Shown one piece after another: positions 1 through 64,000 of a stretch of 64,000 bases of DNA (positions are counted from its first letter, which is position 1; the number at the start of each line of letters is the position of its first letter). Made by a program: the position numbers and the translations under genes. The stretch covers positions 1 to 64,000 of the forward strand of contig CAIYSR010000139.1 in the NCBI GenBank assembly GCA_903928895.1, read 5' to 3'. The notes below the pieces were generated by a model that saw only the letters and a program-made list of their open reading frames with translations, was not told the origin of the DNA and did no database searches. This DNA comes from an uncultured Rhodospirillales bacterium (GTDB lineage: Bacteria; Pseudomonadota; Alphaproteobacteria; Acetobacterales; Acetobacteraceae).

Positions 1-135
1 CGTCGAACGCTTCTTCTTGAAGATCAAGCACTTCAGACGCATCGCAACTCGCTACGAGCAGACACCTCGTGCATTCTTGTCCATGTTATCCCTCATCGGC
101 GCGTTCATCTGGATACGCTGAATGTCAACGCGCTC
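1..135 (+). mobile_element. 3' end of an IS5-family insertion sequence
   Basis: The window opens inside an insertion sequence. The transposase reading frame ends at 121. It is followed by TGTCAACGCGCTC and then CTAG, which resembles the terminal inverted repeat and target of IS427-group IS5 elements. The left part lies outside the window, so completeness cannot be judged. The exact right boundary (about 135) is inferred from the terminal-repeat-like sequence, not from a matching left end. Confidence 0.55.
2..121 (+). CDS. IS5-family transposase, C-terminal 39 residues (partial)
   Basis: Frame 2 reads VERFFLKIKHFRRIATRYEQ and ends ...LSLIGAFIWIR-stop. This is the usual C-terminus of IS5-family (DDE, IS427-like) transposases: the E of the catalytic triad sits in the V-E-R-F-F motif, followed by the conserved R-R-I-A-T-R-Y-E. 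Everything upstream is off the window. It catalyses cut-and-paste movement of its own element. Confidence 0.75.
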   Translation, partial: VERFFLKIKHFRRIATRYEQTPRAFLSMLSLIGAFIWIR

Positions 136-188
136 TAGGCTTTCGCGCAAATCAGCGCAGCAAAACGCAAATGCCCGTTATGTTGCAC

Positions 189-700
189 TCACTTCGGCTT
201 AGGCTGTTTCGTCTGCGAGGTCGGCGCACTATCCCCGGTTATCAAACGCATAAACACTTGCATCGGCGGCGCAGGCCGTTGAGCACCGCTTGATGGCGAC
301 CTTGCGCCACCCGCCGCGGTCTGATTAGCAACCACCGGCTGCGACTGAACTTCGGACTCTTTCGGTTTATCCGCCGTGGAACCTACCCCGTTCGCAGCGT
401 ACCCGCCGTATCGCCTTTAGTGTAGGTCTGAATCGGCGGAGGCGTCGGTGCCGGACGCGGCACCGAAGCAGGTGCCGCCGTGGCCGGACTTCCGCCCCCG
501 ATCGGCCCCTTACCCCCGCTCACGGTCCTGCCTTTCCAACTCTTCCACGCTTACCTCTTCATCACGCAACGTCCACCACCCCTTAGTGACGACTTGCATC
601 GGCGGCGGCGCCGGCACCGGACGATCCGTGGGCTTGCCCTCTCGCGTCATTCCCGGCGTTCCCGACGGCGTCGGGCGCAACAATGGATCGAACCGCGTCA
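189..700 (-). pseudogene. Frameshifted proline-rich tail of the neighbouring membrane protein gene
   Basis: This stretch is not empty. On the minus strand it encodes three versions of one motif in three different frames: VPAPPPMQVVTKG (about 582-620), APTPPPIQTYTKGD (about 413-460) and PAPPMQVFMRLITGD (about 235-282), the last running to a stop at 189. A single ancestral tail with three imperfect repeats, broken by at least three indels, explains this. Two of the breaks fall in runs of G (near 512 and near 395). It abuts the IS end at 135. Either the gene decayed or these are assembly indels. Confidence 0.55.
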
Positions 701-1281
701 TGACCATGATCCTTCTCAAGTCGTATAGGAAGGTAGTGCGCATAGGTGGTCGCCACAAGGAAAACCGTCATCAGGACGGACCCCAGCGCTGCCAATCCGG
801 CGATCGATCGCCGCCGCTCGCGCAGTTTGTTGATTTTCTGATTGTGGTCCGTGGCCTGCGCATATTGTCGGGCGATCTCGGTTTTCAACGTCACCAGCGC
901 GCTGAATGGGTCTGGCCGCGGGTCATCCCCCGAGGCCTCTTCATCACGCATCAGATCCCACGCGTAGGTCAGCAACGCCCCCTGCTTCGCAATGTAGTCG
1001 AACCGCTGCGGGTAGATCGATGCCGCCAGAAACCCCAATGACGTCAGAGTGCACAGTCCAGCCGCCCCGACCAGGACAATCGATATCAAGCCCATCACCG
1101 TCGTCAGCGCAGGTATCTTATCGACGATCTGAAAAAGCGCCGCCAATTGCAGCGCCAGCGTCGCAGCGAAAAACGGCAGTGACCGCCAGATATTCTCCTC
1201 TTGGTCAATTTCCTTGCGATAGGAATCCGCAAGCGTCTTTTCTATGTAAGCGAGCGCTGGCGGTTCATTCTCAGTTCCCAC
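583..1281 (-). CDS. Predicted inner-membrane protein of unknown function, tail frameshifted
   Basis: A 232-residue reading frame starts at GTG 1281, with AAGGA about 10 bases upstream. An N-terminal helical stretch (1-33) is followed by two adjacent membrane segments (about 34-55 and 62-88). A soluble helical region rich in charged residues follows (about 90-155), then a third membrane segment (about 158-180, AGLAALGSVLMTVFLVATTY). After about residue 190 the frame looks unnatural, while the neighbouring frame carries a plausible continuation, so a frameshift near 690-700 is likely. The 2TM-plus-helix layout recalls SLATT-type membrane proteins, but I see no decisive motif and assign no function. 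Confidence 0.6.
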   Translation of the reverse strand: MGTENEPPALAYIEKTLADSYRKEIDQEENIWRSLPFFAATLALQLAALFQIVDKIPALTTVMGLISIVLVGAAGLCTLTSLGFLAASIYPQRFDYIAKQGALLTYAWDLMRDEEASGDDPRPDPFSALVTLKTEIARQYAQATDHNQKINKLRERRRSIAGLAALGSVLMTVFLVATTYAHYLPIRLEKDHGHDAVRSIVAPDAVGNAGNDARGQAHGSSGAGAAADASRH

Positions 1282-1376
1282 AGTTCACATGTCCTTCGAT
1301 CGAGCCCAGCGGGCTGTCCCGCCAGCGGCGGCCGGATGCTATTGCGACGTGCAGAGTCGTACCACACGGAGTCCCC

Positions 1377-2417
1377 ATGTTCGACACCCGCGTCTTCGAT
1401 CCCCAATCCGCCCCCCGCGCCGAATGGGACGCGCTGCACCACTTCCGCCGCCAGCGCCTCGACGAAGACACCCCGGGCGAACCCATCTACCCCGACGCCG
1501 ACTTCGAAGCCGACGTCCGCCGCGCCTGGCCGATGTGGGAAAACCGCCGCCTCATGGCCTGGCGCGGCACCACCATCCTCGGCAACGCCGGCCACAGCTT
1601 CCGCCGCCCCGGCAGCCCCGGATACGAAGACCACGCCACCTACCTCAACCTCTGGGGCGGCGTACTCACCCCCTTCCGCCGCCACGGCATCGCCACCGCC
1701 CTCCTGCGCGCCACACTCCCCTTCATCGACGCCATGGGCAAAACCACCATCTCCCTCGGCACGTTCCTTCCGTCCGGCCACGCCTTCGCCACCGCCCTCG
1801 GCTTCGAGGAAAAACACCGCAGCATCGAAAACCGCCTCGATCTCGCCACGCTGGACTGGGACATGATCGCCGCCTGGCACGCCACCCCCCTGCCCCCCAG
1901 CCTCGACTGGGAACGCCACGCCCCCCGCGCGCCCCTCGACCGCCTCGAACCCCTCTACCCCCAACTCACCGAACTCCTCCGCGCCGCCCCAATCGGCGCG
2001 CTCGACACCCCACCCCCTCGCTACGAAATCAGCGCCACCCGCACCTGGTACGAGGAAATGGATCGCCACGGCGGCTCCCACCACCTCCTGCTCCTCATGC
2101 ACGGCTCCACCGTCGCCGGCATCTGCGAAGCCAGCCACGACGCCCGCTTCCCCGACCGCGTCTTCCAGGCGCTCACCGCGGTCGCCCCCGCCTGGCAAGG
2201 CAAAGGCCTCGCCAAAACCCTCAAAGCCGCCATGCTGACCACCATCCGCACCGCCCGCCCCGAGGCCCGCTGGATCATCACCTCCAACGCCAACTCCAAC
2301 GCCCCGATGCTCTCCATCAACCAACGCCTCGGCTTCCGCCTGCACCGCCAGGACAGCACCTGGCAAACCACCCGCGCCGCCCTCGGCCAGGCCCTCGACA
2401 CGCGCGCGTGTCCGTAG
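1377..2417 (+). CDS. Tandem GNAT-family N-acetyltransferase
   Basis: The 346-residue protein has two GNAT folds. The acetyl-CoA-binding motif appears twice: TPFRRHGIATALL (about 97-110) and PAWQGKGLAKTLKAA (about 268-283). Each follows a beta strand typical of motif A. The acceptor substrate cannot be read from sequence. The ATG at 1377 is preferred over upstream in-frame starts because ACGGAG lies about 8 bases before it and homology-like sequence begins there. Codons end almost exclusively in C, unlike genes further right. It stands alone and is followed by a strong hairpin. Confidence 0.85.
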   Translation: MFDTRVFDPQSAPRAEWDALHHFRRQRLDEDTPGEPIYPDADFEADVRRAWPMWENRRLMAWRGTTILGNAGHSFRRPGSPGYEDHATYLNLWGGVLTPFRRHGIATALLRATLPFIDAMGKTTISLGTFLPSGHAFATALGFEEKHRSIENRLDLATLDWDMIAAWHATPLPPSLDWERHAPRAPLDRLEPLYPQLTELLRAAPIGALDTPPPRYEISATRTWYEEMDRHGGSHHLLLLMHGSTVAGICEASHDARFPDRVFQALTAVAPAWQGKGLAKTLKAAMLTTIRTARPEARWIITSNANSNAPMLSINQRLGFRLHRQDSTWQTTRAALGQALDTRACP

Positions 2418-2443
2418 GGTGGGGCGCGCATCGGCGCCCCACC
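2418..2443 (+). terminator. GC-rich hairpin directly after the GNAT gene
   Basis: GGTGGGGCGC and GCGCCCCACC form perfect 10-base arms around a 6-base loop, starting one base after the stop codon. There is no T tract, so it may be a Rho-assisted terminator or an mRNA-stabilising hairpin. Confidence 0.5.
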
Positions 2444-2463
2444 ACTCCCCCGATCCAGCCCGC

Positions 2464-2490
2464 TTGACACGCCAAAAAGTTTGTTATATT
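2464..2490 (+). promoter_or_regulatory. Candidate sigma-70 promoter
   Basis: TTGACA at 2464-2469 and TATATT at 2485-2490 are separated by 15 bases, slightly short. The start codon at 2502 lies about 12 bases after the -10 box, so the transcript would have almost no leader. No Shine-Dalgarno sequence is visible, which fits leaderless translation. Confidence 0.45.
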
Positions 2491-2501
2491 AATTCACGTG
2501 A

Positions 2502-3081
2502 ATGAACACCCTCGCCACCACCTTCCGAGCCATCCTCACCGGTTTCCAGGCCGTCATCGGCATCGTCGCGCGCAAAGAACCCCACCGCGATGCCTTCCTC
2601 GCCCAAATCTACCACCACCTTAACCGCACCATCCAACGCTTCGAAAAACTCGTCGCCCACTGGCGCAACAACACCCTCCCCAGGCAACGCAAGCCCCGGC
2701 GCAGGCGCTCTGCGCCCGTCGCCAGCCCGTCCCCGAACCACTCCCCGCCTTCCCCAGGGCCAATCCTGGATTCTCCGCCACGTCGACCACTACAACGCCC
2801 GCGGCCATGCCAGCCAACTCCAGCACTTCCTTGCCTCCCCCGAATGCGTCGCCTTCCTCGCCGAAGTCCCCCGCGCCGGGAGGATCCTCCGCCCCCTCGC
2901 CAGATCCCTCGGCATCCAGATGCCGGGCGACCCGCCACCCCCTCTCCCCAAACCCGCCAAAACGAGACCTCTCGCCCTCGCGCCGGCATCGTCCTGGGCG
3001 CCGGAACTGACCAGGGGCGGCCCGATTGTGGCAACCCCGGTCCTCACCCCGTCCCACCCCATCTTTTCGATCGCCCGCTGA
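2502..3081 (+). pseudogene. Conserved hypothetical protein, broken by one frameshift
   Basis: The first frame (from 2502) encodes a natural-looking helical N-terminus, MNTLATTFRAILTGFQAVIG, continuing to about residue 75. It then turns into Pro/Arg-rich shadow sequence. From about 2755 the next frame carries a natural sequence beginning QGQSWILRHVDHYNARGHAS, through a region of hydrophobic helix (FLASPECVAFLAEVPRAGRI) and a Pro-rich end at 3081. One missing or extra base near 2745-2760, within CCCC runs, restores one protein of about 190 residues. No function is known to me. Confidence 0.6.
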
Positions 3082-3150
3082 CCCCCAGCGCCAAGCCACA
3101 GCCATAATGTTCCGATAACAAAATTAAAACAACCCAACCCCCTCACGGAT

Positions 3151-3186
3151 AGAAGTTTTTTGCTTCTTTTTTCCAAAAAAGAAGCG
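3151..3186. repeat. T-rich hairpin element, truncated copy
   Basis: The sequence has AGAAGTTTTTTG followed by a hairpin with GCTTCTTTTTT/AAAAAAGAAGC arms. It matches the left half of the two complete double-hairpin elements at 13514-13586 and 27032-27111. The second hairpin and the closing arm are missing. It lies between the frameshifted hypothetical gene and the O-antigen-ligase-like gene, where it may terminate transcription. Confidence 0.65.
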
Positions 3187-3261
3187 CTTCCTTGCTCCCC
3201 CCCTTGCCACTTCCCCCGATTCCAGCCCATCACGCTCCTTCACTCCCCGGAGCCCCGCCGC

Positions 3262-4503
3262 GTGATCCCCTGGCTCGACCGCATTGCCCTGGCCCTGACC
3301 CTCGCGCTGCCTGCCTTCATCATGCACGGCCGCGGCATTGCCGAGGTCATGATCGCCCTCATCGACCTCCTTTTCCTGGTCCGCTGCGCCCGCACCGGCG
3401 CCTGGTCCTGGCTCCGCACCCCCTGGTTCCGCATTGCCGCCGCCTGGTGGCTCTGGCTGGTATTCTGCTCCACCCCCGGCATCGGTATCGGCGGCACCGG
3501 CTCCCTCATCCAGGCCGTGGTAATGCTGCGCTTCCTCCTTTTCGTCGCCGCTCTCGAACACAGCATCCTCGCCACCGCCAAAGCCCGGCTCTGGCTCCAG
3601 CGCGTTCTCGCCGCTTCCGCCATCTACATCGCCGCCCAGTCCTGGCTCCAATTCGCCATCGGCCGCAACCTCCAGGGCTTCCCCCGCTACCCCGACGGCG
3701 AGCTCACCGGCCCCTTCCTCCAGCCCCGCGCCGCTGCTCCTTTCTCCCGCCTCCTGTTCCCCGCCCTGCTCCCCGCGATCGATCACCTCCTCACCCGCAA
3801 CCGGTTAGCCGCCTTTGCCCTGGCCATCGCCGGCATCGGCACCGTCGTCCTCATCGGTCAGCGCATGCCGCTGCTCCTGACCATCCTCGGCCTCGTCACC
3901 ACCGTCCTGCTGCTGCCGAGCCTGCGCCGCATCATGCTGATCGCGCTCGCCGCCGGCGCGATCCTCCTCGCCGCCACGCCCATCATCTCGCCGCCGACCT
4001 TCTACCGCCTGGTCGAGAAATTCTCCGCCCAGATGGCCCATTTCCCCGACAGCGACTACGGCCTGCTCGCCGCCCGCGCCGCGACCATCACCTACGACCA
4101 CCCACTCTTTGGCCAGGGCTTCGACGGTTTCCGCAACGCCTGCCCGGACCCGCACTACCATCGCGGCTGGTCCCTCGCCCCCGCCCACCCCGACGGCGGC
4201 GGCACCGGCATCTGCAACATCCACCCCCACAATCACTACCTCGAAGCCGCCACCAACGCGGGCCTCCCCGGCCTGGTCCTGTTCAGTGCCATGGTCCTCG
4301 CCTGGCTCATCACCCTGGCCCGCAACCTCGGCCGCAATCCCGACCCGCTCCGCGTCGGCCTCTTCGTCGCCGTCCTCATCCAGGAATGGCCGATCGCCTC
4401 GGCCAGCGGCTTCTCCGCGGTCGAAATCGCCGGCTTCCTCTTCCTGCAACTCGGCCTCGGCCTCGCACTGGCCCGCGCCGCAACATCGGAGACCGCATCA
4501 TGA
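3262..4503 (+). CDS. O-antigen ligase / Wzy-like polysaccharide membrane protein
   Basis: This is a 413-residue hydrophobic protein with about ten membrane segments. Near the C-terminus a large soluble loop ends in HPHNHYLEAATNAGLPGLV, the H-N-x-x-L signature of the WaaL/Wzy_C family. Such enzymes join or polymerise lipid-linked glycan repeat units at the periplasmic face. The GTG at 3262 with GGAG 10 bases upstream is chosen. An ATG at 3160 would translate the upstream T-rich repeat (LLFSKKEA) and is an artefact. Its stop overlaps the next start (ATGA). Confidence 0.75.
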   Translation: MIPWLDRIALALTLALPAFIMHGRGIAEVMIALIDLLFLVRCARTGAWSWLRTPWFRIAAAWWLWLVFCSTPGIGIGGTGSLIQAVVMLRFLLFVAALEHSILATAKARLWLQRVLAASAIYIAAQSWLQFAIGRNLQGFPRYPDGELTGPFLQPRAAAPFSRLLFPALLPAIDHLLTRNRLAAFALAIAGIGTVVLIGQRMPLLLTILGLVTTVLLLPSLRRIMLIALAAGAILLAATPIISPPTFYRLVEKFSAQMAHFPDSDYGLLAARAATITYDHPLFGQGFDGFRNACPDPHYHRGWSLAPAHPDGGGTGICNIHPHNHYLEAATNAGLPGLVLFSAMVLAWLITLARNLGRNPDPLRVGLFVAVLIQEWPIASASGFSAVEIAGFLFLQLGLGLALARAATSETAS

Positions 4504-5318
4504 AAATCTTCATCTCCGCCGACATCGAAGGCGTCGCCGGCGTCGTCACCACGCTGCAGGGCGCACCCGGCAATCCCGAATACGAGCGCGCCCGCCGCCT
4601 GATGACCGAGGAAGTCAACGCCGCCATCGCCGGCGCCTTCGACGGCGGCGCCACCGAGGTCGTCGTCAACGACAGCCACGGCCCGATGATCAATCTCCTG
4701 CCCGACCTGCTCGACCCTCGCGCCGACCTCATCCTCGGCCGCCCCAAGCCCGCCTCGATGTGCGCCGGCCTCGATAAAACCTTTGATGCCGTGATGTTCA
4801 CCGGCTACCACAGCGGCGCCGGCCGTCACGGCATCCTCTCCCACACCGTCAACGGCTTCGCTTATTACGGCATCCGGGTGAACGGCATCGACTGCGCCGA
4901 AGCCACGCTCTACGGCGCCTATGCCGGCAGCCTCGGCGTCCCCGTGGTGATGCTGAGCGGCGACGACCAGCTCCGCACCCAGGTCAGCCCGCTCTTCCCC
5001 GGCGCCGAATTCGCCGTCGTCAAAACCGCGCTGGCCCAACGCGCCGCCCGCGCCCTGTCGCCCGCCAATGCCCACGCGCTGATCCACGCCGCCGCCGCCA
5101 AAGCGGTCCGCCACCCCGGCACCTGCAAACCCTACGTGATCCCCGGTCCCCACACGCTGGAGCTCGACCTCTCCAGCGTGGCCCTGGCCGACCTCGCCGC
5201 CGACATCCCCGTCTCGACCCGCGTCTCACCGCGCACGGTGGCCTTCCCGGCCGAGACCATGCGCGGCGTCATCGGCTGGATCGCCGCCGTCGGCGCGATG
5301 TCAGCGAGCCTGCGCTAG
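4500..5318 (+). CDS. M55-family (DppA-like) D-aminopeptidase
   Basis: The 272-residue protein begins MKIFISADIEGVAG, the zinc-binding D8-x-E10 motif of the DppA/M55 family. It continues with NDSHGP (H60) and a later G-Y-H-S-G-A motif contributing further metal ligands. Family members cleave D-amino-acid peptides, such as those from peptidoglycan turnover, and assemble as cytoplasmic decamers. The start overlaps the previous stop by ATGA, so the two genes are translationally coupled. Its 3' end overlaps the convergent asnB by 18 bases. Confidence 0.85.
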   Translation: MKIFISADIEGVAGVVTTLQGAPGNPEYERARRLMTEEVNAAIAGAFDGGATEVVVNDSHGPMINLLPDLLDPRADLILGRPKPASMCAGLDKTFDAVMFTGYHSGAGRHGILSHTVNGFAYYGIRVNGIDCAEATLYGAYAGSLGVPVVMLSGDDQLRTQVSPLFPGAEFAVVKTALAQRAARALSPANAHALIHAAAAKAVRHPGTCKPYVIPGPHTLELDLSSVALADLAADIPVSTRVSPRTVAFPAETMRGVIGWIAAVGAMSASLR

Positions 5319-7043
5319 CACCGCCCCGATATCGCCCTGTGCGTCCACGCCCATCACATGATGGGCGTGCCACAGCGCATAGAACAACAGGCTCCACGCC
5401 CGCTGCGGATTCGCCTCCGCCCCGGCGAACGCCGCCAGCACCACCGGCGCCGCCAACGCCGCCTTCACTCCCGCCTGCCCCGCCACCAGCTTGGCCAGCC
5501 CCTCCCCCCGCGCCGCCATCCAGGTCCCGACCGGCGGCTTGAACCCTTTCTTGCGCGCATAGGCCCCGGCCTCCGGAAACGCCTTGGCCAGCCAGTCCCG
5601 CAACAAGATCTTGCCGAACCGCAGCCCGGCCTTCTCCGCATCCGGCAGCAGGAAGCCGAAGCGGGCCACCACCGGATCGAGGAACGGCGTCCGCCCCTCC
5701 ACCCCGTGCACCATCAGGCAGCGATCGAGCTTCACCAGCAGGTCGTTCGGCAGCCACTCCTCGACATCCACCGCCTGGGTCGCTTGTAGTTTCGTACGGT
5801 CCGCCCCGGTTACCGCCTCCGCCCGATCGAGCCCCGCGCGCCAGTCCTGGATTTCGCCGCCGAACACCCCCTTGGTCCGCGCCTTGCGCGCGATCCAGGA
5901 GAACGGCGGCCGGCGTTTGCGGTAGCGCGAATAGCCGCCGAAAATCTCGTCCGCGCCCTCGCCGCACAGCGTCACCTTCAACCCCGCCTCGCGCGCGGCG
6001 CGGCCGAGCATCCAGGTCGGCAGCACCGCGGCATCGGCGGTCGGATCGTCGATCGCGGCCGCGATGCGCGGCGCCAGCGCCCAGAAATCGGCCTCGCCCA
6101 TTTCCAGCCGGGTGCAATCCGCGCCCTGCACCTTGGCCAGCCGCTCGGCCTCGCGGCTTTCGTCGGCGACGCCGGCGCCGTGCCAGCCCATGGTGAGCGC
6201 CCGCACCCGCCCGCCGGCGAGCCGGCTCATCAGGGCCAGCACGGCGGAGCTGTCGATGCCGCCGGAGAGGAACAACCCGTACGGCACGTCGGAGCGCAGA
6301 TGCACCGCGACGCTGTCGGACAGCACCTGCTCCAGCCGCTCCAGCGCCGCATCGTGGCGGATCGGCAAGGGCGGGCCCGCCGGCAGGGCCGCGATCCGCG
6401 CCCGGGCGACGATCTCGCCGCGCTCGATCACCAGCGTCTCGCCCGGCAGCACCCGCGTAATGCCGGGGAAAATAGTCTCGGCACCGGTGGTGAATTTCAG
6501 TTGCAGCAGTTCCGCGCGGCGTTGCGCGCTGACCTCGGCGCGGGCGAACCCGGCGGCAACGAGGGCCTGCGGCTCGGAGGCGAAGGCGAATTCGGTGGCG
6601 GTGCTGATGTAGTAGAGCGGCTTGATCCCGAACGGATCGCGCGCCAGCAGGACCCGGTTGCGCCCCGGGTCGTGGATGGCGATGGCATACATGCCGCGCA
6701 GGCGCTGGGCGAAGCGTTCGCCCTCGCGTTCGTAGAGGAACACCGCCGGCTCGCAATCCGAGCGGGTGACGAAGGGGGTACCGGCCATCGCGGTGCGCAG
6801 TTCGGGATTGTTGTAGATCTCGCCATTGGCCACCAGCGCCGATCCGCCGGGCGCGTAGAGCGGCTGGTCGCCGGTGGCGAGGTCGATGATGGCGAGCCGG
6901 GTCTGGAGCAGCGCCGTGTCGCCGCGGACCACCCGTCCGTGGCCGTCCGGGCCGCGATGGGCGATGGCGTGCAGCAGCCGATCCAGCGTCGCTGGGTCGG
7001 GGGTGCCGCCGTCTTTCATGATGACGCCCGCGATACCGCACAT
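5301..7043 (-). CDS. asnB: Asparagine synthetase B-type glutamine amidotransferase
   Basis: The 580-residue protein starts MCGIAGVI at 7043, giving the catalytic Cys2 that the class II glutaminase domain needs after Met removal. An in-frame upstream extension was rejected for that reason. The glutaminase domain covers about 1-210. The synthetase domain begins near 230 and holds the ATP-pyrophosphatase motif LFLSGGIDSS. It amidates aspartate, or in polysaccharide clusters a sugar or peptide carboxylate, with glutamine nitrogen. The neighbouring glycosyltransferases and Wzy-like protein make the second role possible. Confidence 0.85.
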   Translation of the reverse strand: MCGIAGVIMKDGGTPDPATLDRLLHAIAHRGPDGHGRVVRGDTALLQTRLAIIDLATGDQPLYAPGGSALVANGEIYNNPELRTAMAGTPFVTRSDCEPAVFLYEREGERFAQRLRGMYAIAIHDPGRNRVLLARDPFGIKPLYYISTATEFAFASEPQALVAAGFARAEVSAQRRAELLQLKFTTGAETIFPGITRVLPGETLVIERGEIVARARIAALPAGPPLPIRHDAALERLEQVLSDSVAVHLRSDVPYGLFLSGGIDSSAVLALMSRLAGGRVRALTMGWHGAGVADESREAERLAKVQGADCTRLEMGEADFWALAPRIAAAIDDPTADAAVLPTWMLGRAAREAGLKVTLCGEGADEIFGGYSRYRKRRPPFSWIARKARTKGVFGGEIQDWRAGLDRAEAVTGADRTKLQATQAVDVEEWLPNDLLVKLDRCLMVHGVEGRTPFLDPVVARFGFLLPDAEKAGLRFGKILLRDWLAKAFPEAGAYARKKGFKPPVGTWMAARGEGLAKLVAGQAGVKAALAAPVVLAAFAGAEANPQRAWSLLFYALWHAHHVMGVDAQGDIGAVLAQAR

Positions 7044-7102
7044 GGCCGTTCCCATACCCCCCTGGCGCCTTTCCGCCAAGTTCGTGCTATCCGCGGGCGG
7101 AC

Positions 7103-7990
7103 ATGCGCATCCTGTTCATCACCTCCAATCGTATCGGCGACGCCGTGCTCTCGACCGGGCTGCTCGACCATCTGCTCCGCACCTATCCCGCGGCGCGGTT
7201 CACCGTGGCGTGCGGCGCGGTGTCGGAAGGGGTGTTCACGCGGATGCCGCGGCTGGAGCGGCTGATCGCGTTCGACAAGCGGCCACGGGGGATGCATTGG
7301 CCGCCGCTGTGGCGGGCGACGGTGGGGACGTGGTGGGACCTGGTGGTGGATATTCGCGCCTCGGCGATTTCCTGGGTGCTGCCGACGCGGCGGCGCGCGG
7401 TGATGCGCAAGCGGCCGGGACATAAGATTGCGCAGTTGGCCGCGGTTCTCGGGATATCGCCGCCGCCTTTGCCGGTGACCTGGACGGGGGAGGAGGACCG
7501 GGCGCGGGCGGCGGCGCTGTTGCCCGAGGGGGCGCCGGTGATCGCGATCGGGCCGACCGCGAACTGGACGGGCAAGTTGTGGCCGGCGGAGCGGTTTGTG
7601 GAACTGGCGCGGGCGCTGGCGGAGCGGGATATGCCGGGCGCGCGGATCGCGGTGTTCGCGGGGCCGGGCGCGCAGGAGGCGGCGCTGGCCGCGCCGGTGC
7701 TGGCGGCGCTGCCCCGGGCGATCGATCTGACCGGGCAATTGAGCCTGCCGGAGGCGGCGGCGTGTCTGGCGCGGTGCGCGATTTTCATCGGCAACGACTC
7801 GGGGCTGATGCATCTGGCGGCGGCGGCGGGGTGCGCGACGCTGGGGCTGTTCGGCGCGGCCAATGCCAGCGTCGCTGAATATTCCCCGGCGGGGCGGCGG
7901 ACCGGGGTGGCGGTGACCGACGGCGGCGGCATGGCGGGAATTTCGGTGGCGGCGGCGCGCGCCGCGGCCCTGCGGCTGCTCGCGGCATGA
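7103..7990 (+). CDS. Glycosyltransferase family 9 (heptosyltransferase-like)
   Basis: The 295-residue protein has a two-domain GT-B layout. It opens MRILFITSNRIGDAVLSTG, the GDA/V loop typical of ADP-heptose:LPS heptosyltransferases. It carries IGPTANWTGKLWPAERF at about 154-170 and GNDSGLMHLAAA in the nucleotide-sugar site. It probably adds a sugar to lipopolysaccharide core or another surface glycan at the cytoplasmic face. Its stop overlaps the next start (ATGA at 7987-7990), so it forms an operon with the GT4 gene. Confidence 0.85.
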   Translation: MRILFITSNRIGDAVLSTGLLDHLLRTYPAARFTVACGAVSEGVFTRMPRLERLIAFDKRPRGMHWPPLWRATVGTWWDLVVDIRASAISWVLPTRRRAVMRKRPGHKIAQLAAVLGISPPPLPVTWTGEEDRARAAALLPEGAPVIAIGPTANWTGKLWPAERFVELARALAERDMPGARIAVFAGPGAQEAALAAPVLAALPRAIDLTGQLSLPEAAACLARCAIFIGNDSGLMHLAAAAGCATLGLFGAANASVAEYSPAGRRTGVAVTDGGGMAGISVAAARAAALRLLAA

Positions 7991-9000
7991 CAAGGGTGGC
8001 GCATGTGATGGCCGGCGCCGTGAATGGCGGGGCCGAGATGTTCTACGAGCGGCTGTGTGTCGCGCAGCAGGAAGCCGGAGATGCGGTGCTGCCGGTGATC
8101 CGGCGCAATCCGGCGCGGGCCGGGCTGCTTCGGGCCGCGGGGATGGCGCCGGTGGAACTCGGCTTCGGCACCGCGCTCGATCTATTCACCCGGCCGCGGA
8201 TCAGGCGGGCGCTGACGGCGTTCCGGCCGCGCGTGGCGGTGGCCTGGATGAGCCGGGCGGGTATGCATCTGCCGCGCGGCGACTGGGTCAATGTCGGGCG
8301 GCTCGGGGGCTACTACGATCTGCGCTACTACCGGTCCTGCGACCATCTGGTGGGCAATACGCGCGGGATCGTGGCCTGGTTGCGCCGCCAGGGGTGGGCG
8401 GCGGAGAAGACGCATTATCTGCCGAATTTCGTCGCCGATTTCGGCGAGACGGCGCCGGCGGCGGACGTGCTGCGCGGGGCGAAGCTGCTGCTCGGGCTGG
8501 GGCGGCTGCATGCGGACAAGGGGTTCGATACCGCGATAAGGGCGTTGAAGCTGGTGCCGGGGGCGGTGTTCATGATCGCCGGCGAGGGGCCGGAGCGCGG
8601 CGCGCTGGAGGCGCTGGCGCGGCGCGAAGGGGTGGCGGAACGGGTGGTGTTCCTGGGTTGGCGCCGGGATGCCGGGGCGCTGCTGCGGGCGGCCGATGTG
8701 TTCGTCTGCTCGTCCCGGGTGGAGCCGCTGGGCAACATGGTGATCGAGGCCTGGTCGGCGCGGCGGCCGGTGGTGGCGGTGGCGGCGGATGGGCCAGGCG
8801 AGCTGCTCCGCGACGGTGCCGACGGGCTGCTGGTGCCGCATGAGGACCCGGCGGCGTTGGCCGAGGGGATTGCGCGGGTGCTGGAGGACGCCGATCTCGC
8901 GGCCCGCTTGGCAACCAACGGGCGGGCGCGGTTCGAGGGCGCATTCGCGCAGGCGTCCGTCCTGGCGCAGTGGCGCGGGTTTCTGGCCGGGGTTACTTGA
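7987..9000 (+). CDS. Glycosyltransferase family 4
   Basis: The 337-residue GT-B protein begins MTRVAHVMAGAVNGGAEMFY, with the glycine-rich N-terminal loop. The C-terminal half holds a GLGRLHADKGFDTAI strand-loop and an SRVEPLGNMVIEAWSARRPV region with the E-x7-E motif of GT4 retaining enzymes. It transfers a sugar from a nucleotide donor to a surface glycan; donor and acceptor are unknown. It is translationally coupled to the GT9 gene, and its end overlaps the convergent permease gene by 8 bases. Confidence 0.85.
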   Translation: MTRVAHVMAGAVNGGAEMFYERLCVAQQEAGDAVLPVIRRNPARAGLLRAAGMAPVELGFGTALDLFTRPRIRRALTAFRPRVAVAWMSRAGMHLPRGDWVNVGRLGGYYDLRYYRSCDHLVGNTRGIVAWLRRQGWAAEKTHYLPNFVADFGETAPAADVLRGAKLLLGLGRLHADKGFDTAIRALKLVPGAVFMIAGEGPERGALEALARREGVAERVVFLGWRRDAGALLRAADVFVCSSRVEPLGNMVIEAWSARRPVVAVAADGPGELLRDGADGLLVPHEDPAALAEGIARVLEDADLAARLATNGRARFEGAFAQASVLAQWRGFLAGVT

Positions 9001-9829
9001 GACCGGTGGTGGCGATGCCCTGGATCAGGGTGCGCTGGAACAGCACGAACAGAATGAGGACGGGCGCCAGGGTCAGGCTTGCCATGGCGAACATGGCGGA
9101 CCAGTCGGAGGTGCCGGAACTGTCGAGGAAGCCGCGCAGGCCGAGCTGGACGGTGAAGGCCTCGATGTCGGTGAGATAGACCAGGGGGCCGAAGAAATCG
9201 TCCCAGGTGAAGATGAAGGTGAAGATCGCCACCGTGCCGAGCACCGGCAGCGACAGCGGCAGCATGATGTTCCAGTAGATGCGCCAGGGCGGGCAGCCGT
9301 CCATGACGGCGGCTTCGTCGAGCTCGCGCGGGATGCCGCGGAAGAACTGCGCGAGCAGGAAGATGAAGAAGGCGTCGGCGGCGAGGAATTTGGGGACGAC
9401 GAGGGGGAGGATGGTGTTCACCCAGTCGAGGTTGAGGAACAGGATGTATTGGGGGATCAGTGTGACCTGGTAGGGGATCATCATGGTGCCCAACATCAGG
9501 GCGAAGCAGAGGTCGCGGCCGCGGAAATGCAGGCGGGTGACGGCGAAGGCGGCGAGCGAGCAGGAGATGACGTTGCCGGCGACGGAGAGCAGCGCGATGA
9601 CCGCGGAGTTCCAGAAGAAGCGGCCGAACGGAACCTGCAGGCCAGTCCAGCCGCGCGGATAGGCCGAACCGTCGGGGTGGGCGGGGATGAGGGAGATGCT
9701 GGTGAATATTTCGGCGTTGGGGCGGAACGAGCTCGCAAGCATCCAGAGCAGGGGATAGAGCATCACCAGCGAGGCGGCGCCGAGCAGGGCGTGGGACAGG
9801 ATGGATTTATGATGACGCATGATGATCAT
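8993..9829 (-). CDS. Carbohydrate ABC transporter permease (MalG type)
   Basis: The 278-residue inner-membrane protein has about six membrane segments. The binding-protein-dependent transport signature EAA-x3-G reads DEAAVMDGCPPWRIYWNIML in the cytoplasmic loop that contacts the ATPase. It is the second permease of a CUT1 sugar importer. The start at 9829 overlaps the stop of the upstream permease (ATGA). No ATP-binding gene is nearby, so a shared MsmX/UgpC-like ATPase encoded elsewhere is expected. Confidence 0.88.
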   Translation of the reverse strand: MIIMRHHKSILSHALLGAASLVMLYPLLWMLASSFRPNAEIFTSISLIPAHPDGSAYPRGWTGLQVPFGRFFWNSAVIALLSVAGNVISCSLAAFAVTRLHFRGRDLCFALMLGTMMIPYQVTLIPQYILFLNLDWVNTILPLVVPKFLAADAFFIFLLAQFFRGIPRELDEAAVMDGCPPWRIYWNIMLPLSLPVLGTVAIFTFIFTWDDFFGPLVYLTDIEAFTVQLGLRGFLDSSGTSDWSAMFAMASLTLAPVLILFVLFQRTLIQGIATTGLK

Positions 9830-10707
9830 GTTTCATAATGAACCCAGCGCCGTGAGCTCAGGAAAGCCAGCGCGGTGACGGCGGCGATGGCCAGCACCAG
9901 GAGCCAGGCGAGGGCGGCGGCGTAGCCCATGCGCAGGTAGCCGAAGGCCTCCTGGTAGAGATAGAGGGTATAGAACAGGGTGGCGTTGATCGGCCCGCCA
10001 GTGCCGCCGCTGATGATGAAGGCCGGGGTGAAGGCCTTGAAGGCGTCGATGGTCTGGACCACGAGGTTGAAGAAGATCACCGGGGTGAGCAGCGGGATGG
10101 TGATGTGCCAGAACTGGTACCACGCGGTGGCGCCGTCGAGCGCGGCGGCCTCGTAGATGTCGCGCGGGAGCTGGCGCAGGCCGGCGAGGAAAATGATCAT
10201 CGGCGAGCCGAACTGCCAGACGCTCAGCGCCACCAGGGTGTAGATCGCGGTGTCGGGGTCCGAGACCCAGCTGGCGCCATGGATGCCGAAGATCAGCAGG
10301 ACCCGGTTGAGCAGCCCGTCGCCGGAGAACACCTGACGCCACAGCGTGGCAATGGCGACCGAGGCGCCCAGCAGGGACGGCAGATAGAACAGGGCGCGGT
10401 AGAGCGGCAGGCCGCGCATGCCCTGGTTGAGCAGCATGGCCACCGCTAGGGCGAAGCCGAGTTTGAAGGGGACGGAGAGCACCACGTAAAGCAGGGTGAC
10501 GCGAACGGATTCGGCGACCTTGGCGTCCGCGGTGAGGATGCGGACATAGTTGGCCAGCCCGACCCAGCCCGGCGCCTGGATCAGGTCGTAGTTGGTGAAG
10601 CTCAAATAGAGCGAGGCCAGCGCCGGGCCGAGGGTGAGGCCGAAGAAGCCGACGAACCAGGGCAGCAGGAAGGCGTGGCCGGCGTGGAGGAGCGGACGCC
10701 GGGCCAC
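9826..10707 (-). CDS. Sugar ABC transporter permease (MalF type)
   Basis: The 293-residue protein has six predicted membrane helices and the EAA loop YEAAALDGATAWYQFWHITI, placing it with CUT1 permeases. It pairs with the MalG-type protein to form the channel. The gene follows the binding-protein gene after 4 bases and overlaps the next permease, so all three form one leftward operon. The substrate is probably a sugar, oligosaccharide or polyol but cannot be fixed from sequence. Confidence 0.88.
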   Translation of the reverse strand: MARRPLLHAGHAFLLPWFVGFFGLTLGPALASLYLSFTNYDLIQAPGWVGLANYVRILTADAKVAESVRVTLLYVVLSVPFKLGFALAVAMLLNQGMRGLPLYRALFYLPSLLGASVAIATLWRQVFSGDGLLNRVLLIFGIHGASWVSDPDTAIYTLVALSVWQFGSPMIIFLAGLRQLPRDIYEAAALDGATAWYQFWHITIPLLTPVIFFNLVVQTIDAFKAFTPAFIISGGTGGPINATLFYTLYLYQEAFGYLRMGYAAALAWLLVLAIAAVTALAFLSSRRWVHYET

Positions 10708-10711
10708 GCGA

Positions 10712-12004
10712 TCAGCCGCGGCTCAGGATGTCGGTGGCTTCCTTGATGAAGGACGCGCCGGCCGCGGTGGCGGTGGCACGCTTGAAGCCGACGGTTTCGT
10801 TGCTGCGGACCAGCAGCGCGAGGATTTCCCCGGCGCCGCGGGGCGGCGGGGGCGGCAGCGGGCTGACCTTGTCGGCGATCTCGGCGATGTAGCCGGACAT
10901 GCGCGCGGCCATGGCGTCGAGGCTGGGGGCGATGGCTTTGCGGACCGGGGCGGAGGCCGGGATGCCGCGCTCGACGCCGAGGAGTTTGCCGGCTTCGAGG
11001 TCGGCGACGAAGAAGCTGAGGGCCTTGACCGCCTCCTCCTTGGACTTGGTGGTGGCGGCGATGCTGAGCATCTGCGAGGGCTTGAGGTATTGGCCCGATT
11101 TCGCGGTGGCGCTGGCGGCGGGGTACATCGCGAGGTCAAGTTTGCTTTTGTTGACCGCCTGGTAGCCGACGAGCTGGTTGGAGTTGGCGAACGAGACCAA
11201 CGCCTTGCCGAGCGAGATCAGCGCGGTGTCGACGTCGGATTTGTCGAGCGCCTGGACTTCGGCGGGGGCGGAGGCGCCGGAGGCGCGCAGGTCCTGCCAG
11301 TAGCCGAACCAGTCCGCCATGTCGGACGCGGTGCCGCCGAATTTGCCGTCGGGGGTGTACATCTCGCGGCCGCGGCCGCGCAGCCAGACCTCGAGCGCGG
11401 GGCCGGAGCCGCCGGCATTGGCGGTGGCCCAGGTGCCATCACGCTTGAGCGCCTTGGTCGCCTCGGCCATGCGTTTGGCGAAGTCTTCCCAGGTCACGGG
11501 CCAGTCGAGCGCGGGCAGGCCGAGCCGGTCGAACTCCTGCTTGTCGTAGACCAGGGAGGTGGAGTTGAGGCCGAGGCTGACGCCGTAGATCTTGCCGTCG
11601 ACCTTGCCGCCGTCGATCGAGGCGGCGTCGAAGCCGGAGAGGTCGAGCTCCTTGCCGAGATAGGCATCGAGCGGCAGCAGGGCGCCGCGGCGGGCGTATT
11701 CGAAGATGTAGCCGTAATCCATCTGCACCAGGTCGGGCATGTTGCGGCCGGCGGCTTGGGTGGCCAGCCGCGTCCAATAGTCGCCCCAGCCGACGGTTTC
11801 GCCGGCGATGGCGACCTGGGGGTGGGTCTGGGTGTAGAGGGCGGCGGTTTTGTTGGTGCGCTCGGCGCGCTCGGTGCCGCCCCACCAGTACAGCCGCAGG
11901 CGGGTGGCGGCCTGCGCGCCGGCGTCGGGCGCGAACGCTTGGGACGCGGCGAGGGCGGCGGCGGTGGCAAGCAGGCTGCGCCGCGACATGGCATGGGCGT
12001 TCAT
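10712..12004 (-). CDS. Extracellular solute-binding protein of the sugar ABC transporter
   Basis: The 430-residue protein opens MNAHAMSRRSLLATAAALAA, a twin-arginine-like signal peptide ending near AQA (about 32). The mature part has the family-1 binding-protein fold, with the typical WWGGTERAERTNKTAALYTQ start and NMPDLVQMDYGYIFEYARRG. The ATG at 12004 is chosen because sequence further upstream is the reverse of the divergent oxidoreductase gene. GGGGGA lies 10 bases before it. It delivers ligand to the two permeases encoded downstream. Confidence 0.85.
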   Translation of the reverse strand: MNAHAMSRRSLLATAAALAASQAFAPDAGAQAATRLRLYWWGGTERAERTNKTAALYTQTHPQVAIAGETVGWGDYWTRLATQAAGRNMPDLVQMDYGYIFEYARRGALLPLDAYLGKELDLSGFDAASIDGGKVDGKIYGVSLGLNSTSLVYDKQEFDRLGLPALDWPVTWEDFAKRMAEATKALKRDGTWATANAGGSGPALEVWLRGRGREMYTPDGKFGGTASDMADWFGYWQDLRASGASAPAEVQALDKSDVDTALISLGKALVSFANSNQLVGYQAVNKSKLDLAMYPAASATAKSGQYLKPSQMLSIAATTKSKEEAVKALSFFVADLEAGKLLGVERGIPASAPVRKAIAPSLDAMAARMSGYIAEIADKVSPLPPPPPRGAGEILALLVRSNETVGFKRATATAAGASFIKEATDILSRG

Positions 12005-12115
12005 GGTCGGTTTCCCCCGTTCGGTGCCGCCTGGGGCGGACTGGCTTTCGTGTCGGGGGATGGTAGGGATACGGCAGGCGACGTCAACGCGATTCCGGGC
12101 CGCAGGGAGATCAGA

Positions 12116-13492
12116 GTGAAAACTTATGCCATCGTCGGGCTCGGCCATCGCGCGCAGATGTATCTGGGGGCGCTGCTTGGGGCGCACCGGGGGGATGGCG
12201 TGCTGGTCGGGCTGTGCGACAGCAATCCCGGGCGGCTCGCTTATGCGGCGGCGGTGGCGCGGGAGGGAGGTGTGGCGCCGGCCTGCTACGGGGCCGAGGA
12301 CTTCGACGTGATGCTGGCCGCGACGCGGCCGGACCGGGTGATCGTCACCGTACCGGATTATCTGCACGCGCCCTACATCGTGCGGGCGATGCAGGCAGGC
12401 TGCGACGTGATCACCGAGAAGCCGCTGACGGTGGACCCGGCCGGGGCGGCTGCGATCCTGGCGGCGCAGCGGGCGAGCGGGCGGTCGCTGATCGTGGGGT
12501 TCAACTACCGCTATTCGCCCGTCCGCACGTTGTTCAAGCAGGTGCTGATGAGCGGGATCATTGGGCATGTGCGGAACGCGACGTTCGAGTGGCTGCTCGA
12601 TACAAATCACGGGGCGGATTATTTCCGGCGCTGGCATCGCGGCAAGGCCCATTCGGGCGGGCTGTTCGTGCACAAGGCGACGCATCATTTCGACCTGCTG
12701 AACTGGTGGCTGGGGACGGTGCCGCAGCGGGTGACGGCGCTGGGGCGGCGGGTGTTCTACCGCCCGGAGATGGGCGATGCGCTAGGACTGCAGGACCGGG
12801 GCGTGCGGTGCACGGGGTGTCCGGCGTTCGCGCGCTGCGGGTTTCGGCTCGACGTGGCGGGTTCGGCGCATCTGACGGCGCTGTATGCGGAGGCGGAGGG
12901 GCATGACGGCTACTGGCGCGATGCCTGTGTGTTCAGCGCCGAGATCGACATCGAGGATTCGATGAATGCGCTGATCGAGTACGCCAACGGGGTGGTCGCG
13001 AACTATGCGCTGACCGCCTACAACCCGTGCGAGGGGTATCGGGTGGTGTTCGACGGCACGCGGGGGCGGGCGGAGCTGCGCAATGTCGAGCGCCGGGCGG
13101 TCAATCCCGATGGGAGCCTGATACTGCCGGTGCCGCCGGAGGAGGATGTGATCGTGGTGCAGCCGCAGTTCGGGCGGCAATATGTCCTGAAGCTGCCGGA
13201 GGCGACGGGGCTGCATGGCGGGGGCGACGCGGTGATGCTGGCGCGGCTGTTCGGGCCGGCCTCGAACGACGAATACGGCCATGTCGCGGATGAGCGGGCC
13301 GGGGCGTGGTCGGCGATGGTGGGGATGGCGGCGAATGCGTCGCTGCTGTCCGGGGCCGCAGTCGAGCTGGCGGGGTTGGTGGGCGATGTGCCGCAGCCCG
13401 ACTATGCGCCGGGCCCGTTCGGGCCGGACGCGGTGTGGCAGGTGTTCGACGCATCCCGCTATCCGTTCCTGCAAGGCGCCACCGTGTTGTAA
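12116..13492 (+). CDS. Gfo/Idh/MocA-family oxidoreductase with a cysteine cluster
   Basis: The 458-residue protein has an N-terminal Rossmann fold (TYAIVGLGHRAQMY, residues 2-15) and the family EKPLTVD motif near residue 102, whose Lys helps bind NAD(P). The C-terminal domain follows. Around residue 230 it carries CTGCPAFARC, a Cys cluster that most family members lack. GTG 12116 is preceded by AGGGAGA. It is divergent from the sugar-binding protein, so it probably oxidises or reduces the sugar taken up by that transporter. Confidence 0.82.
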   Translation: MKTYAIVGLGHRAQMYLGALLGAHRGDGVLVGLCDSNPGRLAYAAAVAREGGVAPACYGAEDFDVMLAATRPDRVIVTVPDYLHAPYIVRAMQAGCDVITEKPLTVDPAGAAAILAAQRASGRSLIVGFNYRYSPVRTLFKQVLMSGIIGHVRNATFEWLLDTNHGADYFRRWHRGKAHSGGLFVHKATHHFDLLNWWLGTVPQRVTALGRRVFYRPEMGDALGLQDRGVRCTGCPAFARCGFRLDVAGSAHLTALYAEAEGHDGYWRDACVFSAEIDIEDSMNALIEYANGVVANYALTAYNPCEGYRVVFDGTRGRAELRNVERRAVNPDGSLILPVPPEEDVIVVQPQFGRQYVLKLPEATGLHGGGDAVMLARLFGPASNDEYGHVADERAGAWSAMVGMAANASLLSGAAVELAGLVGDVPQPDYAPGPFGPDAVWQVFDASRYPFLQGATVL

Positions 13493-13513
13493 GGACACGT
13501 TCGAGGAAGGGAT

Positions 13514-13586
13514 GAAGTTTTTTTGTTTCTTTTTTTTCAAAAAAAGAAAGCGCTTCTTTTTTGAAAAAAAGAAGCAAAAAACTTTT
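13514..13586. repeat. T-rich double-hairpin element, complete copy A
   Basis: Outer arms (AAGTTTTTTT near 13515-13524, AAAAAACTTTT at 13576-13586) enclose two hairpins: TTTCTTTTTTTT/AAAAAAAGAAA (13526-13549) and GCTTCTTTTTT/AAAAAAAGAAGC (13552-13575). It lies 20 bases after the oxidoreductase stop codon, so it may act as a terminator. The stem sequences differ from copy B at 27032-27111 while keeping the base pairing. Confidence 0.75.
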
Positions 13587-13732
13587 GCCGGTTGGGAGGG
13601 ATTGGGTTCGACGGGCGCTGATGACGGCGGGGGCGGGCTGAATCGTGGGCGTTCACAGTTTATTCAGGGTTTGTGGAGTCACCTGGGGCGTCGGAATGGA
13701 TTAGGGTCGGCCGATCAGGGTGGAGAAGCGTG

Positions 13733-15187
13733 ATGCGTCGGTTGGGGTATCGGGTGGGTCTGGCGATCGCGCTGGGCATGGCGATTGTCGGGGCGGCGCG
13801 GGCGGAGGTGTCGGCGGACCAGGCGGCGGGCGTGCAGCGTGACCTGCGCGGCTGGATCGTGGGGCTGTTGAGCCCGCTGGTGGCGGCGGGGGAAATCCCG
13901 CTGACGGTTTCACCGGCCGGCGAGCGGTACCGGATGGAGTTCGGCGGCGTGACGCTGCCGGGGTTCACGCTCGCGGCAGATGGCGGGACGCGCGGGTTCC
14001 TGCGGCCGCAGGGCGATGGGCGCTGGGTGGTGGAGGAGCTGATGTTCCCGGCCCGGTTCGACCTGTCCATCGGCGAGGACAAGGCGTCGGTCTTTGCGCT
14101 CAGGCTGGGCACGCAGAGCGCGCGGATGGAGATCGACACGACGCTGGCCTCGCCGACCCGGATGGAGGCGCAGTACGGCGAGGTCGAGCAGACGATGAAG
14201 TCGGCGGCGGGATCGAGCATGACGCGGATGGCGAAGGTGACGATCACGAACCGGCTCGAGCCCGGGGCGGACGGGCGGATGATGGCGGCGAGCGAAAGCC
14301 GGATCACCGGCTACGACATGCAGGAGACGGCCGCCGACGGGTCGCTCACGACGCTGAAGGCCCGCGAGATTTCGGCGACCTCGCATGTCGAGGGGCTCAG
14401 CATGCAGAACTGGGGCGCGATTTTGCGCGGGGTGTCGCGGCTGGCGGCGGATATCAAGGCCGGGCCGGTGCCGGATGGCGGGCCGACGGCGGCGCAGCGC
14501 GAGATGCTGCACGCGCTGCTCGATACCGCCGGCGACTGGTTCGCCAGCGCGCGCACGGAGCAGATCTGGTCGGGCAGCAGCCTGACCGCTGCGGGGATCG
14601 AAGGTTCGCTGGCGCGGGTCAAGTTCGGCAGCGCGATCGGGGCGCCGGCGGGGCAGGCGGAGTTCGGGCTGCGCTTCGAGCTGGAGGGGTTGGCCTCGCC
14701 GATGATCCCGCCGGCGGGGATCGGCCAGCTGGTGCCGAAGCGGCTGGTGCTGGCGCCGCGGGTGTCGGGCGTGCGCAAGGAGGAAGCGATGGCGCTGCTG
14801 TCGCGGGCGATCGATACCGCGGGCGACGATGACGCGGACATGGCGGGCGCGGTGCTGGAGTTGCTGGCGGATCAGCCGGCGGTGGTGACGCTCGATACCA
14901 TCGACATCGAGGTTGGCGGCGCGCGGTTGCGCGGCACCGGCTCGGCGCGGGTGTCCTCACCGAGCGAGGTTTCGGGCAAGGCGGAGCTGCGGATGACGGG
15001 GCTGGACGCGCTGATGCGCACGGTCGCCAAGGTGCCGGAGGCAGCGATGGCGGGGCCGGTGCTGCTGATGTTGAAGGGGCTCGGCGAGCAGAACGGCGCG
15101 GAGACGGTGTGGCGGGTCAGCTATGCCGCGAACAAAATGATGGTGAACGGGCAGGATGTCTCGGCGCTGATGGCGGGGGCGAAGTAG
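13733..15187 (+). CDS. Secreted protein of unknown function (DUF2125/DUF945-like)
   Basis: The 484-residue protein has a clear Sec signal peptide (MRRLGYRVGLAIALGMAIVG, cleavage near ARA-EV, residue 22). The rest is beta-rich with repeated D/N-G turns, such as TLDTIDIEVGGARLRGTGSA. It has few cysteines and no visible catalytic motif. This resembles the beta-rich periplasmic DUF2125 or YdgA/DUF945 proteins of Gram-negative bacteria, an inference from overall pattern only. GGAGAAG precedes ATG 13733 by 4-5 bases. Confidence 0.7.
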   Translation: MRRLGYRVGLAIALGMAIVGAARAEVSADQAAGVQRDLRGWIVGLLSPLVAAGEIPLTVSPAGERYRMEFGGVTLPGFTLAADGGTRGFLRPQGDGRWVVEELMFPARFDLSIGEDKASVFALRLGTQSARMEIDTTLASPTRMEAQYGEVEQTMKSAAGSSMTRMAKVTITNRLEPGADGRMMAASESRITGYDMQETAADGSLTTLKAREISATSHVEGLSMQNWGAILRGVSRLAADIKAGPVPDGGPTAAQREMLHALLDTAGDWFASARTEQIWSGSSLTAAGIEGSLARVKFGSAIGAPAGQAEFGLRFELEGLASPMIPPAGIGQLVPKRLVLAPRVSGVRKEEAMALLSRAIDTAGDDDADMAGAVLELLADQPAVVTLDTIDIEVGGARLRGTGSARVSSPSEVSGKAELRMTGLDALMRTVAKVPEAAMAGPVLLMLKGLGEQNGAETVWRVSYAANKMMVNGQDVSALMAGAK

Positions 15188-15193
15188 GCGGCG

Positions 15194-15299
15194 CTAAGCA
15201 GGTTTCGCAGGACAGCCCACGGATGCATTTTCAAACATCTTGCAGGCGAAAGCCAGCTTAGCATTCAGCAAGAGCGCAAACCTGAGAGGGTCTGCTTAG
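15194..15299. repeat. ~106-bp intergenic repeat, copy 1
   Basis: It begins CTAAGCAGG and contains GGCGAAAGCC, TTCAGCAAGAGCGCAAAC and a closing GTCTGCTTAG. The same order of blocks occurs at 34373-34479, with about 70 percent identity by eye. Internal arms (GGTTTCGC with GGCGAAAGCC; GCAAAC with GTCTGC) can pair, suggesting two stem-loops. It fills the gap between the secreted-protein gene and ridA and ends over the ridA stop codon. Confidence 0.6.
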
Positions 15300-15646
15300 C
15301 CGAGCGCGGCGATGGCGGTGATTTCGACTTTCCAGGCGGGATCGGCGAGGCGGGCTTCGACGGTGGCGCGGGCGGGCTTGGCGGCGGGGTCGAGCCAGGC
15401 GTCCCACGCCCGGTTCATCTCGGCGATCCTGGTGATGTCGGTGATGAAGATCTGGGCCGAGATCAGGCGGGATTTTTGGCTGCCGGCTTCGGCCAGGAGC
15501 GCGTCGATCTGGCGCAGGATATCGGCGGTCTGGCCCTCGACGTCGAGGCTGCTGTCATCGGCGACCTGGCCGGCGAGGTAGACCAGGCCGTTGTGGATGA
15601 CGGCGCCGGAGAGGCGGGCTTCCTGCTGCAGGCGGGTGATGGTCAT
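15296..15646 (-). CDS. RidA-family protein (enamine/imine deaminase)
   Basis: The 116-residue protein has the YjgF/YER057c/UK114 pattern: LVYLAGQVADD early, ADILRQIDALLAEAGS in the middle and the closing Pro/Ala-rich R-x-T-V-E-A segment (RATVEARLADPAWKVEITAI). Family trimers hydrolyse reactive enamines released by PLP enzymes. The usual C-terminal catalytic Arg lies in RATVEARL. CGGAG precedes ATG 15646. Confidence 0.85.
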   Translation of the reverse strand: MTITRLQQEARLSGAVIHNGLVYLAGQVADDSSLDVEGQTADILRQIDALLAEAGSQKSRLISAQIFITDITRIAEMNRAWDAWLDPAAKPARATVEARLADPAWKVEITAIAALG

Positions 15647-15717
15647 CGGGGGGCTCCGGGATTTGAGGCTTGTGTTGTAACAGGGAGGGGCGGGTTCACA
15701 ACACGGGGGGCGATCGG

Positions 15718-16902
15718 GTGGAGAGGCTTTCGGCGGCGGCGGCGCGGCGGGTGGTGCTGGCGGCGGGGGGATTTGGCGGCGCGCGCGCGGGCGGCGGGGG
15801 CCGGCAGTTGCGGGCGATGGCGGCGCGGCTGGGGGCGGTGCAGATCGATTCGGTGAACGTGCTGGCGCGGGCGCATCTGATGCCGGGATTTTCGCGGCTG
15901 GGGGCCTATGCGGTGGGTGATTTCGAGGCGGCGGCGTGGGGGCGGAAGCGGGCGTGGTTCGAATACTGGGGACACGAGGCGTGTTTTCTGCCGCTTGAGA
16001 TGTGGCCGCTGGTGCAGTGGAGGATGCGCCAGCCGGGCAAATGGATCGGCAGCGAGGCGGCGCGGTTCGGGGCGGAGCGGTCGGATTTCGTGGCGCGGGT
16101 GCGCGACGAGCTGCGCGATCGGGGGGCGCTGGCGGCGGCGGATCTGAGCGAGGCGGGGGCGGCGAAGGGGGCGTGGTGGGGGTGGAGCGACGGCAAGATG
16201 GCGATGGAGCATTTGTTCTGGACCGGGGAGGTGACGGTCAGCCATCGGCGGGGCGCGTTCGAGCGGGTCTATGATTTCGCCGAGCGGGTGATCCCGGCGG
16301 AGCTGCATGGGGCGGCGGTGCCGGGGGAGGCGGAGGCGCAGCGCGGGCTGCTGCGGATCGCGGCGGCGGCGATGGGGGTGATGACGGAGGGGGATTTGCG
16401 GGCGTATTGGCGGTTGCGCCCGGCGGCCGCGGCGCGGGTGGCGGAACTGGTGGAGGCAGGGGAGCTGGTGCCGGTGGAGGTGGCGGGGTGGGACCGGCCG
16501 GGGCTGCTGTGGCACGCGGCGAAAATGCCGCGGCGGCTGGCGGTGGCCTGTCTGGTTTCGCCGTTCGATCCTTTGTTGTGGGAGCGGGACCGGGCGTTGC
16601 GGGTGTTCGGGCTGCACTATCGGATCGGACTCTACACGCCGAAGGAGCAGCGGACGGAGGGGTATTATGTGCTGCCGTTCTTCCTCGGCGACCGCGTGGC
16701 GGCACGGGTGGATTTGAAGGCGGATCGCAAGGCGCTGGTGTTGCGGGTGGAGGCGGCGCATCTGGAGGCGGGTGCGGACGCCGGGGAGACGTGCGCGGCG
16801 CTGGCGTCCGAGCTGGGACGGCTGGCGGGGTGGCTCGGACTGCACAGTGTTTCTATTGTGGAGCGGGGAAGCCTTGCCGCGGCGTTGCGCGCGGCGCTGT
16901 AG
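15718..16902 (+). CDS. AlkZ/YcaQ-type winged-helix DNA glycosylase
   Basis: The 394-residue protein carries VQIDSVNVLARAH at about 41-53, containing the Gln-x-Asp (Q42-I-D44) catalytic motif of the HTH_42/AlkZ family. FEYWGHEACFLP and three winged-helix-like parts follow. Family members remove alkylated bases and unhook interstrand crosslinks. GTG 15718 with a GGGGGG run upstream is preferred to the in-frame ATG 15670, which adds unlike sequence. Third positions are strongly G-rich. It stands alone downstream of the divergent ridA. Confidence 0.82.
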   Translation: MERLSAAAARRVVLAAGGFGGARAGGGGRQLRAMAARLGAVQIDSVNVLARAHLMPGFSRLGAYAVGDFEAAAWGRKRAWFEYWGHEACFLPLEMWPLVQWRMRQPGKWIGSEAARFGAERSDFVARVRDELRDRGALAAADLSEAGAAKGAWWGWSDGKMAMEHLFWTGEVTVSHRRGAFERVYDFAERVIPAELHGAAVPGEAEAQRGLLRIAAAAMGVMTEGDLRAYWRLRPAAAARVAELVEAGELVPVEVAGWDRPGLLWHAAKMPRRLAVACLVSPFDPLLWERDRALRVFGLHYRIGLYTPKEQRTEGYYVLPFFLGDRVAARVDLKADRKALVLRVEAAHLEAGADAGETCAALASELGRLAGWLGLHSVSIVERGSLAAALRAAL

Positions 16903-16915
16903 CGGCGTAGCTGGC

Positions 16916-16933
16916 GTCGGAATATTTTACACT
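16916..16933 (+). promoter_or_regulatory. Upstream box paired with the sigma-54 promoter (PEP-CTERM gene)
   Basis: GTCGGAATATTTTACACT is matched by GTCGGCAAATTTTACACT at 48433-48450 (16 of 18 positions). Each begins exactly 78 bases before the TGGCAC of a sigma-54 promoter. This is the right place for an enhancer-binding activator, for example a PrsR-type protein. Confidence 0.6.
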
Positions 16934-16993
16934 TTTTATTTAATTGCTATATCGTATTTGAAATTCATATTGTATTTCAATAATTAAGCGTTT

Positions 16994-17009
16994 TGGCACG
17001 AAAATTGCT
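16994..17009 (+). promoter_or_regulatory. Sigma-54 (-24/-12) promoter of the PEP-CTERM gene
   Basis: TGGCACGAAAATTGCT matches the RpoN consensus TGGCACG-N4-TTGCW, with GG and GC at the required 10-base spacing. Transcription should start near 17021, leaving a leader of about 45 bases with AGGGAGA before ATG 17066. The surrounding region is AT-rich in an otherwise GC-rich window. Confidence 0.8.
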
Positions 17010-17065
17010 TAGGTCCGAACAATCAACGTCGCGGTATTCGTTAAACCAGGGAGACGATTTCACCC

Positions 17066-17764
17066 ATGACGAACCCAGCCTTGACCCTCCTCGGTCGCCT
17101 GGCCGCCGTTGCCGTGCTGGCACTTGTCGCCGTGCCCGCCTCGGCGTCCACGCTGACGCAGAGCTTCACCCTCACCGGGAGCTTCGATGTCAACAGCATC
17201 GCCTTTGGCGCCCCGACCGCGCTGGTGTCGAACTCGTTCTTCGATGTGACCTTCATGCCGTTCGTCGGCAATGGTCTGACCTCGGCGGTCTTCACCTACG
17301 CGGACAGCGCCACCGGCACGATCACCGCCGGGCCTAACGGTGGCGGGACGTTTATCTATTTGTTCTCGAACGCGGTGCTCAATGACACGGGCGTCAACGT
17401 GGCCGGCGTAACTACGGACGGTAGCGGCGGCCCGAACAGTGTGAATTCGTTCTCCATCGGTTTTGCCGACACCTCGCGCGATTTGCTGGACAGCTACAGC
17501 CAGAGCGTCGGCTTCCCCGCGGTGGTCACGGGCTCCAGCCCCCTGCGGTTCACGCAGTATAACCCCGGCGGACCGGTGTTCTCCGCCCAAGGCGCCATCG
17601 GAGTGGCCGATGTGAGTTTCACCCTCACCACGACGGCCTCGCTGGTCTACACCTTCCAGGGAGACGGTGCGCTGCTCAGCCTGGATGTGCCGGAGCCGGC
17701 GTCGATGGCCCTGCTGGCGACCGGTTTGATCGGCGCCGGGATCGCGCGGCGCCGTCGCGCCTGA
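17066..17764 (+). CDS. PEP-CTERM sorting-domain exported protein
   Basis: The 232-residue protein has a Sec signal (about 1-27, ending PASAS) and a beta-rich middle (about 28-205) with many N, T, G and S residues. It ends VPEPASMALLATGLIGAGIA followed by RRRRA, the classic PEP-CTERM tripartite signal: VPEP motif, hydrophobic helix, Arg cluster. Exosortase recognises and removes this signal while exporting the protein to the surface or matrix. No exosortase gene is in the window. It is a single gene behind a sigma-54 promoter, with a terminator after it. Confidence 0.88.
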   Translation: MTNPALTLLGRLAAVAVLALVAVPASASTLTQSFTLTGSFDVNSIAFGAPTALVSNSFFDVTFMPFVGNGLTSAVFTYADSATGTITAGPNGGGTFIYLFSNAVLNDTGVNVAGVTTDGSGGPNSVNSFSIGFADTSRDLLDSYSQSVGFPAVVTGSSPLRFTQYNPGGPVFSAQGAIGVADVSFTLTTTASLVYTFQGDGALLSLDVPEPASMALLATGLIGAGIARRRRA

Positions 17765-17807
17765 TCGCGGCGACCGGGCGGCGTGGGCCGCGCGGACGAA
17801 AAACAGG

Positions 17808-17834
17808 CGGCACCCGGCAGGGTGTCGTTTTTTT
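17808..17834 (+). terminator. Rho-independent terminator of the PEP-CTERM gene
   Basis: CGGCACCC/GGGTGTCG form an 8-base stem around GGCA, followed by seven T residues, starting about 45 bases after the stop codon. Confidence 0.8.
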
Positions 17835-17838
17835 CATG

Positions 17839-17886
17839 CCCTGGAGCAAAATCGGAACTGATAGGCGTTCCGATTTTGCTCCAGGG
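17839..17886. repeat. Perfect 20-bp inverted repeat
   Basis: CCCTGGAGCAAAATCGGAAC is followed by an 8-base spacer and its exact reverse complement. A second, less regular palindrome follows (GCGTGAT at 17899-17905 with ATCACGC at 17936-17942, and CCGACCGGTCGG between them). Together they look like a mosaic REP-type element between two convergent genes, where it could also stop transcription from the right. Confidence 0.75.
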
Positions 17887-17943
17887 CTTTGTTTTGTCGC
17901 GTGATTCACGTTTTCCGACCGGTCGGCCTCAAACGATCACGCT

Positions 17944-18948
17944 CTAGCCGGGCAGAGCGCCGAGAAACGCTGCCAGGACGGGTGCCCATTTGTCGGGGTC
18001 GGCGCCGGAGCCCATGTGGCCGTGCTCGGTGTCGATCTCGTGGTAGGCGGCATCGACGCCGGCCTGGGCCAGCATCGGCATCACCCAGTCGCGCAGCGTG
18101 GGCGGGAAGAGGACGTCGGTGCGGGAGATGACGTAGAGCAGCTTGGCCTTGATGCGGTCGAGCCGGTCGGTGACGTCATAGGTGTTGATGGCGCGGCCGA
18201 GGGCGAGCATGGAATGGGCGTCGAACTCGGCGGCCCAGGCGCGCGCCTGGCGGGTGATTTCGGCTTCGATGGCGGGGCCGTCGAGGCCCTTGGCGCGCAG
18301 GCCTTCCTCGGCGCCGTATTGCTTGAGGGTGGCGATGCGCAGCGTCGTCATGGTCTCGGCGATGCCGCCGGTGGCGTAGTAGTGGCCGCCGTTCCAGTTG
18401 GGGTCGGCGCTGAATTTCGCGACAAGGCCGGCCTCGTCGAAGGGCGCGCGCATTTTCGGCGCGGTTTCAACCGGGACCAGGCCGCGCATGAAATCGGGGA
18501 ATTCGACACCCCAGGTGAAGGCCTGGAAGCCGCCATAGGAATTGCCGATGACGGCGGCGAGGTGTTTGACGCCGAGTCCGTCGAGCATGCGCTTCTGGGC
18601 GGCGACGATGTCGGGCAGGGTGATGCGGGGGAAGTCGGGGCCGTAGGGGCGGCCGGTGTCGAGGTCGAGGCTCGCCGGTGCGGTGGAGCCGTAGGATGAG
18701 CCCAGCATGTTGGAGCTGACGACGAAGAAGCGGTCGGTGTCGATGGGTTTGCCGGGGCCGACGAGCGCGGACCAGCCGCGGTCGGCGACGAACAGGTGGC
18801 TCGAGGTGAAGCCGTGGGTGCACAGGATGGCGTTGCGGCCGTCGGGCGCCAGGGTGCCCCAGGTGGCGTAGGCGAGCTGGGCATTGCGCAGGGTGCCGCC
18901 GAGGCGAAGGGGCAGGTCGCCGATCTGGGCGTGGCGGGTTTCGGTCAT
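17944..18948 (-). CDS. MetX-like alpha/beta hydrolase
   Basis: The 334-residue alpha/beta-hydrolase has nucleophile elbow GNSYGG (Ser137), an acid residue in RTDVLFPP and the catalytic His in EHGHMGSG. The arrangement and the opening AQLAYATWGTLAPDGRNAIL resemble the homoserine O-acetyltransferase superfamily. Length and loops fit the acyltransferase-like hydrolases rather than proven MetX, so the substrate is open. The start at 18948 overlaps the stop of the upstream carboxylesterase gene (ATGA), so the two are co-expressed. Confidence 0.78.
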   Translation of the reverse strand: MTETRHAQIGDLPLRLGGTLRNAQLAYATWGTLAPDGRNAILCTHGFTSSHLFVADRGWSALVGPGKPIDTDRFFVVSSNMLGSSYGSTAPASLDLDTGRPYGPDFPRITLPDIVAAQKRMLDGLGVKHLAAVIGNSYGGFQAFTWGVEFPDFMRGLVPVETAPKMRAPFDEAGLVAKFSADPNWNGGHYYATGGIAETMTTLRIATLKQYGAEEGLRAKGLDGPAIEAEITRQARAWAAEFDAHSMLALGRAINTYDVTDRLDRIKAKLLYVISRTDVLFPPTLRDWVMPMLAQAGVDAAYHEIDTEHGHMGSGADPDKWAPVLAAFLGALPG

Positions 18949-20369
18949 GGCGCGGGTCCTTCGGCGGCGGGTTCGCAGATCTCGTTGAAGCGCATGGTCA
19001 GGCGGTTTGCGTCGTAGCGCGGCCACCCCGGGCCGGGGGCGCCGGTGCGGATGAAGGCGATCCAGTCGGCCCGCATGCGGGCGGAGAGGGCGGCTTCGAG
19101 GTGGCGGTCACCACCTTCGAGCATGCCCGCCCCGGCGAAGGCGTCGAGCGTGCCGAAGGTGAAGGGCAGTTCGGCGCAATGGCAGGCTTTGAAGCGATTG
19201 CCCGACGGCGCGTAGTCGAACCGGTAGGCGAAGGTGGCGCTCGGGAGGGCAGCGGCGAGGCGCCAGGAGGGGTGGATGAAGGTCTCGTCCGAGGCCTGAT
19301 CGGCGAGCCAGTCCATCATCGACCCGGCCGGTCGGCGCGCCCGGTAGTGGGCGAGGCTGGTGCCCAGCCTTGCGGCCGAGCGCTCCGGATCGGGGCTGGC
19401 CATGGCGGGATCGGCCGCAAAGAAGGCATGGACCTCCTCGCGGGTGACGCCGATGAGGGTCTCAAGGCCGGTGGCCGCGGCGGCGATTCGGGCGATCAGG
19501 GCGGCGCCCGGGATCGGCTCGGGCAGGATCGGCATGAACGGTGGCGTGGTCTCGGCGAAGCGGGCAAGGCTGCGGGCCAGCGCGCCCTGGGCCGCGAGCA
19601 GGGTCGGGACCGGGATGTCGCGCATCCGTGCCGCCGCGTCGGCCGCGTCCGGGTCGATGCCGAGGCCGCGCATGAGGGTTTCGGCGCGGCTGGCGGCTTC
19701 GGCGGCGGCCAGCGGGGCGCGGCCGAAGCTGGCGCTTTGCAGGATCATGCGGTGGAAGCGCGGGCGGGCTTCGGGGTCGAGCACCAGGCGGCCGATGGAG
19801 GTGCCGCCGGCGGACTGGCCGGCGAGGGTGACGCAGGCGGGGTCGCCGCCGAAGGCTTCGATATGGGCTTCGATCCAGGCGAGGGCGGCGGCCTGGTCCG
19901 CGGTGCCGAGATTGCCCGGGCTGATGGCGGGGTGGTGGAGGTAGCCAAGCGCGCCGAGCCGGTAGTTGACGCCAACGACGACGAGGTCGCCTTCGCGGGC
20001 CAGGGTGGCGCCGCTGTACCAGTCGAGCGAGCCGGCACCGGACATCCAGGCGCCGCCGTGCAACCAGACCAGGACAGGGCGGCGTTCGGCGTCGGGCGCC
20101 GGGGTCCAGATGGTCAGCGTCAGGCAGTCCTCGGACTGGGGTCGGTCGAAATCGCCCATCGCCGCGCGCAGGCGCGAGGGACCCTGCGGCGCGATCGGGC
20201 CATGGGCGGTGGCATCGCGCAGGCCGGACCACGGAGCGGGCGGACGCGGCGGGGCGAAGCGGAGGTCGCCGATGGGGGGCGCGGCGTAGGGGACGGCGCG
20301 GAAGACGGGAACGCCGGCTTCGATGGTGCCTTGCAGGTCGCCGAGAGAAGTGTGGGCGGTGGGGTTCAT
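18945..20369 (-). CDS. Type B carboxylesterase family protein
   Basis: The 474-residue protein has the hallmarks of the carboxylesterase type B family: SEDCLTLTIWTP (79-90), the oxyanion loop LHGGAW (104-109) and nucleophile elbow GQSAGG (Ser186). It lacks a signal peptide, so it is probably cytoplasmic, hydrolysing esters of small acids. The gene is first in a leftward two-gene operon with the MetX-like hydrolase and is divergent from the PhnD-like gene, sharing a 104-base intergenic region. Confidence 0.85.
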   Translation of the reverse strand: MNPTAHTSLGDLQGTIEAGVPVFRAVPYAAPPIGDLRFAPPRPPAPWSGLRDATAHGPIAPQGPSRLRAAMGDFDRPQSEDCLTLTIWTPAPDAERRPVLVWLHGGAWMSGAGSLDWYSGATLAREGDLVVVGVNYRLGALGYLHHPAISPGNLGTADQAAALAWIEAHIEAFGGDPACVTLAGQSAGGTSIGRLVLDPEARPRFHRMILQSASFGRAPLAAAEAASRAETLMRGLGIDPDAADAAARMRDIPVPTLLAAQGALARSLARFAETTPPFMPILPEPIPGAALIARIAAAATGLETLIGVTREEVHAFFAADPAMASPDPERSAARLGTSLAHYRARRPAGSMMDWLADQASDETFIHPSWRLAAALPSATFAYRFDYAPSGNRFKACHCAELPFTFGTLDAFAGAGMLEGGDRHLEAALSARMRADWIAFIRTGAPGPGWPRYDANRLTMRFNEICEPAAEGPAP

Positions 20370-20473
20370 GGGGTCTCCGAGACACGAGGCTGCATGCTGG
20401 CGGGCGTGGCGTCCACCCCTTCGCGTTCAGGTGGCGGTATGGTCAAATCCCTGGGCAACGCCAGGAACGCCGT

Positions 20474-21286
20474 ATGAGCTTTATCGCCAATGCCCGGATG
20501 TATGCGGTTTCGCCGGAGGCCGAGGCGGCGTGGCGGGAGTTGCTCGGCCATATCGCGGCGGATGCCGGGGTGGAACTGGCGTACGAGGCGTATCCGGCGC
20601 CGCAGCCGTTGGAGGATTTGTGGCGGCGGCCGGATCTGGGCTGCGTGTTCATGTGCGGCTATCCGGTGGCGCTGCGCATCGCCGAGGTGACGCCGCTGGC
20701 CTCGCCGATTCCGGCGGCGGACTGGGCCGGGGGGGAGCCGGTGTACCGGTCCGACCTGATCGTGCGGGCGGACAGCGCGTTCGGGACGCTGGAGGACACG
20801 TTCGGCGGGCGCGCTGGGTGGACGGTGACGCATTCGCATTCCGGGTTCAATGCGTTCCGGCATCACCTGTTGCGCTACCGGACGGCGGTGCGGCCGGTGC
20901 TGTATGGCGAGATGATCGGCGAGCTGGTGACGGCGCGGCGGGTGCTGGATGCGGTGGGTGACGGCACGATCGATGTCGGGCCGCTCGATGCCTACTGGCA
21001 TATGCTGATCGCGAAGTACCGGCCCGAGTTGACCGCGGGCGTGCGGGTGGTGGAGAGCACCGATCTGGCGCCAGCGCCGGCATTTGTCGCCTCCCCTGCC
21101 CTGCCGGCTGGCGCGGTCGACCGGCTGCGCGCGGCGTTTGCCGGGGCGGCGGCGCAGGATTGGTTTGCGCCGCTGGGCGAGGCTCTGTGTCTGGAGGGTT
21201 TCGCCCGGGTGACGCGCGGCGATTTCAATGCGACCTTGCGCTGGCATGCCGCCGCCAAGGCTGCGGCTTATCCTTTTCCCGCATGA
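20474..21286 (+). CDS. PhnD-like substrate-binding-fold protein without signal peptide
   Basis: The 270-residue protein resembles the phosphate/phosphonate ABC binding family (PF12974): CVFMCGYPVALR, VYRSDLIVRADSAFGTLEDT, WTVTHSHSGFNAFRHHLL and DVGPLDAYWHML in the usual order. The N-terminus (MSFIANARMYAVSPEAEAAW) is not a signal peptide, so it is predicted to be cytoplasmic, unlike transporter-bound relatives. AGGAAC precedes ATG 20474. It is followed 7 bases later by the TPP-enzyme gene, suggesting a joint metabolic or sensing role. Confidence 0.75.
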   Translation: MSFIANARMYAVSPEAEAAWRELLGHIAADAGVELAYEAYPAPQPLEDLWRRPDLGCVFMCGYPVALRIAEVTPLASPIPAADWAGGEPVYRSDLIVRADSAFGTLEDTFGGRAGWTVTHSHSGFNAFRHHLLRYRTAVRPVLYGEMIGELVTARRVLDAVGDGTIDVGPLDAYWHMLIAKYRPELTAGVRVVESTDLAPAPAFVASPALPAGAVDRLRAAFAGAAAQDWFAPLGEALCLEGFARVTRGDFNATLRWHAAAKAAAYPFPA

Positions 21287-21293
21287 GAGACGC

Positions 21294-22940
21294 ATGACCG
21301 ACATGATCCGGGGCGCCGATATCGTCGCCCGCACGCTCGATGCCGCTGGCGCGACGGTGGTCTTCACCCTTTCCGGCAACCACATCATGTCGCTGTTCGA
21401 TGCCGCGATCGGGACCAGGCTCGACCTGGTGCATGTGCGCCAGGAGGCGGCGGCCGTGCATATGGCCGACGCCTGGGGGCGGCTGACCGGGCGGCCGGGG
21501 GTGGCGATGGTGACGGGGGGGCCGGGGCACGCGAATGCGGTGCCGGCGCTGTACACGGCGCTGGCGCAGGACAGTCCGGTGGTGCTGATTTCGGGTTGCC
21601 ATGCGACCTGGGAGACGGGGCGGGGCGGGTTCCAGGAATTGGACCAGGCGGCGCTGGCGGCGCCGGTGTGCAAGGCGTCGTGGACGGCCGCGTCGGTGGC
21701 GGGGCTGGGCCAGGATATCGCGCGGGCGTTCCGGATCGCGGCGGCGGGGCGGCCGGGGCCGGTGCATGTGAGCCTGCCCTCCGATCTGCTGGATGCGGAG
21801 ATCGCGGCGGATGCGGTCGACTGGCCGGCGGCGGCGGATTTTGTCGCGCCCGCCATCGGGCTGGCCGAAGCGGCGGCGGCGGCGGTGCTGGGCCTGATCG
21901 CCGGCGCGCGGCGGCCGCTGCTGATCGGCGGGCCGCAGCTGGCGACGCGGCCGGGGCGGGCACTGCTGGCGCGGATCGAGGCGGCGCTGCATGTGCCCGG
22001 ATTGGTGATGGAGAGCCCGCGGACGATCAATGACGCGACCTGGGGGGCGCTGGCGGATGTGTTGCGGCAGGCGGATTTGGTGGTGCTGCTGGGCAAGAAG
22101 CTTGATTTCACCTTGAAGTTCGGCGCTGCGCTGGCGGAGGATTGCCGGGTGGTGGCGCTTTCGCCGGATGCCGAGACGGTGGCGCGGGCGGGCCACGAAC
22201 TCGGCGCGCGGTTGGCCTTCGGCTGCGTCGCGGATACTCATCCAGCGGGTGTGGCGCTGCTGGAGCAGGCGGCGGGGCGCGCGATCGGGTCGGAAGCGTG
22301 GTGTGCGACGGCGAACCGGCTGATGCATGCGCGGCCGGCATCCTGGGCGGGGCTGAAATCGGTCACGCCGGGGAAGCTGCATGGGCTTGAGGTGGCGCTG
22401 GGATTGAAGCCGTTCGTCGATGCCGATCCGGATGCGATCCTGATCTGCGACGGCGGGGAATATGCGCAATGGGCGCAGTCCGTCATCCGCTGCCCACGCC
22501 GGCTGGTCAACGGAGTCGCGGGGGCGATCGGGGTGTCGCTGCCGTTCGCCGTGGCGGCGCGGTTCGTGGAGCCCCGGGCGCCGGTGTTCGCCGTGCTGGG
22601 AGACGGGACGTTCGGATTCCACATGGCGGAGTTCGAGACCGCGGTGCGGCGTGGGACAGCCTTCGTCGCGGTGGTGGGGACGGATGCGCGGTGGAATGCC
22701 GAGCACAATATCCAGCTGCGCGAGTACGGGGCGCAGCGGGCCCATGGCTGCGACTTGATGGAGACGCGGTACGATCTCGTGGTCAGCGCGCTCGGCGGAC
22801 ACGGCGAGCTGGTCGAGCGGGTGGAGGACCTGGCGCCGGCAATCGAGCGGGCGCTGGCGAGCGGCAAGCCGGCCTGCGTGAACGTGATGATCGAGAGCCA
22901 GGCGGCGCCGACGGTGCGGGCGCGCGATCTCGGATTGTAG
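21294..22940 (+). CDS. Thiamine-diphosphate-dependent enzyme (acetolactate synthase-like)
   Basis: The 548-residue protein has the three-domain TPP layout. The N-terminal Pyr domain has the catalytic Glu in VRQEAAAVHMADAWGRLTG and the GGPGHAN loop. The central domain covers about 190-340, and the PP domain holds LGDGTFGFHMAEFET. It is of the IlvB / benzoylformate decarboxylase type and probably decarboxylates or condenses a 2-oxo acid. There is no IlvN regulatory subunit next to it, which speaks against biosynthetic acetolactate synthase. ATG 21294 follows the PhnD-like stop after 7 bases. Confidence 0.82.
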   Translation: MTDMIRGADIVARTLDAAGATVVFTLSGNHIMSLFDAAIGTRLDLVHVRQEAAAVHMADAWGRLTGRPGVAMVTGGPGHANAVPALYTALAQDSPVVLISGCHATWETGRGGFQELDQAALAAPVCKASWTAASVAGLGQDIARAFRIAAAGRPGPVHVSLPSDLLDAEIAADAVDWPAAADFVAPAIGLAEAAAAAVLGLIAGARRPLLIGGPQLATRPGRALLARIEAALHVPGLVMESPRTINDATWGALADVLRQADLVVLLGKKLDFTLKFGAALAEDCRVVALSPDAETVARAGHELGARLAFGCVADTHPAGVALLEQAAGRAIGSEAWCATANRLMHARPASWAGLKSVTPGKLHGLEVALGLKPFVDADPDAILICDGGEYAQWAQSVIRCPRRLVNGVAGAIGVSLPFAVAARFVEPRAPVFAVLGDGTFGFHMAEFETAVRRGTAFVAVVGTDARWNAEHNIQLREYGAQRAHGCDLMETRYDLVVSALGGHGELVERVEDLAPAIERALASGKPACVNVMIESQAAPTVRARDLGL

Positions 22941-22953
22941 GGAGGATATTGCC

Positions 22954-23712
22954 ATGAACTCCATCGCCCCGGACGGCGGCACGCTGCGGGTGGCAACCGA
23001 GTGGGAGCTGCGGCGCGACCTCGCCGCGGTGTTCCGGCTGGCCTACCGGATGCGGATGAATGTCGGCATCGGCAACCACTTCAGCCTGATGCTGCCGGGC
23101 GGGGACGACCGGTTCCTGGTCAACGGGCGCGGCCTGCTGTTCCAGGAGATCACCGCGAGCAACCTCCTGGCGGTCGGCTTCGATGGCACGGTGCATGCGG
23201 GCAAGCACCAAGTGCGTAAGGTGGCATGGAACATCCATGCGCCGATCCACGCGTGCAACCCACAGGCCAAATGCGTGATCCATCTGCATCCGCCGGCGAT
23301 CACGGCCCTGGCCCTGCTGGAGGGCGGGCGGCTGGCCCTGGCGCATCACGACAACCTCATCGTCAACGACCGGGTCGCCTACGACGACGCCATGACCGGC
23401 CCGGCGCTGATGGATGGCGAGGGCGAGCGGCTCGCGGGCGTGCTCGGCGACAAGACCATCATGGTGATGGCCAATCACGGGGTGCTGGCGGTGGGGCCGA
23501 CGGTGGAGGACGCCTTCCACGAGCTCACGGTGGCCGAATGGGCCTGCGAAATGCAGCTCAAGGCGATGGCCACCGGCCAGAAACTGCGCGAGCAGCCGGA
23601 GGCACTGCGCTGGCGGATGACGGGGCGGTGGGGGGATACGCTCGATTCTCGGCTGTATCTCGACGCCTGGCGCCGGGTGCTGGACAAGGAGGAGCCGGAT
23701 TACGCGCAGTGA
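22954..23712 (+). CDS. Class II aldolase/adducin family protein
   Basis: The 252-residue protein has the class II aldolase fold: IGNHFSLMLPGG near the N-terminus, a metal-binding VIHLHPPAITALAL (His pair) and the third histidine in MANHGVLAVGPTVEDAF. Members are zinc-dependent sugar-phosphate aldolases, epimerases or decarboxylases. It is the third gene of the PhnD-like / TPP enzyme / aldolase operon, 13 bases after the TPP gene with GGAGG before the start. The context suggests catabolism of a hydroxy- or oxo-acid. Confidence 0.82.
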   Translation: MNSIAPDGGTLRVATEWELRRDLAAVFRLAYRMRMNVGIGNHFSLMLPGGDDRFLVNGRGLLFQEITASNLLAVGFDGTVHAGKHQVRKVAWNIHAPIHACNPQAKCVIHLHPPAITALALLEGGRLALAHHDNLIVNDRVAYDDAMTGPALMDGEGERLAGVLGDKTIMVMANHGVLAVGPTVEDAFHELTVAEWACEMQLKAMATGQKLREQPEALRWRMTGRWGDTLDSRLYLDAWRRVLDKEEPDYAQ

Positions 23713-23782
23713 GGGGGCTGTTGGCACTGCACCACCACGTGTTCAAGAACGCCGGCTCCTCGGTCGATACGATGCCGCGGGA

Positions 23783-24493
23783 TTATCCGCCGAGATAGGC
23801 GGCGACCACCTTGGGGTTGCTGGCGACATCGGCGGCGGGGCCTTCGAGGACGATGCGGCCGGTCTCCAGCACGTAGGCGTGGTCGGCGACTTCGAGGGCG
23901 GCGGAGGCGTTTTGTTCGACCAGGAGGATCGTGGTGCCCTCGGCCTTCAGCGCCGAGATGATGGCGAAGATTTCGTCGACCAGGATGGGGGCGAGGCCCA
24001 TCGAGGGTTCGTCGAGCAGGAGGAGCCTGGGGGCGCCCATCAGAGCGCGGCCGAAGGCGAGCATCTGCTGTTCGCCGCCGGAGAGCGAGCCGGCGACCTG
24101 ATGGGCGCGTTCGGCGAGGCGAGGGAAGCGGGCGAGGACGCGGTCGCGGCGGCGGGCGGTTTCGGCGGGATCGGTGACGAGCCAGGCGCCGAGGGCGAGG
24201 TTTTCCGCCACCGTCAGTTCGGCGAACACCTGGCGGCCTTCGGGGACCTGGCGCAGGCCCAGGCCGGCGATGCGGTGGGGGCGCAGGCCGGCGATGTCGG
24301 CGCCGTCGAAGACGATGCGGCCGGCGCGGGGGGAGACCAGGCCGGAGAGGGCACGCATGGCGGTGGTCTTGCCGGCGCCGTTGGCGCCGATGAGGCAGAC
24401 GACCTGCCCCTCCTCGACGCGCAGGTCGATGCCTTTGAGGGCCTCGGTGCGGCCGTAGGAGACGGCGAGGCCTTCGACGATGAGGCTGCTCAT
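23783..24493 (-). CDS. livF: Branched-chain amino acid-type ABC transporter ATPase (LivF)
   Basis: The 236-residue ATPase has Walker A GANGAGKTT, signature LSGGEQQMLAFGRALM, Walker B LLLLDEPSMGLAP and the H-loop region, with the LivF-type ending. It powers the LivHM channel together with LivG. The start overlaps the livG stop (ATGA). It is last in the leftward livJHMGF operon. Ligands of this family include branched-chain amino acids, amides and aromatic acids. Confidence 0.9.
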   Translation of the reverse strand: MSSLIVEGLAVSYGRTEALKGIDLRVEEGQVVCLIGANGAGKTTAMRALSGLVSPRAGRIVFDGADIAGLRPHRIAGLGLRQVPEGRQVFAELTVAENLALGAWLVTDPAETARRRDRVLARFPRLAERAHQVAGSLSGGEQQMLAFGRALMGAPRLLLLDEPSMGLAPILVDEIFAIISALKAEGTTILLVEQNASAALEVADHAYVLETGRIVLEGPAADVASNPKVVAAYLGG

Positions 24494-25281
24494 TGGGCGA
24501 CCACCGCGAGGCGGGCGGCGACCTTGGGGCCGAGATAGGCCTCGATGACGCGAGGCTCGCGCCTGACCTCGGCGGGGCTGCCCTCGAAGATGCGGCGGCC
24601 GAAGTTGAGCACGGTGACGCGGTCGGAGAGGTCCATGACGAAGGACATGTCGTGCTCGACCAGCAGGACGGTGGTGCCGGAGCCGCGGATTTTGCGGACG
24701 AGGAGGGCGAGCGCGGCGGTCTCGGCGGGGTTCATGCCGGCGGCGGGTTCGTCGAGCAGGACCAGGCGGGGGGAAGAGGCCAGGGCGCGGGCGATTTCGA
24801 GGCGGCGCTGGTCACCATAGGGAAGGGAGGCCGCGGGGGCGTCGGACTGGGCGCGCAGGCCGACCAAATCGAGCACGTCGAGAGCGCGGGCGATGGCGGC
24901 GCGTTCGGCCCGGCGCAACGCCGGGAGTCCGGCGACGACGGCGCCGATGCCGCCCTTGAAGGAGGGGGCGAGACCGGTCAGCACGTTTTCCAGCACCGTC
25001 ATGCCGCCGAAGATGCGGATGTTCTGGAAGGTGCGGCCCATGCCCAGGGCGGCGCGGCGGAAGGTGGGCGCGGCGGTGATGCTGTGGCCGAGGAAGCTGA
25101 TCTGGCCTTCGCTCGGGGTGACGAGGCCGGAGATGAGGTTGAACAGCGTGGTTTTGCCGGCGCCGTTGGGGCCGATGATGGCGTGAATGGTGCCGGGGGC
25201 GACCGCGAGGTCCACGCTGTCGACGGCAACGAGGCCGGCGTAGCGGCGGGTGAGGCCGGCGAGTTCGAGGAGGACGCTCAT
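24490..25281 (-). CDS. livG: Branched-chain amino acid-type ABC transporter ATPase (LivG)
   Basis: The 263-residue ATPase has GPNGAGKTTLFNLISG (Walker A), LPYGDQRRLEIARALA (signature), LVLLDEPAAGMNP (Walker B) and LVEHDMSFVMDLSDRVTVL (His switch). The long insertion after Walker A (TFQNIRIFGGMTVLENVL) is typical of LivG. The ATG at 25281 is used. Longer in-frame starts translate the livM gene in a wrong frame. It overlaps livM by 4 bases. Confidence 0.9.
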   Translation of the reverse strand: MSVLLELAGLTRRYAGLVAVDSVDLAVAPGTIHAIIGPNGAGKTTLFNLISGLVTPSEGQISFLGHSITAAPTFRRAALGMGRTFQNIRIFGGMTVLENVLTGLAPSFKGGIGAVVAGLPALRRAERAAIARALDVLDLVGLRAQSDAPAASLPYGDQRRLEIARALASSPRLVLLDEPAAGMNPAETAALALLVRKIRGSGTTVLLVEHDMSFVMDLSDRVTVLNFGRRIFEGSPAEVRREPRVIEAYLGPKVAARLAVVAQ

Positions 25282-26123
25282 GGGCGGCCGTGCCGGCGCA
25301 GGCGGAAGGGGAGGATGCCGTTGGGCAGGAACAGCACGGCGATGACGATGATGACGCCGTTGAAGACGAGGCGGAAATCGGCGAGGCCGCGCAGGAGTTC
25401 GGGCAGCAAAGTGAGGATCCAGGCGCCGAGGACGGGGGCGATGGGGGTGCCGATGCCGCCGAGGAGGGCGAAGGAGAGGATGGTGACGGCGGGTTCGAAG
25501 CCGTATTCGTTGGGGCCGATGAAGCTGGAGACATGGGCCGAGAGCGCGCCGGCGAGGCCGGCGAGGACGGCGGAGGCGAGCAGGGCGCCGAGGCGGTAGC
25601 GGGGCACGTTGATGCCCATCACCTCGGCGGCGGTCTCGTCGGTGCGCATGGCCTCCATGGCGCGGCCGATATGGCTGCGGCCGATGATCCACAGGACCGC
25701 GAGGGCGGCGGCGAGGAGGCCGTAAATGGAGCCGATACCGGCGCGCTCCGGGATGCCGGAGAGGCCGAGGGCGCCGCCGAACCAGTCGATGTTGAGGTAG
25801 ACGGCACGCAGCACCTCGCCGAGGCCGATGGTGGCGATGGCGAGGTAGACGCCGGACAGGCGCAAAGTGGGGCCGCCGATCAGCAGGGCGAAGGCGACGG
25901 GGACGATGCAGGAGGCGGGCAGCACGAGGAGGAAGGGCAGCTTGAATTTCAGGGTCATGATCGCCGAGGAATAGGCGCCGAGGCCCATGAAGGCGGCCTG
26001 GCCGAGGGAGAGCTGGCCGACCGCGAGCACCACGTAGATCGACAGCGCCAGCAGGCCGTTGACGCCGAGGGCGTAGACCAGGTTCTGGTAGGTCCAAAAG
26101 AAATCGTCGAGCCACGGCGGCAT
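25278..26123 (-). CDS. livM: Branched-chain amino acid-type ABC transporter permease (LivM)
   Basis: The 281-residue membrane protein has about eight helices. It contains the LivM landmarks GLNGLLALSIYVVLAVGQLS-like opening (GVNGLLALSIYVVLAVGQLS) and the cytoplasmic coupling loop with AMEAMRTDETAAEVMGINV. It forms the heterodimeric channel with LivH. It follows livH after 3 bases and overlaps livG, so expression is coupled. Confidence 0.9.
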   Translation of the reverse strand: MPPWLDDFFWTYQNLVYALGVNGLLALSIYVVLAVGQLSLGQAAFMGLGAYSSAIMTLKFKLPFLLVLPASCIVPVAFALLIGGPTLRLSGVYLAIATIGLGEVLRAVYLNIDWFGGALGLSGIPERAGIGSIYGLLAAALAVLWIIGRSHIGRAMEAMRTDETAAEVMGINVPRYRLGALLASAVLAGLAGALSAHVSSFIGPNEYGFEPAVTILSFALLGGIGTPIAPVLGAWILTLLPELLRGLADFRLVFNGVIIVIAVLFLPNGILPFRLRRHGRP

Positions 26124-26126
26124 GAT

Positions 26127-27008
26127 CTAGGCCCTTCGGGTCACGGCGCGACCGAACAGGCCGGCGGGGCGGGACCACAGGACGGCGACCAGGATGGCGA
26201 AGGCGACGGCTTCCTTGAGGCCGGAGGCGATGTAGCCGGCCGTCAGCACCTCGACGATGCCCAGCAGCAGGCCGGCGATGAGGGCGCCGCGGATGTCGCC
26301 GAGGCCACCGACAATGATCACGACGAAGCCGCGCAGCATCATCGCCTCGCCCATGTAGGGTTGGATGGCGTTGAAGTTCAGGCCGATCAGCACCCCGCCG
26401 GCGCCGGCCAGCGCGCCCGAGATGAAGGAGACCAGGGCGGCGAGGCGGATGGTGTCGATGCCCATGAGCCCGGCGGCATCCGGGTTCTCCGCCATGGCGC
26501 GCAGGGCGAGGCCGAGGCGGGTGCCATGCATCAGGGCGAGCAGGCCGCCGACCAGCACAATGGTGGCGAGCAGGATCAGGACCTGCGCCTGGGTGATGCG
26601 GATGGCGGCGAATTCCATCGCCTCGGCGCCGATGACGCTGGCAGGGAAGCGCTTGATGTCAGGGCCGAGCAGGGCGGTGGCGGTGGCGTAGAGCGCGAGG
26701 ACGGCACCGAGGGTGACCATCAACGAGGCGAGTTCGGGCGCGCCGACGCGACGCAGGCGGGTCAGCAGGAGGCCGTCGATCCCGATCGCCATCACGCCCG
26801 AGGCGATGGCGGCCGCGGGGAAGGCGACCGCCATCGGCCAGCCGAGGTTGCGCGTCAGATACAGCGCGATGAAGGCGCCGGCGGTGAAGTAGAAGCCATA
26901 GACAAGATTGATCACTCGGATGACGCCGAACATCAGCGTGAAGCCGAGGGCAAACAGGGCGTAGGTGGCGCCCAGGATCAGCCCGTTGGCAAGCTGCTGG
27001 CCCAGCAT
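26127..27008 (-). CDS. livH: Branched-chain amino acid-type ABC transporter permease (LivH)
   Basis: The 293-residue membrane protein begins QQLANGLILGATYALFALGF, characteristic of LivH, with further helices and the coupling loop LALRAMAENPDAAGLMGID. It is the partner of LivM. Upstream, between this gene and the binding-protein gene, lies the complete T-rich double hairpin (27032-27111), which may lower expression of the membrane parts relative to the binding protein. Confidence 0.9.
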   Translation of the reverse strand: MLGQQLANGLILGATYALFALGFTLMFGVIRVINLVYGFYFTAGAFIALYLTRNLGWPMAVAFPAAAIASGVMAIGIDGLLLTRLRRVGAPELASLMVTLGAVLALYATATALLGPDIKRFPASVIGAEAMEFAAIRITQAQVLILLATIVLVGGLLALMHGTRLGLALRAMAENPDAAGLMGIDTIRLAALVSFISGALAGAGGVLIGLNFNAIQPYMGEAMMLRGFVVIIVGGLGDIRGALIAGLLLGIVEVLTAGYIASGLKEAVAFAILVAVLWSRPAGLFGRAVTRRA

Positions 27009-27031
27009 CTATCCGCCGCATCCGGACAAAC

Positions 27032-27111
27032 GGATGAAAGTTTTTTGGTTCTTTTTTTCAAAAAAGAACAGCACTCCCTTTTTGAAAAAAGGGAGCCAAA
27101 AACTTTCATCC
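27032..27111. repeat. T-rich double-hairpin element, complete copy B
   Basis: The outer arms GGATGAAAGTTTTTTGG and CCAAAAACTTTCATCC pair almost perfectly and enclose two hairpins: GTTCTTTTTTT/AAAAAAGAAC (27048-27069) and CTCCCTTTTT/AAAAAAGGGAG (27074-27095). The result is a three-way junction. It lies inside the liv operon between livJ and livH. Copy A (13514-13586) has different stem bases but the same pairing. Confidence 0.8.
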
Positions 27112-27143
27112 ATGAAGTGAGTGTCCGCTGGGGCGTGGGAACA

Positions 27144-28268
27144 TCACTTCGCGATGCCGAACTTGCCGCCGTTCATCTCCAGCACCACCACGCCGTCGGC
27201 GGAGGCCGGGTCGCGGCCCGAGGTGAAGGCGAAGGGGCCCATGACGCCGGAGAAGCTGGTCTTCGCCAAGGCGGCGGTGATCTTCTCGCTGTCGGCGGCA
27301 CCGGCGCGCTCGATGGCGGCGGCGACGATGAACATGCAGTCATAGGCCTGGGCGGCGAACTGGTCGGGGTCCTTGTTGTACTTGGCCTTGAAGGCGGCGA
27401 CGAACTTCTGGTTCACCTCGTCCGGCTTGGCGATGAACCAGGGGGAGCCGACGATCATGCCGTCGGCGGCCTTGCCGGCGATGTCGCCGAGCTTGGGCGA
27501 GTTGGAACCGTTGCCGCCGATGAGCTGGACCTCCGGGCCGATGCCGAGCTGGCGGGCCTGCAGGACGACGCCGGAGACGGGCTCGACGAGGGCGGAGATG
27601 GCGATGGCGTCGGGCTTGAGCGCCTTGATCTTGGTGAGCTGGGCGGAGAAATCGGTGTCCTTGGAGCCGAAGGTCTCGGTGGCGACAATCTTGACGCCGA
27701 GCTTGTCGGCCGAGGCCTTCATGACGTCGTAGCCGGATTTCGAGAAGGCGTCGTCGTTGGCGTACATCAGGGCGACGGTCTTCATGCCGCGCGCCTGCGC
27801 CTTCTTGAAGGTGACGGGGACGACGTCGGATTCGGGCAGCGAGGTGCGGAAGATATAGGGGCCAATCTCGGTGATGCCGGCCGCCGTGGTGGAAGTGCCG
27901 ACGGTCGGGATTTTGCGCTCGTTGGTGACGGGGCCGACGGCGAACATCTCGTTGGACAGGGTCGGGCCGATGATGACGACGGCCTTGTCGCGGCCGATGA
28001 GCTTGCGCGCGGCGTTGATGGCCTGGTTCTTGTCGCCGGCGCTGTCTTCGACGGTGAGGGCGATCTTCTGGCCGCCGAGGATGCCCTTGAGGTTGATGGC
28101 ATCGAGCGCGAGTTCGAGGCCGGCCTTGATGGCGATGCCGTAGGCGGCGGCGGGGCCGGTGAGGATTTCGACGGCGCCGACCTGGATGGCGGCCGGTTGC
28201 GCGAAAGCGGGCAGCGCGGTGACGGTGGCGCCGGCGAGGGCGGTGGTCAGCAGATGGCGGCGGTTCAT
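27144..28268 (-). CDS. Branched-chain amino acid-type ABC substrate-binding protein (LivJ family)
   Basis: The 374-residue protein has a signal peptide (MNRRHLLTTALAGATVTALP, ending near AFA) and the periplasmic type-I binding fold (Peripla_BP_6): IQVGAVEILTGPAAAYGIAI, AVVIIGPTLSNEMFAVGPVT and VALMYANDDAFSKSGYDVMK. It captures the ligand for the LivHMGF channel. GGGAGGA precedes ATG 28268. As first gene of the operon, separated from livH by a double hairpin, it is likely the most abundant product. Confidence 0.88.
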   Translation of the reverse strand: MNRRHLLTTALAGATVTALPAFAQPAAIQVGAVEILTGPAAAYGIAIKAGLELALDAINLKGILGGQKIALTVEDSAGDKNQAINAARKLIGRDKAVVIIGPTLSNEMFAVGPVTNERKIPTVGTSTTAAGITEIGPYIFRTSLPESDVVPVTFKKAQARGMKTVALMYANDDAFSKSGYDVMKASADKLGVKIVATETFGSKDTDFSAQLTKIKALKPDAIAISALVEPVSGVVLQARQLGIGPEVQLIGGNGSNSPKLGDIAGKAADGMIVGSPWFIAKPDEVNQKFVAAFKAKYNKDPDQFAAQAYDCMFIVAAAIERAGAADSEKITAALAKTSFSGVMGPFAFTSGRDPASADGVVVLEMNGGKFGIAK

Positions 28269-28373
28269 TGGGGAGTCCTCCCGGGTGATCTGGTGGAGCG
28301 CACCCTAATAGAACGGTGGCGGCGTTCAAGCGGGACCTTGTTTTCGGCTCGATTCCGGGCGATGGCTGGGGAC

Positions 28374-29183
28374 ATGACCCAGACCATTCGTATCGCCACC
28401 TGGAACATCAACTCGCTGCGGCTGCGGCTCGGGCTGCTTGGCCGGCTCGCCAGCGAACTGGAGCCGGATGTGATCTGCCTGCAGGAAACCAAGGTGCCGG
28501 ACGAGTTGTTCCCGCTCGAGGCGCCGGCGACGATGGGGTATCCGCATTTCGCCTATCGCGGGATGAAGGGCTACAACGGGGTGGCGATCTTCTCGAAACT
28601 GCCGCTGGTACGGCTCGAGGATCCGCCGGATTGGTGCGGCAAGGGCGATTGCCGGCATCTGGCGGTGCGGCTGGAGGCGCCGGGGGGCGGGATCGAGCTG
28701 CATGATTTCTACGTGCCGGCCGGCGGCGATGTGCCGGATCGGGAGGCGAATGTGAAATACGGGCACAAGCTGGATTTCGTGAGCGAGGCGACCCTGTATT
28801 TCGCCGGGCGCGACGAACTGAAGCGGACGGTGCTGGTGGGGGACCTCAATATCGCGCCGCTGGAGCATGACGTGTGGAGCCACAAGCAGCTGCTCGACGT
28901 GGTCAGCCACACGCCGGCGGAAACCGAGGGGCTCACGGCGTGGATGGCGACGCGGTTCCATGACGCGATGCGCCATTTCGTGCCGGCCGAGGAGAAGCTC
29001 TATACGTGGTGGAGCTATCGCAACAAGGACTGGAAGGTGGCCAACCGGGGGCGGCGGCTGGACCATGTGTGGGTGACGCCGGATCTGAAGCCGGCACTCA
29101 AGGGGCTGGTGGTGCACCAGGAGGCGCGGGACTGGGAGAAGGGATCGGACCACGTGCCGGTCTGTGTGGACATCGCGGTGTGA
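28374..29183 (+). CDS. xth: Exodeoxyribonuclease III (AP endonuclease)
   Basis: The 269-residue endonuclease/exonuclease/phosphatase-fold enzyme has IRIATWNINSLRLR, the metal-binding Glu in CLQETKVPD, LVGDLNIAPLEHDVW and the closing GSDHVPVCVDI with the catalytic Asp-His. It nicks DNA at abasic sites in base-excision repair. ATG 28374 is chosen; an alternative ATG at 28362 adds four residues. It is divergent from livJ with about 105 bases between them. Confidence 0.9.
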   Translation: MTQTIRIATWNINSLRLRLGLLGRLASELEPDVICLQETKVPDELFPLEAPATMGYPHFAYRGMKGYNGVAIFSKLPLVRLEDPPDWCGKGDCRHLAVRLEAPGGGIELHDFYVPAGGDVPDREANVKYGHKLDFVSEATLYFAGRDELKRTVLVGDLNIAPLEHDVWSHKQLLDVVSHTPAETEGLTAWMATRFHDAMRHFVPAEEKLYTWWSYRNKDWKVANRGRRLDHVWVTPDLKPALKGLVVHQEARDWEKGSDHVPVCVDIAV

Positions 29184-29189
29184 GAAAAC

Positions 29190-30668
29190 TCAGGACGCGG
29201 GGGCCCCGGCTGCGGGTGCGGGCGCTGCCGCAGCCGCTCCCGCTCCAGCAGCCGGGGGAGTGTGCGCCGCGGCGATCTGGTTGGCGATGCCACCCGCGAT
29301 CATGTTCTCCACCACCAGGACCGTGAAGCGTTCCATCGTCATCTGCCCAGCCCGCAGACTGCCGGCGTTGGTGACGACGGCGTTGACCGCGCCACCGATG
29401 GCGCCCTCGACGTGGACCCCGATTTGATGGATCACGGCCGGGTCGGTGATGTGCAGGCGCGTGGCCAGCATCGCGGCGACATTGCCCTTGAACGCCTGAC
29501 CCAGGCCGCTGCCAAGAAAGCCGCCGACACCGTTCAGCAGCGCGGACTGCGCGACCGCCGCGGCGATCTGTCTGCCGGTGGCATTTGAGCCTCCCACATG
29601 GACCGCGGCTTCCTGCTCGACGAGGGTTTGCAGGGCGCCGAAGACCTCCCCGCTGGCGGCGTTGGCGGCAGCGGTGACACCCGCCGTCGCCCCAGCACCG
29701 GCCATGGCAGCGGCGCCGCACGCCGCAGCGATGGCGAAACAGGTGATCTCGGTGAAGGTCAACGCCTCGACCGTACGATTGCCGCCGATATCGACGGCAT
29801 CGATGTAGTCGGTGATGGCGCGGGCAGTGGCCTGCCCGGCGTCGACGGCGGCACGATAAAGCTGTGCGCCGTCGGCGGCATTGCGCGCGATTCCAGACTG
29901 GAGGGCCGCGATCGCCGCGGTTTCGGCAGCAAGCGCCTGCTCGATCCCGCCAAGGCGGGCGGCGCCGAGGCTGACCACGGCAATGACGAAGGCAACCACG
30001 AACTGGTCACTGGCGAGGTCCCGCAGCGATTGGTAGCGGGCATGATGGCTCTCAAGTGTCTGCTGCAGGGGGACTATTGCAACGCGGTTGGCGGCGGTGA
30101 CAACGGCGCGTTCGAGTGCGGTGAGCTCGGCTCGGGTGCCGCGATATTCACGCCCGTTGAAGGTGACGACATATTGCGGCTCGGCGGAGGTGGGTCCCGG
30201 CGGCGTTCGCACGTTGGGGCCCGGGGACATGTTCGCGGGTGGGATGGCATTGGCGATGGTGGGGCCGTCGGCGAGGGCGGCGTAGGCGGGGTCGACCGGC
30301 GCGGCGGGCGGACCGTCGGGGCCGTGGCTGGCGGCGCCGTGGGTCTGCGTGGCGGGTGGCGCGACGCTGCGGTTGGGGCCGGGTGTCATGTTCGGACCCG
30401 GCGTCATGTTGGGACCGGGCGTCATGGCTTGGGCCGGGGCCTGTGGAGCGGCATTGGCGATGGTGGGGCCATCGGCGAGGGCGGCATAGCCGTTGTCCGA
30501 CGCGGGCGTCATGTTGGCCGCCGCCGGATCGTCCGGCCCGCCGCTGGTCGGGCCGGCACCGCCACCCGGGGCCGCGCCACCGGGCGTGCCGGAGGCAGGC
30601 GCCGTGGGCGAGAGCCGGGTGGCACCCAACCGATTGACCCAGGCGACGCGCTGTTCCCGACCGTTCAT
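29190..30668 (-). CDS. Repeat-rich protein of unknown function with glycine-rich C-terminus
   Basis: The roughly 492-residue protein has no signal peptide. Residues about 1-160 are Pro/Gly/Ala-rich and contain YAALADGPTIANA twice and MTPGPN in tandem (NMTPGPNMTPGPN). The middle (about 165-290) starts with YVVTFNGREYRGTRAELTAL and is helical. Two stretches look membrane-active: FVVAFVIAVVSLGAARLGG and CFAIAAACGAAAMAGAGATAG. The C-terminal part is glycine-zipper-like (LLNGVGGFLGSGLGQAF), ending in an Ala/Pro tail. I recognise no family; the modular layout resembles secreted effectors, an inference only. ATG 30668 has GGGGG before it. Confidence 0.65.
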   Translation of the reverse strand: MNGREQRVAWVNRLGATRLSPTAPASGTPGGAAPGGGAGPTSGGPDDPAAANMTPASDNGYAALADGPTIANAAPQAPAQAMTPGPNMTPGPNMTPGPNRSVAPPATQTHGAASHGPDGPPAAPVDPAYAALADGPTIANAIPPANMSPGPNVRTPPGPTSAEPQYVVTFNGREYRGTRAELTALERAVVTAANRVAIVPLQQTLESHHARYQSLRDLASDQFVVAFVIAVVSLGAARLGGIEQALAAETAAIAALQSGIARNAADGAQLYRAAVDAGQATARAITDYIDAVDIGGNRTVEALTFTEITCFAIAAACGAAAMAGAGATAGVTAAANAASGEVFGALQTLVEQEAAVHVGGSNATGRQIAAAVAQSALLNGVGGFLGSGLGQAFKGNVAAMLATRLHITDPAVIHQIGVHVEGAIGGAVNAVVTNAGSLRAGQMTMERFTVLVVENMIAGGIANQIAAAHTPPAAGAGAAAAAPAPAAGAPAS

Positions 30669-30752
30669 GTCTGCCCCCAAGTTGTGGCTTTGGCGTTACG
30701 AAGCAATAGACCCAGATTTACATCGTTGGGCAAGGCGGAAATATGGGGAAGA

Positions 30753-31274
30753 TCACAGCGGGCGCGGGATCGTGCCGGGCTCTGGCTCGCTGGGGCCGTC
30801 CCGCAGCACGGGATTGTCGAACACCGGATGTCGCAGACGGTCAAGCGCATCGGCCAGTGCGCGGCCGAGGGCACGGCGTTCGGCTTCGCCGAGGTCGGTC
30901 GCGATTTCCTCGCGCTGGCCGCGGCCGGTGAGCAGCAGGGCGGGGGAGCGGCCCGGCCGTTCCTCGATCGCGACGGAGAGCCAGGCGGCGGGGAGGAGGC
31001 GCTCGCGCCGGCGGCCGGCGCCGTCGGTGCGGATGATGCGGACGTCCCGGCGGGTGAGGATGATCAGTTCGCCCGCCTGCATGCGCCGGGCGTGCCAGCG
31101 CAGCAGGACGATGGCGCCGAGGAGTTCAACAACGGCGAACCCACCCACCGGCCAGGCCCCGGCAAAGGCGAAGCCGCCGGTGCCGAGGAGCAGCAGGGCA
31201 GTGAGGAGGAGCATGAGCAGGCGCTGTCCGCGCGGCGACAGGCTGCGATAGGGCGTGATGGCGGCCTCGAACAC
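30753..31274 (-). CDS. DUF2244 family membrane protein
   Basis: The 173-residue protein opens FEAAITPYRSLSPRGQRLLM, followed by two membrane helices (about 20-38 and 43-60) and a cytoplasmic domain with GELIILTRRDVRIIRTDGAG. This is the DUF2244 pattern common in alphaproteobacteria, where the gene often sits beside nth, as here (divergent). Function is unknown. The start is GTG at 31274. Confidence 0.8.
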   Translation of the reverse strand: MFEAAITPYRSLSPRGQRLLMLLLTALLLLGTGGFAFAGAWPVGGFAVVELLGAIVLLRWHARRMQAGELIILTRRDVRIIRTDGAGRRRERLLPAAWLSVAIEERPGRSPALLLTGRGQREEIATDLGEAERRALGRALADALDRLRHPVFDNPVLRDGPSEPEPGTIPRPL

Positions 31275-31333
31275 GATTTCGGTCAGGTGACCCCCCGCTT
31301 GTCAGGTGCCGCCACCGCGGCGAGACTTGAAAC

Positions 31334-32023
31334 ATGGCAAAAGATGCGACCGGGCGGACAGCACGCAAGAGCAAGCCGATGAATCTCGCCGAGGTTCGCT
31401 CGTTCCTGGAGGCGCTGGCGCGGGCCAATCCGACGCCGGAAAGCGAGCTTGACTACAGCGATGCGTTCACCCTGCTGGTGGCCGTCGTGCTGTCGGCGCA
31501 GGCGACGGATGCGGGTGTGAACAAGGCGACGGCCAGGCTGTTCGCAATGGCGCGGACGCCGGCGGCGATGGCGGCACTCGGGGCGGAGGGGATCGCACCA
31601 TTGATCCGCACCATCGGGCTGTGGCAGGGCAAGGCGAAGAATGTGGCGGCATTGTCGCAGGCGCTGCTGGATCGCCATGGCGGGGCGGTGCCGCATGACC
31701 GGGCGGCGCTGGAGGCGCTGCCGGGGGTGGGACGAAAGACCGCCAACGTGGTGCTCAATGTCGCCTTCGGCGAGGCCACGATGGCCGTGGATACGCATGT
31801 CTTCCGGCTCGGCAACCGCACCGGGATCGCGCCGGGGGCCAATGTGCGCGCGGTCGAAGACGGGCTGGTGAAGCGGATTCCGGCCGACCTGCTGCGCGAT
31901 GCGCATCATCTGCTGATCCTGCACGGGCGCTACGTGTGCAAGGCGCGCACGCCGGAGTGCTGGCGCTGCGTGGCGCGGGAATGGTGCCGATTTCCGGACA
32001 AGGTGCTGGCCAAGACCCCTTAG
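31334..32023 (+). CDS. nth: Endonuclease III
   Basis: The 229-residue protein has helix-hairpin-helix LPGVGRKTANVVLN with the catalytic Lys, the catalytic Asp in AVDTHVFRLGNRT, and a [4Fe-4S] cluster C-x6-C-x2-C-x5-C (CKARTPECWRCVAREWC) at the end. It excises oxidised pyrimidines and cleaves the abasic site. The first 15 residues are basic and extend slightly beyond E. coli Nth; ATG 31379 is an alternative start. Confidence 0.92.
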   Translation: MAKDATGRTARKSKPMNLAEVRSFLEALARANPTPESELDYSDAFTLLVAVVLSAQATDAGVNKATARLFAMARTPAAMAALGAEGIAPLIRTIGLWQGKAKNVAALSQALLDRHGGAVPHDRAALEALPGVGRKTANVVLNVAFGEATMAVDTHVFRLGNRTGIAPGANVRAVEDGLVKRIPADLLRDAHHLLILHGRYVCKARTPECWRCVAREWCRFPDKVLAKTP

Positions 32024-32048
32024 CGCAGTGTGAGGATTGGCGAGGGGA

Positions 32049-33128
32049 TCAGCGACGCGCCCGCCCGGCGCTCCTGACCTTCTGGTCGGCCCGCATCATG
32101 CGCAGCAGCATGCCCTCGCGCAGGCCACGATCGGCCACCACGATCTGGGATGCCGGCCACAGCCGATGAATCGCGGCGAAGATGGCGCAGCCGGGCAGCA
32201 CGAACTCGGCCCGTTCCGGCCCGATGCAGGGATGCGCGGCCAGCCCCTCGCGGCCGAGGGCCTGGAGGTCGGCCAGCGCGTCGCGGGCCTCCCGATCCGA
32301 CAGCACCACGCCATCCACCGCGGGGCGGCTGTAGCGCGGCAGGGCCAGGGCGATGCCGGCCAGGGTGGTGACCGTGCCGGAGGTGCCGACCAGGCGCACG
32401 CCGCCCTGGCGGATTTCCTGACCGATCCGATGCACCGCATCGAAGCCGTGCAGCCTGGCGGCGACGTCCTCGACCATGGAATCGAAGCCCGCTTCGGTTT
32501 GCGCGGTGGCGCGAAACCGCTCGGCCAGGGTCACCACGCCGACGGGCAACGAGATGTAGCCGATCAGCTCCGGCGCGTCCTCCGCGCAGCCGGACGAACA
32601 CAGCCGTACCCAGGCGATCTCGGTCGAGCCGCCGCCGATGTCGAAGAGCAGGGCGCGGCGACCGCCATCGCGCAGCAGCGGGGCGCAGCTTTCGAGGGCA
32701 AGCTCGGCTTCCTCGCGGGTCGAGATGATGTCGATGGCCAGTCCGGTCTCGGCCCGGGCGCGGGCGATGAACTCCGGCCCGTTGACGGCCTGGCGGCAGG
32801 CCTCGGTGGCGATGGCGCGCACGCCGCGCACCGGGCGCCTCGTCAGCCGCTGGACGCAGCCCTGCAATGCCGTGATCGCCCGATCCATCGCGACCGGGCT
32901 CAAGCGCCCGGTGTCATGCAGCCCCTCGCCGAGCCGGACGATGCGGCTGAAACTGTCGAGCACGCGGAATCCGTCCCCGGCGGGCGCGCCGACCAGCATG
33001 CGGCAGTTGTTGGTTCCCAGGTCGAGCGCCGCGAAGGCGGGCGGCAGGCTGCGCACCGGCCCGTCGGTCGGCGCGTGGTCACGCGGATCGCAGGCGGGGC
33101 TCGGGTCGGGGCGGGCGGCGGCGTCCAT
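32049..33128 (-). CDS. Ppx/GppA phosphatase family protein
   Basis: The 359-residue ASKHA-fold enzyme has FAALDLGTNNCRMLV (phosphate 1), LLFDIGGGSTEIAWV (phosphate 2) and LVGTSGTVTTLAG. Such enzymes hydrolyse polyphosphate or pppGpp. The length (single Ppx/GppA domain, no HD domain) favours GppA-like or short Ppx enzymes. The first 30 residues are Pro/Asp-rich and may be over-long. It converges with nth and is divergent from the tRNA-Gln gene. Confidence 0.85.
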   Translation of the reverse strand: MDAAARPDPSPACDPRDHAPTDGPVRSLPPAFAALDLGTNNCRMLVGAPAGDGFRVLDSFSRIVRLGEGLHDTGRLSPVAMDRAITALQGCVQRLTRRPVRGVRAIATEACRQAVNGPEFIARARAETGLAIDIISTREEAELALESCAPLLRDGGRRALLFDIGGGSTEIAWVRLCSSGCAEDAPELIGYISLPVGVVTLAERFRATAQTEAGFDSMVEDVAARLHGFDAVHRIGQEIRQGGVRLVGTSGTVTTLAGIALALPRYSRPAVDGVVLSDREARDALADLQALGREGLAAHPCIGPERAEFVLPGCAIFAAIHRLWPASQIVVADRGLREGMLLRMMRADQKVRSAGRARR

Positions 33129-33261
33129 GTTGGCCTTTGCGGTTGCGCAGTCCCATTGTTCGCCGTCTATATAGGCGGGGCAAGGACGATTTCCGCGGGA
33201 TGACAGGATTGCGTCACCCAGCGGTGCATGGTAATTGCCCGCCCCACGCTGATTGGCCCGT

Positions 33262-33335
33262 TGGGGGATAGTTTAGCGGTAAAACTCTCGGCTCTGACCC
33301 GTGCATCCTTGGTTCGAATCCAGGTCCCCCAGCCA
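33262..33335 (+). tRNA. tRNA-Gln (anticodon CTG)
   Basis: Acceptor arms TGGGGGA and TCCCCCA pair over seven bases, with discriminator G and an encoded CCA (33333-33335). The T arm has GGTTCGAATCC. The anticodon loop CTCTGAC places CTG at 33294-33296, reading CAG (Gln). The U-G start of the acceptor stem is typical of bacterial tRNA-Gln. The anticodon stem has one mismatch. Confidence 0.92.
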
Positions 33336-33447
33336 ATCGTCCGGATGTCCGGATTTTTCGATCAGCGATATTTTTCAGTGAACTGGGAGTTGGCCGGGCA
33401 TCGGCAAGGTGTTGCAATGGCGGCGCTGCGGCGGCAACCTCGCGAAC

Positions 33448-33999
33448 ATGGCTGACTTCGAACGAAAAATCCCCGACGGTGACACGCGCGAACGGCAGGT
33501 GTGCCGCGACTGCGGGCATGTCGACTACCAGAACCCCAAGATCGTCGCCGGTGCCGTGGTCGCGCATGAAGGCCGTGTGCTGCTGTGCCGACGCGCCATC
33601 GCGCCACGCCATGGATATTGGACGTTGCCATCGGGCTATATGGAGCTCGGCGAGACCGTGTCGGAAGCGGCCGCGCGCGAGGTGCTGGAGGAAGCCGAGG
33701 CGGAGATCGTGATGGAGGGGTTGCTCGCGGTCTACAGCATCGCCCGGATCGGCCAGGTGCAGATGATCTACCGCGCCCGCTTCGCCGACCCGGCCGCGCC
33801 GCGCTATGGCGCAGGGGCGGAGAGTCTGGAGGTCGGGCTGTTCGACTGGGCTGGTATTCCTTGGGAGCACCTCGCCTTCCCCACCGTCAAATGGGCGCTG
33901 GACGCCTGGCGGGCCAATCCGGATGGGCCGATCGGCGCGCCCGCCGGCAACCCATCGGATGATCTGCGCGGTAGTATTCGGCCCCAATTGCGCGCATAG
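33448..33999 (+). CDS. Nudix hydrolase with N-terminal zinc ribbon
   Basis: The 183-residue protein has a short zinc-ribbon-like segment (CRDCGHVDYQNP, about 21-32). The Nudix box G-x5-E-x7-REVLEE follows (GYMELGETVSEAAAREVLEE, about 67-86). This combination resembles the NudC/ADP-ribose group of pyrophosphatases. It hydrolyses a nucleoside diphosphate linked to another group; the exact substrate is unknown. ATG 33448 is preferred over an in-frame start at 33409, which lies in unrelated sequence. Confidence 0.85.
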   Translation: MADFERKIPDGDTRERQVCRDCGHVDYQNPKIVAGAVVAHEGRVLLCRRAIAPRHGYWTLPSGYMELGETVSEAAAREVLEEAEAEIVMEGLLAVYSIARIGQVQMIYRARFADPAAPRYGAGAESLEVGLFDWAGIPWEHLAFPTVKWALDAWRANPDGPIGAPAGNPSDDLRGSIRPQLRA

Positions 34000-34007
34000 T
34001 CGTGCCC

Positions 34008-34376
34008 ATGAGGCGCTTGGTTTCAGCGACGCTTATGTCGGCGATAGCACTGACGACACAGGGCGCAGAGGCGGCGGGGGCTCTGTATCTGACCGGCCCC
34101 ATGCCTCGTTTCACCCCGGAGAATGCGGCGCCGAACGGCGCTTTTACGCCCGCGCCAGTGCCCAGGCTGGGCATCGCGCCGCCTAGGACGCCGCCGCCCA
34201 AGGTAGGCGAGCCGGAACTCTCCGGTTCACTGCGCCCGAGCACGCCGCAAGTACGCTCGGGCGAGGGCTACGCGCCAGGCTCGTCGTTCAATGAAGAACT
34301 CCAGCGCAAGAACCGCTCGGCCACGGGTTCCGGGCTGGCGCCAATGTTGCAATTTTCGGTGCCGATGGAGAACTAA
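34008..34376 (+). CDS. Small exported Pro-rich protein of unknown function
   Basis: The 122-residue protein has a signal peptide (MRRLVSATLMSAIALTTQGA, cleavage near AEA). The mature chain is low-complexity and Pro-rich (PRLGIAPPRTPPPKVGEPEL) with a C-terminal LQFSVPMEN. There is no recognised domain; it is probably a periplasmic or envelope protein. It starts 8 bases after the Nudix stop, so it may be co-transcribed. The stop codon lies within the second copy of the ~106-bp repeat. Confidence 0.65.
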   Translation: MRRLVSATLMSAIALTTQGAEAAGALYLTGPMPRFTPENAAPNGAFTPAPVPRLGIAPPRTPPPKVGEPELSGSLRPSTPQVRSGEGYAPGSSFNEELQRKNRSATGSGLAPMLQFSVPMEN

Positions 34377-34479
34377 ACAGGCTTTCGCGGGATGAACGAT
34401 GGATGGAATTGGAAACATCGTGCTGGCGAAAGCCTGCTCAGGTTTCAGCAAGAGCGCAAACTTGTCGGAGTTTGCTTGG
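34373..34479. repeat. ~106-bp intergenic repeat, copy 2
   Basis: The order of blocks matches copy 1 (15194-15299): CTAAACAGG, AAACATC, TGGCGAAAGCC, TTCAGCAAGAGCGCAAAC, then GTTTGCTTGG. AGGCTTTCGC with GCGAAAGCCT, and GCAAAC with GTTTGC, give two stem-loops with better pairing than in copy 1. It separates the small exported protein from the next GNAT gene. Confidence 0.6.
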
Positions 34480-34519
34480 GGGCTTGGTTTGAGAGGGTCC
34501 TCAAGGGGAGGCACGGCGC

Positions 34520-34978
34520 ATGGGCTATGTCCTGAGGCGTCTGTCGCAGAGTGAGATGGCCCAGGCTGCCATCATCCACCGGACGGCGTTCGATGCGCGC
34601 CTGCCATGGCTGGCTGGGCTTCACACGCCGGACGAAGATCGGGCGTATTTCCGCGATCACGTGTTCGCGGCATGCGAGGTCTGGGGCGCCATCGAAGACG
34701 ACGTGATCGGCTTCATCGCCTTTCGGGAGGGATGGGTCGATCAGCTCTATGTGCTGCCGGAGCGCCAAAATCAGGGCGTGGGCCGTGCCCTGCTGAACAT
34801 CGCGAAGGCGACCGCGGCAAGGTTGCAGCTATGGACGTTCCAACGCAACGCGCTCGCTCGACGCTTTTATGAGGGGCAGGGCTTCGTCGCAGTCAGGGAA
34901 ACCGATGGAAGCGACAATGATGAGCGCGAACCGGATGTCCTGTATCGCTGGCAACAGGTGGGGGCCGGCTCGCTGTAA
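34520..34978 (+). CDS. GNAT-family N-acetyltransferase
   Basis: The 152-residue single-domain GNAT has the acetyl-CoA loop LPERQNQGVGRALL (R/Q-x-x-G-x-G/A) at about 76-89, preceded by VDQLYV. It ends with the typical NALARRFYEGQGFVAVRETD. The transferred-to substrate is unknown (RimI-like or small molecule). AGGGGAGG lies about 8 bases upstream of the ATG. Confidence 0.85.
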   Translation: MGYVLRRLSQSEMAQAAIIHRTAFDARLPWLAGLHTPDEDRAYFRDHVFAACEVWGAIEDDVIGFIAFREGWVDQLYVLPERQNQGVGRALLNIAKATAARLQLWTFQRNALARRFYEGQGFVAVRETDGSDNDEREPDVLYRWQQVGAGSL

Positions 34979-35042
34979 CGCCCGCGTACCGCCCTGCGCC
35001 GATCTGCCGCTTGGCGCCACGCGCTGGATTTCATCTGCTGCA

Positions 35043-35246
35043 AGGCAAGCAAAGCTCCGCCGGCGTCGCGCGCAACGCGCCTTTGGCGCGACGGGCCGTA
35101 GACCCTTGGAACCCACCGCTGCTGGCGGCTGTAGCACTGGCCTTCAGGTGAAGGGGGGGTCTCACCTGAAGGCCGGCGCTTCAGCCGCATAAAGCGATGG
35201 GTTCCAAGGGGCCACTGCCCCTTGGCCGGCGGAGCCTTGCCTGCCT
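35043..35246. repeat. ~200-bp nested palindrome
   Basis: Several inverted-repeat arms are stacked around one centre: GGCAAGCAAAGCTCCGCCGG (35043-35062) with CCGGCGGAGCCTTGCCTGCC (35227-35246, three mismatches); CCCTTGGAACCCA (35103-35115) with TGGGTTCCAAGGG (35198-35210), perfect; GCGGCTG with CAGCCGC; and GGCCTTCAGGTGA (35139-35151) with TCACCTGAAGGCC (35162-35174), perfect. A side hairpin CGTCGCGC/GCGCGACG lies at 35064-35093. It fills the gap before the ftsY 3' end. No gene is visible. Confidence 0.75.
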
Positions 35247-35247
35247 T

Positions 35248-36168
35248 CTAGATCCCCATGAGTCCGCGCGCGAATTCGGCCGGATCGAACGGGCGGAGGT
35301 CGCCGGCTTGTTCGCCGACGCCGACGGCGTGCACGGGGATGGCGAATTCTTCGGCCAGGGCGACGACGATGCCACCGCGGGCGCTGCCGTCGAGTTTGGT
35401 CACCACGAGGCCGGTGACGTCCACCATCTCCTTGAAGACGCGGACTTGCTGGACCGCGTTTTGCCCGGTGGTGGCATCGAGGACGAGGAGGACAGAGTGG
35501 GGGGCGGTGGGGTCCTGTTTGCGGAGCACGCGGATGATTTTGCGCAGTTCTTCCATCAGGGCGGCCTTGTTGTGCAGCCGCCCGGCGGTATCGACCAGCA
35601 ACAGGTCCATCCCCTCGGCCTTGGCACGGGCCAACCCGTCGAAGGCGAGGCCGGCCGCGTCGCCCTCGGCCTGGCCGGCGATCACGGGCGCGCCGGTGCG
35701 CTGCCCCCAGACCTGCAACTGCTCGACGGCGGCGGCGCGGAAGGTATCGCCGGCGACCAGCATCGCGCGCAGCCCCTGCTCCCCATAGCTCTGGGCGAGC
35801 TTGCCGATGGTGGTGGTCTTGCCGGTGCCGTTGACGCCGACGACCAGCACCACATGGGGCTTCAGCGCCCGCTCGATCACCAGCGGGCGGGCGACCGGCG
35901 CCAGGATGGTGGCGATCTCGTGGGCCAGGGCCTGCTTGATCTCATCGTCCGTGACCTCCTTGCCGAAGCGGGTGCGGCGGAAGCTCGCGATGATGGAGCG
36001 TGCCACCGCGGTGCCGAGATCGGCGGCGATGAGCAGGTCTTCCAGTTCCTCCAGCGCGGCGTCGTCGAGCTTGCGCCGGGTGAAAACCGCGGTGATCCCG
36101 GAGGCGAGCTTTTCGGTACTGCGGGCGAGGCCCTGCTTGAGGCGGGAGAAAAAGGCGCCGAGGGCCAT
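35248..36168 (-). CDS. ftsY: Signal recognition particle receptor FtsY
   Basis: The 306-residue SRP GTPase has the N domain (about 20-90) and G domain with G1 [11 protein letters not shown]2 [12 protein letters not shown]3 DTAGR and G4 TKLDG. It docks SRP-ribosome complexes to SecYEG at the membrane. The acidic A domain of E. coli FtsY is absent, as usual in alphaproteobacteria; a short amphipathic start ([11 protein letters not shown]) can bind membrane. Its start codon overlaps the mtaB stop by one base. Confidence 0.95.
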
Positions 36169-37391
36169 CAGGCGGGCTCCGCGATGAGGTGATCGTCGGT
36201 GGCGCCGGTGATGCGCGCGAAGAGGAGGCGGCCGGGGCCGGCGGGGGCGCGAACGGGGGCGAAGTGTTCGCTGTGGCCGGCGGTTTCAGTTTCGCCGAGG
36301 ACGATGGTGGTGGTGCCGATGAGGGTGGCGAAGAAGCGGCGGCGGGCGGTGGTGGCGGCGTCGCGGAGCGTGGCGGCGCGGGATTTGCGGAGGGATTTGG
36401 GGACGGCGGGCATGCGGGCGGCGGGGGTGCCGGGGCGGGGGCTGTAGGGGAAGACGTGGAGGAAGGGGATGTCCATGCTTGTGATGAAATCCAGCGTTTC
36501 GGCAAAAAGTTCGTCGGTTTCGGTGGGGAAACCGGCGATGAGGTCGGCGCCGATGGCGATGCCGGGGCGGAGCGCGCGGGCGCGTTCGATGACGGTTTCG
36601 GCGTCGGCGGTGAGGTGGCGGCGCTTCATGCGCTTGAGGATGAGGTCGGAGCCGGCCTGCAGCGAGAGGTGGAGGTGCGGCATGAGGCGGGGTTCGTGTT
36701 CGATCAGGCGCCAGATGTCGTCGTCGATTTCGACGGGATCGAGGGAGGAGAGGCGCAGGCGGGGGAGTTCGGGGACGAGGGCGAGGAGGCGGCGGGTCAT
36801 CTGGCCGAGGGTGGGGCGGCCGGGGAGGTCGGGGCCGTAGCTGGTGAGGTCGACGCCGGTGAGGACGACTTCGTTGTATCCGCTCGCGACGAGAGCGCGG
36901 ACCTGTTCGACGATGGCGCCGATGGGGACGGAGCGGCTGGGGCCGCGGCCGAAGGGGATGATGCAGAAGGTGCAGCGGTGGTCGCAGCCTTGCTGAACCT
37001 CGACGAAGGCCCGCGCGCGGCCGGCGAACTCGGTGACGAGGTGACCGGCGGTTTCGCTTGCGGCCATGATGTCGGAGACGGCCGAGGGGGCGGTTGCGGT
37101 CCAGCTTTCCGGCAGGAGTTTTTCGGTGTTGCCGAGGACGCGGGTGACGCCGGGGAGGGATGACCAGGCGTCGGGGGCAATTTGGGCGGCGCATCCGGTA
37201 ACGACGATTTTTGCGTCTGGGCGCTCGCGGTGGAGTTTGCGGATGGCCTGGCGGGCCTGGCGTTCGGCTTCACCGGTGACGGCGCAGGTGTTGACGATCA
37301 CGGTGTCGGTGAGACCGGCGGCATGGCCGCGCATGACCTCGCTTTCGTAGGTGTTGAGGCGGCAACCGAAGGTGAGGATGTCGACCGTCAT
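36168..37391 (-). CDS. mtaB: tRNA t6A37 methylthiotransferase MtaB
   Basis: The 407-residue radical-SAM enzyme has an N-terminal MTTase domain with [21 protein letters not shown] and VVTGCAAQ providing one cluster. The SAM cluster motif CDHRCTFC and a C-terminal TRAM-like region follow. FGCRLN distinguishes MtaB from MiaB and RimO. It converts t6A to ms2t6A at tRNA position 37. It overlaps dapF at its 5' end (ATGA) and ftsY at its 3' end, so the three form one operon. Confidence 0.92.
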
Positions 37392-38224
37392 GTGGGCAGT
37401 GTGGCGAGGTCGATGCTGCCGAGGAAGGCGGTGGCGACGGGGCCGGTCATGAGGACGTGGCCGTCATCGCGCCATTCGAGTTCGAGTTGGCCGCCGTCGG
37501 CGAGGATGGTGGCGTGGCGGCCGGTGAGGCCGCGGCGGGCGGCGTTGACGAGGGTGGCGCAGGCGCCGGAGCCGCAGGCCAGCGTGAGGCCGGCGCCGCG
37601 TTCCCAGACGCGCAGACGGATGCGGTCGGACGCGAGTATGGTGGCGAAACCGATATTGGCGCGCTCGGGGAAGATGCTGGCGTGTTCGAGGGGGGGGCCG
37701 ATTCGGTCGAGATCGAGGGCTTCGACGTCGGGGACGAAAAAGGTGGCGTGGGGGTTGCCCATGGAGACGGCGGCGGGGTCGGCGACGGGGCCTTCGGCGA
37801 GGGGGAGGTGGAGGGTGTCGGTTTCGCGGGACAAGGGGATATCGCGCCAGCCGAGGCGGGCGGGGCCCATGTCGACGGTGACGCGGCCGTCGTCGAGCAT
37901 ACGGGCGGGGAGGAGGCCGGAGATGGTCTGGACGACGAGGTCGCGGCGGCCGGTCTCGGCGGCATAGAGATGGGCGACGCAGCGGGTGGCGTTGCCGCAG
38001 GCGCCGGCTTCGGTGCCGTCGGGGTTGCGGATGCGCATGAAGACGTCGGCATTGGAGCCCTGGGGTGGGGGTTCCATGACGATGAACTGGTCGCAGCCGA
38101 CGCCGGTGCGGCGGTGGGCGATGGCGGCGGCGCGGGCGGGGCTAAGGCCAAGCGTACCCGGCCGTTCGTCGAAGACGACGAAATCATTGCCGGCGCCATG
38201 CATCTTGCGGAACGGGGTGAGCAT
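37388..38224 (-). CDS. dapF: Diaminopimelate epimerase
   Basis: The 278-residue protein has the two mirrored domains of DapF. The catalytic cysteines lie in GACGNATRC and [25 protein letters not shown] opens the protein. It interconverts LL- and meso-diaminopimelate for lysine and peptidoglycan synthesis. ATG 38224 is preferred, since an in-frame longer start adds atypical residues. First gene of the dapF-mtaB-ftsY operon. Confidence 0.95.
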
Positions 38225-38326
38225 GGGCTGCTTATATGGGAGGGGACGCCCGGAACAAAGGCCGGCGGGCATCCCCTCCCCCGCGCACGGGAGATGGCCG
38301 ATCTGGTCCCAATGCGCGGGCCGGCG

Positions 38327-39367
38327 TCACACCCCCGGCAGCGTCACCCAGTTGCCATCGCGCGCGCTCGCCGCGAGGGCTTCCAGGGCCATCGCGATAT
38401 CGACCGACTCCGCCTCGCTGGCGCCGTTCCAGCCCGTTCCGGTGCGGACCAGTCGGGCAAAACTCTCCGCCTCGAGCCGGAAGCCGTCGGCGCCGTCGAC
38501 CTCCTCGGTGATGAAGGGCACGGTATTGGGAATGCCATGCTTCACCCGCAGCGCCAGCCGGTCCTCGGCCGGGGCGTGGTTGGAATAGGAGGTCTCGATG
38601 ATCCCGCCGTCGCCGATGATGGTTGCGTGGCGATGGAACGAGGTCGCCATCGAGCAGGTGATCTGCGCCAGGGTGCCCGAGGGAAATTCCAGGGTGGCGG
38701 CGACGGTGAGGTCGACCGCGGTGGTCGTGTTGCGGGCGATGGCGTTCACTCGGATCGGCCGCTCGCCCACCACCAGACGAACGAAGCTCATCGCATAGGT
38801 GCCGGCATCCATCAGGGCGCCACCGCCGCGCGCCGGCACCAGGCGGATATTGGCCGGGTCCCCCTTTGGCGCCCCGTCGGCGGAGGCCAGCGAGAAGCCG
38901 AATGCCGCCGACATCGTTATCACGCGTCCGATGGTGCCGGTCTGCATCAGTTCGCGCACCCGCAGCGTCTGCGGTTGTGACATGTAGGGATAGGCCTCGC
39001 GCAGATGCACGCCATGGGCGCGGGCGGCGGCGAACATCGCCAGCGCCTCGCCGCCGCCCATGCACAGAGGCTTCTCGCTGAGAATGTGCTTGCCGGCGGC
39101 AGCGGCCTTGATCGCCCACTCCGCATGCATGTCATTGGGCAGCGGGATGTAGACGGCTTCGACATCGGGGTCGGCGAGGACGGCCTCGTAGGAGGGGTGG
39201 GCGCGGGGAATGGCACATTCGCGGGCGAAGGCGGCGGCTTTTTCGGCGTTGCGGCTGCCGACGCAGACGATCTGGGCCTGGGTGGAGCCGGCGACGCCGC
39301 GGGTGAATTGGCGGGCGATGTTGGCGGCACCGAGGATGCCGTAGCGGACGGGGGGGAAGTCCGGCAT
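38327..39367 (-). CDS. Gfo/Idh/MocA-family oxidoreductase
   Basis: The 346-residue protein has a Rossmann start YGILGAANIARQF and the SEKPLCMGG motif at about 94-102, whose Lys binds the cofactor. The C-terminal domain has GGGALMDAGTYAMSF, which is typical of dehydrogenases for sugars or inositol. There is no transporter beside it. CGGAG precedes ATG 39367. It is unlike the family member at 12116, lacking that protein's cysteine cluster. Confidence 0.85.
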   Translation of the reverse strand: MPDFPPVRYGILGAANIARQFTRGVAGSTQAQIVCVGSRNAEKAAAFARECAIPRAHPSYEAVLADPDVEAVYIPLPNDMHAEWAIKAAAAGKHILSEKPLCMGGGEALAMFAAARAHGVHLREAYPYMSQPQTLRVRELMQTGTIGRVITMSAAFGFSLASADGAPKGDPANIRLVPARGGGALMDAGTYAMSFVRLVVGERPIRVNAIARNTTTAVDLTVAATLEFPSGTLAQITCSMATSFHRHATIIGDGGIIETSYSNHAPAEDRLALRVKHGIPNTVPFITEEVDGADGFRLEAESFARLVRTGTGWNGASEAESVDIAMALEALAASARDGNWVTLPGV

Positions 39368-39448
39368 TTTGAGGTTCTCCGGGAAGCATGGGGGGGTAGG
39401 TTTGCAGGATGCGCATGGCCCCTGCCGGCGGGCAAGCGGTGGGGGGCC

Positions 39449-39477
39449 TTGCTTGGGGAGGACGGGGTGGTTATAGA
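39449..39477 (+). promoter_or_regulatory. Candidate sigma-70 promoter of rpmI-rplT-pheST
   Basis: TTGCTT (39449-39454) and TATAGA (39472-39477) are spaced by exactly 17 bases, about 100 bases before the rpmI start. The leader in between could carry the L20 autoregulatory fold known in other bacteria, but I could not confirm one. Confidence 0.5.
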
Positions 39478-39580
39478 CCGCCGCTTGTCAGCGAGCCTGG
39501 GCCTGTAGGGCATGCCCAGCCGCGATACCTGCCGCGTGTCATGATGACGCGGGTGCGGGGGTTATCAGAAGGAGACCCAA

Positions 39581-39784
39581 ATGCCCAAGATGAAGACCAA
39601 GTCATCGGTCAAGAAGCGCTTCAAGATCACTGCGACCGGCAAGGTTCTCGCCGGTCCCGGCAACAAGCGTCATGGCCTGATCAACCGCCCGCAGAAAATG
39701 AAGCGCCAGGGTCGTGGCAGCCAGACCTTGACGGAGGCCGATGGCCTGACCGTCAAGCAGTGGGCGCCGTACGGTCTGCGGTAA
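39581..39784 (+). CDS. rpmI: 50S ribosomal protein L35
   Basis: The 67-residue basic protein, [20 protein letters not shown], matches bL35 in length and sequence pattern, including [18 protein letters not shown] precedes the ATG. It is followed 11 bases later by rplT. infC, often first in this operon, is not upstream here; an oxidoreductase gene on the other strand occupies that place. Confidence 0.96.
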
Positions 39785-39795
39785 GGAGATAGAGC

Positions 39796-40191
39796 ATGGC
39801 ACGCGTCAAGCGGGGCGTAACGACACACGCCCGTCACAAGAAGGTCATCGACGCCTCCAAGGGGTTCTTTGGCCGCTCGTCCACCAACTACCGTATCGCC
39901 CTTGAGCGCCTCGAGAAGTCGCTCCAGTACGCTTATCGGGATCGTCGCGTCAAAAAGCGCGAGTTCCGCGGCCTGTGGATCCAGCGCATCAACGCCGCCG
40001 TGCGCGAGCACGGCCTCACCTATTCGAAGTTCATCTTCGGCCTGAAGTCGGCCGGCATCGAGATGGACCGCAAGGTGCTTGCCGCCATCGCCTATGACGA
40101 CCCGACCTCGTTTAGCGCCATCGTGCAGCAGGTCCAGGCCGTCATGGCTGCCGCCGAGGCGCCCGCTTCGGAAACACCGGCCACCGCCTGA
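39796..40191 (+). CDS. rplT: 50S ribosomal protein L20
   Basis: The 131-residue protein, [20 protein letters not shown], then [20 protein letters not shown] and [20 protein letters not shown], is bL20. It binds 23S rRNA early in 50S assembly and in many bacteria represses its own operon. The last 15 residues ([10 protein letters not shown]) are a non-conserved tail. A strong terminator follows. Confidence 0.97.
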
Positions 40192-40225
40192 CCCGTCCTC
40201 TTCCAAGGACGCACGTAAAAACGTA

Positions 40226-40254
40226 AAGGGCTGCCCGCAAGGGCGGCCCTTTTT
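40226..40254 (+). terminator. Terminator or attenuator between rplT and pheS
   Basis: AAGGGCTGCCC / GGGCGGCCCTT arms around GCAA are followed by a short T run (TTTTT). It lies 31 bases before the pheS start, so it should limit read-through from the ribosomal genes into pheST. Confidence 0.85.
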
Positions 40255-40284
40255 CGTCCCTGTCCCCATCGGATGCACACCGCC

Positions 40285-41355
40285 ATGACCGACGATCTCG
40301 CCGCCCTCATCGCCGAAACCGAGGCTGCCCTCGCCGCCAGCGCCGATCTGCGGGCGTGGGACGCCGTCCGCGTCGCCGTGATGGGCAAGAACGGCAGCCT
40401 CACCAACAAGCTCAAGGAACTCGGGAAGGTATCGCCCGAGGAGCGGCGCACCCGCGGTGCGGCGCTAAACGTGGTCAAGGACAGCATCACCACCGCCATC
40501 GAGGCCCGCCGCGCCGCGCTTGACGCCGCCGCCCTGAATGCCCGCCTCGCAGCCGAGCGGATGGATGTCACCCTGCCCCCCCGCCCGGCGGTCAATGGCC
40601 TGATCCACCCGATCAGCCGTACCATGGAGGAGATGGCGGCGATTTTCGGGGCCATGGGTTTTGCCATCGCCGAGGGGCCGGATGTCGAGGATGACTGGCG
40701 TAATTTTGGCGCGCTCAACATCCCCGCCCACCACTCCGCCCGCGAGGATATGGACACCTTCTATCTTCCAGCCCCGGACGAAGGCGGCCGGCGCCGGGTG
40801 ATGCGCACGCATACCTCGCCGGTGCAGGTGCGCACGATGATTTCGCAGGAGCCGCCGATCCGCGTCATTGTGCCCGGCCGTACCTACCGCGCCGACCATG
40901 ACGCGACGCACTCGCCGATGTTCCATCAGGTCGAGGGGCTGGCGATCGATCGCGGGCTGACGCTGGGTCATCTCAAGGGCTGCCTGATCGACTTCCTGCG
41001 CATCTTCTTCGGCATCTCCAACCTGCCGGTCCGCTTCCGCTCCTCCTACTTCCCCTTCACCGAGCCCTCGATGGAGGTGGATATCGGCTGGAACCGCAAA
41101 ACCGGCGAACTCGGCGGCGGCGGCGACTGGCTGGAAATCCTCGGTTCGGGGATGGTCCATCCCAAGGTTCTGGCAAATTGCGGCATCGATGCGCGGGAGT
41201 GGCAGGGCTTTGCCTTCGGCATGGGGATCGAGCGGGTGACGATGCTCAAGCATGGCATCCCCGACCTGCGACCGTTCTACGAATCCGACATCCGCTGGCT
41301 GCGCCATTACGGCTTCAACCCGCTGGCGGCGGCCATGCTGCACGAGGGCGTGTGA
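40285..41355 (+). CDS. pheS: Phenylalanine-tRNA ligase alpha subunit
   Basis: The 356-residue class II synthetase subunit has an N-terminal coiled coil (about 1-90). Motif 1 to 3 regions include HPISRTMEEMAAIFGAMGF, GRTYRADHDATHSPMFHQVE and FGMGIERVTMLKHGIPDLR. With PheT it forms the alpha2beta2 enzyme charging tRNA-Phe. ATG 40285 is chosen; ATG 40273 is possible. pheT follows immediately. Confidence 0.96.
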   Translation: MTDDLAALIAETEAALAASADLRAWDAVRVAVMGKNGSLTNKLKELGKVSPEERRTRGAALNVVKDSITTAIEARRAALDAAALNARLAAERMDVTLPPRPAVNGLIHPISRTMEEMAAIFGAMGFAIAEGPDVEDDWRNFGALNIPAHHSAREDMDTFYLPAPDEGGRRRVMRTHTSPVQVRTMISQEPPIRVIVPGRTYRADHDATHSPMFHQVEGLAIDRGLTLGHLKGCLIDFLRIFFGISNLPVRFRSSYFPFTEPSMEVDIGWNRKTGELGGGGDWLEILGSGMVHPKVLANCGIDAREWQGFAFGMGIERVTMLKHGIPDLRPFYESDIRWLRHYGFNPLAAAMLHEGV

Positions 41356-41356
41356 G

Positions 41357-43813
41357 ATGAAATTCTCCTTTTCGTGGCTCAAGACCCACCTCGACACCAC
41401 GGCCTCGCTGACAGCGATCACCGATGCGCTGACCATGATCGGCCTCGAACTCGAAGGCGTCGAGGATCGCGGCGCCGCCCTGGCTGCGTTCCGCATCGCC
41501 CATGTCATCGAGGCCGTGCAGCACCCCAACGCCGACCGGCTGCGCATGTGCCGGGTGGACGATGGCACCAAGGTCTACTCGGTGGTCTGCGGCGCACCCA
41601 ACGCGCGCACCGGCATGAAGGGCGTCTTCGCCGCCGCCGGCGCCTTCATCCCCGGCACGGGCATCACTCTCAAGGTCGGCGAGATCCGCGGCGTGAAGTC
41701 CGAGGGCATGCTGCTGTCGATGCGCGAGATGGGCCTCGGCGAGGACCATAGTGGCATCGTCGACCTGCCCGAGGACGCTCCGGTTGGCACGCCCTATCCG
41801 GTGTGGGCCGGTATGGATGACCCCATCATCGACATCGCCGTGACGCCCAATCGGGGCGATGCGCTCTCGGTGCGCGGCGTGGCGCGCGACCTGGCTGCCG
41901 CCGGCCTGGGCACCCTCAAACCGCTGGTGGTGCCGGCCATTGCTGGCATCGGCCCGTCCGCCGTCGTCTGGGCGATCGAGATGCCGGAGCACTGCTCCTG
42001 GGTGCTCGGTCGCACGGTGCGCGGGGTCAAGAACGGCCCAAGCCCGCAATGGCTGCAGGATCGGCTGACCTCGATCGGCTTGCGCCCGATCAACGCGCTG
42101 GTTGACGTGACGAACTTCTTCACCATCGATCTCGGCCGGCCACTGCATGTGTTCGACGCCGACAAGGTGCAGGGCGGCCGGCTTACCTTTCGCCCCGGCG
42201 CCGGCGAGAGTTTTCGCGCGCTCAATGCCAAGGATTATACCGCCCGCTTGACCGACTGCGTCATCGCCGACGCCGCCGGCGTGCAGTCGCTCGCCGGCGT
42301 GATCGGCGGCGAGGCCACCGGCTGCGACGAAGCGACCACCAACGTTTTCATCGAGTGCGCCTTGTTCAATCCGGTCGCGGTGGCGCTCACCGGCCGCCAC
42401 CACCAGATCGCGTCCGACGCCCGCAGCCGCTTCGAGCGCGGCATCGACCCGGCGCTGCTGCCCGATGCCACCGACCTCGCCACCGCGATGATCATGGCGC
42501 TCTGCGGCGGTACCCCGTCCGAGGTAGCCGCCGCCGGCGCCGAACCGGCCTGGCAGCGCACCGCCACCCTGCGCTTCGCCCGCCTCCGGGATTTCGGCGG
42601 CCTGGACGTGCCGGCCGACGAGGCCGTGAGCCGCCTTGAGCGGCTTGGTTTCACGCTGGCCGCCCGCGATGGCGCGAGTGTGACTGTCAACGTGCCGTCC
42701 TGGCGCAATGATGTCGCCGCCACCTCCGCCCTTGAACCCGATCCCGCCATGGACCCGGCCAAGGCCACCCGCGCCGCCGCCGGACGCGAAGCGATGGAGC
42801 CCGAGGCCGACCTGGTCGAGGAAGTGCTGCGCCTCGGCGGGCTCGATGCGGTGCCCGCGGTCTCGATGCCGGTCACTGTGCCGGTGCCAGCCCCCACACT
42901 GACGGCGCGGCAGAGCCGCAACGCGTTGGCCCGGCGCATCATCGCCGCCGCCGGGTACGCCGAATCGGTGACTTTCAGCTTCATGCCGACCCGGGAAGCC
43001 GCGCTGTTCGGCCCCGCACCGGACAGCCTGCGCCTGTTGAACCCGATCGCCGCCGACCTCGATCAGCTGCGCGCGACGCCGCTCGCCACGTTGGCGATGG
43101 CGGCCAGCCGCAACGCCGCGCGCGGCCATGCCGACGTGAATTTGTTCGAGATCGGCCCCGCCTTCCGCGCCGACGGCCAGACCGTCTTCGCCGCCGGCAT
43201 TCGCGCCGGCCAGACCCCGCGTGCCTGGAACGCCCCCGCGCAGAGCCCCGACGCGATGGACGCCAAGGCCGACGTGTGGGCGGTGCTGGCCGCCCTCGGC
43301 GTGCCGATGGAGGCGCTGACCACCACGCCGGACGCGCCTGCCCACTACCATCCCGGCCGCTCCGGCACGGTGCGCCAAGGGCCGAAAACGGTGCTCGCGA
43401 CCTTCGGTGCCCTACATCCCAGCGTGATCGCCGCCCTCGACCTCACCGGCCCCGCCGTCGCCTTCGAGATCGACCTCAACGCCATCCAGGAGCCCAAGCG
43501 CAAAAAGAAGGCGCTGCCTGACCTGCCCGCCTTCCAGCCGGTCAAGCGCGACTTCGCCTTCGTGGTCGACGCGGCCGTGGCGGCGGACACCCTGATCAGG
43601 GCCGCTCGTGGCGCCGAACGCACGCTGATTTCCGGTGTCGCGCTGTTCGACGTCTATGAGGGCGACAAGATGGAAGCGGGCAGGAAGTCGCTGGCGGTCG
43701 AGGTGACGTTCCAGCCGCGCGAGCAGACGCTGACGGATGCCGAGATTGAGGCGGCCTGTGCAAAGGTGGTTGCGGCAGTGACGAAGGCGACGGGGGCCAG
43801 CCTGCGCGGCTGA
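41357..43813 (+). CDS. pheT: Phenylalanine-tRNA ligase beta subunit
   Basis: The 818-residue protein has the usual order: MKFSFSWLKTHLDTTASL start, tRNA-binding OB domain (about 40-150), B3/B4 editing domain, B5 domains, catalytic-like core and a C-terminal ferredoxin-fold anticodon-binding domain (about 725-818). It is 1 base from pheS. In-frame starts upstream of 41357 lie inside pheS. It is required with PheS for tRNA-Phe charging and removal of mischarged Tyr. Confidence 0.96.
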   Translation: MKFSFSWLKTHLDTTASLTAITDALTMIGLELEGVEDRGAALAAFRIAHVIEAVQHPNADRLRMCRVDDGTKVYSVVCGAPNARTGMKGVFAAAGAFIPGTGITLKVGEIRGVKSEGMLLSMREMGLGEDHSGIVDLPEDAPVGTPYPVWAGMDDPIIDIAVTPNRGDALSVRGVARDLAAAGLGTLKPLVVPAIAGIGPSAVVWAIEMPEHCSWVLGRTVRGVKNGPSPQWLQDRLTSIGLRPINALVDVTNFFTIDLGRPLHVFDADKVQGGRLTFRPGAGESFRALNAKDYTARLTDCVIADAAGVQSLAGVIGGEATGCDEATTNVFIECALFNPVAVALTGRHHQIASDARSRFERGIDPALLPDATDLATAMIMALCGGTPSEVAAAGAEPAWQRTATLRFARLRDFGGLDVPADEAVSRLERLGFTLAARDGASVTVNVPSWRNDVAATSALEPDPAMDPAKATRAAAGREAMEPEADLVEEVLRLGGLDAVPAVSMPVTVPVPAPTLTARQSRNALARRIIAAAGYAESVTFSFMPTREAALFGPAPDSLRLLNPIAADLDQLRATPLATLAMAASRNAARGHADVNLFEIGPAFRADGQTVFAAGIRAGQTPRAWNAPAQSPDAMDAKADVWAVLAALGVPMEALTTTPDAPAHYHPGRSGTVRQGPKTVLATFGALHPSVIAALDLTGPAVAFEIDLNAIQEPKRKKKALPDLPAFQPVKRDFAFVVDAAVAADTLIRAARGAERTLISGVALFDVYEGDKMEAGRKSLAVEVTFQPREQTLTDAEIEAACAKVVAAVTKATGASLRG

Positions 43814-43825
43814 CTCCCAGAAGGT

Positions 43826-45190
43826 TCAGCGCGGCCGCGTGTCGACGTTGAGGCTGACTGCGGCAGTCAGCAGGCCGCCGGCGGCGAGCAGCACATAGAG
43901 GGCGGTGAAGGCGGCCATGCCAGTGCCGATGGTGCCGCCGAGGGCAACGGCACCGGCGGCTCCGAGGGAGGCGCCGATCTGGCGGATGGCGGAATTGGCG
44001 GCGTTGCCAACTCCGAAGCGCTCGGGTCTGAGCCTCGCGACCGCCGCACCACTCAGCGCCGGCAAGACGAGACCGACGCTCATGCCACCCAGCAGCAGAC
44101 CGGGCAACCATGTCCCGAGAAAATCAGGCGTCGGGCCGAGGCGCAGGGCAAACCAGAGATTGCTGAGCGCGTAGAGCACGCCGCCGCTGACCAGCAGCGG
44201 GCGGTGACCGAAACGGGCGGCGAAACGGCCGGCGACGATGGCCACGGGGATGACGGCCAGCGGCCCGGGGGTAACGGCGAAGCCGGTCGCGGTGAAGCTG
44301 TAGCCCCAAATGCCGGTGAGGAAGAGGAAGAAGCCCAGAAACATCATCGAGAATGTGGCGCCGAAGATCAGGGTGGCGGCGTTCACCCAGGCGTAGCTGG
44401 GTTCGGCGAACAACGTAAGGTCAAGGGCGGCGTCGGGGCGGCCGCGCGATTGGGCGATGAAGACAGCGAGTAACGCCAAGCCGGCGAGGCTGGTGCCGAT
44501 AGCGCCGACCACCGGCCAGGCCGCGGCCTCGACGATGCCGAGCACAAGGGCACCCACGCCGAGGATGAGCAGGGCGATGCCCATGGCGTCCGGCGCGGTG
44601 GCCCGTTCGGCCCCGCGGGATTCCACGAGGCGGCGCCGGCCGCGCAGGAAGGCCCAGCCGCCGAGCGGCAGATTGACCAGGAACACCGATTGCCAGCCGG
44701 CGAGATCGACCAACCAGCCACCGATGCCGGGGCCGAAAGCGGCGGCAAGCGCGCCGACGGCGCCCCAAAGGCTGACCGCCACGGGACGCTTCGGCGCCGG
44801 GAAAGCCGCCAGGATGAGCGACAAGGAAGCCGGCGAAAGGAGCGCGGCGCCTAGGGCCTGCAGGATGCGGCCAGCGACAAGCCATAGCGGCCCAGGTGCG
44901 ATGCCGCACAACAGAGAGGCGGTCAGGAACAAGCCAAGACCGGCAAGAAAGACGCGCCGCCGGCCGAGCGTGTCGGCCATGCGCCCGGCGGGCACCAGGA
45001 GGGCGGCATAGATGATGGTATAGGCGTTGATGGCCCAGGAGAGCATGGCCGGCGTGGTGGCGGGGAAGGCCGTGCGCAGCGCCGGGAAGGCGGCCAGGAC
45101 AATCGTTCCGTCCAGCGAGACCAGGAAGACGGCCACCGCGGTGAGGCCAAAGATGGTCCACGGTGATTGCTGGGTGGCCGGGGGGGTCAA
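43826..45190 (-). CDS. MFS drug-efflux transporter (DHA2/EmrB-like)
   Basis: The 454-residue membrane protein has about 14 hydrophobic segments. Motif A is GRMADTLGRRRVFLAG and the motif-C-like stretch is GAVGALAAAFGPGIGGWLVD. The early SLDGTIVLAAFPALRTAF is the D-x-T-I-V signature of the EmrB/QacA group. It exports drugs or other amphipaths using the proton gradient. The start appears to be TTG 45190. The MarR gene upstream on the same strand and a shared operator-like box suggest MarR control. Confidence 0.82.
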   Translation of the reverse strand: MTPPATQQSPWTIFGLTAVAVFLVSLDGTIVLAAFPALRTAFPATTPAMLSWAINAYTIIYAALLVPAGRMADTLGRRRVFLAGLGLFLTASLLCGIAPGPLWLVAGRILQALGAALLSPASLSLILAAFPAPKRPVAVSLWGAVGALAAAFGPGIGGWLVDLAGWQSVFLVNLPLGGWAFLRGRRRLVESRGAERATAPDAMGIALLILGVGALVLGIVEAAAWPVVGAIGTSLAGLALLAVFIAQSRGRPDAALDLTLFAEPSYAWVNAATLIFGATFSMMFLGFFLFLTGIWGYSFTATGFAVTPGPLAVIPVAIVAGRFAARFGHRPLLVSGGVLYALSNLWFALRLGPTPDFLGTWLPGLLLGGMSVGLVLPALSGAAVARLRPERFGVGNAANSAIRQIGASLGAAGAVALGGTIGTGMAAFTALYVLLAAGGLLTAAVSLNVDTRPR

Positions 45191-45310
45191 AGCCGCCGCC
45201 CGTCAAGGCGCTCGGGCAGCGATATTTTGAGCGCTCCCAAGGAAAGAGGGAAAGGCTCAGGGCCGGGATCGCATTGCGAGGGCATCGTCATGTCGAGGCC
45301 TTTTGGAAAA

Positions 45311-45322
45311 GTTGATATCAAC
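45311..45322. promoter_or_regulatory. Operator-like palindrome upstream of the MFS gene
   Basis: GTTGATATCAAC is a perfect 12-base palindrome 121 bases upstream of the MFS start. It differs by one base from GTTTATATCAAC in front of marR (45804-45815), so both are likely MarR sites. Confidence 0.5.
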
Positions 45323-45356
45323 GGAACTGGCGTCGCTCGGCCCCTCGTGTGGGGCA

Positions 45357-45791
45357 TCAGGATAGGCGGGCAAGACGGTACCGGAGGTCATCCGTGCCGG
45401 TGATCGAGCCAAGATCATGGGACACTGATTGCTGCGTGACTTGCCACAGCGGAATGGCCGCGGCGAGCATGGTGTCGCCGGCCTCGGTGAGGTGAGCATT
45501 ACGGCCGCGCAAATCATCGTCGGCAACCTCGACGACGACGAGGCCGCGGCGCCGAAGCGGCTTGAGCACGGCGGTGAGGGTGGTGCGATCCATGCCGAGG
45601 GTGGTGGCCAAGGCCTGGATCCCAACCGACTGCATGCCGGAAATAGCAGTGAGCACAGCAAACTGTCCGTTGCTGAGGTGGAGCGGGCGCAACGCCTCGT
45701 CGTAACGCCGCGCGATGACTCGGGCGGCGCGCTTCAGGGCGAGGCACCAGCACGCGCTTCCGATCGCGGCAGGGGTTGGATGGATCGTCAT
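45357..45791 (-). CDS. MarR-family transcriptional regulator
   Basis: The 144-residue winged-helix protein has LSNGQFAVLTAISGMQSVGI, the recognition region MDRTTLTAVLKPLRRRGLV and the wing DDLRGRNAHLTEAGDTML. All are typical of MarR dimers that release DNA when a phenolic or other ligand binds. ATG 45791 is used; longer in-frame starts are the reverse of lepA. The next gene downstream is the MFS pump, its probable target. Confidence 0.87.
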   Translation of the reverse strand: MTIHPTPAAIGSACWCLALKRAARVIARRYDEALRPLHLSNGQFAVLTAISGMQSVGIQALATTLGMDRTTLTAVLKPLRRRGLVVVEVADDDLRGRNAHLTEAGDTMLAAAIPLWQVTQQSVSHDLGSITGTDDLRYRLARLS

Positions 45792-45796
45792 GTCCC

Positions 45797-45815
45797 GATA
45801 TAGGTTTATATCAAC
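45797..45815. promoter_or_regulatory. MarR autoregulation site
   Basis: Two overlapping palindromes lie just upstream of the marR start codon: GATATAGGTTTATATC (45797-45812) and GTTTATATCAAC (45804-45815). The latter is nearly identical to the palindrome upstream of the MFS gene. Binding here would block the marR promoter. Confidence 0.5.
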
Positions 45816-45908
45816 CTTTTGGTCAAGCATCTGCCGCCATGAGCCTGATTGCGACCCGCCGGTGCATCCGTGGCTGACATTTCGTCCCAAACCGACTATG
45901 TCCCCAGC

Positions 45909-47714
<1,806 letters not shown>

Positions 47715-47716
47715 CC

Positions 47717-48304
47717 ATGAGCCACGCCGCCTATGTGACCGACTATCTCGCCCACAGCGTGGCGGCGATGAACGCTTTCGCAGCCGATGGCACGCTCCAG
47801 GCGACGTTGCTCCGCATGGCCGAGGTGACCACCGCCGCGATGCGCGCCGGCGGCAAGCTGCTCATTGCTGGCAATGGTGGCAGCGCCGCTGACGCGCAGC
47901 ATATCGCCGGCGAATTTATCAGCCGTCTGATGTTCGACCACCCGCCGCTGCCTGCTATCGCGCTCACCACCGACACCTCGGCGCTGACCGCAACCGCAAA
48001 CGACTATGGCTATGAGCAGGTGTTCGAGCGCCAGGTGATCGCCCTTGGCCGCCGCGGCGACGTATTCCTTGGCATCTCCACCTCCGGCAACTCGCCCAAT
48101 GTGCTGCGCGCGCTCGCAGCCGCGCGGGCTCAGGGCCTCACCACGCTTGGGTTTGCCGGCAAGGGCGGCGGTAAGATGGCCGATCTGTGCGACCTGCTGC
48201 TCCCGGCGCCCTCGACCTGGACGCCGATCGTCCAGCAAATCCACATCACTGCGGCGCATATCTATTGTGCTGTCATTGAACGCGATATGTTTCCAAGAGC
48301 GTAG
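47717..48304 (+). CDS. gmhA: Phosphoheptose isomerase-like SIS protein
   Basis: The 195-residue SIS-domain protein has [64 protein letters not shown] and an [17 protein letters not shown]-type ending ([17 protein letters not shown]). These are the GmhA pattern with its zinc/active-site His. It converts sedoheptulose 7-phosphate to D-glycero-D-manno-heptose 7-phosphate for LPS heptose. This fits the two GT9 heptosyltransferase-like genes in the window. It is co-transcribed with lepA. Confidence 0.9.
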
Positions 48305-48432
48305 ACGCAAGACAGGAAGGAATATTCCCTCTATTTTTGGAACAACACCGGAATTCACGAATACGTGAATTGTCTTACCGAGATCTGTTCATCCCAAGTT
48401 TGTTGCTCTCTGCAACAAGGGTCGAACTGAAT
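48305..48432. other. Intergenic hairpins between gmhA and the sigma-54 promoter
   Basis: Two inverted repeats lie here: AATTCACG/CGTGAATT around AATA (48352-48371) and TTGTTGC/GCAACAA around TCTCT (48400-48418). Neither has a T tract. They may end the lepA-gmhA transcript or be protein-binding sites upstream of the regulator gene. No coding sequence is visible. Confidence 0.45.
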
Positions 48433-48450
48433 GTCGGCAAATTTTACACT
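48433..48450 (+). promoter_or_regulatory. Upstream box paired with the sigma-54 promoter (regulator gene)
   Basis: GTCGGCAAATTTTACACT matches the box at 16916-16933 in 16 of 18 positions and again begins 78 bases before TGGCAC. Confidence 0.6.
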
Positions 48451-48510
48451 GTTCAACCTGCCGCTCGATGGCGAGGCTGCGACTCGTTGAAAACCAAGCC
48501 AATTCATTTT

Positions 48511-48526
48511 TGGCACAAGAATTGCT
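48511..48526 (+). promoter_or_regulatory. Sigma-54 (-24/-12) promoter of the OmpR-type regulator
   Basis: TGGCACAAGAATTGCT fits the RpoN consensus with GG and GC at the right spacing. It is nearly the same as the promoter at 16994-17009. Transcription should start near 48538, with AGGAGGGG before ATG 48592. Confidence 0.78.
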
Positions 48527-48591
48527 TTAGACATTCCATCGCCAGCGAGGGCGGCAGCCGCCGCCGGGCGCTCTTTTTACAGGAGGGGTGC

Positions 48592-49335
48592 ATGAATAGG
48601 CTCTTGATCGTCGCCAACGACAACACGACGTCGCTGCGCATCGGCTTGGAGCTCGAACAGGGCGGCCTGTTCCATGCCACCATGACCTCAAACCTTACCG
48701 AGGCGGCTTCCCGCGGCACCAACGGCGCCGGGCAGTACGATGCCGTGCTCATCGTCGGCTCGCCGGCCACCCACAATCTTGCCGGCATGTGCGGCCGGGT
48801 GCGTCAGTTCTGGTCGAACTGCCCCATCGTCGTTCTGACCCACGCCGCTGACGAGGCCACCATCGTCACCACGCTCGACGCCGGCGCTGCCGACGTAATC
48901 CTTGCCCCGCACCGCAGCGCCGAACTGCGCGCCCGCCTCCAGGCCCATATCCGCGCCCACGCCAACAGTGCCGGCGTTTCATTCCAGATCGGCCCCTACC
49001 TTTTCCACCCCGCCACCCGCGTCCTTCGGCACGTGACCACGGGAGCCTCCCTGCGGCTGACCTACAAGGAAACCGAGGTGCTGAAATACCTCAACCGCAG
49101 CAACGGCCATGCCGTCGCCCGGTTGACTCTGCTGCGTGATGTGTGGGGCTACAAGGAAGGCGCTGACAGCTACACGGTGGAGTCCCACATCTACCGCCTG
49201 CGCCGCAAACTGGAGGCCGACCCGGCGCGCCCGCGCTTTCTCGTCAACGACGCTGGCGGCTACGCCCTCGTCTCCGCGCCGCCGCGTCCATGGCCGCCGG
49301 CCCGCGCCCAGGCCGGTATGCAACTCGCCGGCTGA
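48592..49335 (+). CDS. OmpR-type regulator with degenerate receiver domain
   Basis: The 247-residue protein has a receiver-like fold (about 1-120) and a winged-helix DNA-binding domain (about 130-230) with LRLTYKETEVLKYLNRS, LLRDVWGYKEGADSYTVESH and IYRLRRKLE. The receiver lacks the phospho-acceptor: the expected Asp after beta-3 is Val55 (YDAVLIVGS). Only one acidic residue remains in VANDN, and the conserved Lys is Ala (VILAP). It probably acts without phosphorylation. AGGAGGGG and a sigma-54 promoter precede it. ATG 48592 is preferred over longer starts that would run through the promoter. Confidence 0.8.
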   Translation: MNRLLIVANDNTTSLRIGLELEQGGLFHATMTSNLTEAASRGTNGAGQYDAVLIVGSPATHNLAGMCGRVRQFWSNCPIVVLTHAADEATIVTTLDAGAADVILAPHRSAELRARLQAHIRAHANSAGVSFQIGPYLFHPATRVLRHVTTGASLRLTYKETEVLKYLNRSNGHAVARLTLLRDVWGYKEGADSYTVESHIYRLRRKLEADPARPRFLVNDAGGYALVSAPPRPWPPARAQAGMQLAG

Positions 49336-49479
49336 TCAGATCGCGTTACCGTGGGTGGCGTGATGGCGCGCGATCTCGTCGAGCAGCGCCCACACCTTGT
49401 CCGCATCCAGCCGGCGCGCCGGATCATTCACCAGGGCGTCGATTTCTTCGATCGTGCGGGCGTAGTCGCTCTCGGTCAT
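49336..49479 (-). CDS. Small 47-residue acidic/helical protein, unknown function
   Basis: A short reading frame on the minus strand starts MTESDYARTIEEIDALVNDP and ends ARHHATHGNAI. GGAG lies 9 bases before ATG 49479. The composition is natural: amphipathic helices, and codon use like its neighbours. It would be the last gene of the long leftward group, 72 bases after the 400-residue protein. The length and the acidic helix suggest a small regulatory or adaptor protein; no family is recognised. Confidence 0.6.
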   Translation of the reverse strand: MTESDYARTIEEIDALVNDPARRLDADKVWALLDEIARHHATHGNAI

Positions 49480-49551
49480 GGTCGGGCGCTCCGGTGGCGG
49501 ATGTTGCTCTCGACGCCGTTCAACGCCCCGAACATGGCCTCACCAAGGCGA

Positions 49552-50754
49552 TCATGCGGATGAAACAATGGCCGTCGCCAGATCGGCCGACTTCGCCGCG
49601 GGATGACCGGGGTTGCGGAAGCGCAGTTCGCTTGAGCTTTCCGCCACCTCGAACATCTCCCGCCGTGAGGCGCAACTCACCGCCACCACGTGCCGGGCGG
49701 CCGGATCGGTGAGGAATTGCCGGGCGGCGCCCTCGATCTCGAGCTGCTCGCGCAGGTGCCGCCACTCCAACGCATCGGTGTCCTCCACCAGCATCGCCAA
49801 GATGCCGGGTCGGGTGCCGCTCAGCCGGGCCGGTGCGACTGCCGCCATGCGCCGGCCAATGGCGCCCGCCACCTCGTCCTCGCGCCCGGCGCGCGCCGCC
49901 AGCACACATACTCCGCCGCTGCCGGTCATCACCGCCAGATGCGCCTCGTGGCCGAACTCGCGGCGCAGCGAAGGCATAAGACCTGCCTCGCTGCTTTGAC
50001 CGTCGCCGCCCTGCCCTTCGCTGCCCTGGCCCGCCAGCATGAGGGGTTCCAGCCGTAGGATCGCCGCCTCGTCCTGGTCCGCCCGCGCTCGCCCGGCCAA
50101 CAGCCCGCGCACCCGGCCCTGCAGCGCGGCGAGGCTGTCGGTCTCAGGCCGCAGGCCTTGGTTGAGTGTCAGCTTCAGCAGGTAGCGGCCGGGTCGGCTG
50201 GCGAGCCAGGTGCGCAAGTCGGGGTCGATGGCTTCGATGAGCTTCGCCCAGGCGCCACGCTGGACATCCCGCCCCTCTTCGGCCGAGATGACGTCGCAGA
50301 CAATCTCCGCCACACTGCCGCCCCGGGCGATCAGCAGATCGAACGGTGCACCCTCGGCAAATCCGTCGAAACGCACCTGGAACCCGCGCGCGCGGTGCTG
50401 CGCCGCCACGCGCAGCAGGTGAAAGAGCCCGACCAGCGTGCCATCGCCGCTCAGCGCCGCGGTGAACGCCTCGATCATACGGACCTGACCGGCTACCCCA
50501 AGCCCGCCATGCAGCGCGACAGCATCGGCCGCCAATATCCCAACGCTGCGTTCCACTGGTCCCATCGGCAGCCCTTGCCGCAGCCGCTCCAGCGCCCCTT
50601 CCACCGCATGGCGTTGCGCCACCGCGCGCGCCACCCGCTCGCTGCCGCCGGCCATCCGGCGTAGGTCCGACAGCCGCGCGAGCCATGGCTGCGCACCGAT
50701 CAGACCGATCAACGCCGTCGCCGCACGACCGTGTTCGAGAGTCCGCATGACCAT
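49552..50754 (-). CDS. Conserved hypothetical protein, 400 residues
   Basis: There are no membrane segments or signal peptide. The N-terminal half is helical (LERLRQGLPMGPVERSVGIL, LVGLFHLLRVAAQHRARGFQ) and contains FDLLIARGGSVAEIVCDVIS, which looks like a nuclease- or Rossmann-like strand, but no catalytic set is clear. A Gly/Gln/Ser-rich linker (about 245-260) leads to a second domain. It follows aroC after 113 bases on the same strand. Function unknown. Confidence 0.6.
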   Translation of the reverse strand: MVMRTLEHGRAATALIGLIGAQPWLARLSDLRRMAGGSERVARAVAQRHAVEGALERLRQGLPMGPVERSVGILAADAVALHGGLGVAGQVRMIEAFTAALSGDGTLVGLFHLLRVAAQHRARGFQVRFDGFAEGAPFDLLIARGGSVAEIVCDVISAEEGRDVQRGAWAKLIEAIDPDLRTWLASRPGRYLLKLTLNQGLRPETDSLAALQGRVRGLLAGRARADQDEAAILRLEPLMLAGQGSEGQGGDGQSSEAGLMPSLRREFGHEAHLAVMTGSGGVCVLAARAGREDEVAGAIGRRMAAVAPARLSGTRPGILAMLVEDTDALEWRHLREQLEIEGAARQFLTDPAARHVVAVSCASRREMFEVAESSSELRFRNPGHPAAKSADLATAIVSSA

Positions 50755-50867
50755 TCATTCCCGTTCTGCCGGCGGGCTTATAGCAGACCGCAGCGGTCCT
50801 GTTAATTGCCCCGGATCGGGGCTGCGCGGGCGGCCGGCCGCGAGGGTCTGCGATGGAGTGGTATCAT

Positions 50868-51968
50868 TCAGTTGCGCGGCAGTGTCGCCCGGGTCGGGGC
50901 GTCCGGGTTCTGGGCCCGGTGCCGCAGCAGGTGATCCGCCAGTACCAACGCCAGCATCGCCTCGCCCACCGGGACCGCGCGGATGCCGACGCAGGGATCA
51001 TGCCGCCCTTTGGTCATGACCTCGACATCGTGGCCATCGCGATCAACGCTGGCGCGCGGCGTCAGGATGGAGCTGGTCGGCTTGACCGCAAAGCGAGCCA
51101 CGATCGGCTGGCCGGTCGAAATCCCGCCCAGAATGCCGCCGGCATGGTTGGAACCGAACGCCACCGCCCCCTCCGCCATGTGCATTTCGTCGGCATTGGC
51201 CTCGCCCGACAATGCGGCGGCCCCAAACCCGTCGCCGATCTCGACCCCCTTGACCGCGTTGATCCCCATCAGCGCGGCCGCGATATCCGCGTCGAGCTTG
51301 CCGTATATCGGCGCACCGAGCCCAGGCACCACCCCCTCGGCCACCACCTCAATCACCGCGCCGCAGGACGAGCCCGCCTTGCGGATCGCTCCGAGGTAAC
51401 CTTCCCACTGTGCGGCCGCCTCCGGATCGGGGCAGAAGAACGGATTGCGCTCGACTTCCGCCCAGTCCCAGCGCGCCCGGTCGATGGCGTGCGGCCCCAT
51501 CTGAACCAGTGCACCACGGATCCGTACGCCCGCCAGCACCTTGCGCGCGATCGCGCCACCGGCCACGCGCATCGCGGTCTCGCGTGCCGAGGACCGACCG
51601 CCACCGCGATAGTCGCGGATACCGTATTTCAGCTCGTAGGCGAGATCGGCATGGCCAGGCCGCATTCGGGTGGCAATCTCGCCGTAGTCGCGCGAACGCT
51701 GGTCCACGTTGTCGATCACCATGGCGATCGGCGTGCCGGTGGTCATCCCCTCGAACACACCGGACAGGATGCGCACCGCGTCCGGCTCCTGCCGCTGCGT
51801 CGTGAACCTGGACTGCCCGGGCCGCCGCAGGTCGAGCCACGGCTGGATGTCGGCCTCAGTGAGGGCGATCCGCGGCGGGCAGCCATCGATCACGCAGCCG
51901 ATCGCCGGCCCATGGCTCTCGCCCCAGGTGGTCAGCCGGAACAGCCGGCCGAAACTGTTATGCGACAT
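50868..51968 (-). CDS. aroC: Chorismate synthase
   Basis: The 366-residue protein has the three signatures of Aro[37 protein letters not shown] and [10 protein letters not shown] followed by [18 protein letters not shown]. It makes chorismate from EPSP using reduced FMN. ATG 51968 follows the fabI stop after 2 bases, so they are co-expressed. Longer in-frame starts are the reverse complement of fabI coding sequence. Confidence 0.96.
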
Positions 51969-51970
51969 GA

Positions 51971-52819
51971 TTATTCGCTGGCCGGCGAGATGTCCGGCGC
52001 ATCCGGGTTCTTCATGCCGACGGAGTGGTAGCCGCTGTCGACGTGATGGACCTCGCCGGTCACGCCCGAGCCGAGTTCGGAGAGCAGATAGACCCCGGCG
52101 CCGCCGACATCGCCGATCGTGGTGTTGCGCCGCAGCGGCGCGTTGTACTCGTTCCACTTCAGGATGTAGCGGAAATCCCCGATCCCCGAGGCGGCCAGTG
52201 TCTTGATCGGCCCGGCAGAGATCGCGTTCACCCGGATGTCGCGCGGCCCCAGATCGGCGGCCAGATAGCGCACGGACGCCTCGAGCGCGGCCTTCGCCAC
52301 CCCCATCACGTTGTAGTGCGGGATCACCCGCTCGGCGCCGAGATAGGTCAGCGTCAGCATCGCGCCGCCATCCGGCATCAACTCGGCCGCGCGGCGCGCC
52401 ACGTCGGTGAAGCTGAAGCAGGAGATGTCCATCGCCTGGAGGAAAGCGGACCGCGGCGTGTCCATGTAGCGGCCGCGGAGGTATTGCTTGTCCGCGAAGC
52501 CGATGGCGTGGACCAGGAAGTCGATGCGTCCCCAGGCGGCCTTCACGGCGGCGAAGGCGGCATCCATGCTGGCATCGTCGGCGACATCGCACGGGGTCAG
52601 CAGCGTCGAGCCGACGGATGCCGCGAGCGGCCGTACCCGGCGCTCCAGCGCATCGCCGAGATAGGTGAAGCCGAGTTCGGCGCCCTGCGCGGCGCAGGCG
52701 GCGGCGATGCCCCAGGCCAGCGAGCGGTCATTGGCAACGCCCATGATCAAGCCGCGCTTGCCCGCGAGCAGGGTGCCCTTGGCGATGGGACGGTCGGTCT
52801 CAGGATCGGACATGCGCAT
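51971..52819 (-). CDS. fabI: Enoyl-[acyl-carrier-protein] reductase (NADH)
   Basis: The 282-residue SDR of the FabI type has [20 protein letters not shown] (NAD site), a DVADDASM acidic loop and the catalytic Y-x6-K in [11 protein letters not shown]. The last step of fatty-acid elongation is its role, and it is the known triclosan/isoniazid-type target. A GGGA-ATGA leader precedes the start. Downstream of rnhB by 75 bases. Confidence 0.93.
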
Positions 52820-52894
52820 TCATTCCCAACAGGGTGGACGTGTTGTGGCGGTTGGGTGGTGACATAGGCAGGCCCCCTCCGGCAAGAGGCGGCG

Positions 52895-53467
52895 CTATCG
52901 GCCGAGTCCGAGCCGCCGCACGGTACCGAAATTGGCACGGTGATGCGCCGATGGGCCGAACTGGTGCAATGCCGCCCGGTGCGTGGCGGTGCCGTATCCC
53001 GCATTGCACTCCCAACCGTAGCCCGGATACCGCACCGCGAGTCGCGCCATCAGCCGGTCACGCAGCACCTTGGCGACGATAGACGCGGCCGAAATCGCCG
53101 GCTCGCTGCCGTCGCCGCCGACGATACAGCGGGTCGGACAACCCAGGCGCGGATCGGTATTGCCGTCGACCAAGGCGAGATCTGGCACGGCGAGCCGCCC
53201 CAGCGCGCGGCGCATGGCCAGCAGACTGGCCTGGAGGATGTTGATGCGGGCGATCTCCTCCACCGAGGCGGCGCCCATGCCGATCTCGGCACCGCTGGCG
53301 TGCAGGGCGGCGTAGGCGGCTTCGCGGGCCGCCGCCGAAAGCTTTTTCGAGTCGTGCAGTAACGCGGCGAGGCCATGTGGCAAGGGGTCGGGCAGTACCA
53401 CGGCGGCGGCCAGGACTGGCCCGGCGAGCGGCCCGCGGCCGACTTCGTCGAGACCCGCGACCCGCAT
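52895..53467 (-). CDS. rnhB: Ribonuclease HII
   Basis: The 190-residue protein starts [18 protein letters not shown] with the catalytic D-E-x-G-R-G. It continues DSKKLS and LVDGN, then [12 protein letters not shown], all typical of RNase HII. It cleaves RNA in RNA-DNA hybrids and single ribonucleotides in DNA. ATG 53467 lies 2 bases after the tupA stop. Longer starts read the opposite frame of tupA. Confidence 0.94.
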
Positions 53468-53469
53468 GC

Positions 53470-54270
53470 TCAGGGAATGTCCTTCACCCCGGGATTGAAC
53501 AGCGCCATGCCGCCGATCGTGAAAGCGCCGATCGCCGCCTGCGCCTCGGCGCCGGCCAGCCATTCCGCCAGCTTGTGCGCTGCGGCCATACGGCCTGCGG
53601 GTTGCCGTCCGGGGGCCAGTTCGATCACCCGATAGCGATTGAGCAGCCGGGGGTCGCCATGGACCTGCTCCACGAGATCGCGCCGGTTGGCGAAGGACAA
53701 CCAGGTGCCGCGATCCGTGAGGGTGACGCCATCGGTCGCCGCCGCCACGTTGAGGGCTGCACCCATGCCGCCGCCGATATCCTTGTACCAGGATGCGCCG
53801 GCCGGGTTGATCCCGGCTTCGCGCCAGAGCCGCTTCTCCAGCGCATCAGTGCCGCTCTTGTCGCCGCGCGAGATGAACGGGGCCTTGTTCTCTGCGACCT
53901 TGTGCAGCGCCACCACGGCGTCTGCCAGTCCACCGAGGCGGGCGGGATCGCTCTTTGGGCCGACCAGGATGAAATCATTCCAGGCGATCTCGACCCGCTT
54001 CACTCCATGCCCGGCGGCCATGAAGGCAGCCTCGGCCTCCGGGTCGTGCACCAGCACGAGATCGGCGTCGCCCCGCGCCGCGGTGGCCAGCGCCTGCCCG
54101 GTGCCCTGCGCCAGCACCTGCACCGCAATGCCGGTCCGCGCCGTGAAGAGCGGCAGGATGCGGGCCAGCAGCCCCGAATTGTCGAGCGAGGTGGTGGAGG
54201 CCAGCACCACCGTCTCCGCACGCGCGACCCCCGCCGTCAGCAGCAGCAGGATCGCCAGGAATGCCCTCAT
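53470..54270 (-). CDS. tupA: Tungstate-type ABC substrate-binding protein
   Basis: The 266-residue protein has a signal peptide ([18 protein letters not shown]) and begins the mature chain with [15 protein letters not shown], the T-T-S-L-x-x-S-G oxyanion-binding motif of Tup[18 protein letters not shown] and [16 protein letters not shown] follow. It probably binds tungstate (or molybdate) for metalloenzyme cofactors. GGAG precedes ATG 54270. It overlaps tupB by 4 bases. Confidence 0.85.
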
Positions 54271-54905
54271 TGCCGTTCTCCTCCGATGATGAGCACCACC
54301 GCGCTCGCGGTGATACTGATGCCCACAAGAACCAGTCCAAGCGCCAGAGCGAGATCGAAATTGCCTTTGCCTGTCTCCAGCGTGATCGTCGTGGTCATGG
54401 TGCGGGTGACGCCGGCGATGTTGCCGCCGACGATCAGCACGGCGCCGACCTCGGAGACGGTCCGGCCGAAGCCAGCCAGCAGCGCGGTGGCGATGCCGCC
54501 CTTGGCCATACGCATCAGATGCGGCAGCGCGCGCAAGCGGGATGCGCCCGAGGCCTGCAAGGCGCGGCCGTAGTCATGCCAGCGCGCCTCGATTGCCCGG
54601 TGTGCCAGGGCCGCGATGATCGGGGTGGCGAGCACGGTCTGGGCCAGCACCATCGCCTCCGGGGTGTAGAGCCAGCCGAGTCCGCCGAATGCGCCACCGC
54701 GCGAGAGCAGCAGATAGAGCACGAGACCGACCACCACCGGCGGCAGGCCGAGCAGAGAATGCACCATGACCAGCACCAGAGGCCGCCCGGGCCAGCGCCC
54801 CAGCGCCAGGATCGCGGCGAGCGGCAGGCCCAGCACGGTGGCGCAAGCGGTGGCCGAAAGGCTGACGGCAAGCGAGCGCAGCACGATCGGCAGGAATTCA
54901 CCCAT
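54267..54905 (-). CDS. tupB: Tungstate-type ABC transporter permease
   Basis: The 212-residue protein has five membrane segments and the permease coupling loop YGRALQASGASRLRALPHLM. It matches TupB in size and layout and forms the channel for TupA. ATG 54905 with GAGG five bases upstream is used, not GTG 54908. The matching ATPase (TupC) gene is not next to it; the neighbouring ABC protein is an exporter. Confidence 0.82.
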   Translation of the reverse strand: MGEFLPIVLRSLAVSLSATACATVLGLPLAAILALGRWPGRPLVLVMVHSLLGLPPVVVGLVLYLLLSRGGAFGGLGWLYTPEAMVLAQTVLATPIIAALAHRAIEARWHDYGRALQASGASRLRALPHLMRMAKGGIATALLAGFGRTVSEVGAVLIVGGNIAGVTRTMTTTITLETGKGNFDLALALGLVLVGISITASAVVLIIGGERQ

Positions 54906-54912
54906 CACGGCC

Positions 54913-56691
54913 TCATTGGCCGATCAGCGACTGGCTGCGCACCAGGCGGGCATAGAGCCCGTCCAGCGCCAGCAGGTCGGCGTGGCTGCCTTGCTCCACC
55001 GCCCGCCCCTCGGCCATCACCACCACGAGGTCCGCGTCCCGCACGGTGGATAGGCGATGGGCGACGACGATGGTGGTGCGGCCGCGGCGCAGCGTGGCGA
55101 GCGCCTGCTGGACCAGTTGTTCGCTCTCGGCGTCGAGCGCGCTGGTGGCCTCGTCAAGCAGCAGGATGCGGGGGTTGCGCAGCAGCGCGCGGGCGAGCGC
55201 GACGCGCTGGCGCTGGCCGCCGGACAGCCGCCCGCCGCCGGGACCGACCATCGTCGCGTAGCCCTGCGGCAAGGCAGCGATAAAGCCGTGCGCGGCGGCG
55301 GCTTGCGCGGCGGCCTCGATCGCGGCCTCCTCAGCGCCGGGACGTCCCATGGCGATATTGGCGGCCACGGTATCATCGAACAGTAGCGTATCCTGCCCGA
55401 CATAGGCGATGGCGTCGCGCAGGCTGGCGAGCCGGAGGCGGCGGACATCGGCGCCGTCGATCCGGATCGCGCCGGTGGCGGCCTCGTGCAGGCGCGGGAT
55501 CAGCGCTAGCGCCGTCGATTTGCCGGCCCCAGACGGCCCCACCAGGGCAATGGTGTGACCGGGCTCGGCGGTGAAGCTCAGGGCATCCAGCCCGACCCGA
55601 CCGTCCGGGTAGATGAAGCCGACCTGATCAAAGGCCACCCGGCCCCGGCCTGGCGGCAGTTCGGTGGCGTCAGACGCCTCGACGATCCGCGGCCGCTCGT
55701 CGATCACGGCGAAGCAGCGTATCAGGCCAGCAAGCCCCTCCTGCACGGCGGAATTGAGGTTGCCCAGCGCCCGCAGCGGCTGCGCAGCCAGGCCCAGCGC
55801 CGCGACAAATCCGGCGAAATCCTCGAACTGCGCCGTCCCCACCGCGGCACGCCAGCCGGCGAAGCCGATGGTGGCCGCGATCGCCACGCCGGCGACCACC
55901 TCCAGCATCGGATCGAGCCGCGCCCGCCCGCGGATCATCCGGATCAGCGATCGGTAGAGTTCCTGGAACCCGGCCCGGGCGCGGGTGATCTCCTGCGCCT
56001 CCAGCCTGTAGGCCCGCACGGTGCGGGCCTGGGAAAAGCTTTCGTTCAGCATCACCGCCGTCTCGCCCGTCGTCACCTGCATGCGCCCCGAGGCCCGGCG
56101 CAAGCGCTGACCGATGCGATGGACCGGCAAGGCGGCGACGGGGAAAAGCACCAGGGCGATGAGGCTCAGTTCCCAGTCGATCCACAACATCGAGCCGACG
56201 AGTCCGATCACCGAGACGACATTGCCGAGACCGTTGACCACGCGGATCAGCGCCTCGCGGATGGTCACCGTATCGGTGGTGAAGCGCTGGGTCAGGATGG
56301 CGGCCGCCTCGCGCTCCACCCGGGCGAGATCGCCGCGCACCAGATGCGCGAACATCTCGACCTGCAGGTCACGGATCACCCGCATCGCAACGTCCTGCAC
56401 CAGCACCGCCTGCGCGTACCAAACCACCGCGCGGACGCTGGTGACGAGCAGCACCAAGAGCGGCACCTGATAGAGAATACGCTTGTCCTTGCCGGTAAAC
56501 ATGGCGATGGCGTGCTGGATCACCAGCGGATACGCGGCCTGCGCCGCGGCCAGCAGCACCGTCAGGACCGCAACCAGCACCAGCAGCGCGCGGTAGCGCA
56601 GCACATGAGCGCGCCACAGGCGCGACAGCATCGGACGGACGGACGCGGGAGAGATGGCGGAACCCATGGCGGGGCGTGTATCAGCAGCCAT
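54913..56691 (-). CDS. MsbA-like ABC exporter (fused membrane and ATPase domains)
   Basis: The roughly 592-residue half-transporter has six membrane helices (about 25-310). The ATPase domain has GPSGAGKSTALALIPRL (Walker A), LSGGQRQRVALARALL (signature), ILLLDEATSALDAES (Walker B) and VVAHRLSTV (H-loop). Such exporters flip lipid A or other lipids across the inner membrane; nearby heptose and GT9 genes fit that. The start is uncertain: ATG 56691 (GGAGG upstream) or ATG 56667. Both overlap or crowd the divergent GT9 gene. Confidence 0.85.
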   Translation of the reverse strand: MAADTRPAMGSAISPASVRPMLSRLWRAHVLRYRALLVLVAVLTVLLAAAQAAYPLVIQHAIAMFTGKDKRILYQVPLLVLLVTSVRAVVWYAQAVLVQDVAMRVIRDLQVEMFAHLVRGDLARVEREAAAILTQRFTTDTVTIREALIRVVNGLGNVVSVIGLVGSMLWIDWELSLIALVLFPVAALPVHRIGQRLRRASGRMQVTTGETAVMLNESFSQARTVRAYRLEAQEITRARAGFQELYRSLIRMIRGRARLDPMLEVVAGVAIAATIGFAGWRAAVGTAQFEDFAGFVAALGLAAQPLRALGNLNSAVQEGLAGLIRCFAVIDERPRIVEASDATELPPGRGRVAFDQVGFIYPDGRVGLDALSFTAEPGHTIALVGPSGAGKSTALALIPRLHEAATGAIRIDGADVRRLRLASLRDAIAYVGQDTLLFDDTVAANIAMGRPGAEEAAIEAAAQAAAAHGFIAALPQGYATMVGPGGGRLSGGQRQRVALARALLRNPRILLLDEATSALDAESEQLVQQALATLRRGRTTIVVAHRLSTVRDADLVVVMAEGRAVEQGSHADLLALDGLYARLVRSQSLIGQ

Positions 56692-57691
56692 GGCCTCCGA
56701 CAAATCCACCCGCCGCATCGCCGTCTACGTCGACCTCGATCTGGTCGGGGACGCGCTCATCAAGCTGCCGATGGTGCGCGCCCTGCGCCGCGCCTACCCG
56801 GGCGCCGAGATCATCTGGATCGCGGGGCAGGGTCCGAGCGCCTTCGCCGATCTCCTTGCCCCACTGGTCGAGGGCTTGCTCGACCGCGTGATCGCGCGGG
56901 CCGGCACTGGCGCTGAGCTGCGTCGTGCCCTGGGGCCGCAGCCGCTTGATCTGCTGATCGACACTCAGAGCACACTGGTCATTGCGCGCGCACTCAGGCG
57001 CCTGGGTGCCCGCCGCTTCGTCACCGCGGCCGCCTGTGGCCTGCCGGGCTGGCCACCGCAGTTCGCGCTGAACCCACCGCGCCATCTCGTCCGCCGCCTG
57101 CTCGCGCTGGTGCAGCGGGCCACCGGAGTCGCGCCGCAGACCGACGTGCCGCTGCGCCTGCCGCTGGCGATTGAGTCCCGCGCCGCCACCCTGCTGCCGC
57201 CTGGTTCGGACTACGTCGCCCAGGTCCTCGGCGCCGGGGGGCGGCACAAGGCCTGGCCGGAAGCCCATCATGTCGTCCTCGCGCAGGCCCTGCTCGCCGA
57301 GCGCCGTGTGCCGGTGCTGATTCTCGGTCCGGACGAGCGCGACCGGCATGCCCCGCTCGCTGCCGCCCTCCCGGGCGCACGATTCCCGTTGCAGGAGGCC
57401 GGCGACGCGCCGCCGGCGCTCACCATCGCCCTTGCCGCCCGCTGCGCCGCTGCCGTCGCCGCCGATTGCGGTGGGGGGCATATGATGGCGACCGCCGGCA
57501 TACCACTGGTCTCGCTGTTCGGACCCACCGACCCTGCCAAATTTGCGCCCTGGGCACCGGTCTCCCGAATCCTGCGCACGCAGGATTTCATCGGCCCCGA
57601 CCGGGATACGTCCGACATGGCCAGCATCCCGCCTGCCGCCGTCCACGCCGTCCTGCGTGAAATCGCCAGCCCGAGAGGACCTGTCCCATGA
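56690..57691 (+). CDS. Glycosyltransferase family 9 (heptosyltransferase-like)
   Basis: The 333-residue GT-B protein has RIAVYVDLDLVGDALIKLPM at the start (G-D-A loop), VLGAGGRHKAWPEAHHVVLA in the centre and ADCGGGHMMATAGIPLVSLFG at the nucleotide-sugar site. It probably adds a heptose-like sugar to a surface glycan. ATG 56690 overlaps the divergent exporter start. ATG 56654 (GGGAG upstream) is an alternative that overlaps the exporter gene. The stop overlaps the next start. Confidence 0.82.
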   Translation: MASDKSTRRIAVYVDLDLVGDALIKLPMVRALRRAYPGAEIIWIAGQGPSAFADLLAPLVEGLLDRVIARAGTGAELRRALGPQPLDLLIDTQSTLVIARALRRLGARRFVTAAACGLPGWPPQFALNPPRHLVRRLLALVQRATGVAPQTDVPLRLPLAIESRAATLLPPGSDYVAQVLGAGGRHKAWPEAHHVVLAQALLAERRVPVLILGPDERDRHAPLAAALPGARFPLQEAGDAPPALTIALAARCAAAVAADCGGGHMMATAGIPLVSLFGPTDPAKFAPWAPVSRILRTQDFIGPDRDTSDMASIPPAAVHAVLREIASPRGPVP

Positions 57692-58800
57692 GCCCGCTTC
57701 CGCCCTCGGTTCTCCCGGCGGGGATCCGCGCCCGTATTCTGGCCGGCATCAATGGCCTGGATATCCATATCCTTGAGGCGGGCGACCCCTCCCACCCCTG
57801 CCTGCTGCTGCTGCACGGCTTCCCCGAGCTTGCCTACTCCTGGCGCAAGGTGATGGGTCCACTGGCCGCGCTTGGCTACCACGTCGTCGCTCCCGACCAG
57901 CGCGGCTATGGCCGCACCACGGGCTGGGATGATCGCTACGCGGCGGACCTCGCCCCGTTCCGCCTTTTCAATCTGGTGCGCGACCAGCTCGGGCTGCTGC
58001 AAGCACTCGGGAAGAGCCGGGTCGCGGCGGTGATCGGCCATGATTTCGGTTCCCCCGTCGCCGCCTGGTGCGCCCTGCTCCGCCCCGATGTCTTCCGCGC
58101 CGTCGCGCTGATGAGCGCTCCCTTCGCAGGCCCGCCCGCGATCGGCCGGCCAGTCCCCGTGCGCGACGTGCACGCCGAGCTCGCCGCCCTGCCGCGCCCA
58201 CGCAAGCACTACCAGTGGTACTACTCGACCCCGGAGGCCAACGCCGACATGGTCGGGGCGCCGCAGGGCCTATCTGCCTTCCTCCGCGCCTACTACCACC
58301 ATAAGAGCGCGGACTGGCCGGGCAACCGTCCTCGCCGCCTGTCCGGATGGACTGCCGAGGCGCTCGCGGCGCTGCCGACCTACTACGTGATGGACCTGCA
58401 CGCGACGATGGCCGCCACCGTTGCCGAGGAGATGCCGGCCGCCGCCGCCATTGCCGCCAACCGCTGGCTGCCCGAGGCCGATCTCGCGGTGTACGCCGCC
58501 GAATATGCGCGCACCGGCTTCCAGGGCGGATTGCAATGGTACCGCTGCCGCACCACCGGGCGTTTCGAGGCGGAACTTGAACTGTTTTCCGGCCGCGGCA
58601 TCGAGGTGCCGTCCTGCTTCATCGCGGGTGCGGCGGACTGGGGGATCGAGCAAAGCCCCGGGGCGCTGGAGGCGATGCAGGGCAGCGGCTGTCGCGCCAT
58701 GCGCTTCGTGGAAATGGTCGGGGGCGCCGGCCACTGGGTGCAGCAGGAACAGCCCGAAGCCGTGATCGCCGCCCTCGGTCGCTTCCTCGGCAGCTCCTGA
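57688..58800 (+). CDS. Alpha/beta hydrolase, epoxide-hydrolase-like
   Basis: The 370-residue alpha/beta hydrolase has HGFPE (oxyanion region), nucleophile elbow GHDFGS with an Asp nucleophile, as in epoxide hydrolases and haloalkane dehalogenases, and the late His in GGAGHWVQQEQPE. A cap domain covers about 150-280. It most likely opens an epoxide or acts on a related substrate. It is coupled to GT9 by an ATGA overlap. Confidence 0.85.
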   Translation: MSPLPPSVLPAGIRARILAGINGLDIHILEAGDPSHPCLLLLHGFPELAYSWRKVMGPLAALGYHVVAPDQRGYGRTTGWDDRYAADLAPFRLFNLVRDQLGLLQALGKSRVAAVIGHDFGSPVAAWCALLRPDVFRAVALMSAPFAGPPAIGRPVPVRDVHAELAALPRPRKHYQWYYSTPEANADMVGAPQGLSAFLRAYYHHKSADWPGNRPRRLSGWTAEALAALPTYYVMDLHATMAATVAEEMPAAAAIAANRWLPEADLAVYAAEYARTGFQGGLQWYRCRTTGRFEAELELFSGRGIEVPSCFIAGAADWGIEQSPGALEAMQGSGCRAMRFVEMVGGAGHWVQQEQPEAVIAALGRFLGSS

Positions 58801-58809
58801 CCGGTCCAA

Positions 58810-59589
58810 TTACACCTGATCGAGATGAAGGCTGTAGCCCTGCCCGCGGATCGACTGGATCAACCGCCGCCCATCGTCGCCGTCGGCGAGCTTGCGGCGG
58901 AGCGCGAAGATGATCTGGTCGATCGCCCGATCCTCGAAGTTCATCGGCCGCCGCAGCGCCACCTCGAACAACCGCTCCCGCGCCACCGCCGCCCCGTTGG
59001 CATCAACCAATTGCTCCAGCACGGTGAACTCCGCCGCCGTGATATGGATGGCCTCGCCGTCGGCCGAAATGGCTTGCCGCCGCACCAGGTCAACCTGGGC
59101 GCGGCCGATCCTCATCGCCGGCCGCGGCCTCGGCTTTGCCGACACCGCCGCCTCCTCCGGCACCTCCGCCTCCACTGCCGGCGCATGGCGCGACCCGGCG
59201 CGGCGATGTACCGCATGGATGCGGGCGATCAGCTCGCGGACGCTCGGCGGCTTGGTCACATAATCATCCGCCCCCAGTTCCAGCGCCGCCACTCGGTCCG
59301 CCTCCTCGGTATGGCCGGACACGACAATGATCCCGCAATCGCCCTTCGCCACCAGCCAGCGGATCAATGACAGCCCGCTGGTATCGGGCAAGCCGAGGTC
59401 AACCAGCGCGACATGGGGGTCAAACCGGGTCTTGAGCTCGATCGCGGCCGCCCCGGTCGCCGCCCATGCCGTTTCCATCCCATCGCGCTCGACCACGACC
59501 TTCAGCGCCTGTGCGATCTCGGGCTGATCCTCAATAATGAGCACCCGCAGCCGCAACAGGGCATCGAACTCGGTGCTCTCGTTAACCAT
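58810..59589 (-). CDS. OmpR-family response regulator
   Basis: The 259-residue protein has a canonical receiver: acidic pair E20-D21, phospho-acceptor D64 in LVDLGLPDTSG, Ser in VVSGHTEE and Lys in DDYVTKPPS. After a Pro/Ala linker (about 135-155) a winged-helix domain follows, with ITAAEFTVLEQLVDANGAAV and DRAIDQIIFALRRKLADGDD. It faces the histidine kinase further right, its likely partner. ATG 59589 is chosen; the upstream extension is AT-rich intergenic sequence. Confidence 0.88.
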   Translation of the reverse strand: MVNESTEFDALLRLRVLIIEDQPEIAQALKVVVERDGMETAWAATGAAAIELKTRFDPHVALVDLGLPDTSGLSLIRWLVAKGDCGIIVVSGHTEEADRVAALELGADDYVTKPPSVRELIARIHAVHRRAGSRHAPAVEAEVPEEAAVSAKPRPRPAMRIGRAQVDLVRRQAISADGEAIHITAAEFTVLEQLVDANGAAVARERLFEVALRRPMNFEDRAIDQIIFALRRKLADGDDGRRLIQSIRGQGYSLHLDQV

Positions 59590-59765
59590 TGGGAACCAAT
59601 ATGAAACTTTTCGATTTCTAGCTATCCAACTTACCACCGCCGTGGCATCGCGCTCAAGGCGCAAGATCGCATGGCACCGGGACTGTCAGGTGATGTCAGA
59701 TCACTCGACACTTCATAAGCTTTCCTGACTGGGGTCCGCCGCCGCTGCCCGTATAAAATCCGCTG

Positions 59766-59794
59766 CGGACCATCGTGCACGAAGAGATGGTCCG
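59766..59794. other. Hairpin in the leader of the unknown gene at 59812
   Basis: CGGACCATC and GATGGTCCG form perfect 9-base arms around an 11-base loop, ending 17 bases before the start codon. A TATAAA lies at 59752-59757. The hairpin could be a translational control or an operator site. Confidence 0.4.
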
Positions 59795-59811
59795 GGAATG
59801 GAGTGGGTACG

Positions 59812-60357
59812 ATGTCGATGGCAGTCGCAAGCTACTTCTGGACCAGCAACGCCACAATCGGCAGTTGGGGCTCTCCCAGCGAGGACGTGTGCCGCGAGAT
59901 CCGCCACAAATCGGAAGGCGGCCTGGCCGGCTGGGTGCACCGCAACCTCCCCTTTGCCAAACGGGCCGGACGCGGCGCGGATGCGGCGCCGGTCTGGGTC
60001 AACGTCGCTCGCGTCTATGCCACTGTTTGGCCAGTACGGCGCAGCCCCGCCACCACGCTCTACCGCTGCCGGGTGTGGGATGGGGTGCGCGCGTCGGAGG
60101 CCTTCCTGATCAACGCCCCGCATCGCTTCGCTTCGAGTGACCAGGTGGTCATCCTCGCAGTCCTTGCCGCCGCGGACGACATCGCCCGCGATATCCTGGC
60201 CACCGCCGCACGACATGGCGTTGAAGTTGAGTTCAACGAGGACAAGGTGCCGGCCGAAATCATCGGCGCGGCCCTCGACCTGCTCTCCACCACCGATGTC
60301 AACCATCCCGCGCCGGGCCGGCTGGAGGTGCTCGGAGTTGCTGTCGAGCTGCACTGA
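59812..60357 (+). CDS. Hypothetical protein between response regulator and histidine kinase
   Basis: The 181-residue protein has no signal peptide or membrane helix. It starts MSMAVASYFWTSNATIGSWG, contains VARVYATVWPVRRSPATTLY and SSDQVVILAVLAAADDIARD, and ends LEVLGVAVELH. The pattern is alpha/beta. I recognise no family. It sits between the divergent response regulator gene and the kinase gene, so a role in that signalling module is possible. GGAG precedes ATG 59812 by about 10 bases. Confidence 0.6.
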   Translation: MSMAVASYFWTSNATIGSWGSPSEDVCREIRHKSEGGLAGWVHRNLPFAKRAGRGADAAPVWVNVARVYATVWPVRRSPATTLYRCRVWDGVRASEAFLINAPHRFASSDQVVILAVLAAADDIARDILATAARHGVEVEFNEDKVPAEIIGAALDLLSTTDVNHPAPGRLEVLGVAVELH

Positions 60358-60359
60358 GC

Positions 60360-60379
60360 CGCCCCCGTGATGGGGGGCG
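60360..60379 (+). terminator. GC-rich hairpin after the hypothetical gene
   Basis: CGCCCCC/GGGGGCG around GTGATG lie right after the stop codon at 60357. There is no T tract, so this is a weak candidate. Confidence 0.35.
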
Positions 60380-60490
60380 CTGCTCGACCTTGCCACACCG
60401 CGTTGCCACACGGATGGATTCGCTTGTAGTGTATGACACTGGTGAAGGTGTCGTTAATCATGCGCCAAATCCGTGCCGGGCGGGCCTGAT

Positions 60491-63400
60491 ATGGCAGAGG
60501 CAGGCCACCGCGCATGGCGTCAACGCCTCGCCATCGCCGCCGTCATCCTGGTACTCGCGTTTGCCACCGTCGCCGTCGCCTACGCGGCCTTCAAATCCCT
60601 CGCCCACGATCTCGGCCACGCCGCCCGCCAGGACCTCATCGCCAGTCTGAGCCTGCGCAGCGAACAGATCGAGGGCACCCTCGCCGAGCACAAAAGGTCG
60701 GCCGCGCTCTTCGCCACGCGCGGCTCGGTGCAGTTGCAACTCGACCCTGACAGCACCGAGGACGCCCGGGCCACGTCCCGTACGATCACCGAGCACACGA
60801 TCGCGGACTTCAAGCGGCTCTTTCAATACGACAACATCATTCTCCTCGACACCGAGATGCATCCCGTGACCGGCGTCGGCCAGGCGCTGACGCATAGGGC
60901 CGAGATCACGGGTGTCGGCCAGGCCCTGGTGACCGGCGAGATCCAACTCATCGACCTCCATATCGAGACCAACCAGCGCGCCTCCTTTGGCATCGCCGTG
61001 CCGGTGCGTCCGCGTCATCGCCCGGGCGCCGCCCCGATCGGCGTCGCCTATCTCGAACTCGGCACCGCCGGCCCGACAAGCGCTTTGGTCAATCCCTGGG
61101 CATCGTCACATGGGTCTCTCGAACTGGCGTTGCTTCGCCGCAACGGCCTTTCCGTCGACATCATGTCCCTGGCGAGAGATCGCGGCAATCCGCTCTGGCG
61201 GGTGAGTTCGCTCTCGCTGCAAGCTACCACCCACGTGGCGGTGGCCGCCCTGCTCGATCCATCCGGCGAGCTGCTCGAAGCCGTTGACGAGCATAACCAT
61301 CCCGTCATCGCCGTCGCTGCCGCCGTCACTGGCACGCCCTGGGTGCTGCTCGCCAAGATCGACCGTGCCGAGATCGACGCCCCGGTGCGCCAGCTCGGCC
61401 GCAACATCGCCGCCCTCGTCGGTGGGCTGCTCGGCGTCCTGTTCCTGTTCGGCGTCCTGCTCTGGCGCGACGACCACCACCGCCACATCCTCGCCGAGGC
61501 GATGCTCGCCCGGCGCTACGCCTCGGCAATCAGCGGCATGCAGGATGGCTTCCTGCGCATCGACCCGACCGGCTGCATCGTCGATGCCAACGAGGCCGTC
61601 ACGGTGATGACCGGCTACAGCCGCGACGAACTGCTGGCCCTCTCCCTCGCCGACCTCGCGGCGCCCGGCACCGTTATCAGCGAGGCAGTTGGCCCAGGCA
61701 CGCGCCGGTTCCAAACCACCTGGGCGACACGCGCCGGGAGGTTGATCGACATCGATGGGAGCGGCACCTTTGTCAGTGAAGGCGCAGCCGGCCACACCTA
61801 CATCATTGCCCGAGATATCACGGTCCAGCTCACCGAACAGCGCCGCCTGGAGCGGCTCAACCGCTTTCACGGCCTCATCAACCACATCTACCAGATCATC
61901 CAGCGGCTGACCGATCCGCAGGAGATCCTCCGCGAAATCTGCACTGACCTTGTGGTCAGCAGCCGTATCGCCCTGGTCTGGGCCGGTTGGGTCGACCATG
62001 CCGCCGGCCGGGTCGTCCCGATCGCCGCCAGCGGGGTCGCGAGCGACTATATCCGCGACCTGGAAATCACCCTCGACCCGTCGCTGCCGACCAGCCACGG
62101 GCCGACCGGTCGCGCCGTGCTGGAAGGCCGTATCGTCGTCTCCCAGTTCATGCGACAGGATCCGGATACGGCGCCTTGGCGCGCCAAGGCGGAACCCTGG
62201 GGCTTCGGTTCGGTGATCTGCATGCCCATCGTGGTCAACGGCCAACCCATCGCGGTGCTGTCGATCTACAGCTCCGAAACCGGACATTTCGACGACCAGG
62301 TGCTCGATCTGTTCCGCGGCATGGGCGAGACCATCTCGGTGGCCATCGAAGCTGCCGAGGGCCGCCGCGCCGCCGAGCGGCTTGAGCGCCTGCACGCGAC
62401 CAATGAGGAGCGGCTGCGTCGCATCCTTCAGGCCTTGCCGGTGCCGATGATGGTCCACTCGGCCCGGAGCGATGAAATCCGCAGCGTCAACGCCGCGTTC
62501 GAGGCTCTTTTCGGCTACGACCCGGCCCGTACTCTTACGGTATCCCGCTGGCTCGACGAGGCTTGCATCGACGCCGACGAGCGTGCCCTTTATCGCGAGC
62601 TGCGGGCTCCGAGCATCGCCCGCGCCGATGCCGGTGGCGCCCCCGTGCGCCTGCCCGAGCTCCGCCTGCGCGGGCGTGACGGCACGGAGCGCGTCGTGCT
62701 GCCCCATCTCTCACGGGCAGATGACGAGGAACTGCTCGCCTGGACGGACATCACCGAGACCCGCGCACAGCAGCAGGCCCTGCGCCGACGCGAGGACATC
62801 TACACCGCTATCGTCGATCGGAGCATCGATTCGATCGCCCTCATCCGCGCCGCTGACGGTACTTTCGCCGAATTCAACACCGCCGCCCACACCTCGCTCG
62901 GCTATACCCGCGCCGAGTTCGCTGCCCTGCGGGTTCGCGACATCGATCCGGACTTCAACGACTCCTACATCGCCCGCCACGTTGCGGCACTGCCCCCCGG
63001 GGGTGGCACCGTGTTCGAGCGGGTCAACCGCCGGCGCGACGGCGCCCTGCGCGATGTCCGCCTCAGCCTGAGCCGGATCACCGTCGGTGACGAAGACTAT
63101 TTCGCCGTCATCTGGTCCGACATCACCGAGGACCGCCGACGCGTGCGCGCTGCCGCCGCGGAAGGTGAAAAGCACCGCATCCTGTTCGACAGCGCGGCCG
63201 ACGGCATTGCCGTGGTCGGCGCCGACGCGCGCATCGTCGAGGCCAATCCCGCCATGCTGGCGATGGCCGGCGCCACGGCAGACCAGTTCATCGGCACTCT
63301 GACGTGGCAATGGAGTGCCAACACCGAGGAACACGCACGGTGGCAGAGCGCGCATGACAACCTCCGCCTCGGCATCCGTGTGAACCATCGCCTGCGCCGC

Positions 63401-63598
63401 CAGGACGGCACCGAGTTCGAGGCCGAGCTGATGTGGAACAAGGCCGAGTTCGACGGCGAAACCCTCTACTATGTCACCGTCACGATATCACCGACCGGCT
63501 CCGCGCCGAGCAGGAGCTGCGCCGCGCCGAGCGCCTCACCGTCATCGGCCAGCTCACCGGCGGTATCGCGCACGACTTCAACAACCTGCTCACCGTGA
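60491..63598 (+). CDS. Multi-sensor PAS/GAF histidine kinase, N-terminal part up to a frameshift
   Basis: About 996 natural residues are encoded before the frame breaks near 63480. The layout is membrane helix (13-35), extracytoplasmic sensor (about 36-304), second helix (305-326), PAS (about 336-450) and GAF (about 455-633). Three more PAS domains follow (about 636-760, 765-880 and 891-995). The start of the kinase core is in the next frame (see the entry at 63484). The last 40 codons up to 63598 are shadow sequence. ATG 60491 is used; GTG 60473 is possible. Confidence 0.85.
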   Translation: MAEAGHRAWRQRLAIAAVILVLAFATVAVAYAAFKSLAHDLGHAARQDLIASLSLRSEQIEGTLAEHKRSAALFATRGSVQLQLDPDSTEDARATSRTITEHTIADFKRLFQYDNIILLDTEMHPVTGVGQALTHRAEITGVGQALVTGEIQLIDLHIETNQRASFGIAVPVRPRHRPGAAPIGVAYLELGTAGPTSALVNPWASSHGSLELALLRRNGLSVDIMSLARDRGNPLWRVSSLSLQATTHVAVAALLDPSGELLEAVDEHNHPVIAVAAAVTGTPWVLLAKIDRAEIDAPVRQLGRNIAALVGGLLGVLFLFGVLLWRDDHHRHILAEAMLARRYASAISGMQDGFLRIDPTGCIVDANEAVTVMTGYSRDELLALSLADLAAPGTVISEAVGPGTRRFQTTWATRAGRLIDIDGSGTFVSEGAAGHTYIIARDITVQLTEQRRLERLNRFHGLINHIYQIIQRLTDPQEILREICTDLVVSSRIALVWAGWVDHAAGRVVPIAASGVASDYIRDLEITLDPSLPTSHGPTGRAVLEGRIVVSQFMRQDPDTAPWRAKAEPWGFGSVICMPIVVNGQPIAVLSIYSSETGHFDDQVLDLFRGMGETISVAIEAAEGRRAAERLERLHATNEERLRRILQALPVPMMVHSARSDEIRSVNAAFEALFGYDPARTLTVSRWLDEACIDADERALYRELRAPSIARADAGGAPVRLPELRLRGRDGTERVVLPHLSRADDEELLAWTDITETRAQQQALRRREDIYTAIVDRSIDSIALIRAADGTFAEFNTAAHTSLGYTRAEFAALRVRDIDPDFNDSYIARHVAALPPGGGTVFERVNRRRDGALRDVRLSLSRITVGDEDYFAVIWSDITEDRRRVRAAAAEGEKHRILFDSAADGIAVVGADARIVEANPAMLAMAGATADQFIGTLTWQWSANTEEHARWQSAHDNLRLGIRVNHRLRRQDGTEFEAELMWNKAEFDGETLYYVTVTISPTGSAPSRSCAAPSASPSSASSPAVSRTTSTTCSP

Positions 63599-64000
63599 TC
63601 TCCCTCAACCTTGAAATCGTCGTGGCCGATCTCGACGACGCCAATCCCCTCAAGCCTCTGCTCACCGCCGCGCTCAAGGCGGCCTATCGCGGCGGCGATC
63701 TCAACAGCCAGTTGCTCTCCTTCGCCCGCCGCCAGTCGTTGCGCCCGGTCTCGACCGACCTCGACAGTTTCCTTGCCCCGATCCAGGCCATGGCCGGCCG
63801 CGCGGTCGGCGAGCGCTACGCCATCGAATACACCCGCCACGGCGCGCTGCGGCCCTGCCGGATCGACCAGGCCAAGCTCGAGAGTGCCATGCTCAACCTG
63901 GTGGTCAATGCGCGCGACGCGATGCCGAACGGCGGCAGGATCCAGATCGAGACTGCGCTCGTGCCGGTCGATGCCACGACCCCAGGCGTACCGGACGGGG
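63484..64000 (+). CDS. Histidine kinase core of the same gene, downstream of a frameshift, runs off the window
   Basis: Frame 1 continues the kinase: DITDRLRAEQELRRAERLTV, the H-box GQLTGGIAHDFNNLLTVISL (phospho-acceptor His) and the N-box NLVVNARDAMPNGGRIQIET of the ATP-binding domain, open to the end of the window. Adding one base at about 63478 (restoring TV-HDIT) joins it to the sensor part. Later parts, such as the rest of the ATPase domain or a receiver, lie outside. Confidence 0.8.

Follow-up and report, generated by a model that had tools for sequence, protein, structure and literature searches.

A candidate OmpR-type member with a degenerate receiver in the PrsK/PrsR-sigma-54 regulon of an uncultured Acetobacteraceae bacterium

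The closest described system is the PrsK/PrsR-sigma-54 regulon of PEP-CTERM genes. In Haft 2006 (PMC1569441; TIGR02915/TIGR02916), motif 1 and the sigma-54 element are predicted as the PrsR sites. Motif 1 is described there as a 17-nt sequence that ends in TTTACA and lies at a mean spacer of 62.8 nt from the -24/-12 element, and a few motif 1 sites are mentioned before other, non-PEP-CTERM genes. Independent support for PrsR-type control comes from D. vulgaris, whose PEP-CTERM regulator DVUA0057 bound predicted PEP-CTERM targets in vitro by DAP-chip (PMC3333781), and from the RpoN dependence of pepA in Aquincola (PMC9850573). A second known kind of protein concerned here is the pseudo-receiver, which accounts for about 6-13% of receivers; the way in which pseudo-receivers are switched is mostly unknown and an open question, control of their synthesis being one proposed way (PMC12632262). 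In this study we describe a gene that joins these two known kinds and is not a new class. In the open-licence literature searched, we found no OmpR-type regulator described as part of the PrsR regulon.

The gene lies at 48592..49335 (+) of the window, the whole stretch of 64,000 nucleotides that was analysed, and encodes a 247-residue OmpR/PhoB-type regulator with a degenerate receiver, as assigned from its open reading frame, Pfam, alignment and AlphaFold2. It starts with ATG, 5' of which stands a good ribosome-binding site, AGGAGGGG (48581..48588, +), conserved in the sister species G208. Its neighbours are lepA, a gmhA-like phosphoheptose isomerase gene (47717..48304, +) that is its conserved upstream neighbour, a gene whose protein has no family matches, aroC and fabI; no kinase gene was found among them, in agreement with the original prediction. 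Residues 131-228 (48982..49275, +) form a winged-helix DNA-binding domain by Pfam and in the model. This OmpR-type domain had been described as fully functional in appearance, and it is intact, with a Trans_reg_C (PF00486) score of 61.2 bits for a cut-off of 26.2. The Response_reg score reaches only 25.0 bits, below the cut-off of 30.2. The C-terminus, PPARAQAGMQLAG, does not carry the tripartite PEP-TM-Arg signal of PEP-CTERM proteins, and the position of the gene is absent from the list of PEP-CTERM genes of the genome. About 10 kb away, a canonical OmpR-type regulator (58810-59637, -) and a PAS/GAF-rich protein (60473-63598, +) possibly make up a two-component pair.

The receiver (residues 1-123; 48592..48960, +) lacks the residues of phosphotransfer. 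In alignments with relatives, the canonical acidic pair (E9/D10 in PhoB) is replaced by Ala8/Asn9, the acceptor Asp by Val55 (codon 48754..48756, +, at the C-terminal end of beta-3), the Tyr of the Y-T coupling (K-3) by Val102, and the switch Lys by Ala105; Thr83 is retained, this position being Ala in the G208 and G165 orthologues. The acidic pocket had been predicted to be reduced to one Asp: Asp10 is present, but it stands one residue past the canonical pair, which is wholly lost. An alternative register, shifted by one residue (Asn9/Asp10), is possible for the beta-1 acidic pair; the idea that an acceptor Asp might be regained through another register was rejected, since only the beta-1 pair has such an alternative.

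An AlphaFold2 model was built from five sequences, and its mean pLDDT of 71.8 and pTM of 0.55 make the packing of the domains unreliable. Within the receiver, pLDDT is mostly 64-85, with a weak stretch near residues 91-100. Residues 2-8, 51-55, 79-84 and 101-105 are modelled as beta-1, -3, -4 and -5, and the five receiver strands end at residues 8, 32, 55, 84 and 105, so that Val55 and Ala105 fall at the classical acceptor and Lys sites, where the original prediction had placed them. An Asp at the acceptor site, for which a structural check had been set beforehand, is seen in no alignment or model. The modelled N-terminus adopts a (beta-alpha)5 receiver fold, with Foldseek TM scores (target) of 0.71-0.79 to isolated receivers. 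Matches to the model are OmpR-type regulators, including the atypical CosR, RitR and HP1043. Like HP1043/HsrA (2hqr), CosR (8uvk), ChxR and RitR (5u8m), the protein combines a receiver fold without phosphotransfer residues with a winged helix; it is not orthologous to them, its best PDB sequence relatives being the canonical RegX3, MtrA and KdpE, and for these four atypical proteins control by an enhancer-binding protein and sigma-54 was not found described in the literature searched. Judged from the sequence and all alignments, phosphorylation through the usual Asp is excluded. To this extent the predicted phosphorylation-independent protein stands, whereas its activity without phosphate we only infer.

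The promoter of the gene is of the two-part type known from the PrsR regulon. Its sigma-54 -24/-12 element, TGGCACAAGAATTGCT (48511..48526, +), has zero mismatches (24.9 bits for the 20-bp matrix window) and is one of five perfect TTGGCACN5TTGCW sites in the 5.57-Mb genome, with none in the control; the sigma-54 site of the original prediction is real, and belongs to a composite promoter. The sequence TGTCGGCAAATTTTACAC, 61 bp 5' of this site, is the known motif 1, the predicted PrsR box of proteobacterial PEP-CTERM genes, and the PEP-CTERM-box or predicted PrsR upstream activating site, AATGTCGGCAAATTTTACACTG, spans 48430..48451 (+; 27.9 bits; motif 1 of PMC1569441). Motif 1 is intergenic and at its usual distance from the -24/-12 element, the spacer being 61 nt here versus about 63 nt in Haft 2006. 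A composite-promoter matrix was derived from 17 PEP-CTERM promoters of this genome, leaving out the regulator. It gives the promoter of the regulator 52.8 bits, inside the training range of 45.7-56.4; the best score in 30 Markov-1 simulated 64-kb windows was 17.5 bits. Only one other strong composite site occurs in the window (56.4 bits, in the training set). It precedes a PEP-CTERM protein gene (17066..17764, +) and consists of a PEP-CTERM-box at 16913..16934 (+; 29.5 bits) and the sigma-54 site TGGCACGAAAATTGCT at 16994..17009 (+). This gene is 31 kb from the regulator; a tie to PEP-CTERM through neighbourhood was therefore rejected, the link being the shared promoter. In an alignment with the G208 intergenic region, islands of conservation stand out from a diverged background, namely the PEP-CTERM-box, the -24/-12 site, the ribosome-binding site and a palindrome (AATTCACGAATACGTGAATT, 48352..48371; position kept in G208, weaker form in G111 and G165). 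By eye, a TTGAWT element is also seen about 24 bp 5' of the -24 element in PEP-CTERM promoters and near 48487 in the window; its distance to -24 stays the same where the PEP-CTERM-box is displaced by one helical turn, and it is perhaps an IHF site or a second activator half-site.

Comparison of promoters revealed that the sigma-54 sites of PEP-CTERM genes share the upstream box TGTCRGNAAATTTTACAC, whose offset takes either of two values that differ by about a helical turn (composites of length 72-74 and 83-84), and that the regulator and its G208 orthologue both carry it. A genome-wide search with the strict pattern TTTACA-N40-66-GGCAYN5TTGCW, to which a relaxed pattern could add others, gave 20 matches in the genome under study and 14 in G208, with 0 control matches in both. 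Eighteen of the 20 lie before PEP-CTERM genes (among them one on contig C52 whose signal is below the Pfam cut-off), one before a PEP-CTERM-like gene on contig C30 (...APGSLVLLAGALGGLVAARRR...) and one before the regulator; in G208 the corresponding numbers are 12 of 14 for PEP-CTERM genes, one for the regulator orthologue and one for a site cut by a contig end. In both species, no identified gene of the strict composite set other than the regulator is a non-PEP-CTERM gene. The genome furthermore holds a true PrsR (626 bits; cut-off 502.6), the exosortase XrtA (275 bits; cut-off 208) and 53 PEP-CTERM matches over cut-off, and the promoters suggest that rpoN is present as well. The PEP-CTERM-box is absent from the PrsK/PrsR cluster and from the second exosortase-like gene. 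Co-regulation with a PEP-CTERM gene, as first proposed for the regulator, is thus far more strongly indicated than had been claimed, through the full box and -24/-12 element of the PrsR regulon in two species. The members described for that regulon in Haft 2006 are PEP-CTERM genes, whereas the additional member here codes for a transcription factor and is conserved in both species.

Relatives of the regulator are common, being found at E <= 1e-30 in 233 of 249 family genomes, mostly at about 40% identity. The best-scoring ones examined keep the full DD/D/T/K set; this residue-level reading covers best-scoring relatives only, and further degenerate members may exist among the lower-scoring ones. 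The genome itself has two canonical full-length relatives, on contigs C55 and C9, which share 40-42% identity over most of the length and the same winged-helix signature with the regulator, but differ from it in having a complete DD/D/T/K set and no composite promoter, as no match to the composite matrix was found before either gene. Among the relatives so read, degenerate receivers were found only in the regulator, in G208 (67% identity), G165 (54%) and G111 (frameshifted), and in a divergent homologue from another genus, G018. The degeneracy is common to all four orthologues of the genus, of which the three intact ones group together in the tree (support 100/100). The regulator follows gmhA in its own genome, G165 and G111, and its downstream genes are common with G208; this synteny supports orthology within the genus. 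The G018 homologue (L085, G018:C53:4751-5692; receiver GSG/S/T/C) was rejected as a true orthologue, since its synteny differs and the tree leaves its placement undecided (AU p = 0.33). A distant homologue in a MAG (L009) has a much shortened receiver before the same winged-helix signature.

The genus sample comprises five species, all draft genomes. PrsR and exosortase are both present in the genome under study (53 PEP-CTERM matches over cut-off; regulator with box), in G208 (42 PEP-CTERM; regulator with box) and in G165 (9 PEP-CTERM; regulator without box). Neither PrsR over cut-off nor exosortase was found in G111, which has 8 PEP-CTERM matches, 4 composite sites and the frameshifted regulator (L103, G111:C108; the frameshift falls in the DNA-binding domain). 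G020 has exosortase and 2 PEP-CTERM matches; PrsR over cut-off and the orthologue were not found there. Promoters of the homologues score 43.0 bits in G208, 9.1 in G165, -10.7 in G111 and 1.9 in G018, a genome in which exosortase, PrsR and PEP-CTERM were not detected. As to co-occurrence with exosortase, which the original prediction had set as a check, the orthologue is intact in three exosortase-positive species and frameshifted in G111, where no exosortase was found; there is a divergent homologue in G018, where none was detected, and no orthologue was found in exosortase-positive G020. Absences and the G111 frameshift may be assembly faults of the drafts. This distribution agrees with a regulator linked to the PrsR regulon and placed under sigma-54 control in the two PEP-CTERM-rich species, although five species are too few for statistical proof. 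The sigma-54 promoter is missing in PrsR-positive G165, so that this wiring does not hold throughout the genus.

Between the regulator and its G208 orthologue, dN/dS is 0.35/1.23 for the receiver and 0.17/0.71 for the DNA-binding domain, with identities of 57% and 77%. The NG86 ratios, about 0.29 and 0.24, compare with about 0.15-0.16 in both domains of the C55 paralogue, and the receiver therefore evolves fast yet constrained. These values point to purifying selection on both domains.

Taken together, our data make it likely that the protein is a transcriptional regulator which itself belongs to the PrsK/PrsR-sigma-54 regulon serving the PEP-CTERM/exosortase A system, and part of a two-tier cascade. 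By analogy with the family, PrsK would phosphorylate PrsR, which would bind the TGTCGG-AATTTTACAC box 61 bp 5' of the -24 element and drive sigma-54 transcription of the regulator plus about 20 PEP-CTERM genes; the promoter for this step is visible in the sequence, and RpoN dependence is presumed. Having lost the acceptor, the acidic pair, the switch Lys and the Tyr, the product, predicted to fold as a (beta-alpha)5 pseudo-receiver followed by an intact winged helix, would need no phosphate and would be active once made, acting on further promoters. Phosphorylation of PrsR would govern the upper tier, and synthesis of the regulator the lower. Loss of the acceptor and a PEP-CTERM-type promoter, behind which no other regulator was found, indicate that the protein is probably switched on by synthesis, as a second step of surface-matrix control. 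The likely switch of this pseudo-receiver could thus be read in its promoter, the protein probably being made only with the PEP-CTERM set, and the candidate cascade fits well with the proposed control of pseudo-receivers through synthesis. Since the PrsR regulon would thereby gain a transcription factor, it may reach beyond surface proteins. More tentatively, the PEP-CTERM/exosortase programme might have a second dedicated tier, in which an OmpR-type protein abandoned phosphorylation and came to be turned on and off by a PrsR/sigma-54 promoter instead, so that synthesis of matrix proteins and a further gene set would be switched in order by one signal.

The predicted joint synthesis with the PEP-CTERM genes would also suit a feedback regulator that acts back on PEP-CTERM/EPS genes, for instance as an output-limiting repressor, with no separate second tier. 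The palindrome conserved in the upstream region of the regulator would agree with autoregulation, although most OmpR-type proteins usually bind direct repeats. The PEP-CTERM promoters inspected did not show this palindrome, nor was a second motif common to them noticed beyond the PEP-CTERM-box, the TTGAWT element and the -24/-12 element; we consider feedback a doubtful, if reasonable, alternative. Purifying selection on the receiver suggests that it is more than a tether for the DNA-binding domain, and it may be a sensor that responds to a ligand, to a partner protein or to a covalent change of another kind, with synthesis setting only the amount. Direct and protein-partner mechanisms for pseudo-receivers are listed in a 2025 review (PMC12632262), but no partner gene adjoins the regulator or was seen conserved with it, and the receiver is less conserved than the DNA-binding domain, which makes such a sensor unlikely.

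Pairing through the receiver with the canonical C55 paralogue, whose output would thereby be altered, is quite improbable. The alpha4-beta5-alpha5 face of the regulator keeps Asp101, Glu111 and Arg115, a supported branch (98/98) of the DNA-binding-domain tree does not separate it from the C55 paralogues, and heterodimers of atypical regulators such as BldM-WhiI are known; against this, position 117 is Gln in the regulator and the recognition-helix region has slightly diverged (TVESHIYRLRRKLE vs TVETHIYRLRRKIE). Long branches and the frameshift in G111 would be expected of a decaying response-regulator duplicate that came by chance to lie behind a sigma-54 promoter and has no regulatory role. 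This explanation is very improbable: three species keep the open reading frame, dN is lower than dS for each domain, and the full composite promoter and ribosome-binding site are conserved in two species. Synthesis-controlled action in a two-tier cascade is thus the reading that we prefer.

Contig C111 of the genome under study (L086:7667-8823) has a perfect sigma-54 site that lacks a PEP-CTERM-box. It lies 5' of a small open reading frame of 77 residues, whose start resembles a signal peptide, and of a weak exosortase-like gene (PF09721, 28.3 bits); this is possibly a second sortase dedicated to a single substrate and served by another enhancer-binding protein. A further perfect sigma-54 site without PEP-CTERM-box is present at C104:1649 (L010). 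The palindrome TTCACGNNNNCGTGAA lies between gmhA and the regulator (48352-48371), at G208:C150:231, and after gmhA in G111 and G165, and is partly conserved even where the sigma-54 site is not; it is a possible operator. A genome search located it at five distinct places in the genome under study and one in G208, before the orthologue, the other matches being inside coding sequence. On contig C11 (L172) of the genome under study, a further copy stands 5' of a gene for an OmpR-type protein.
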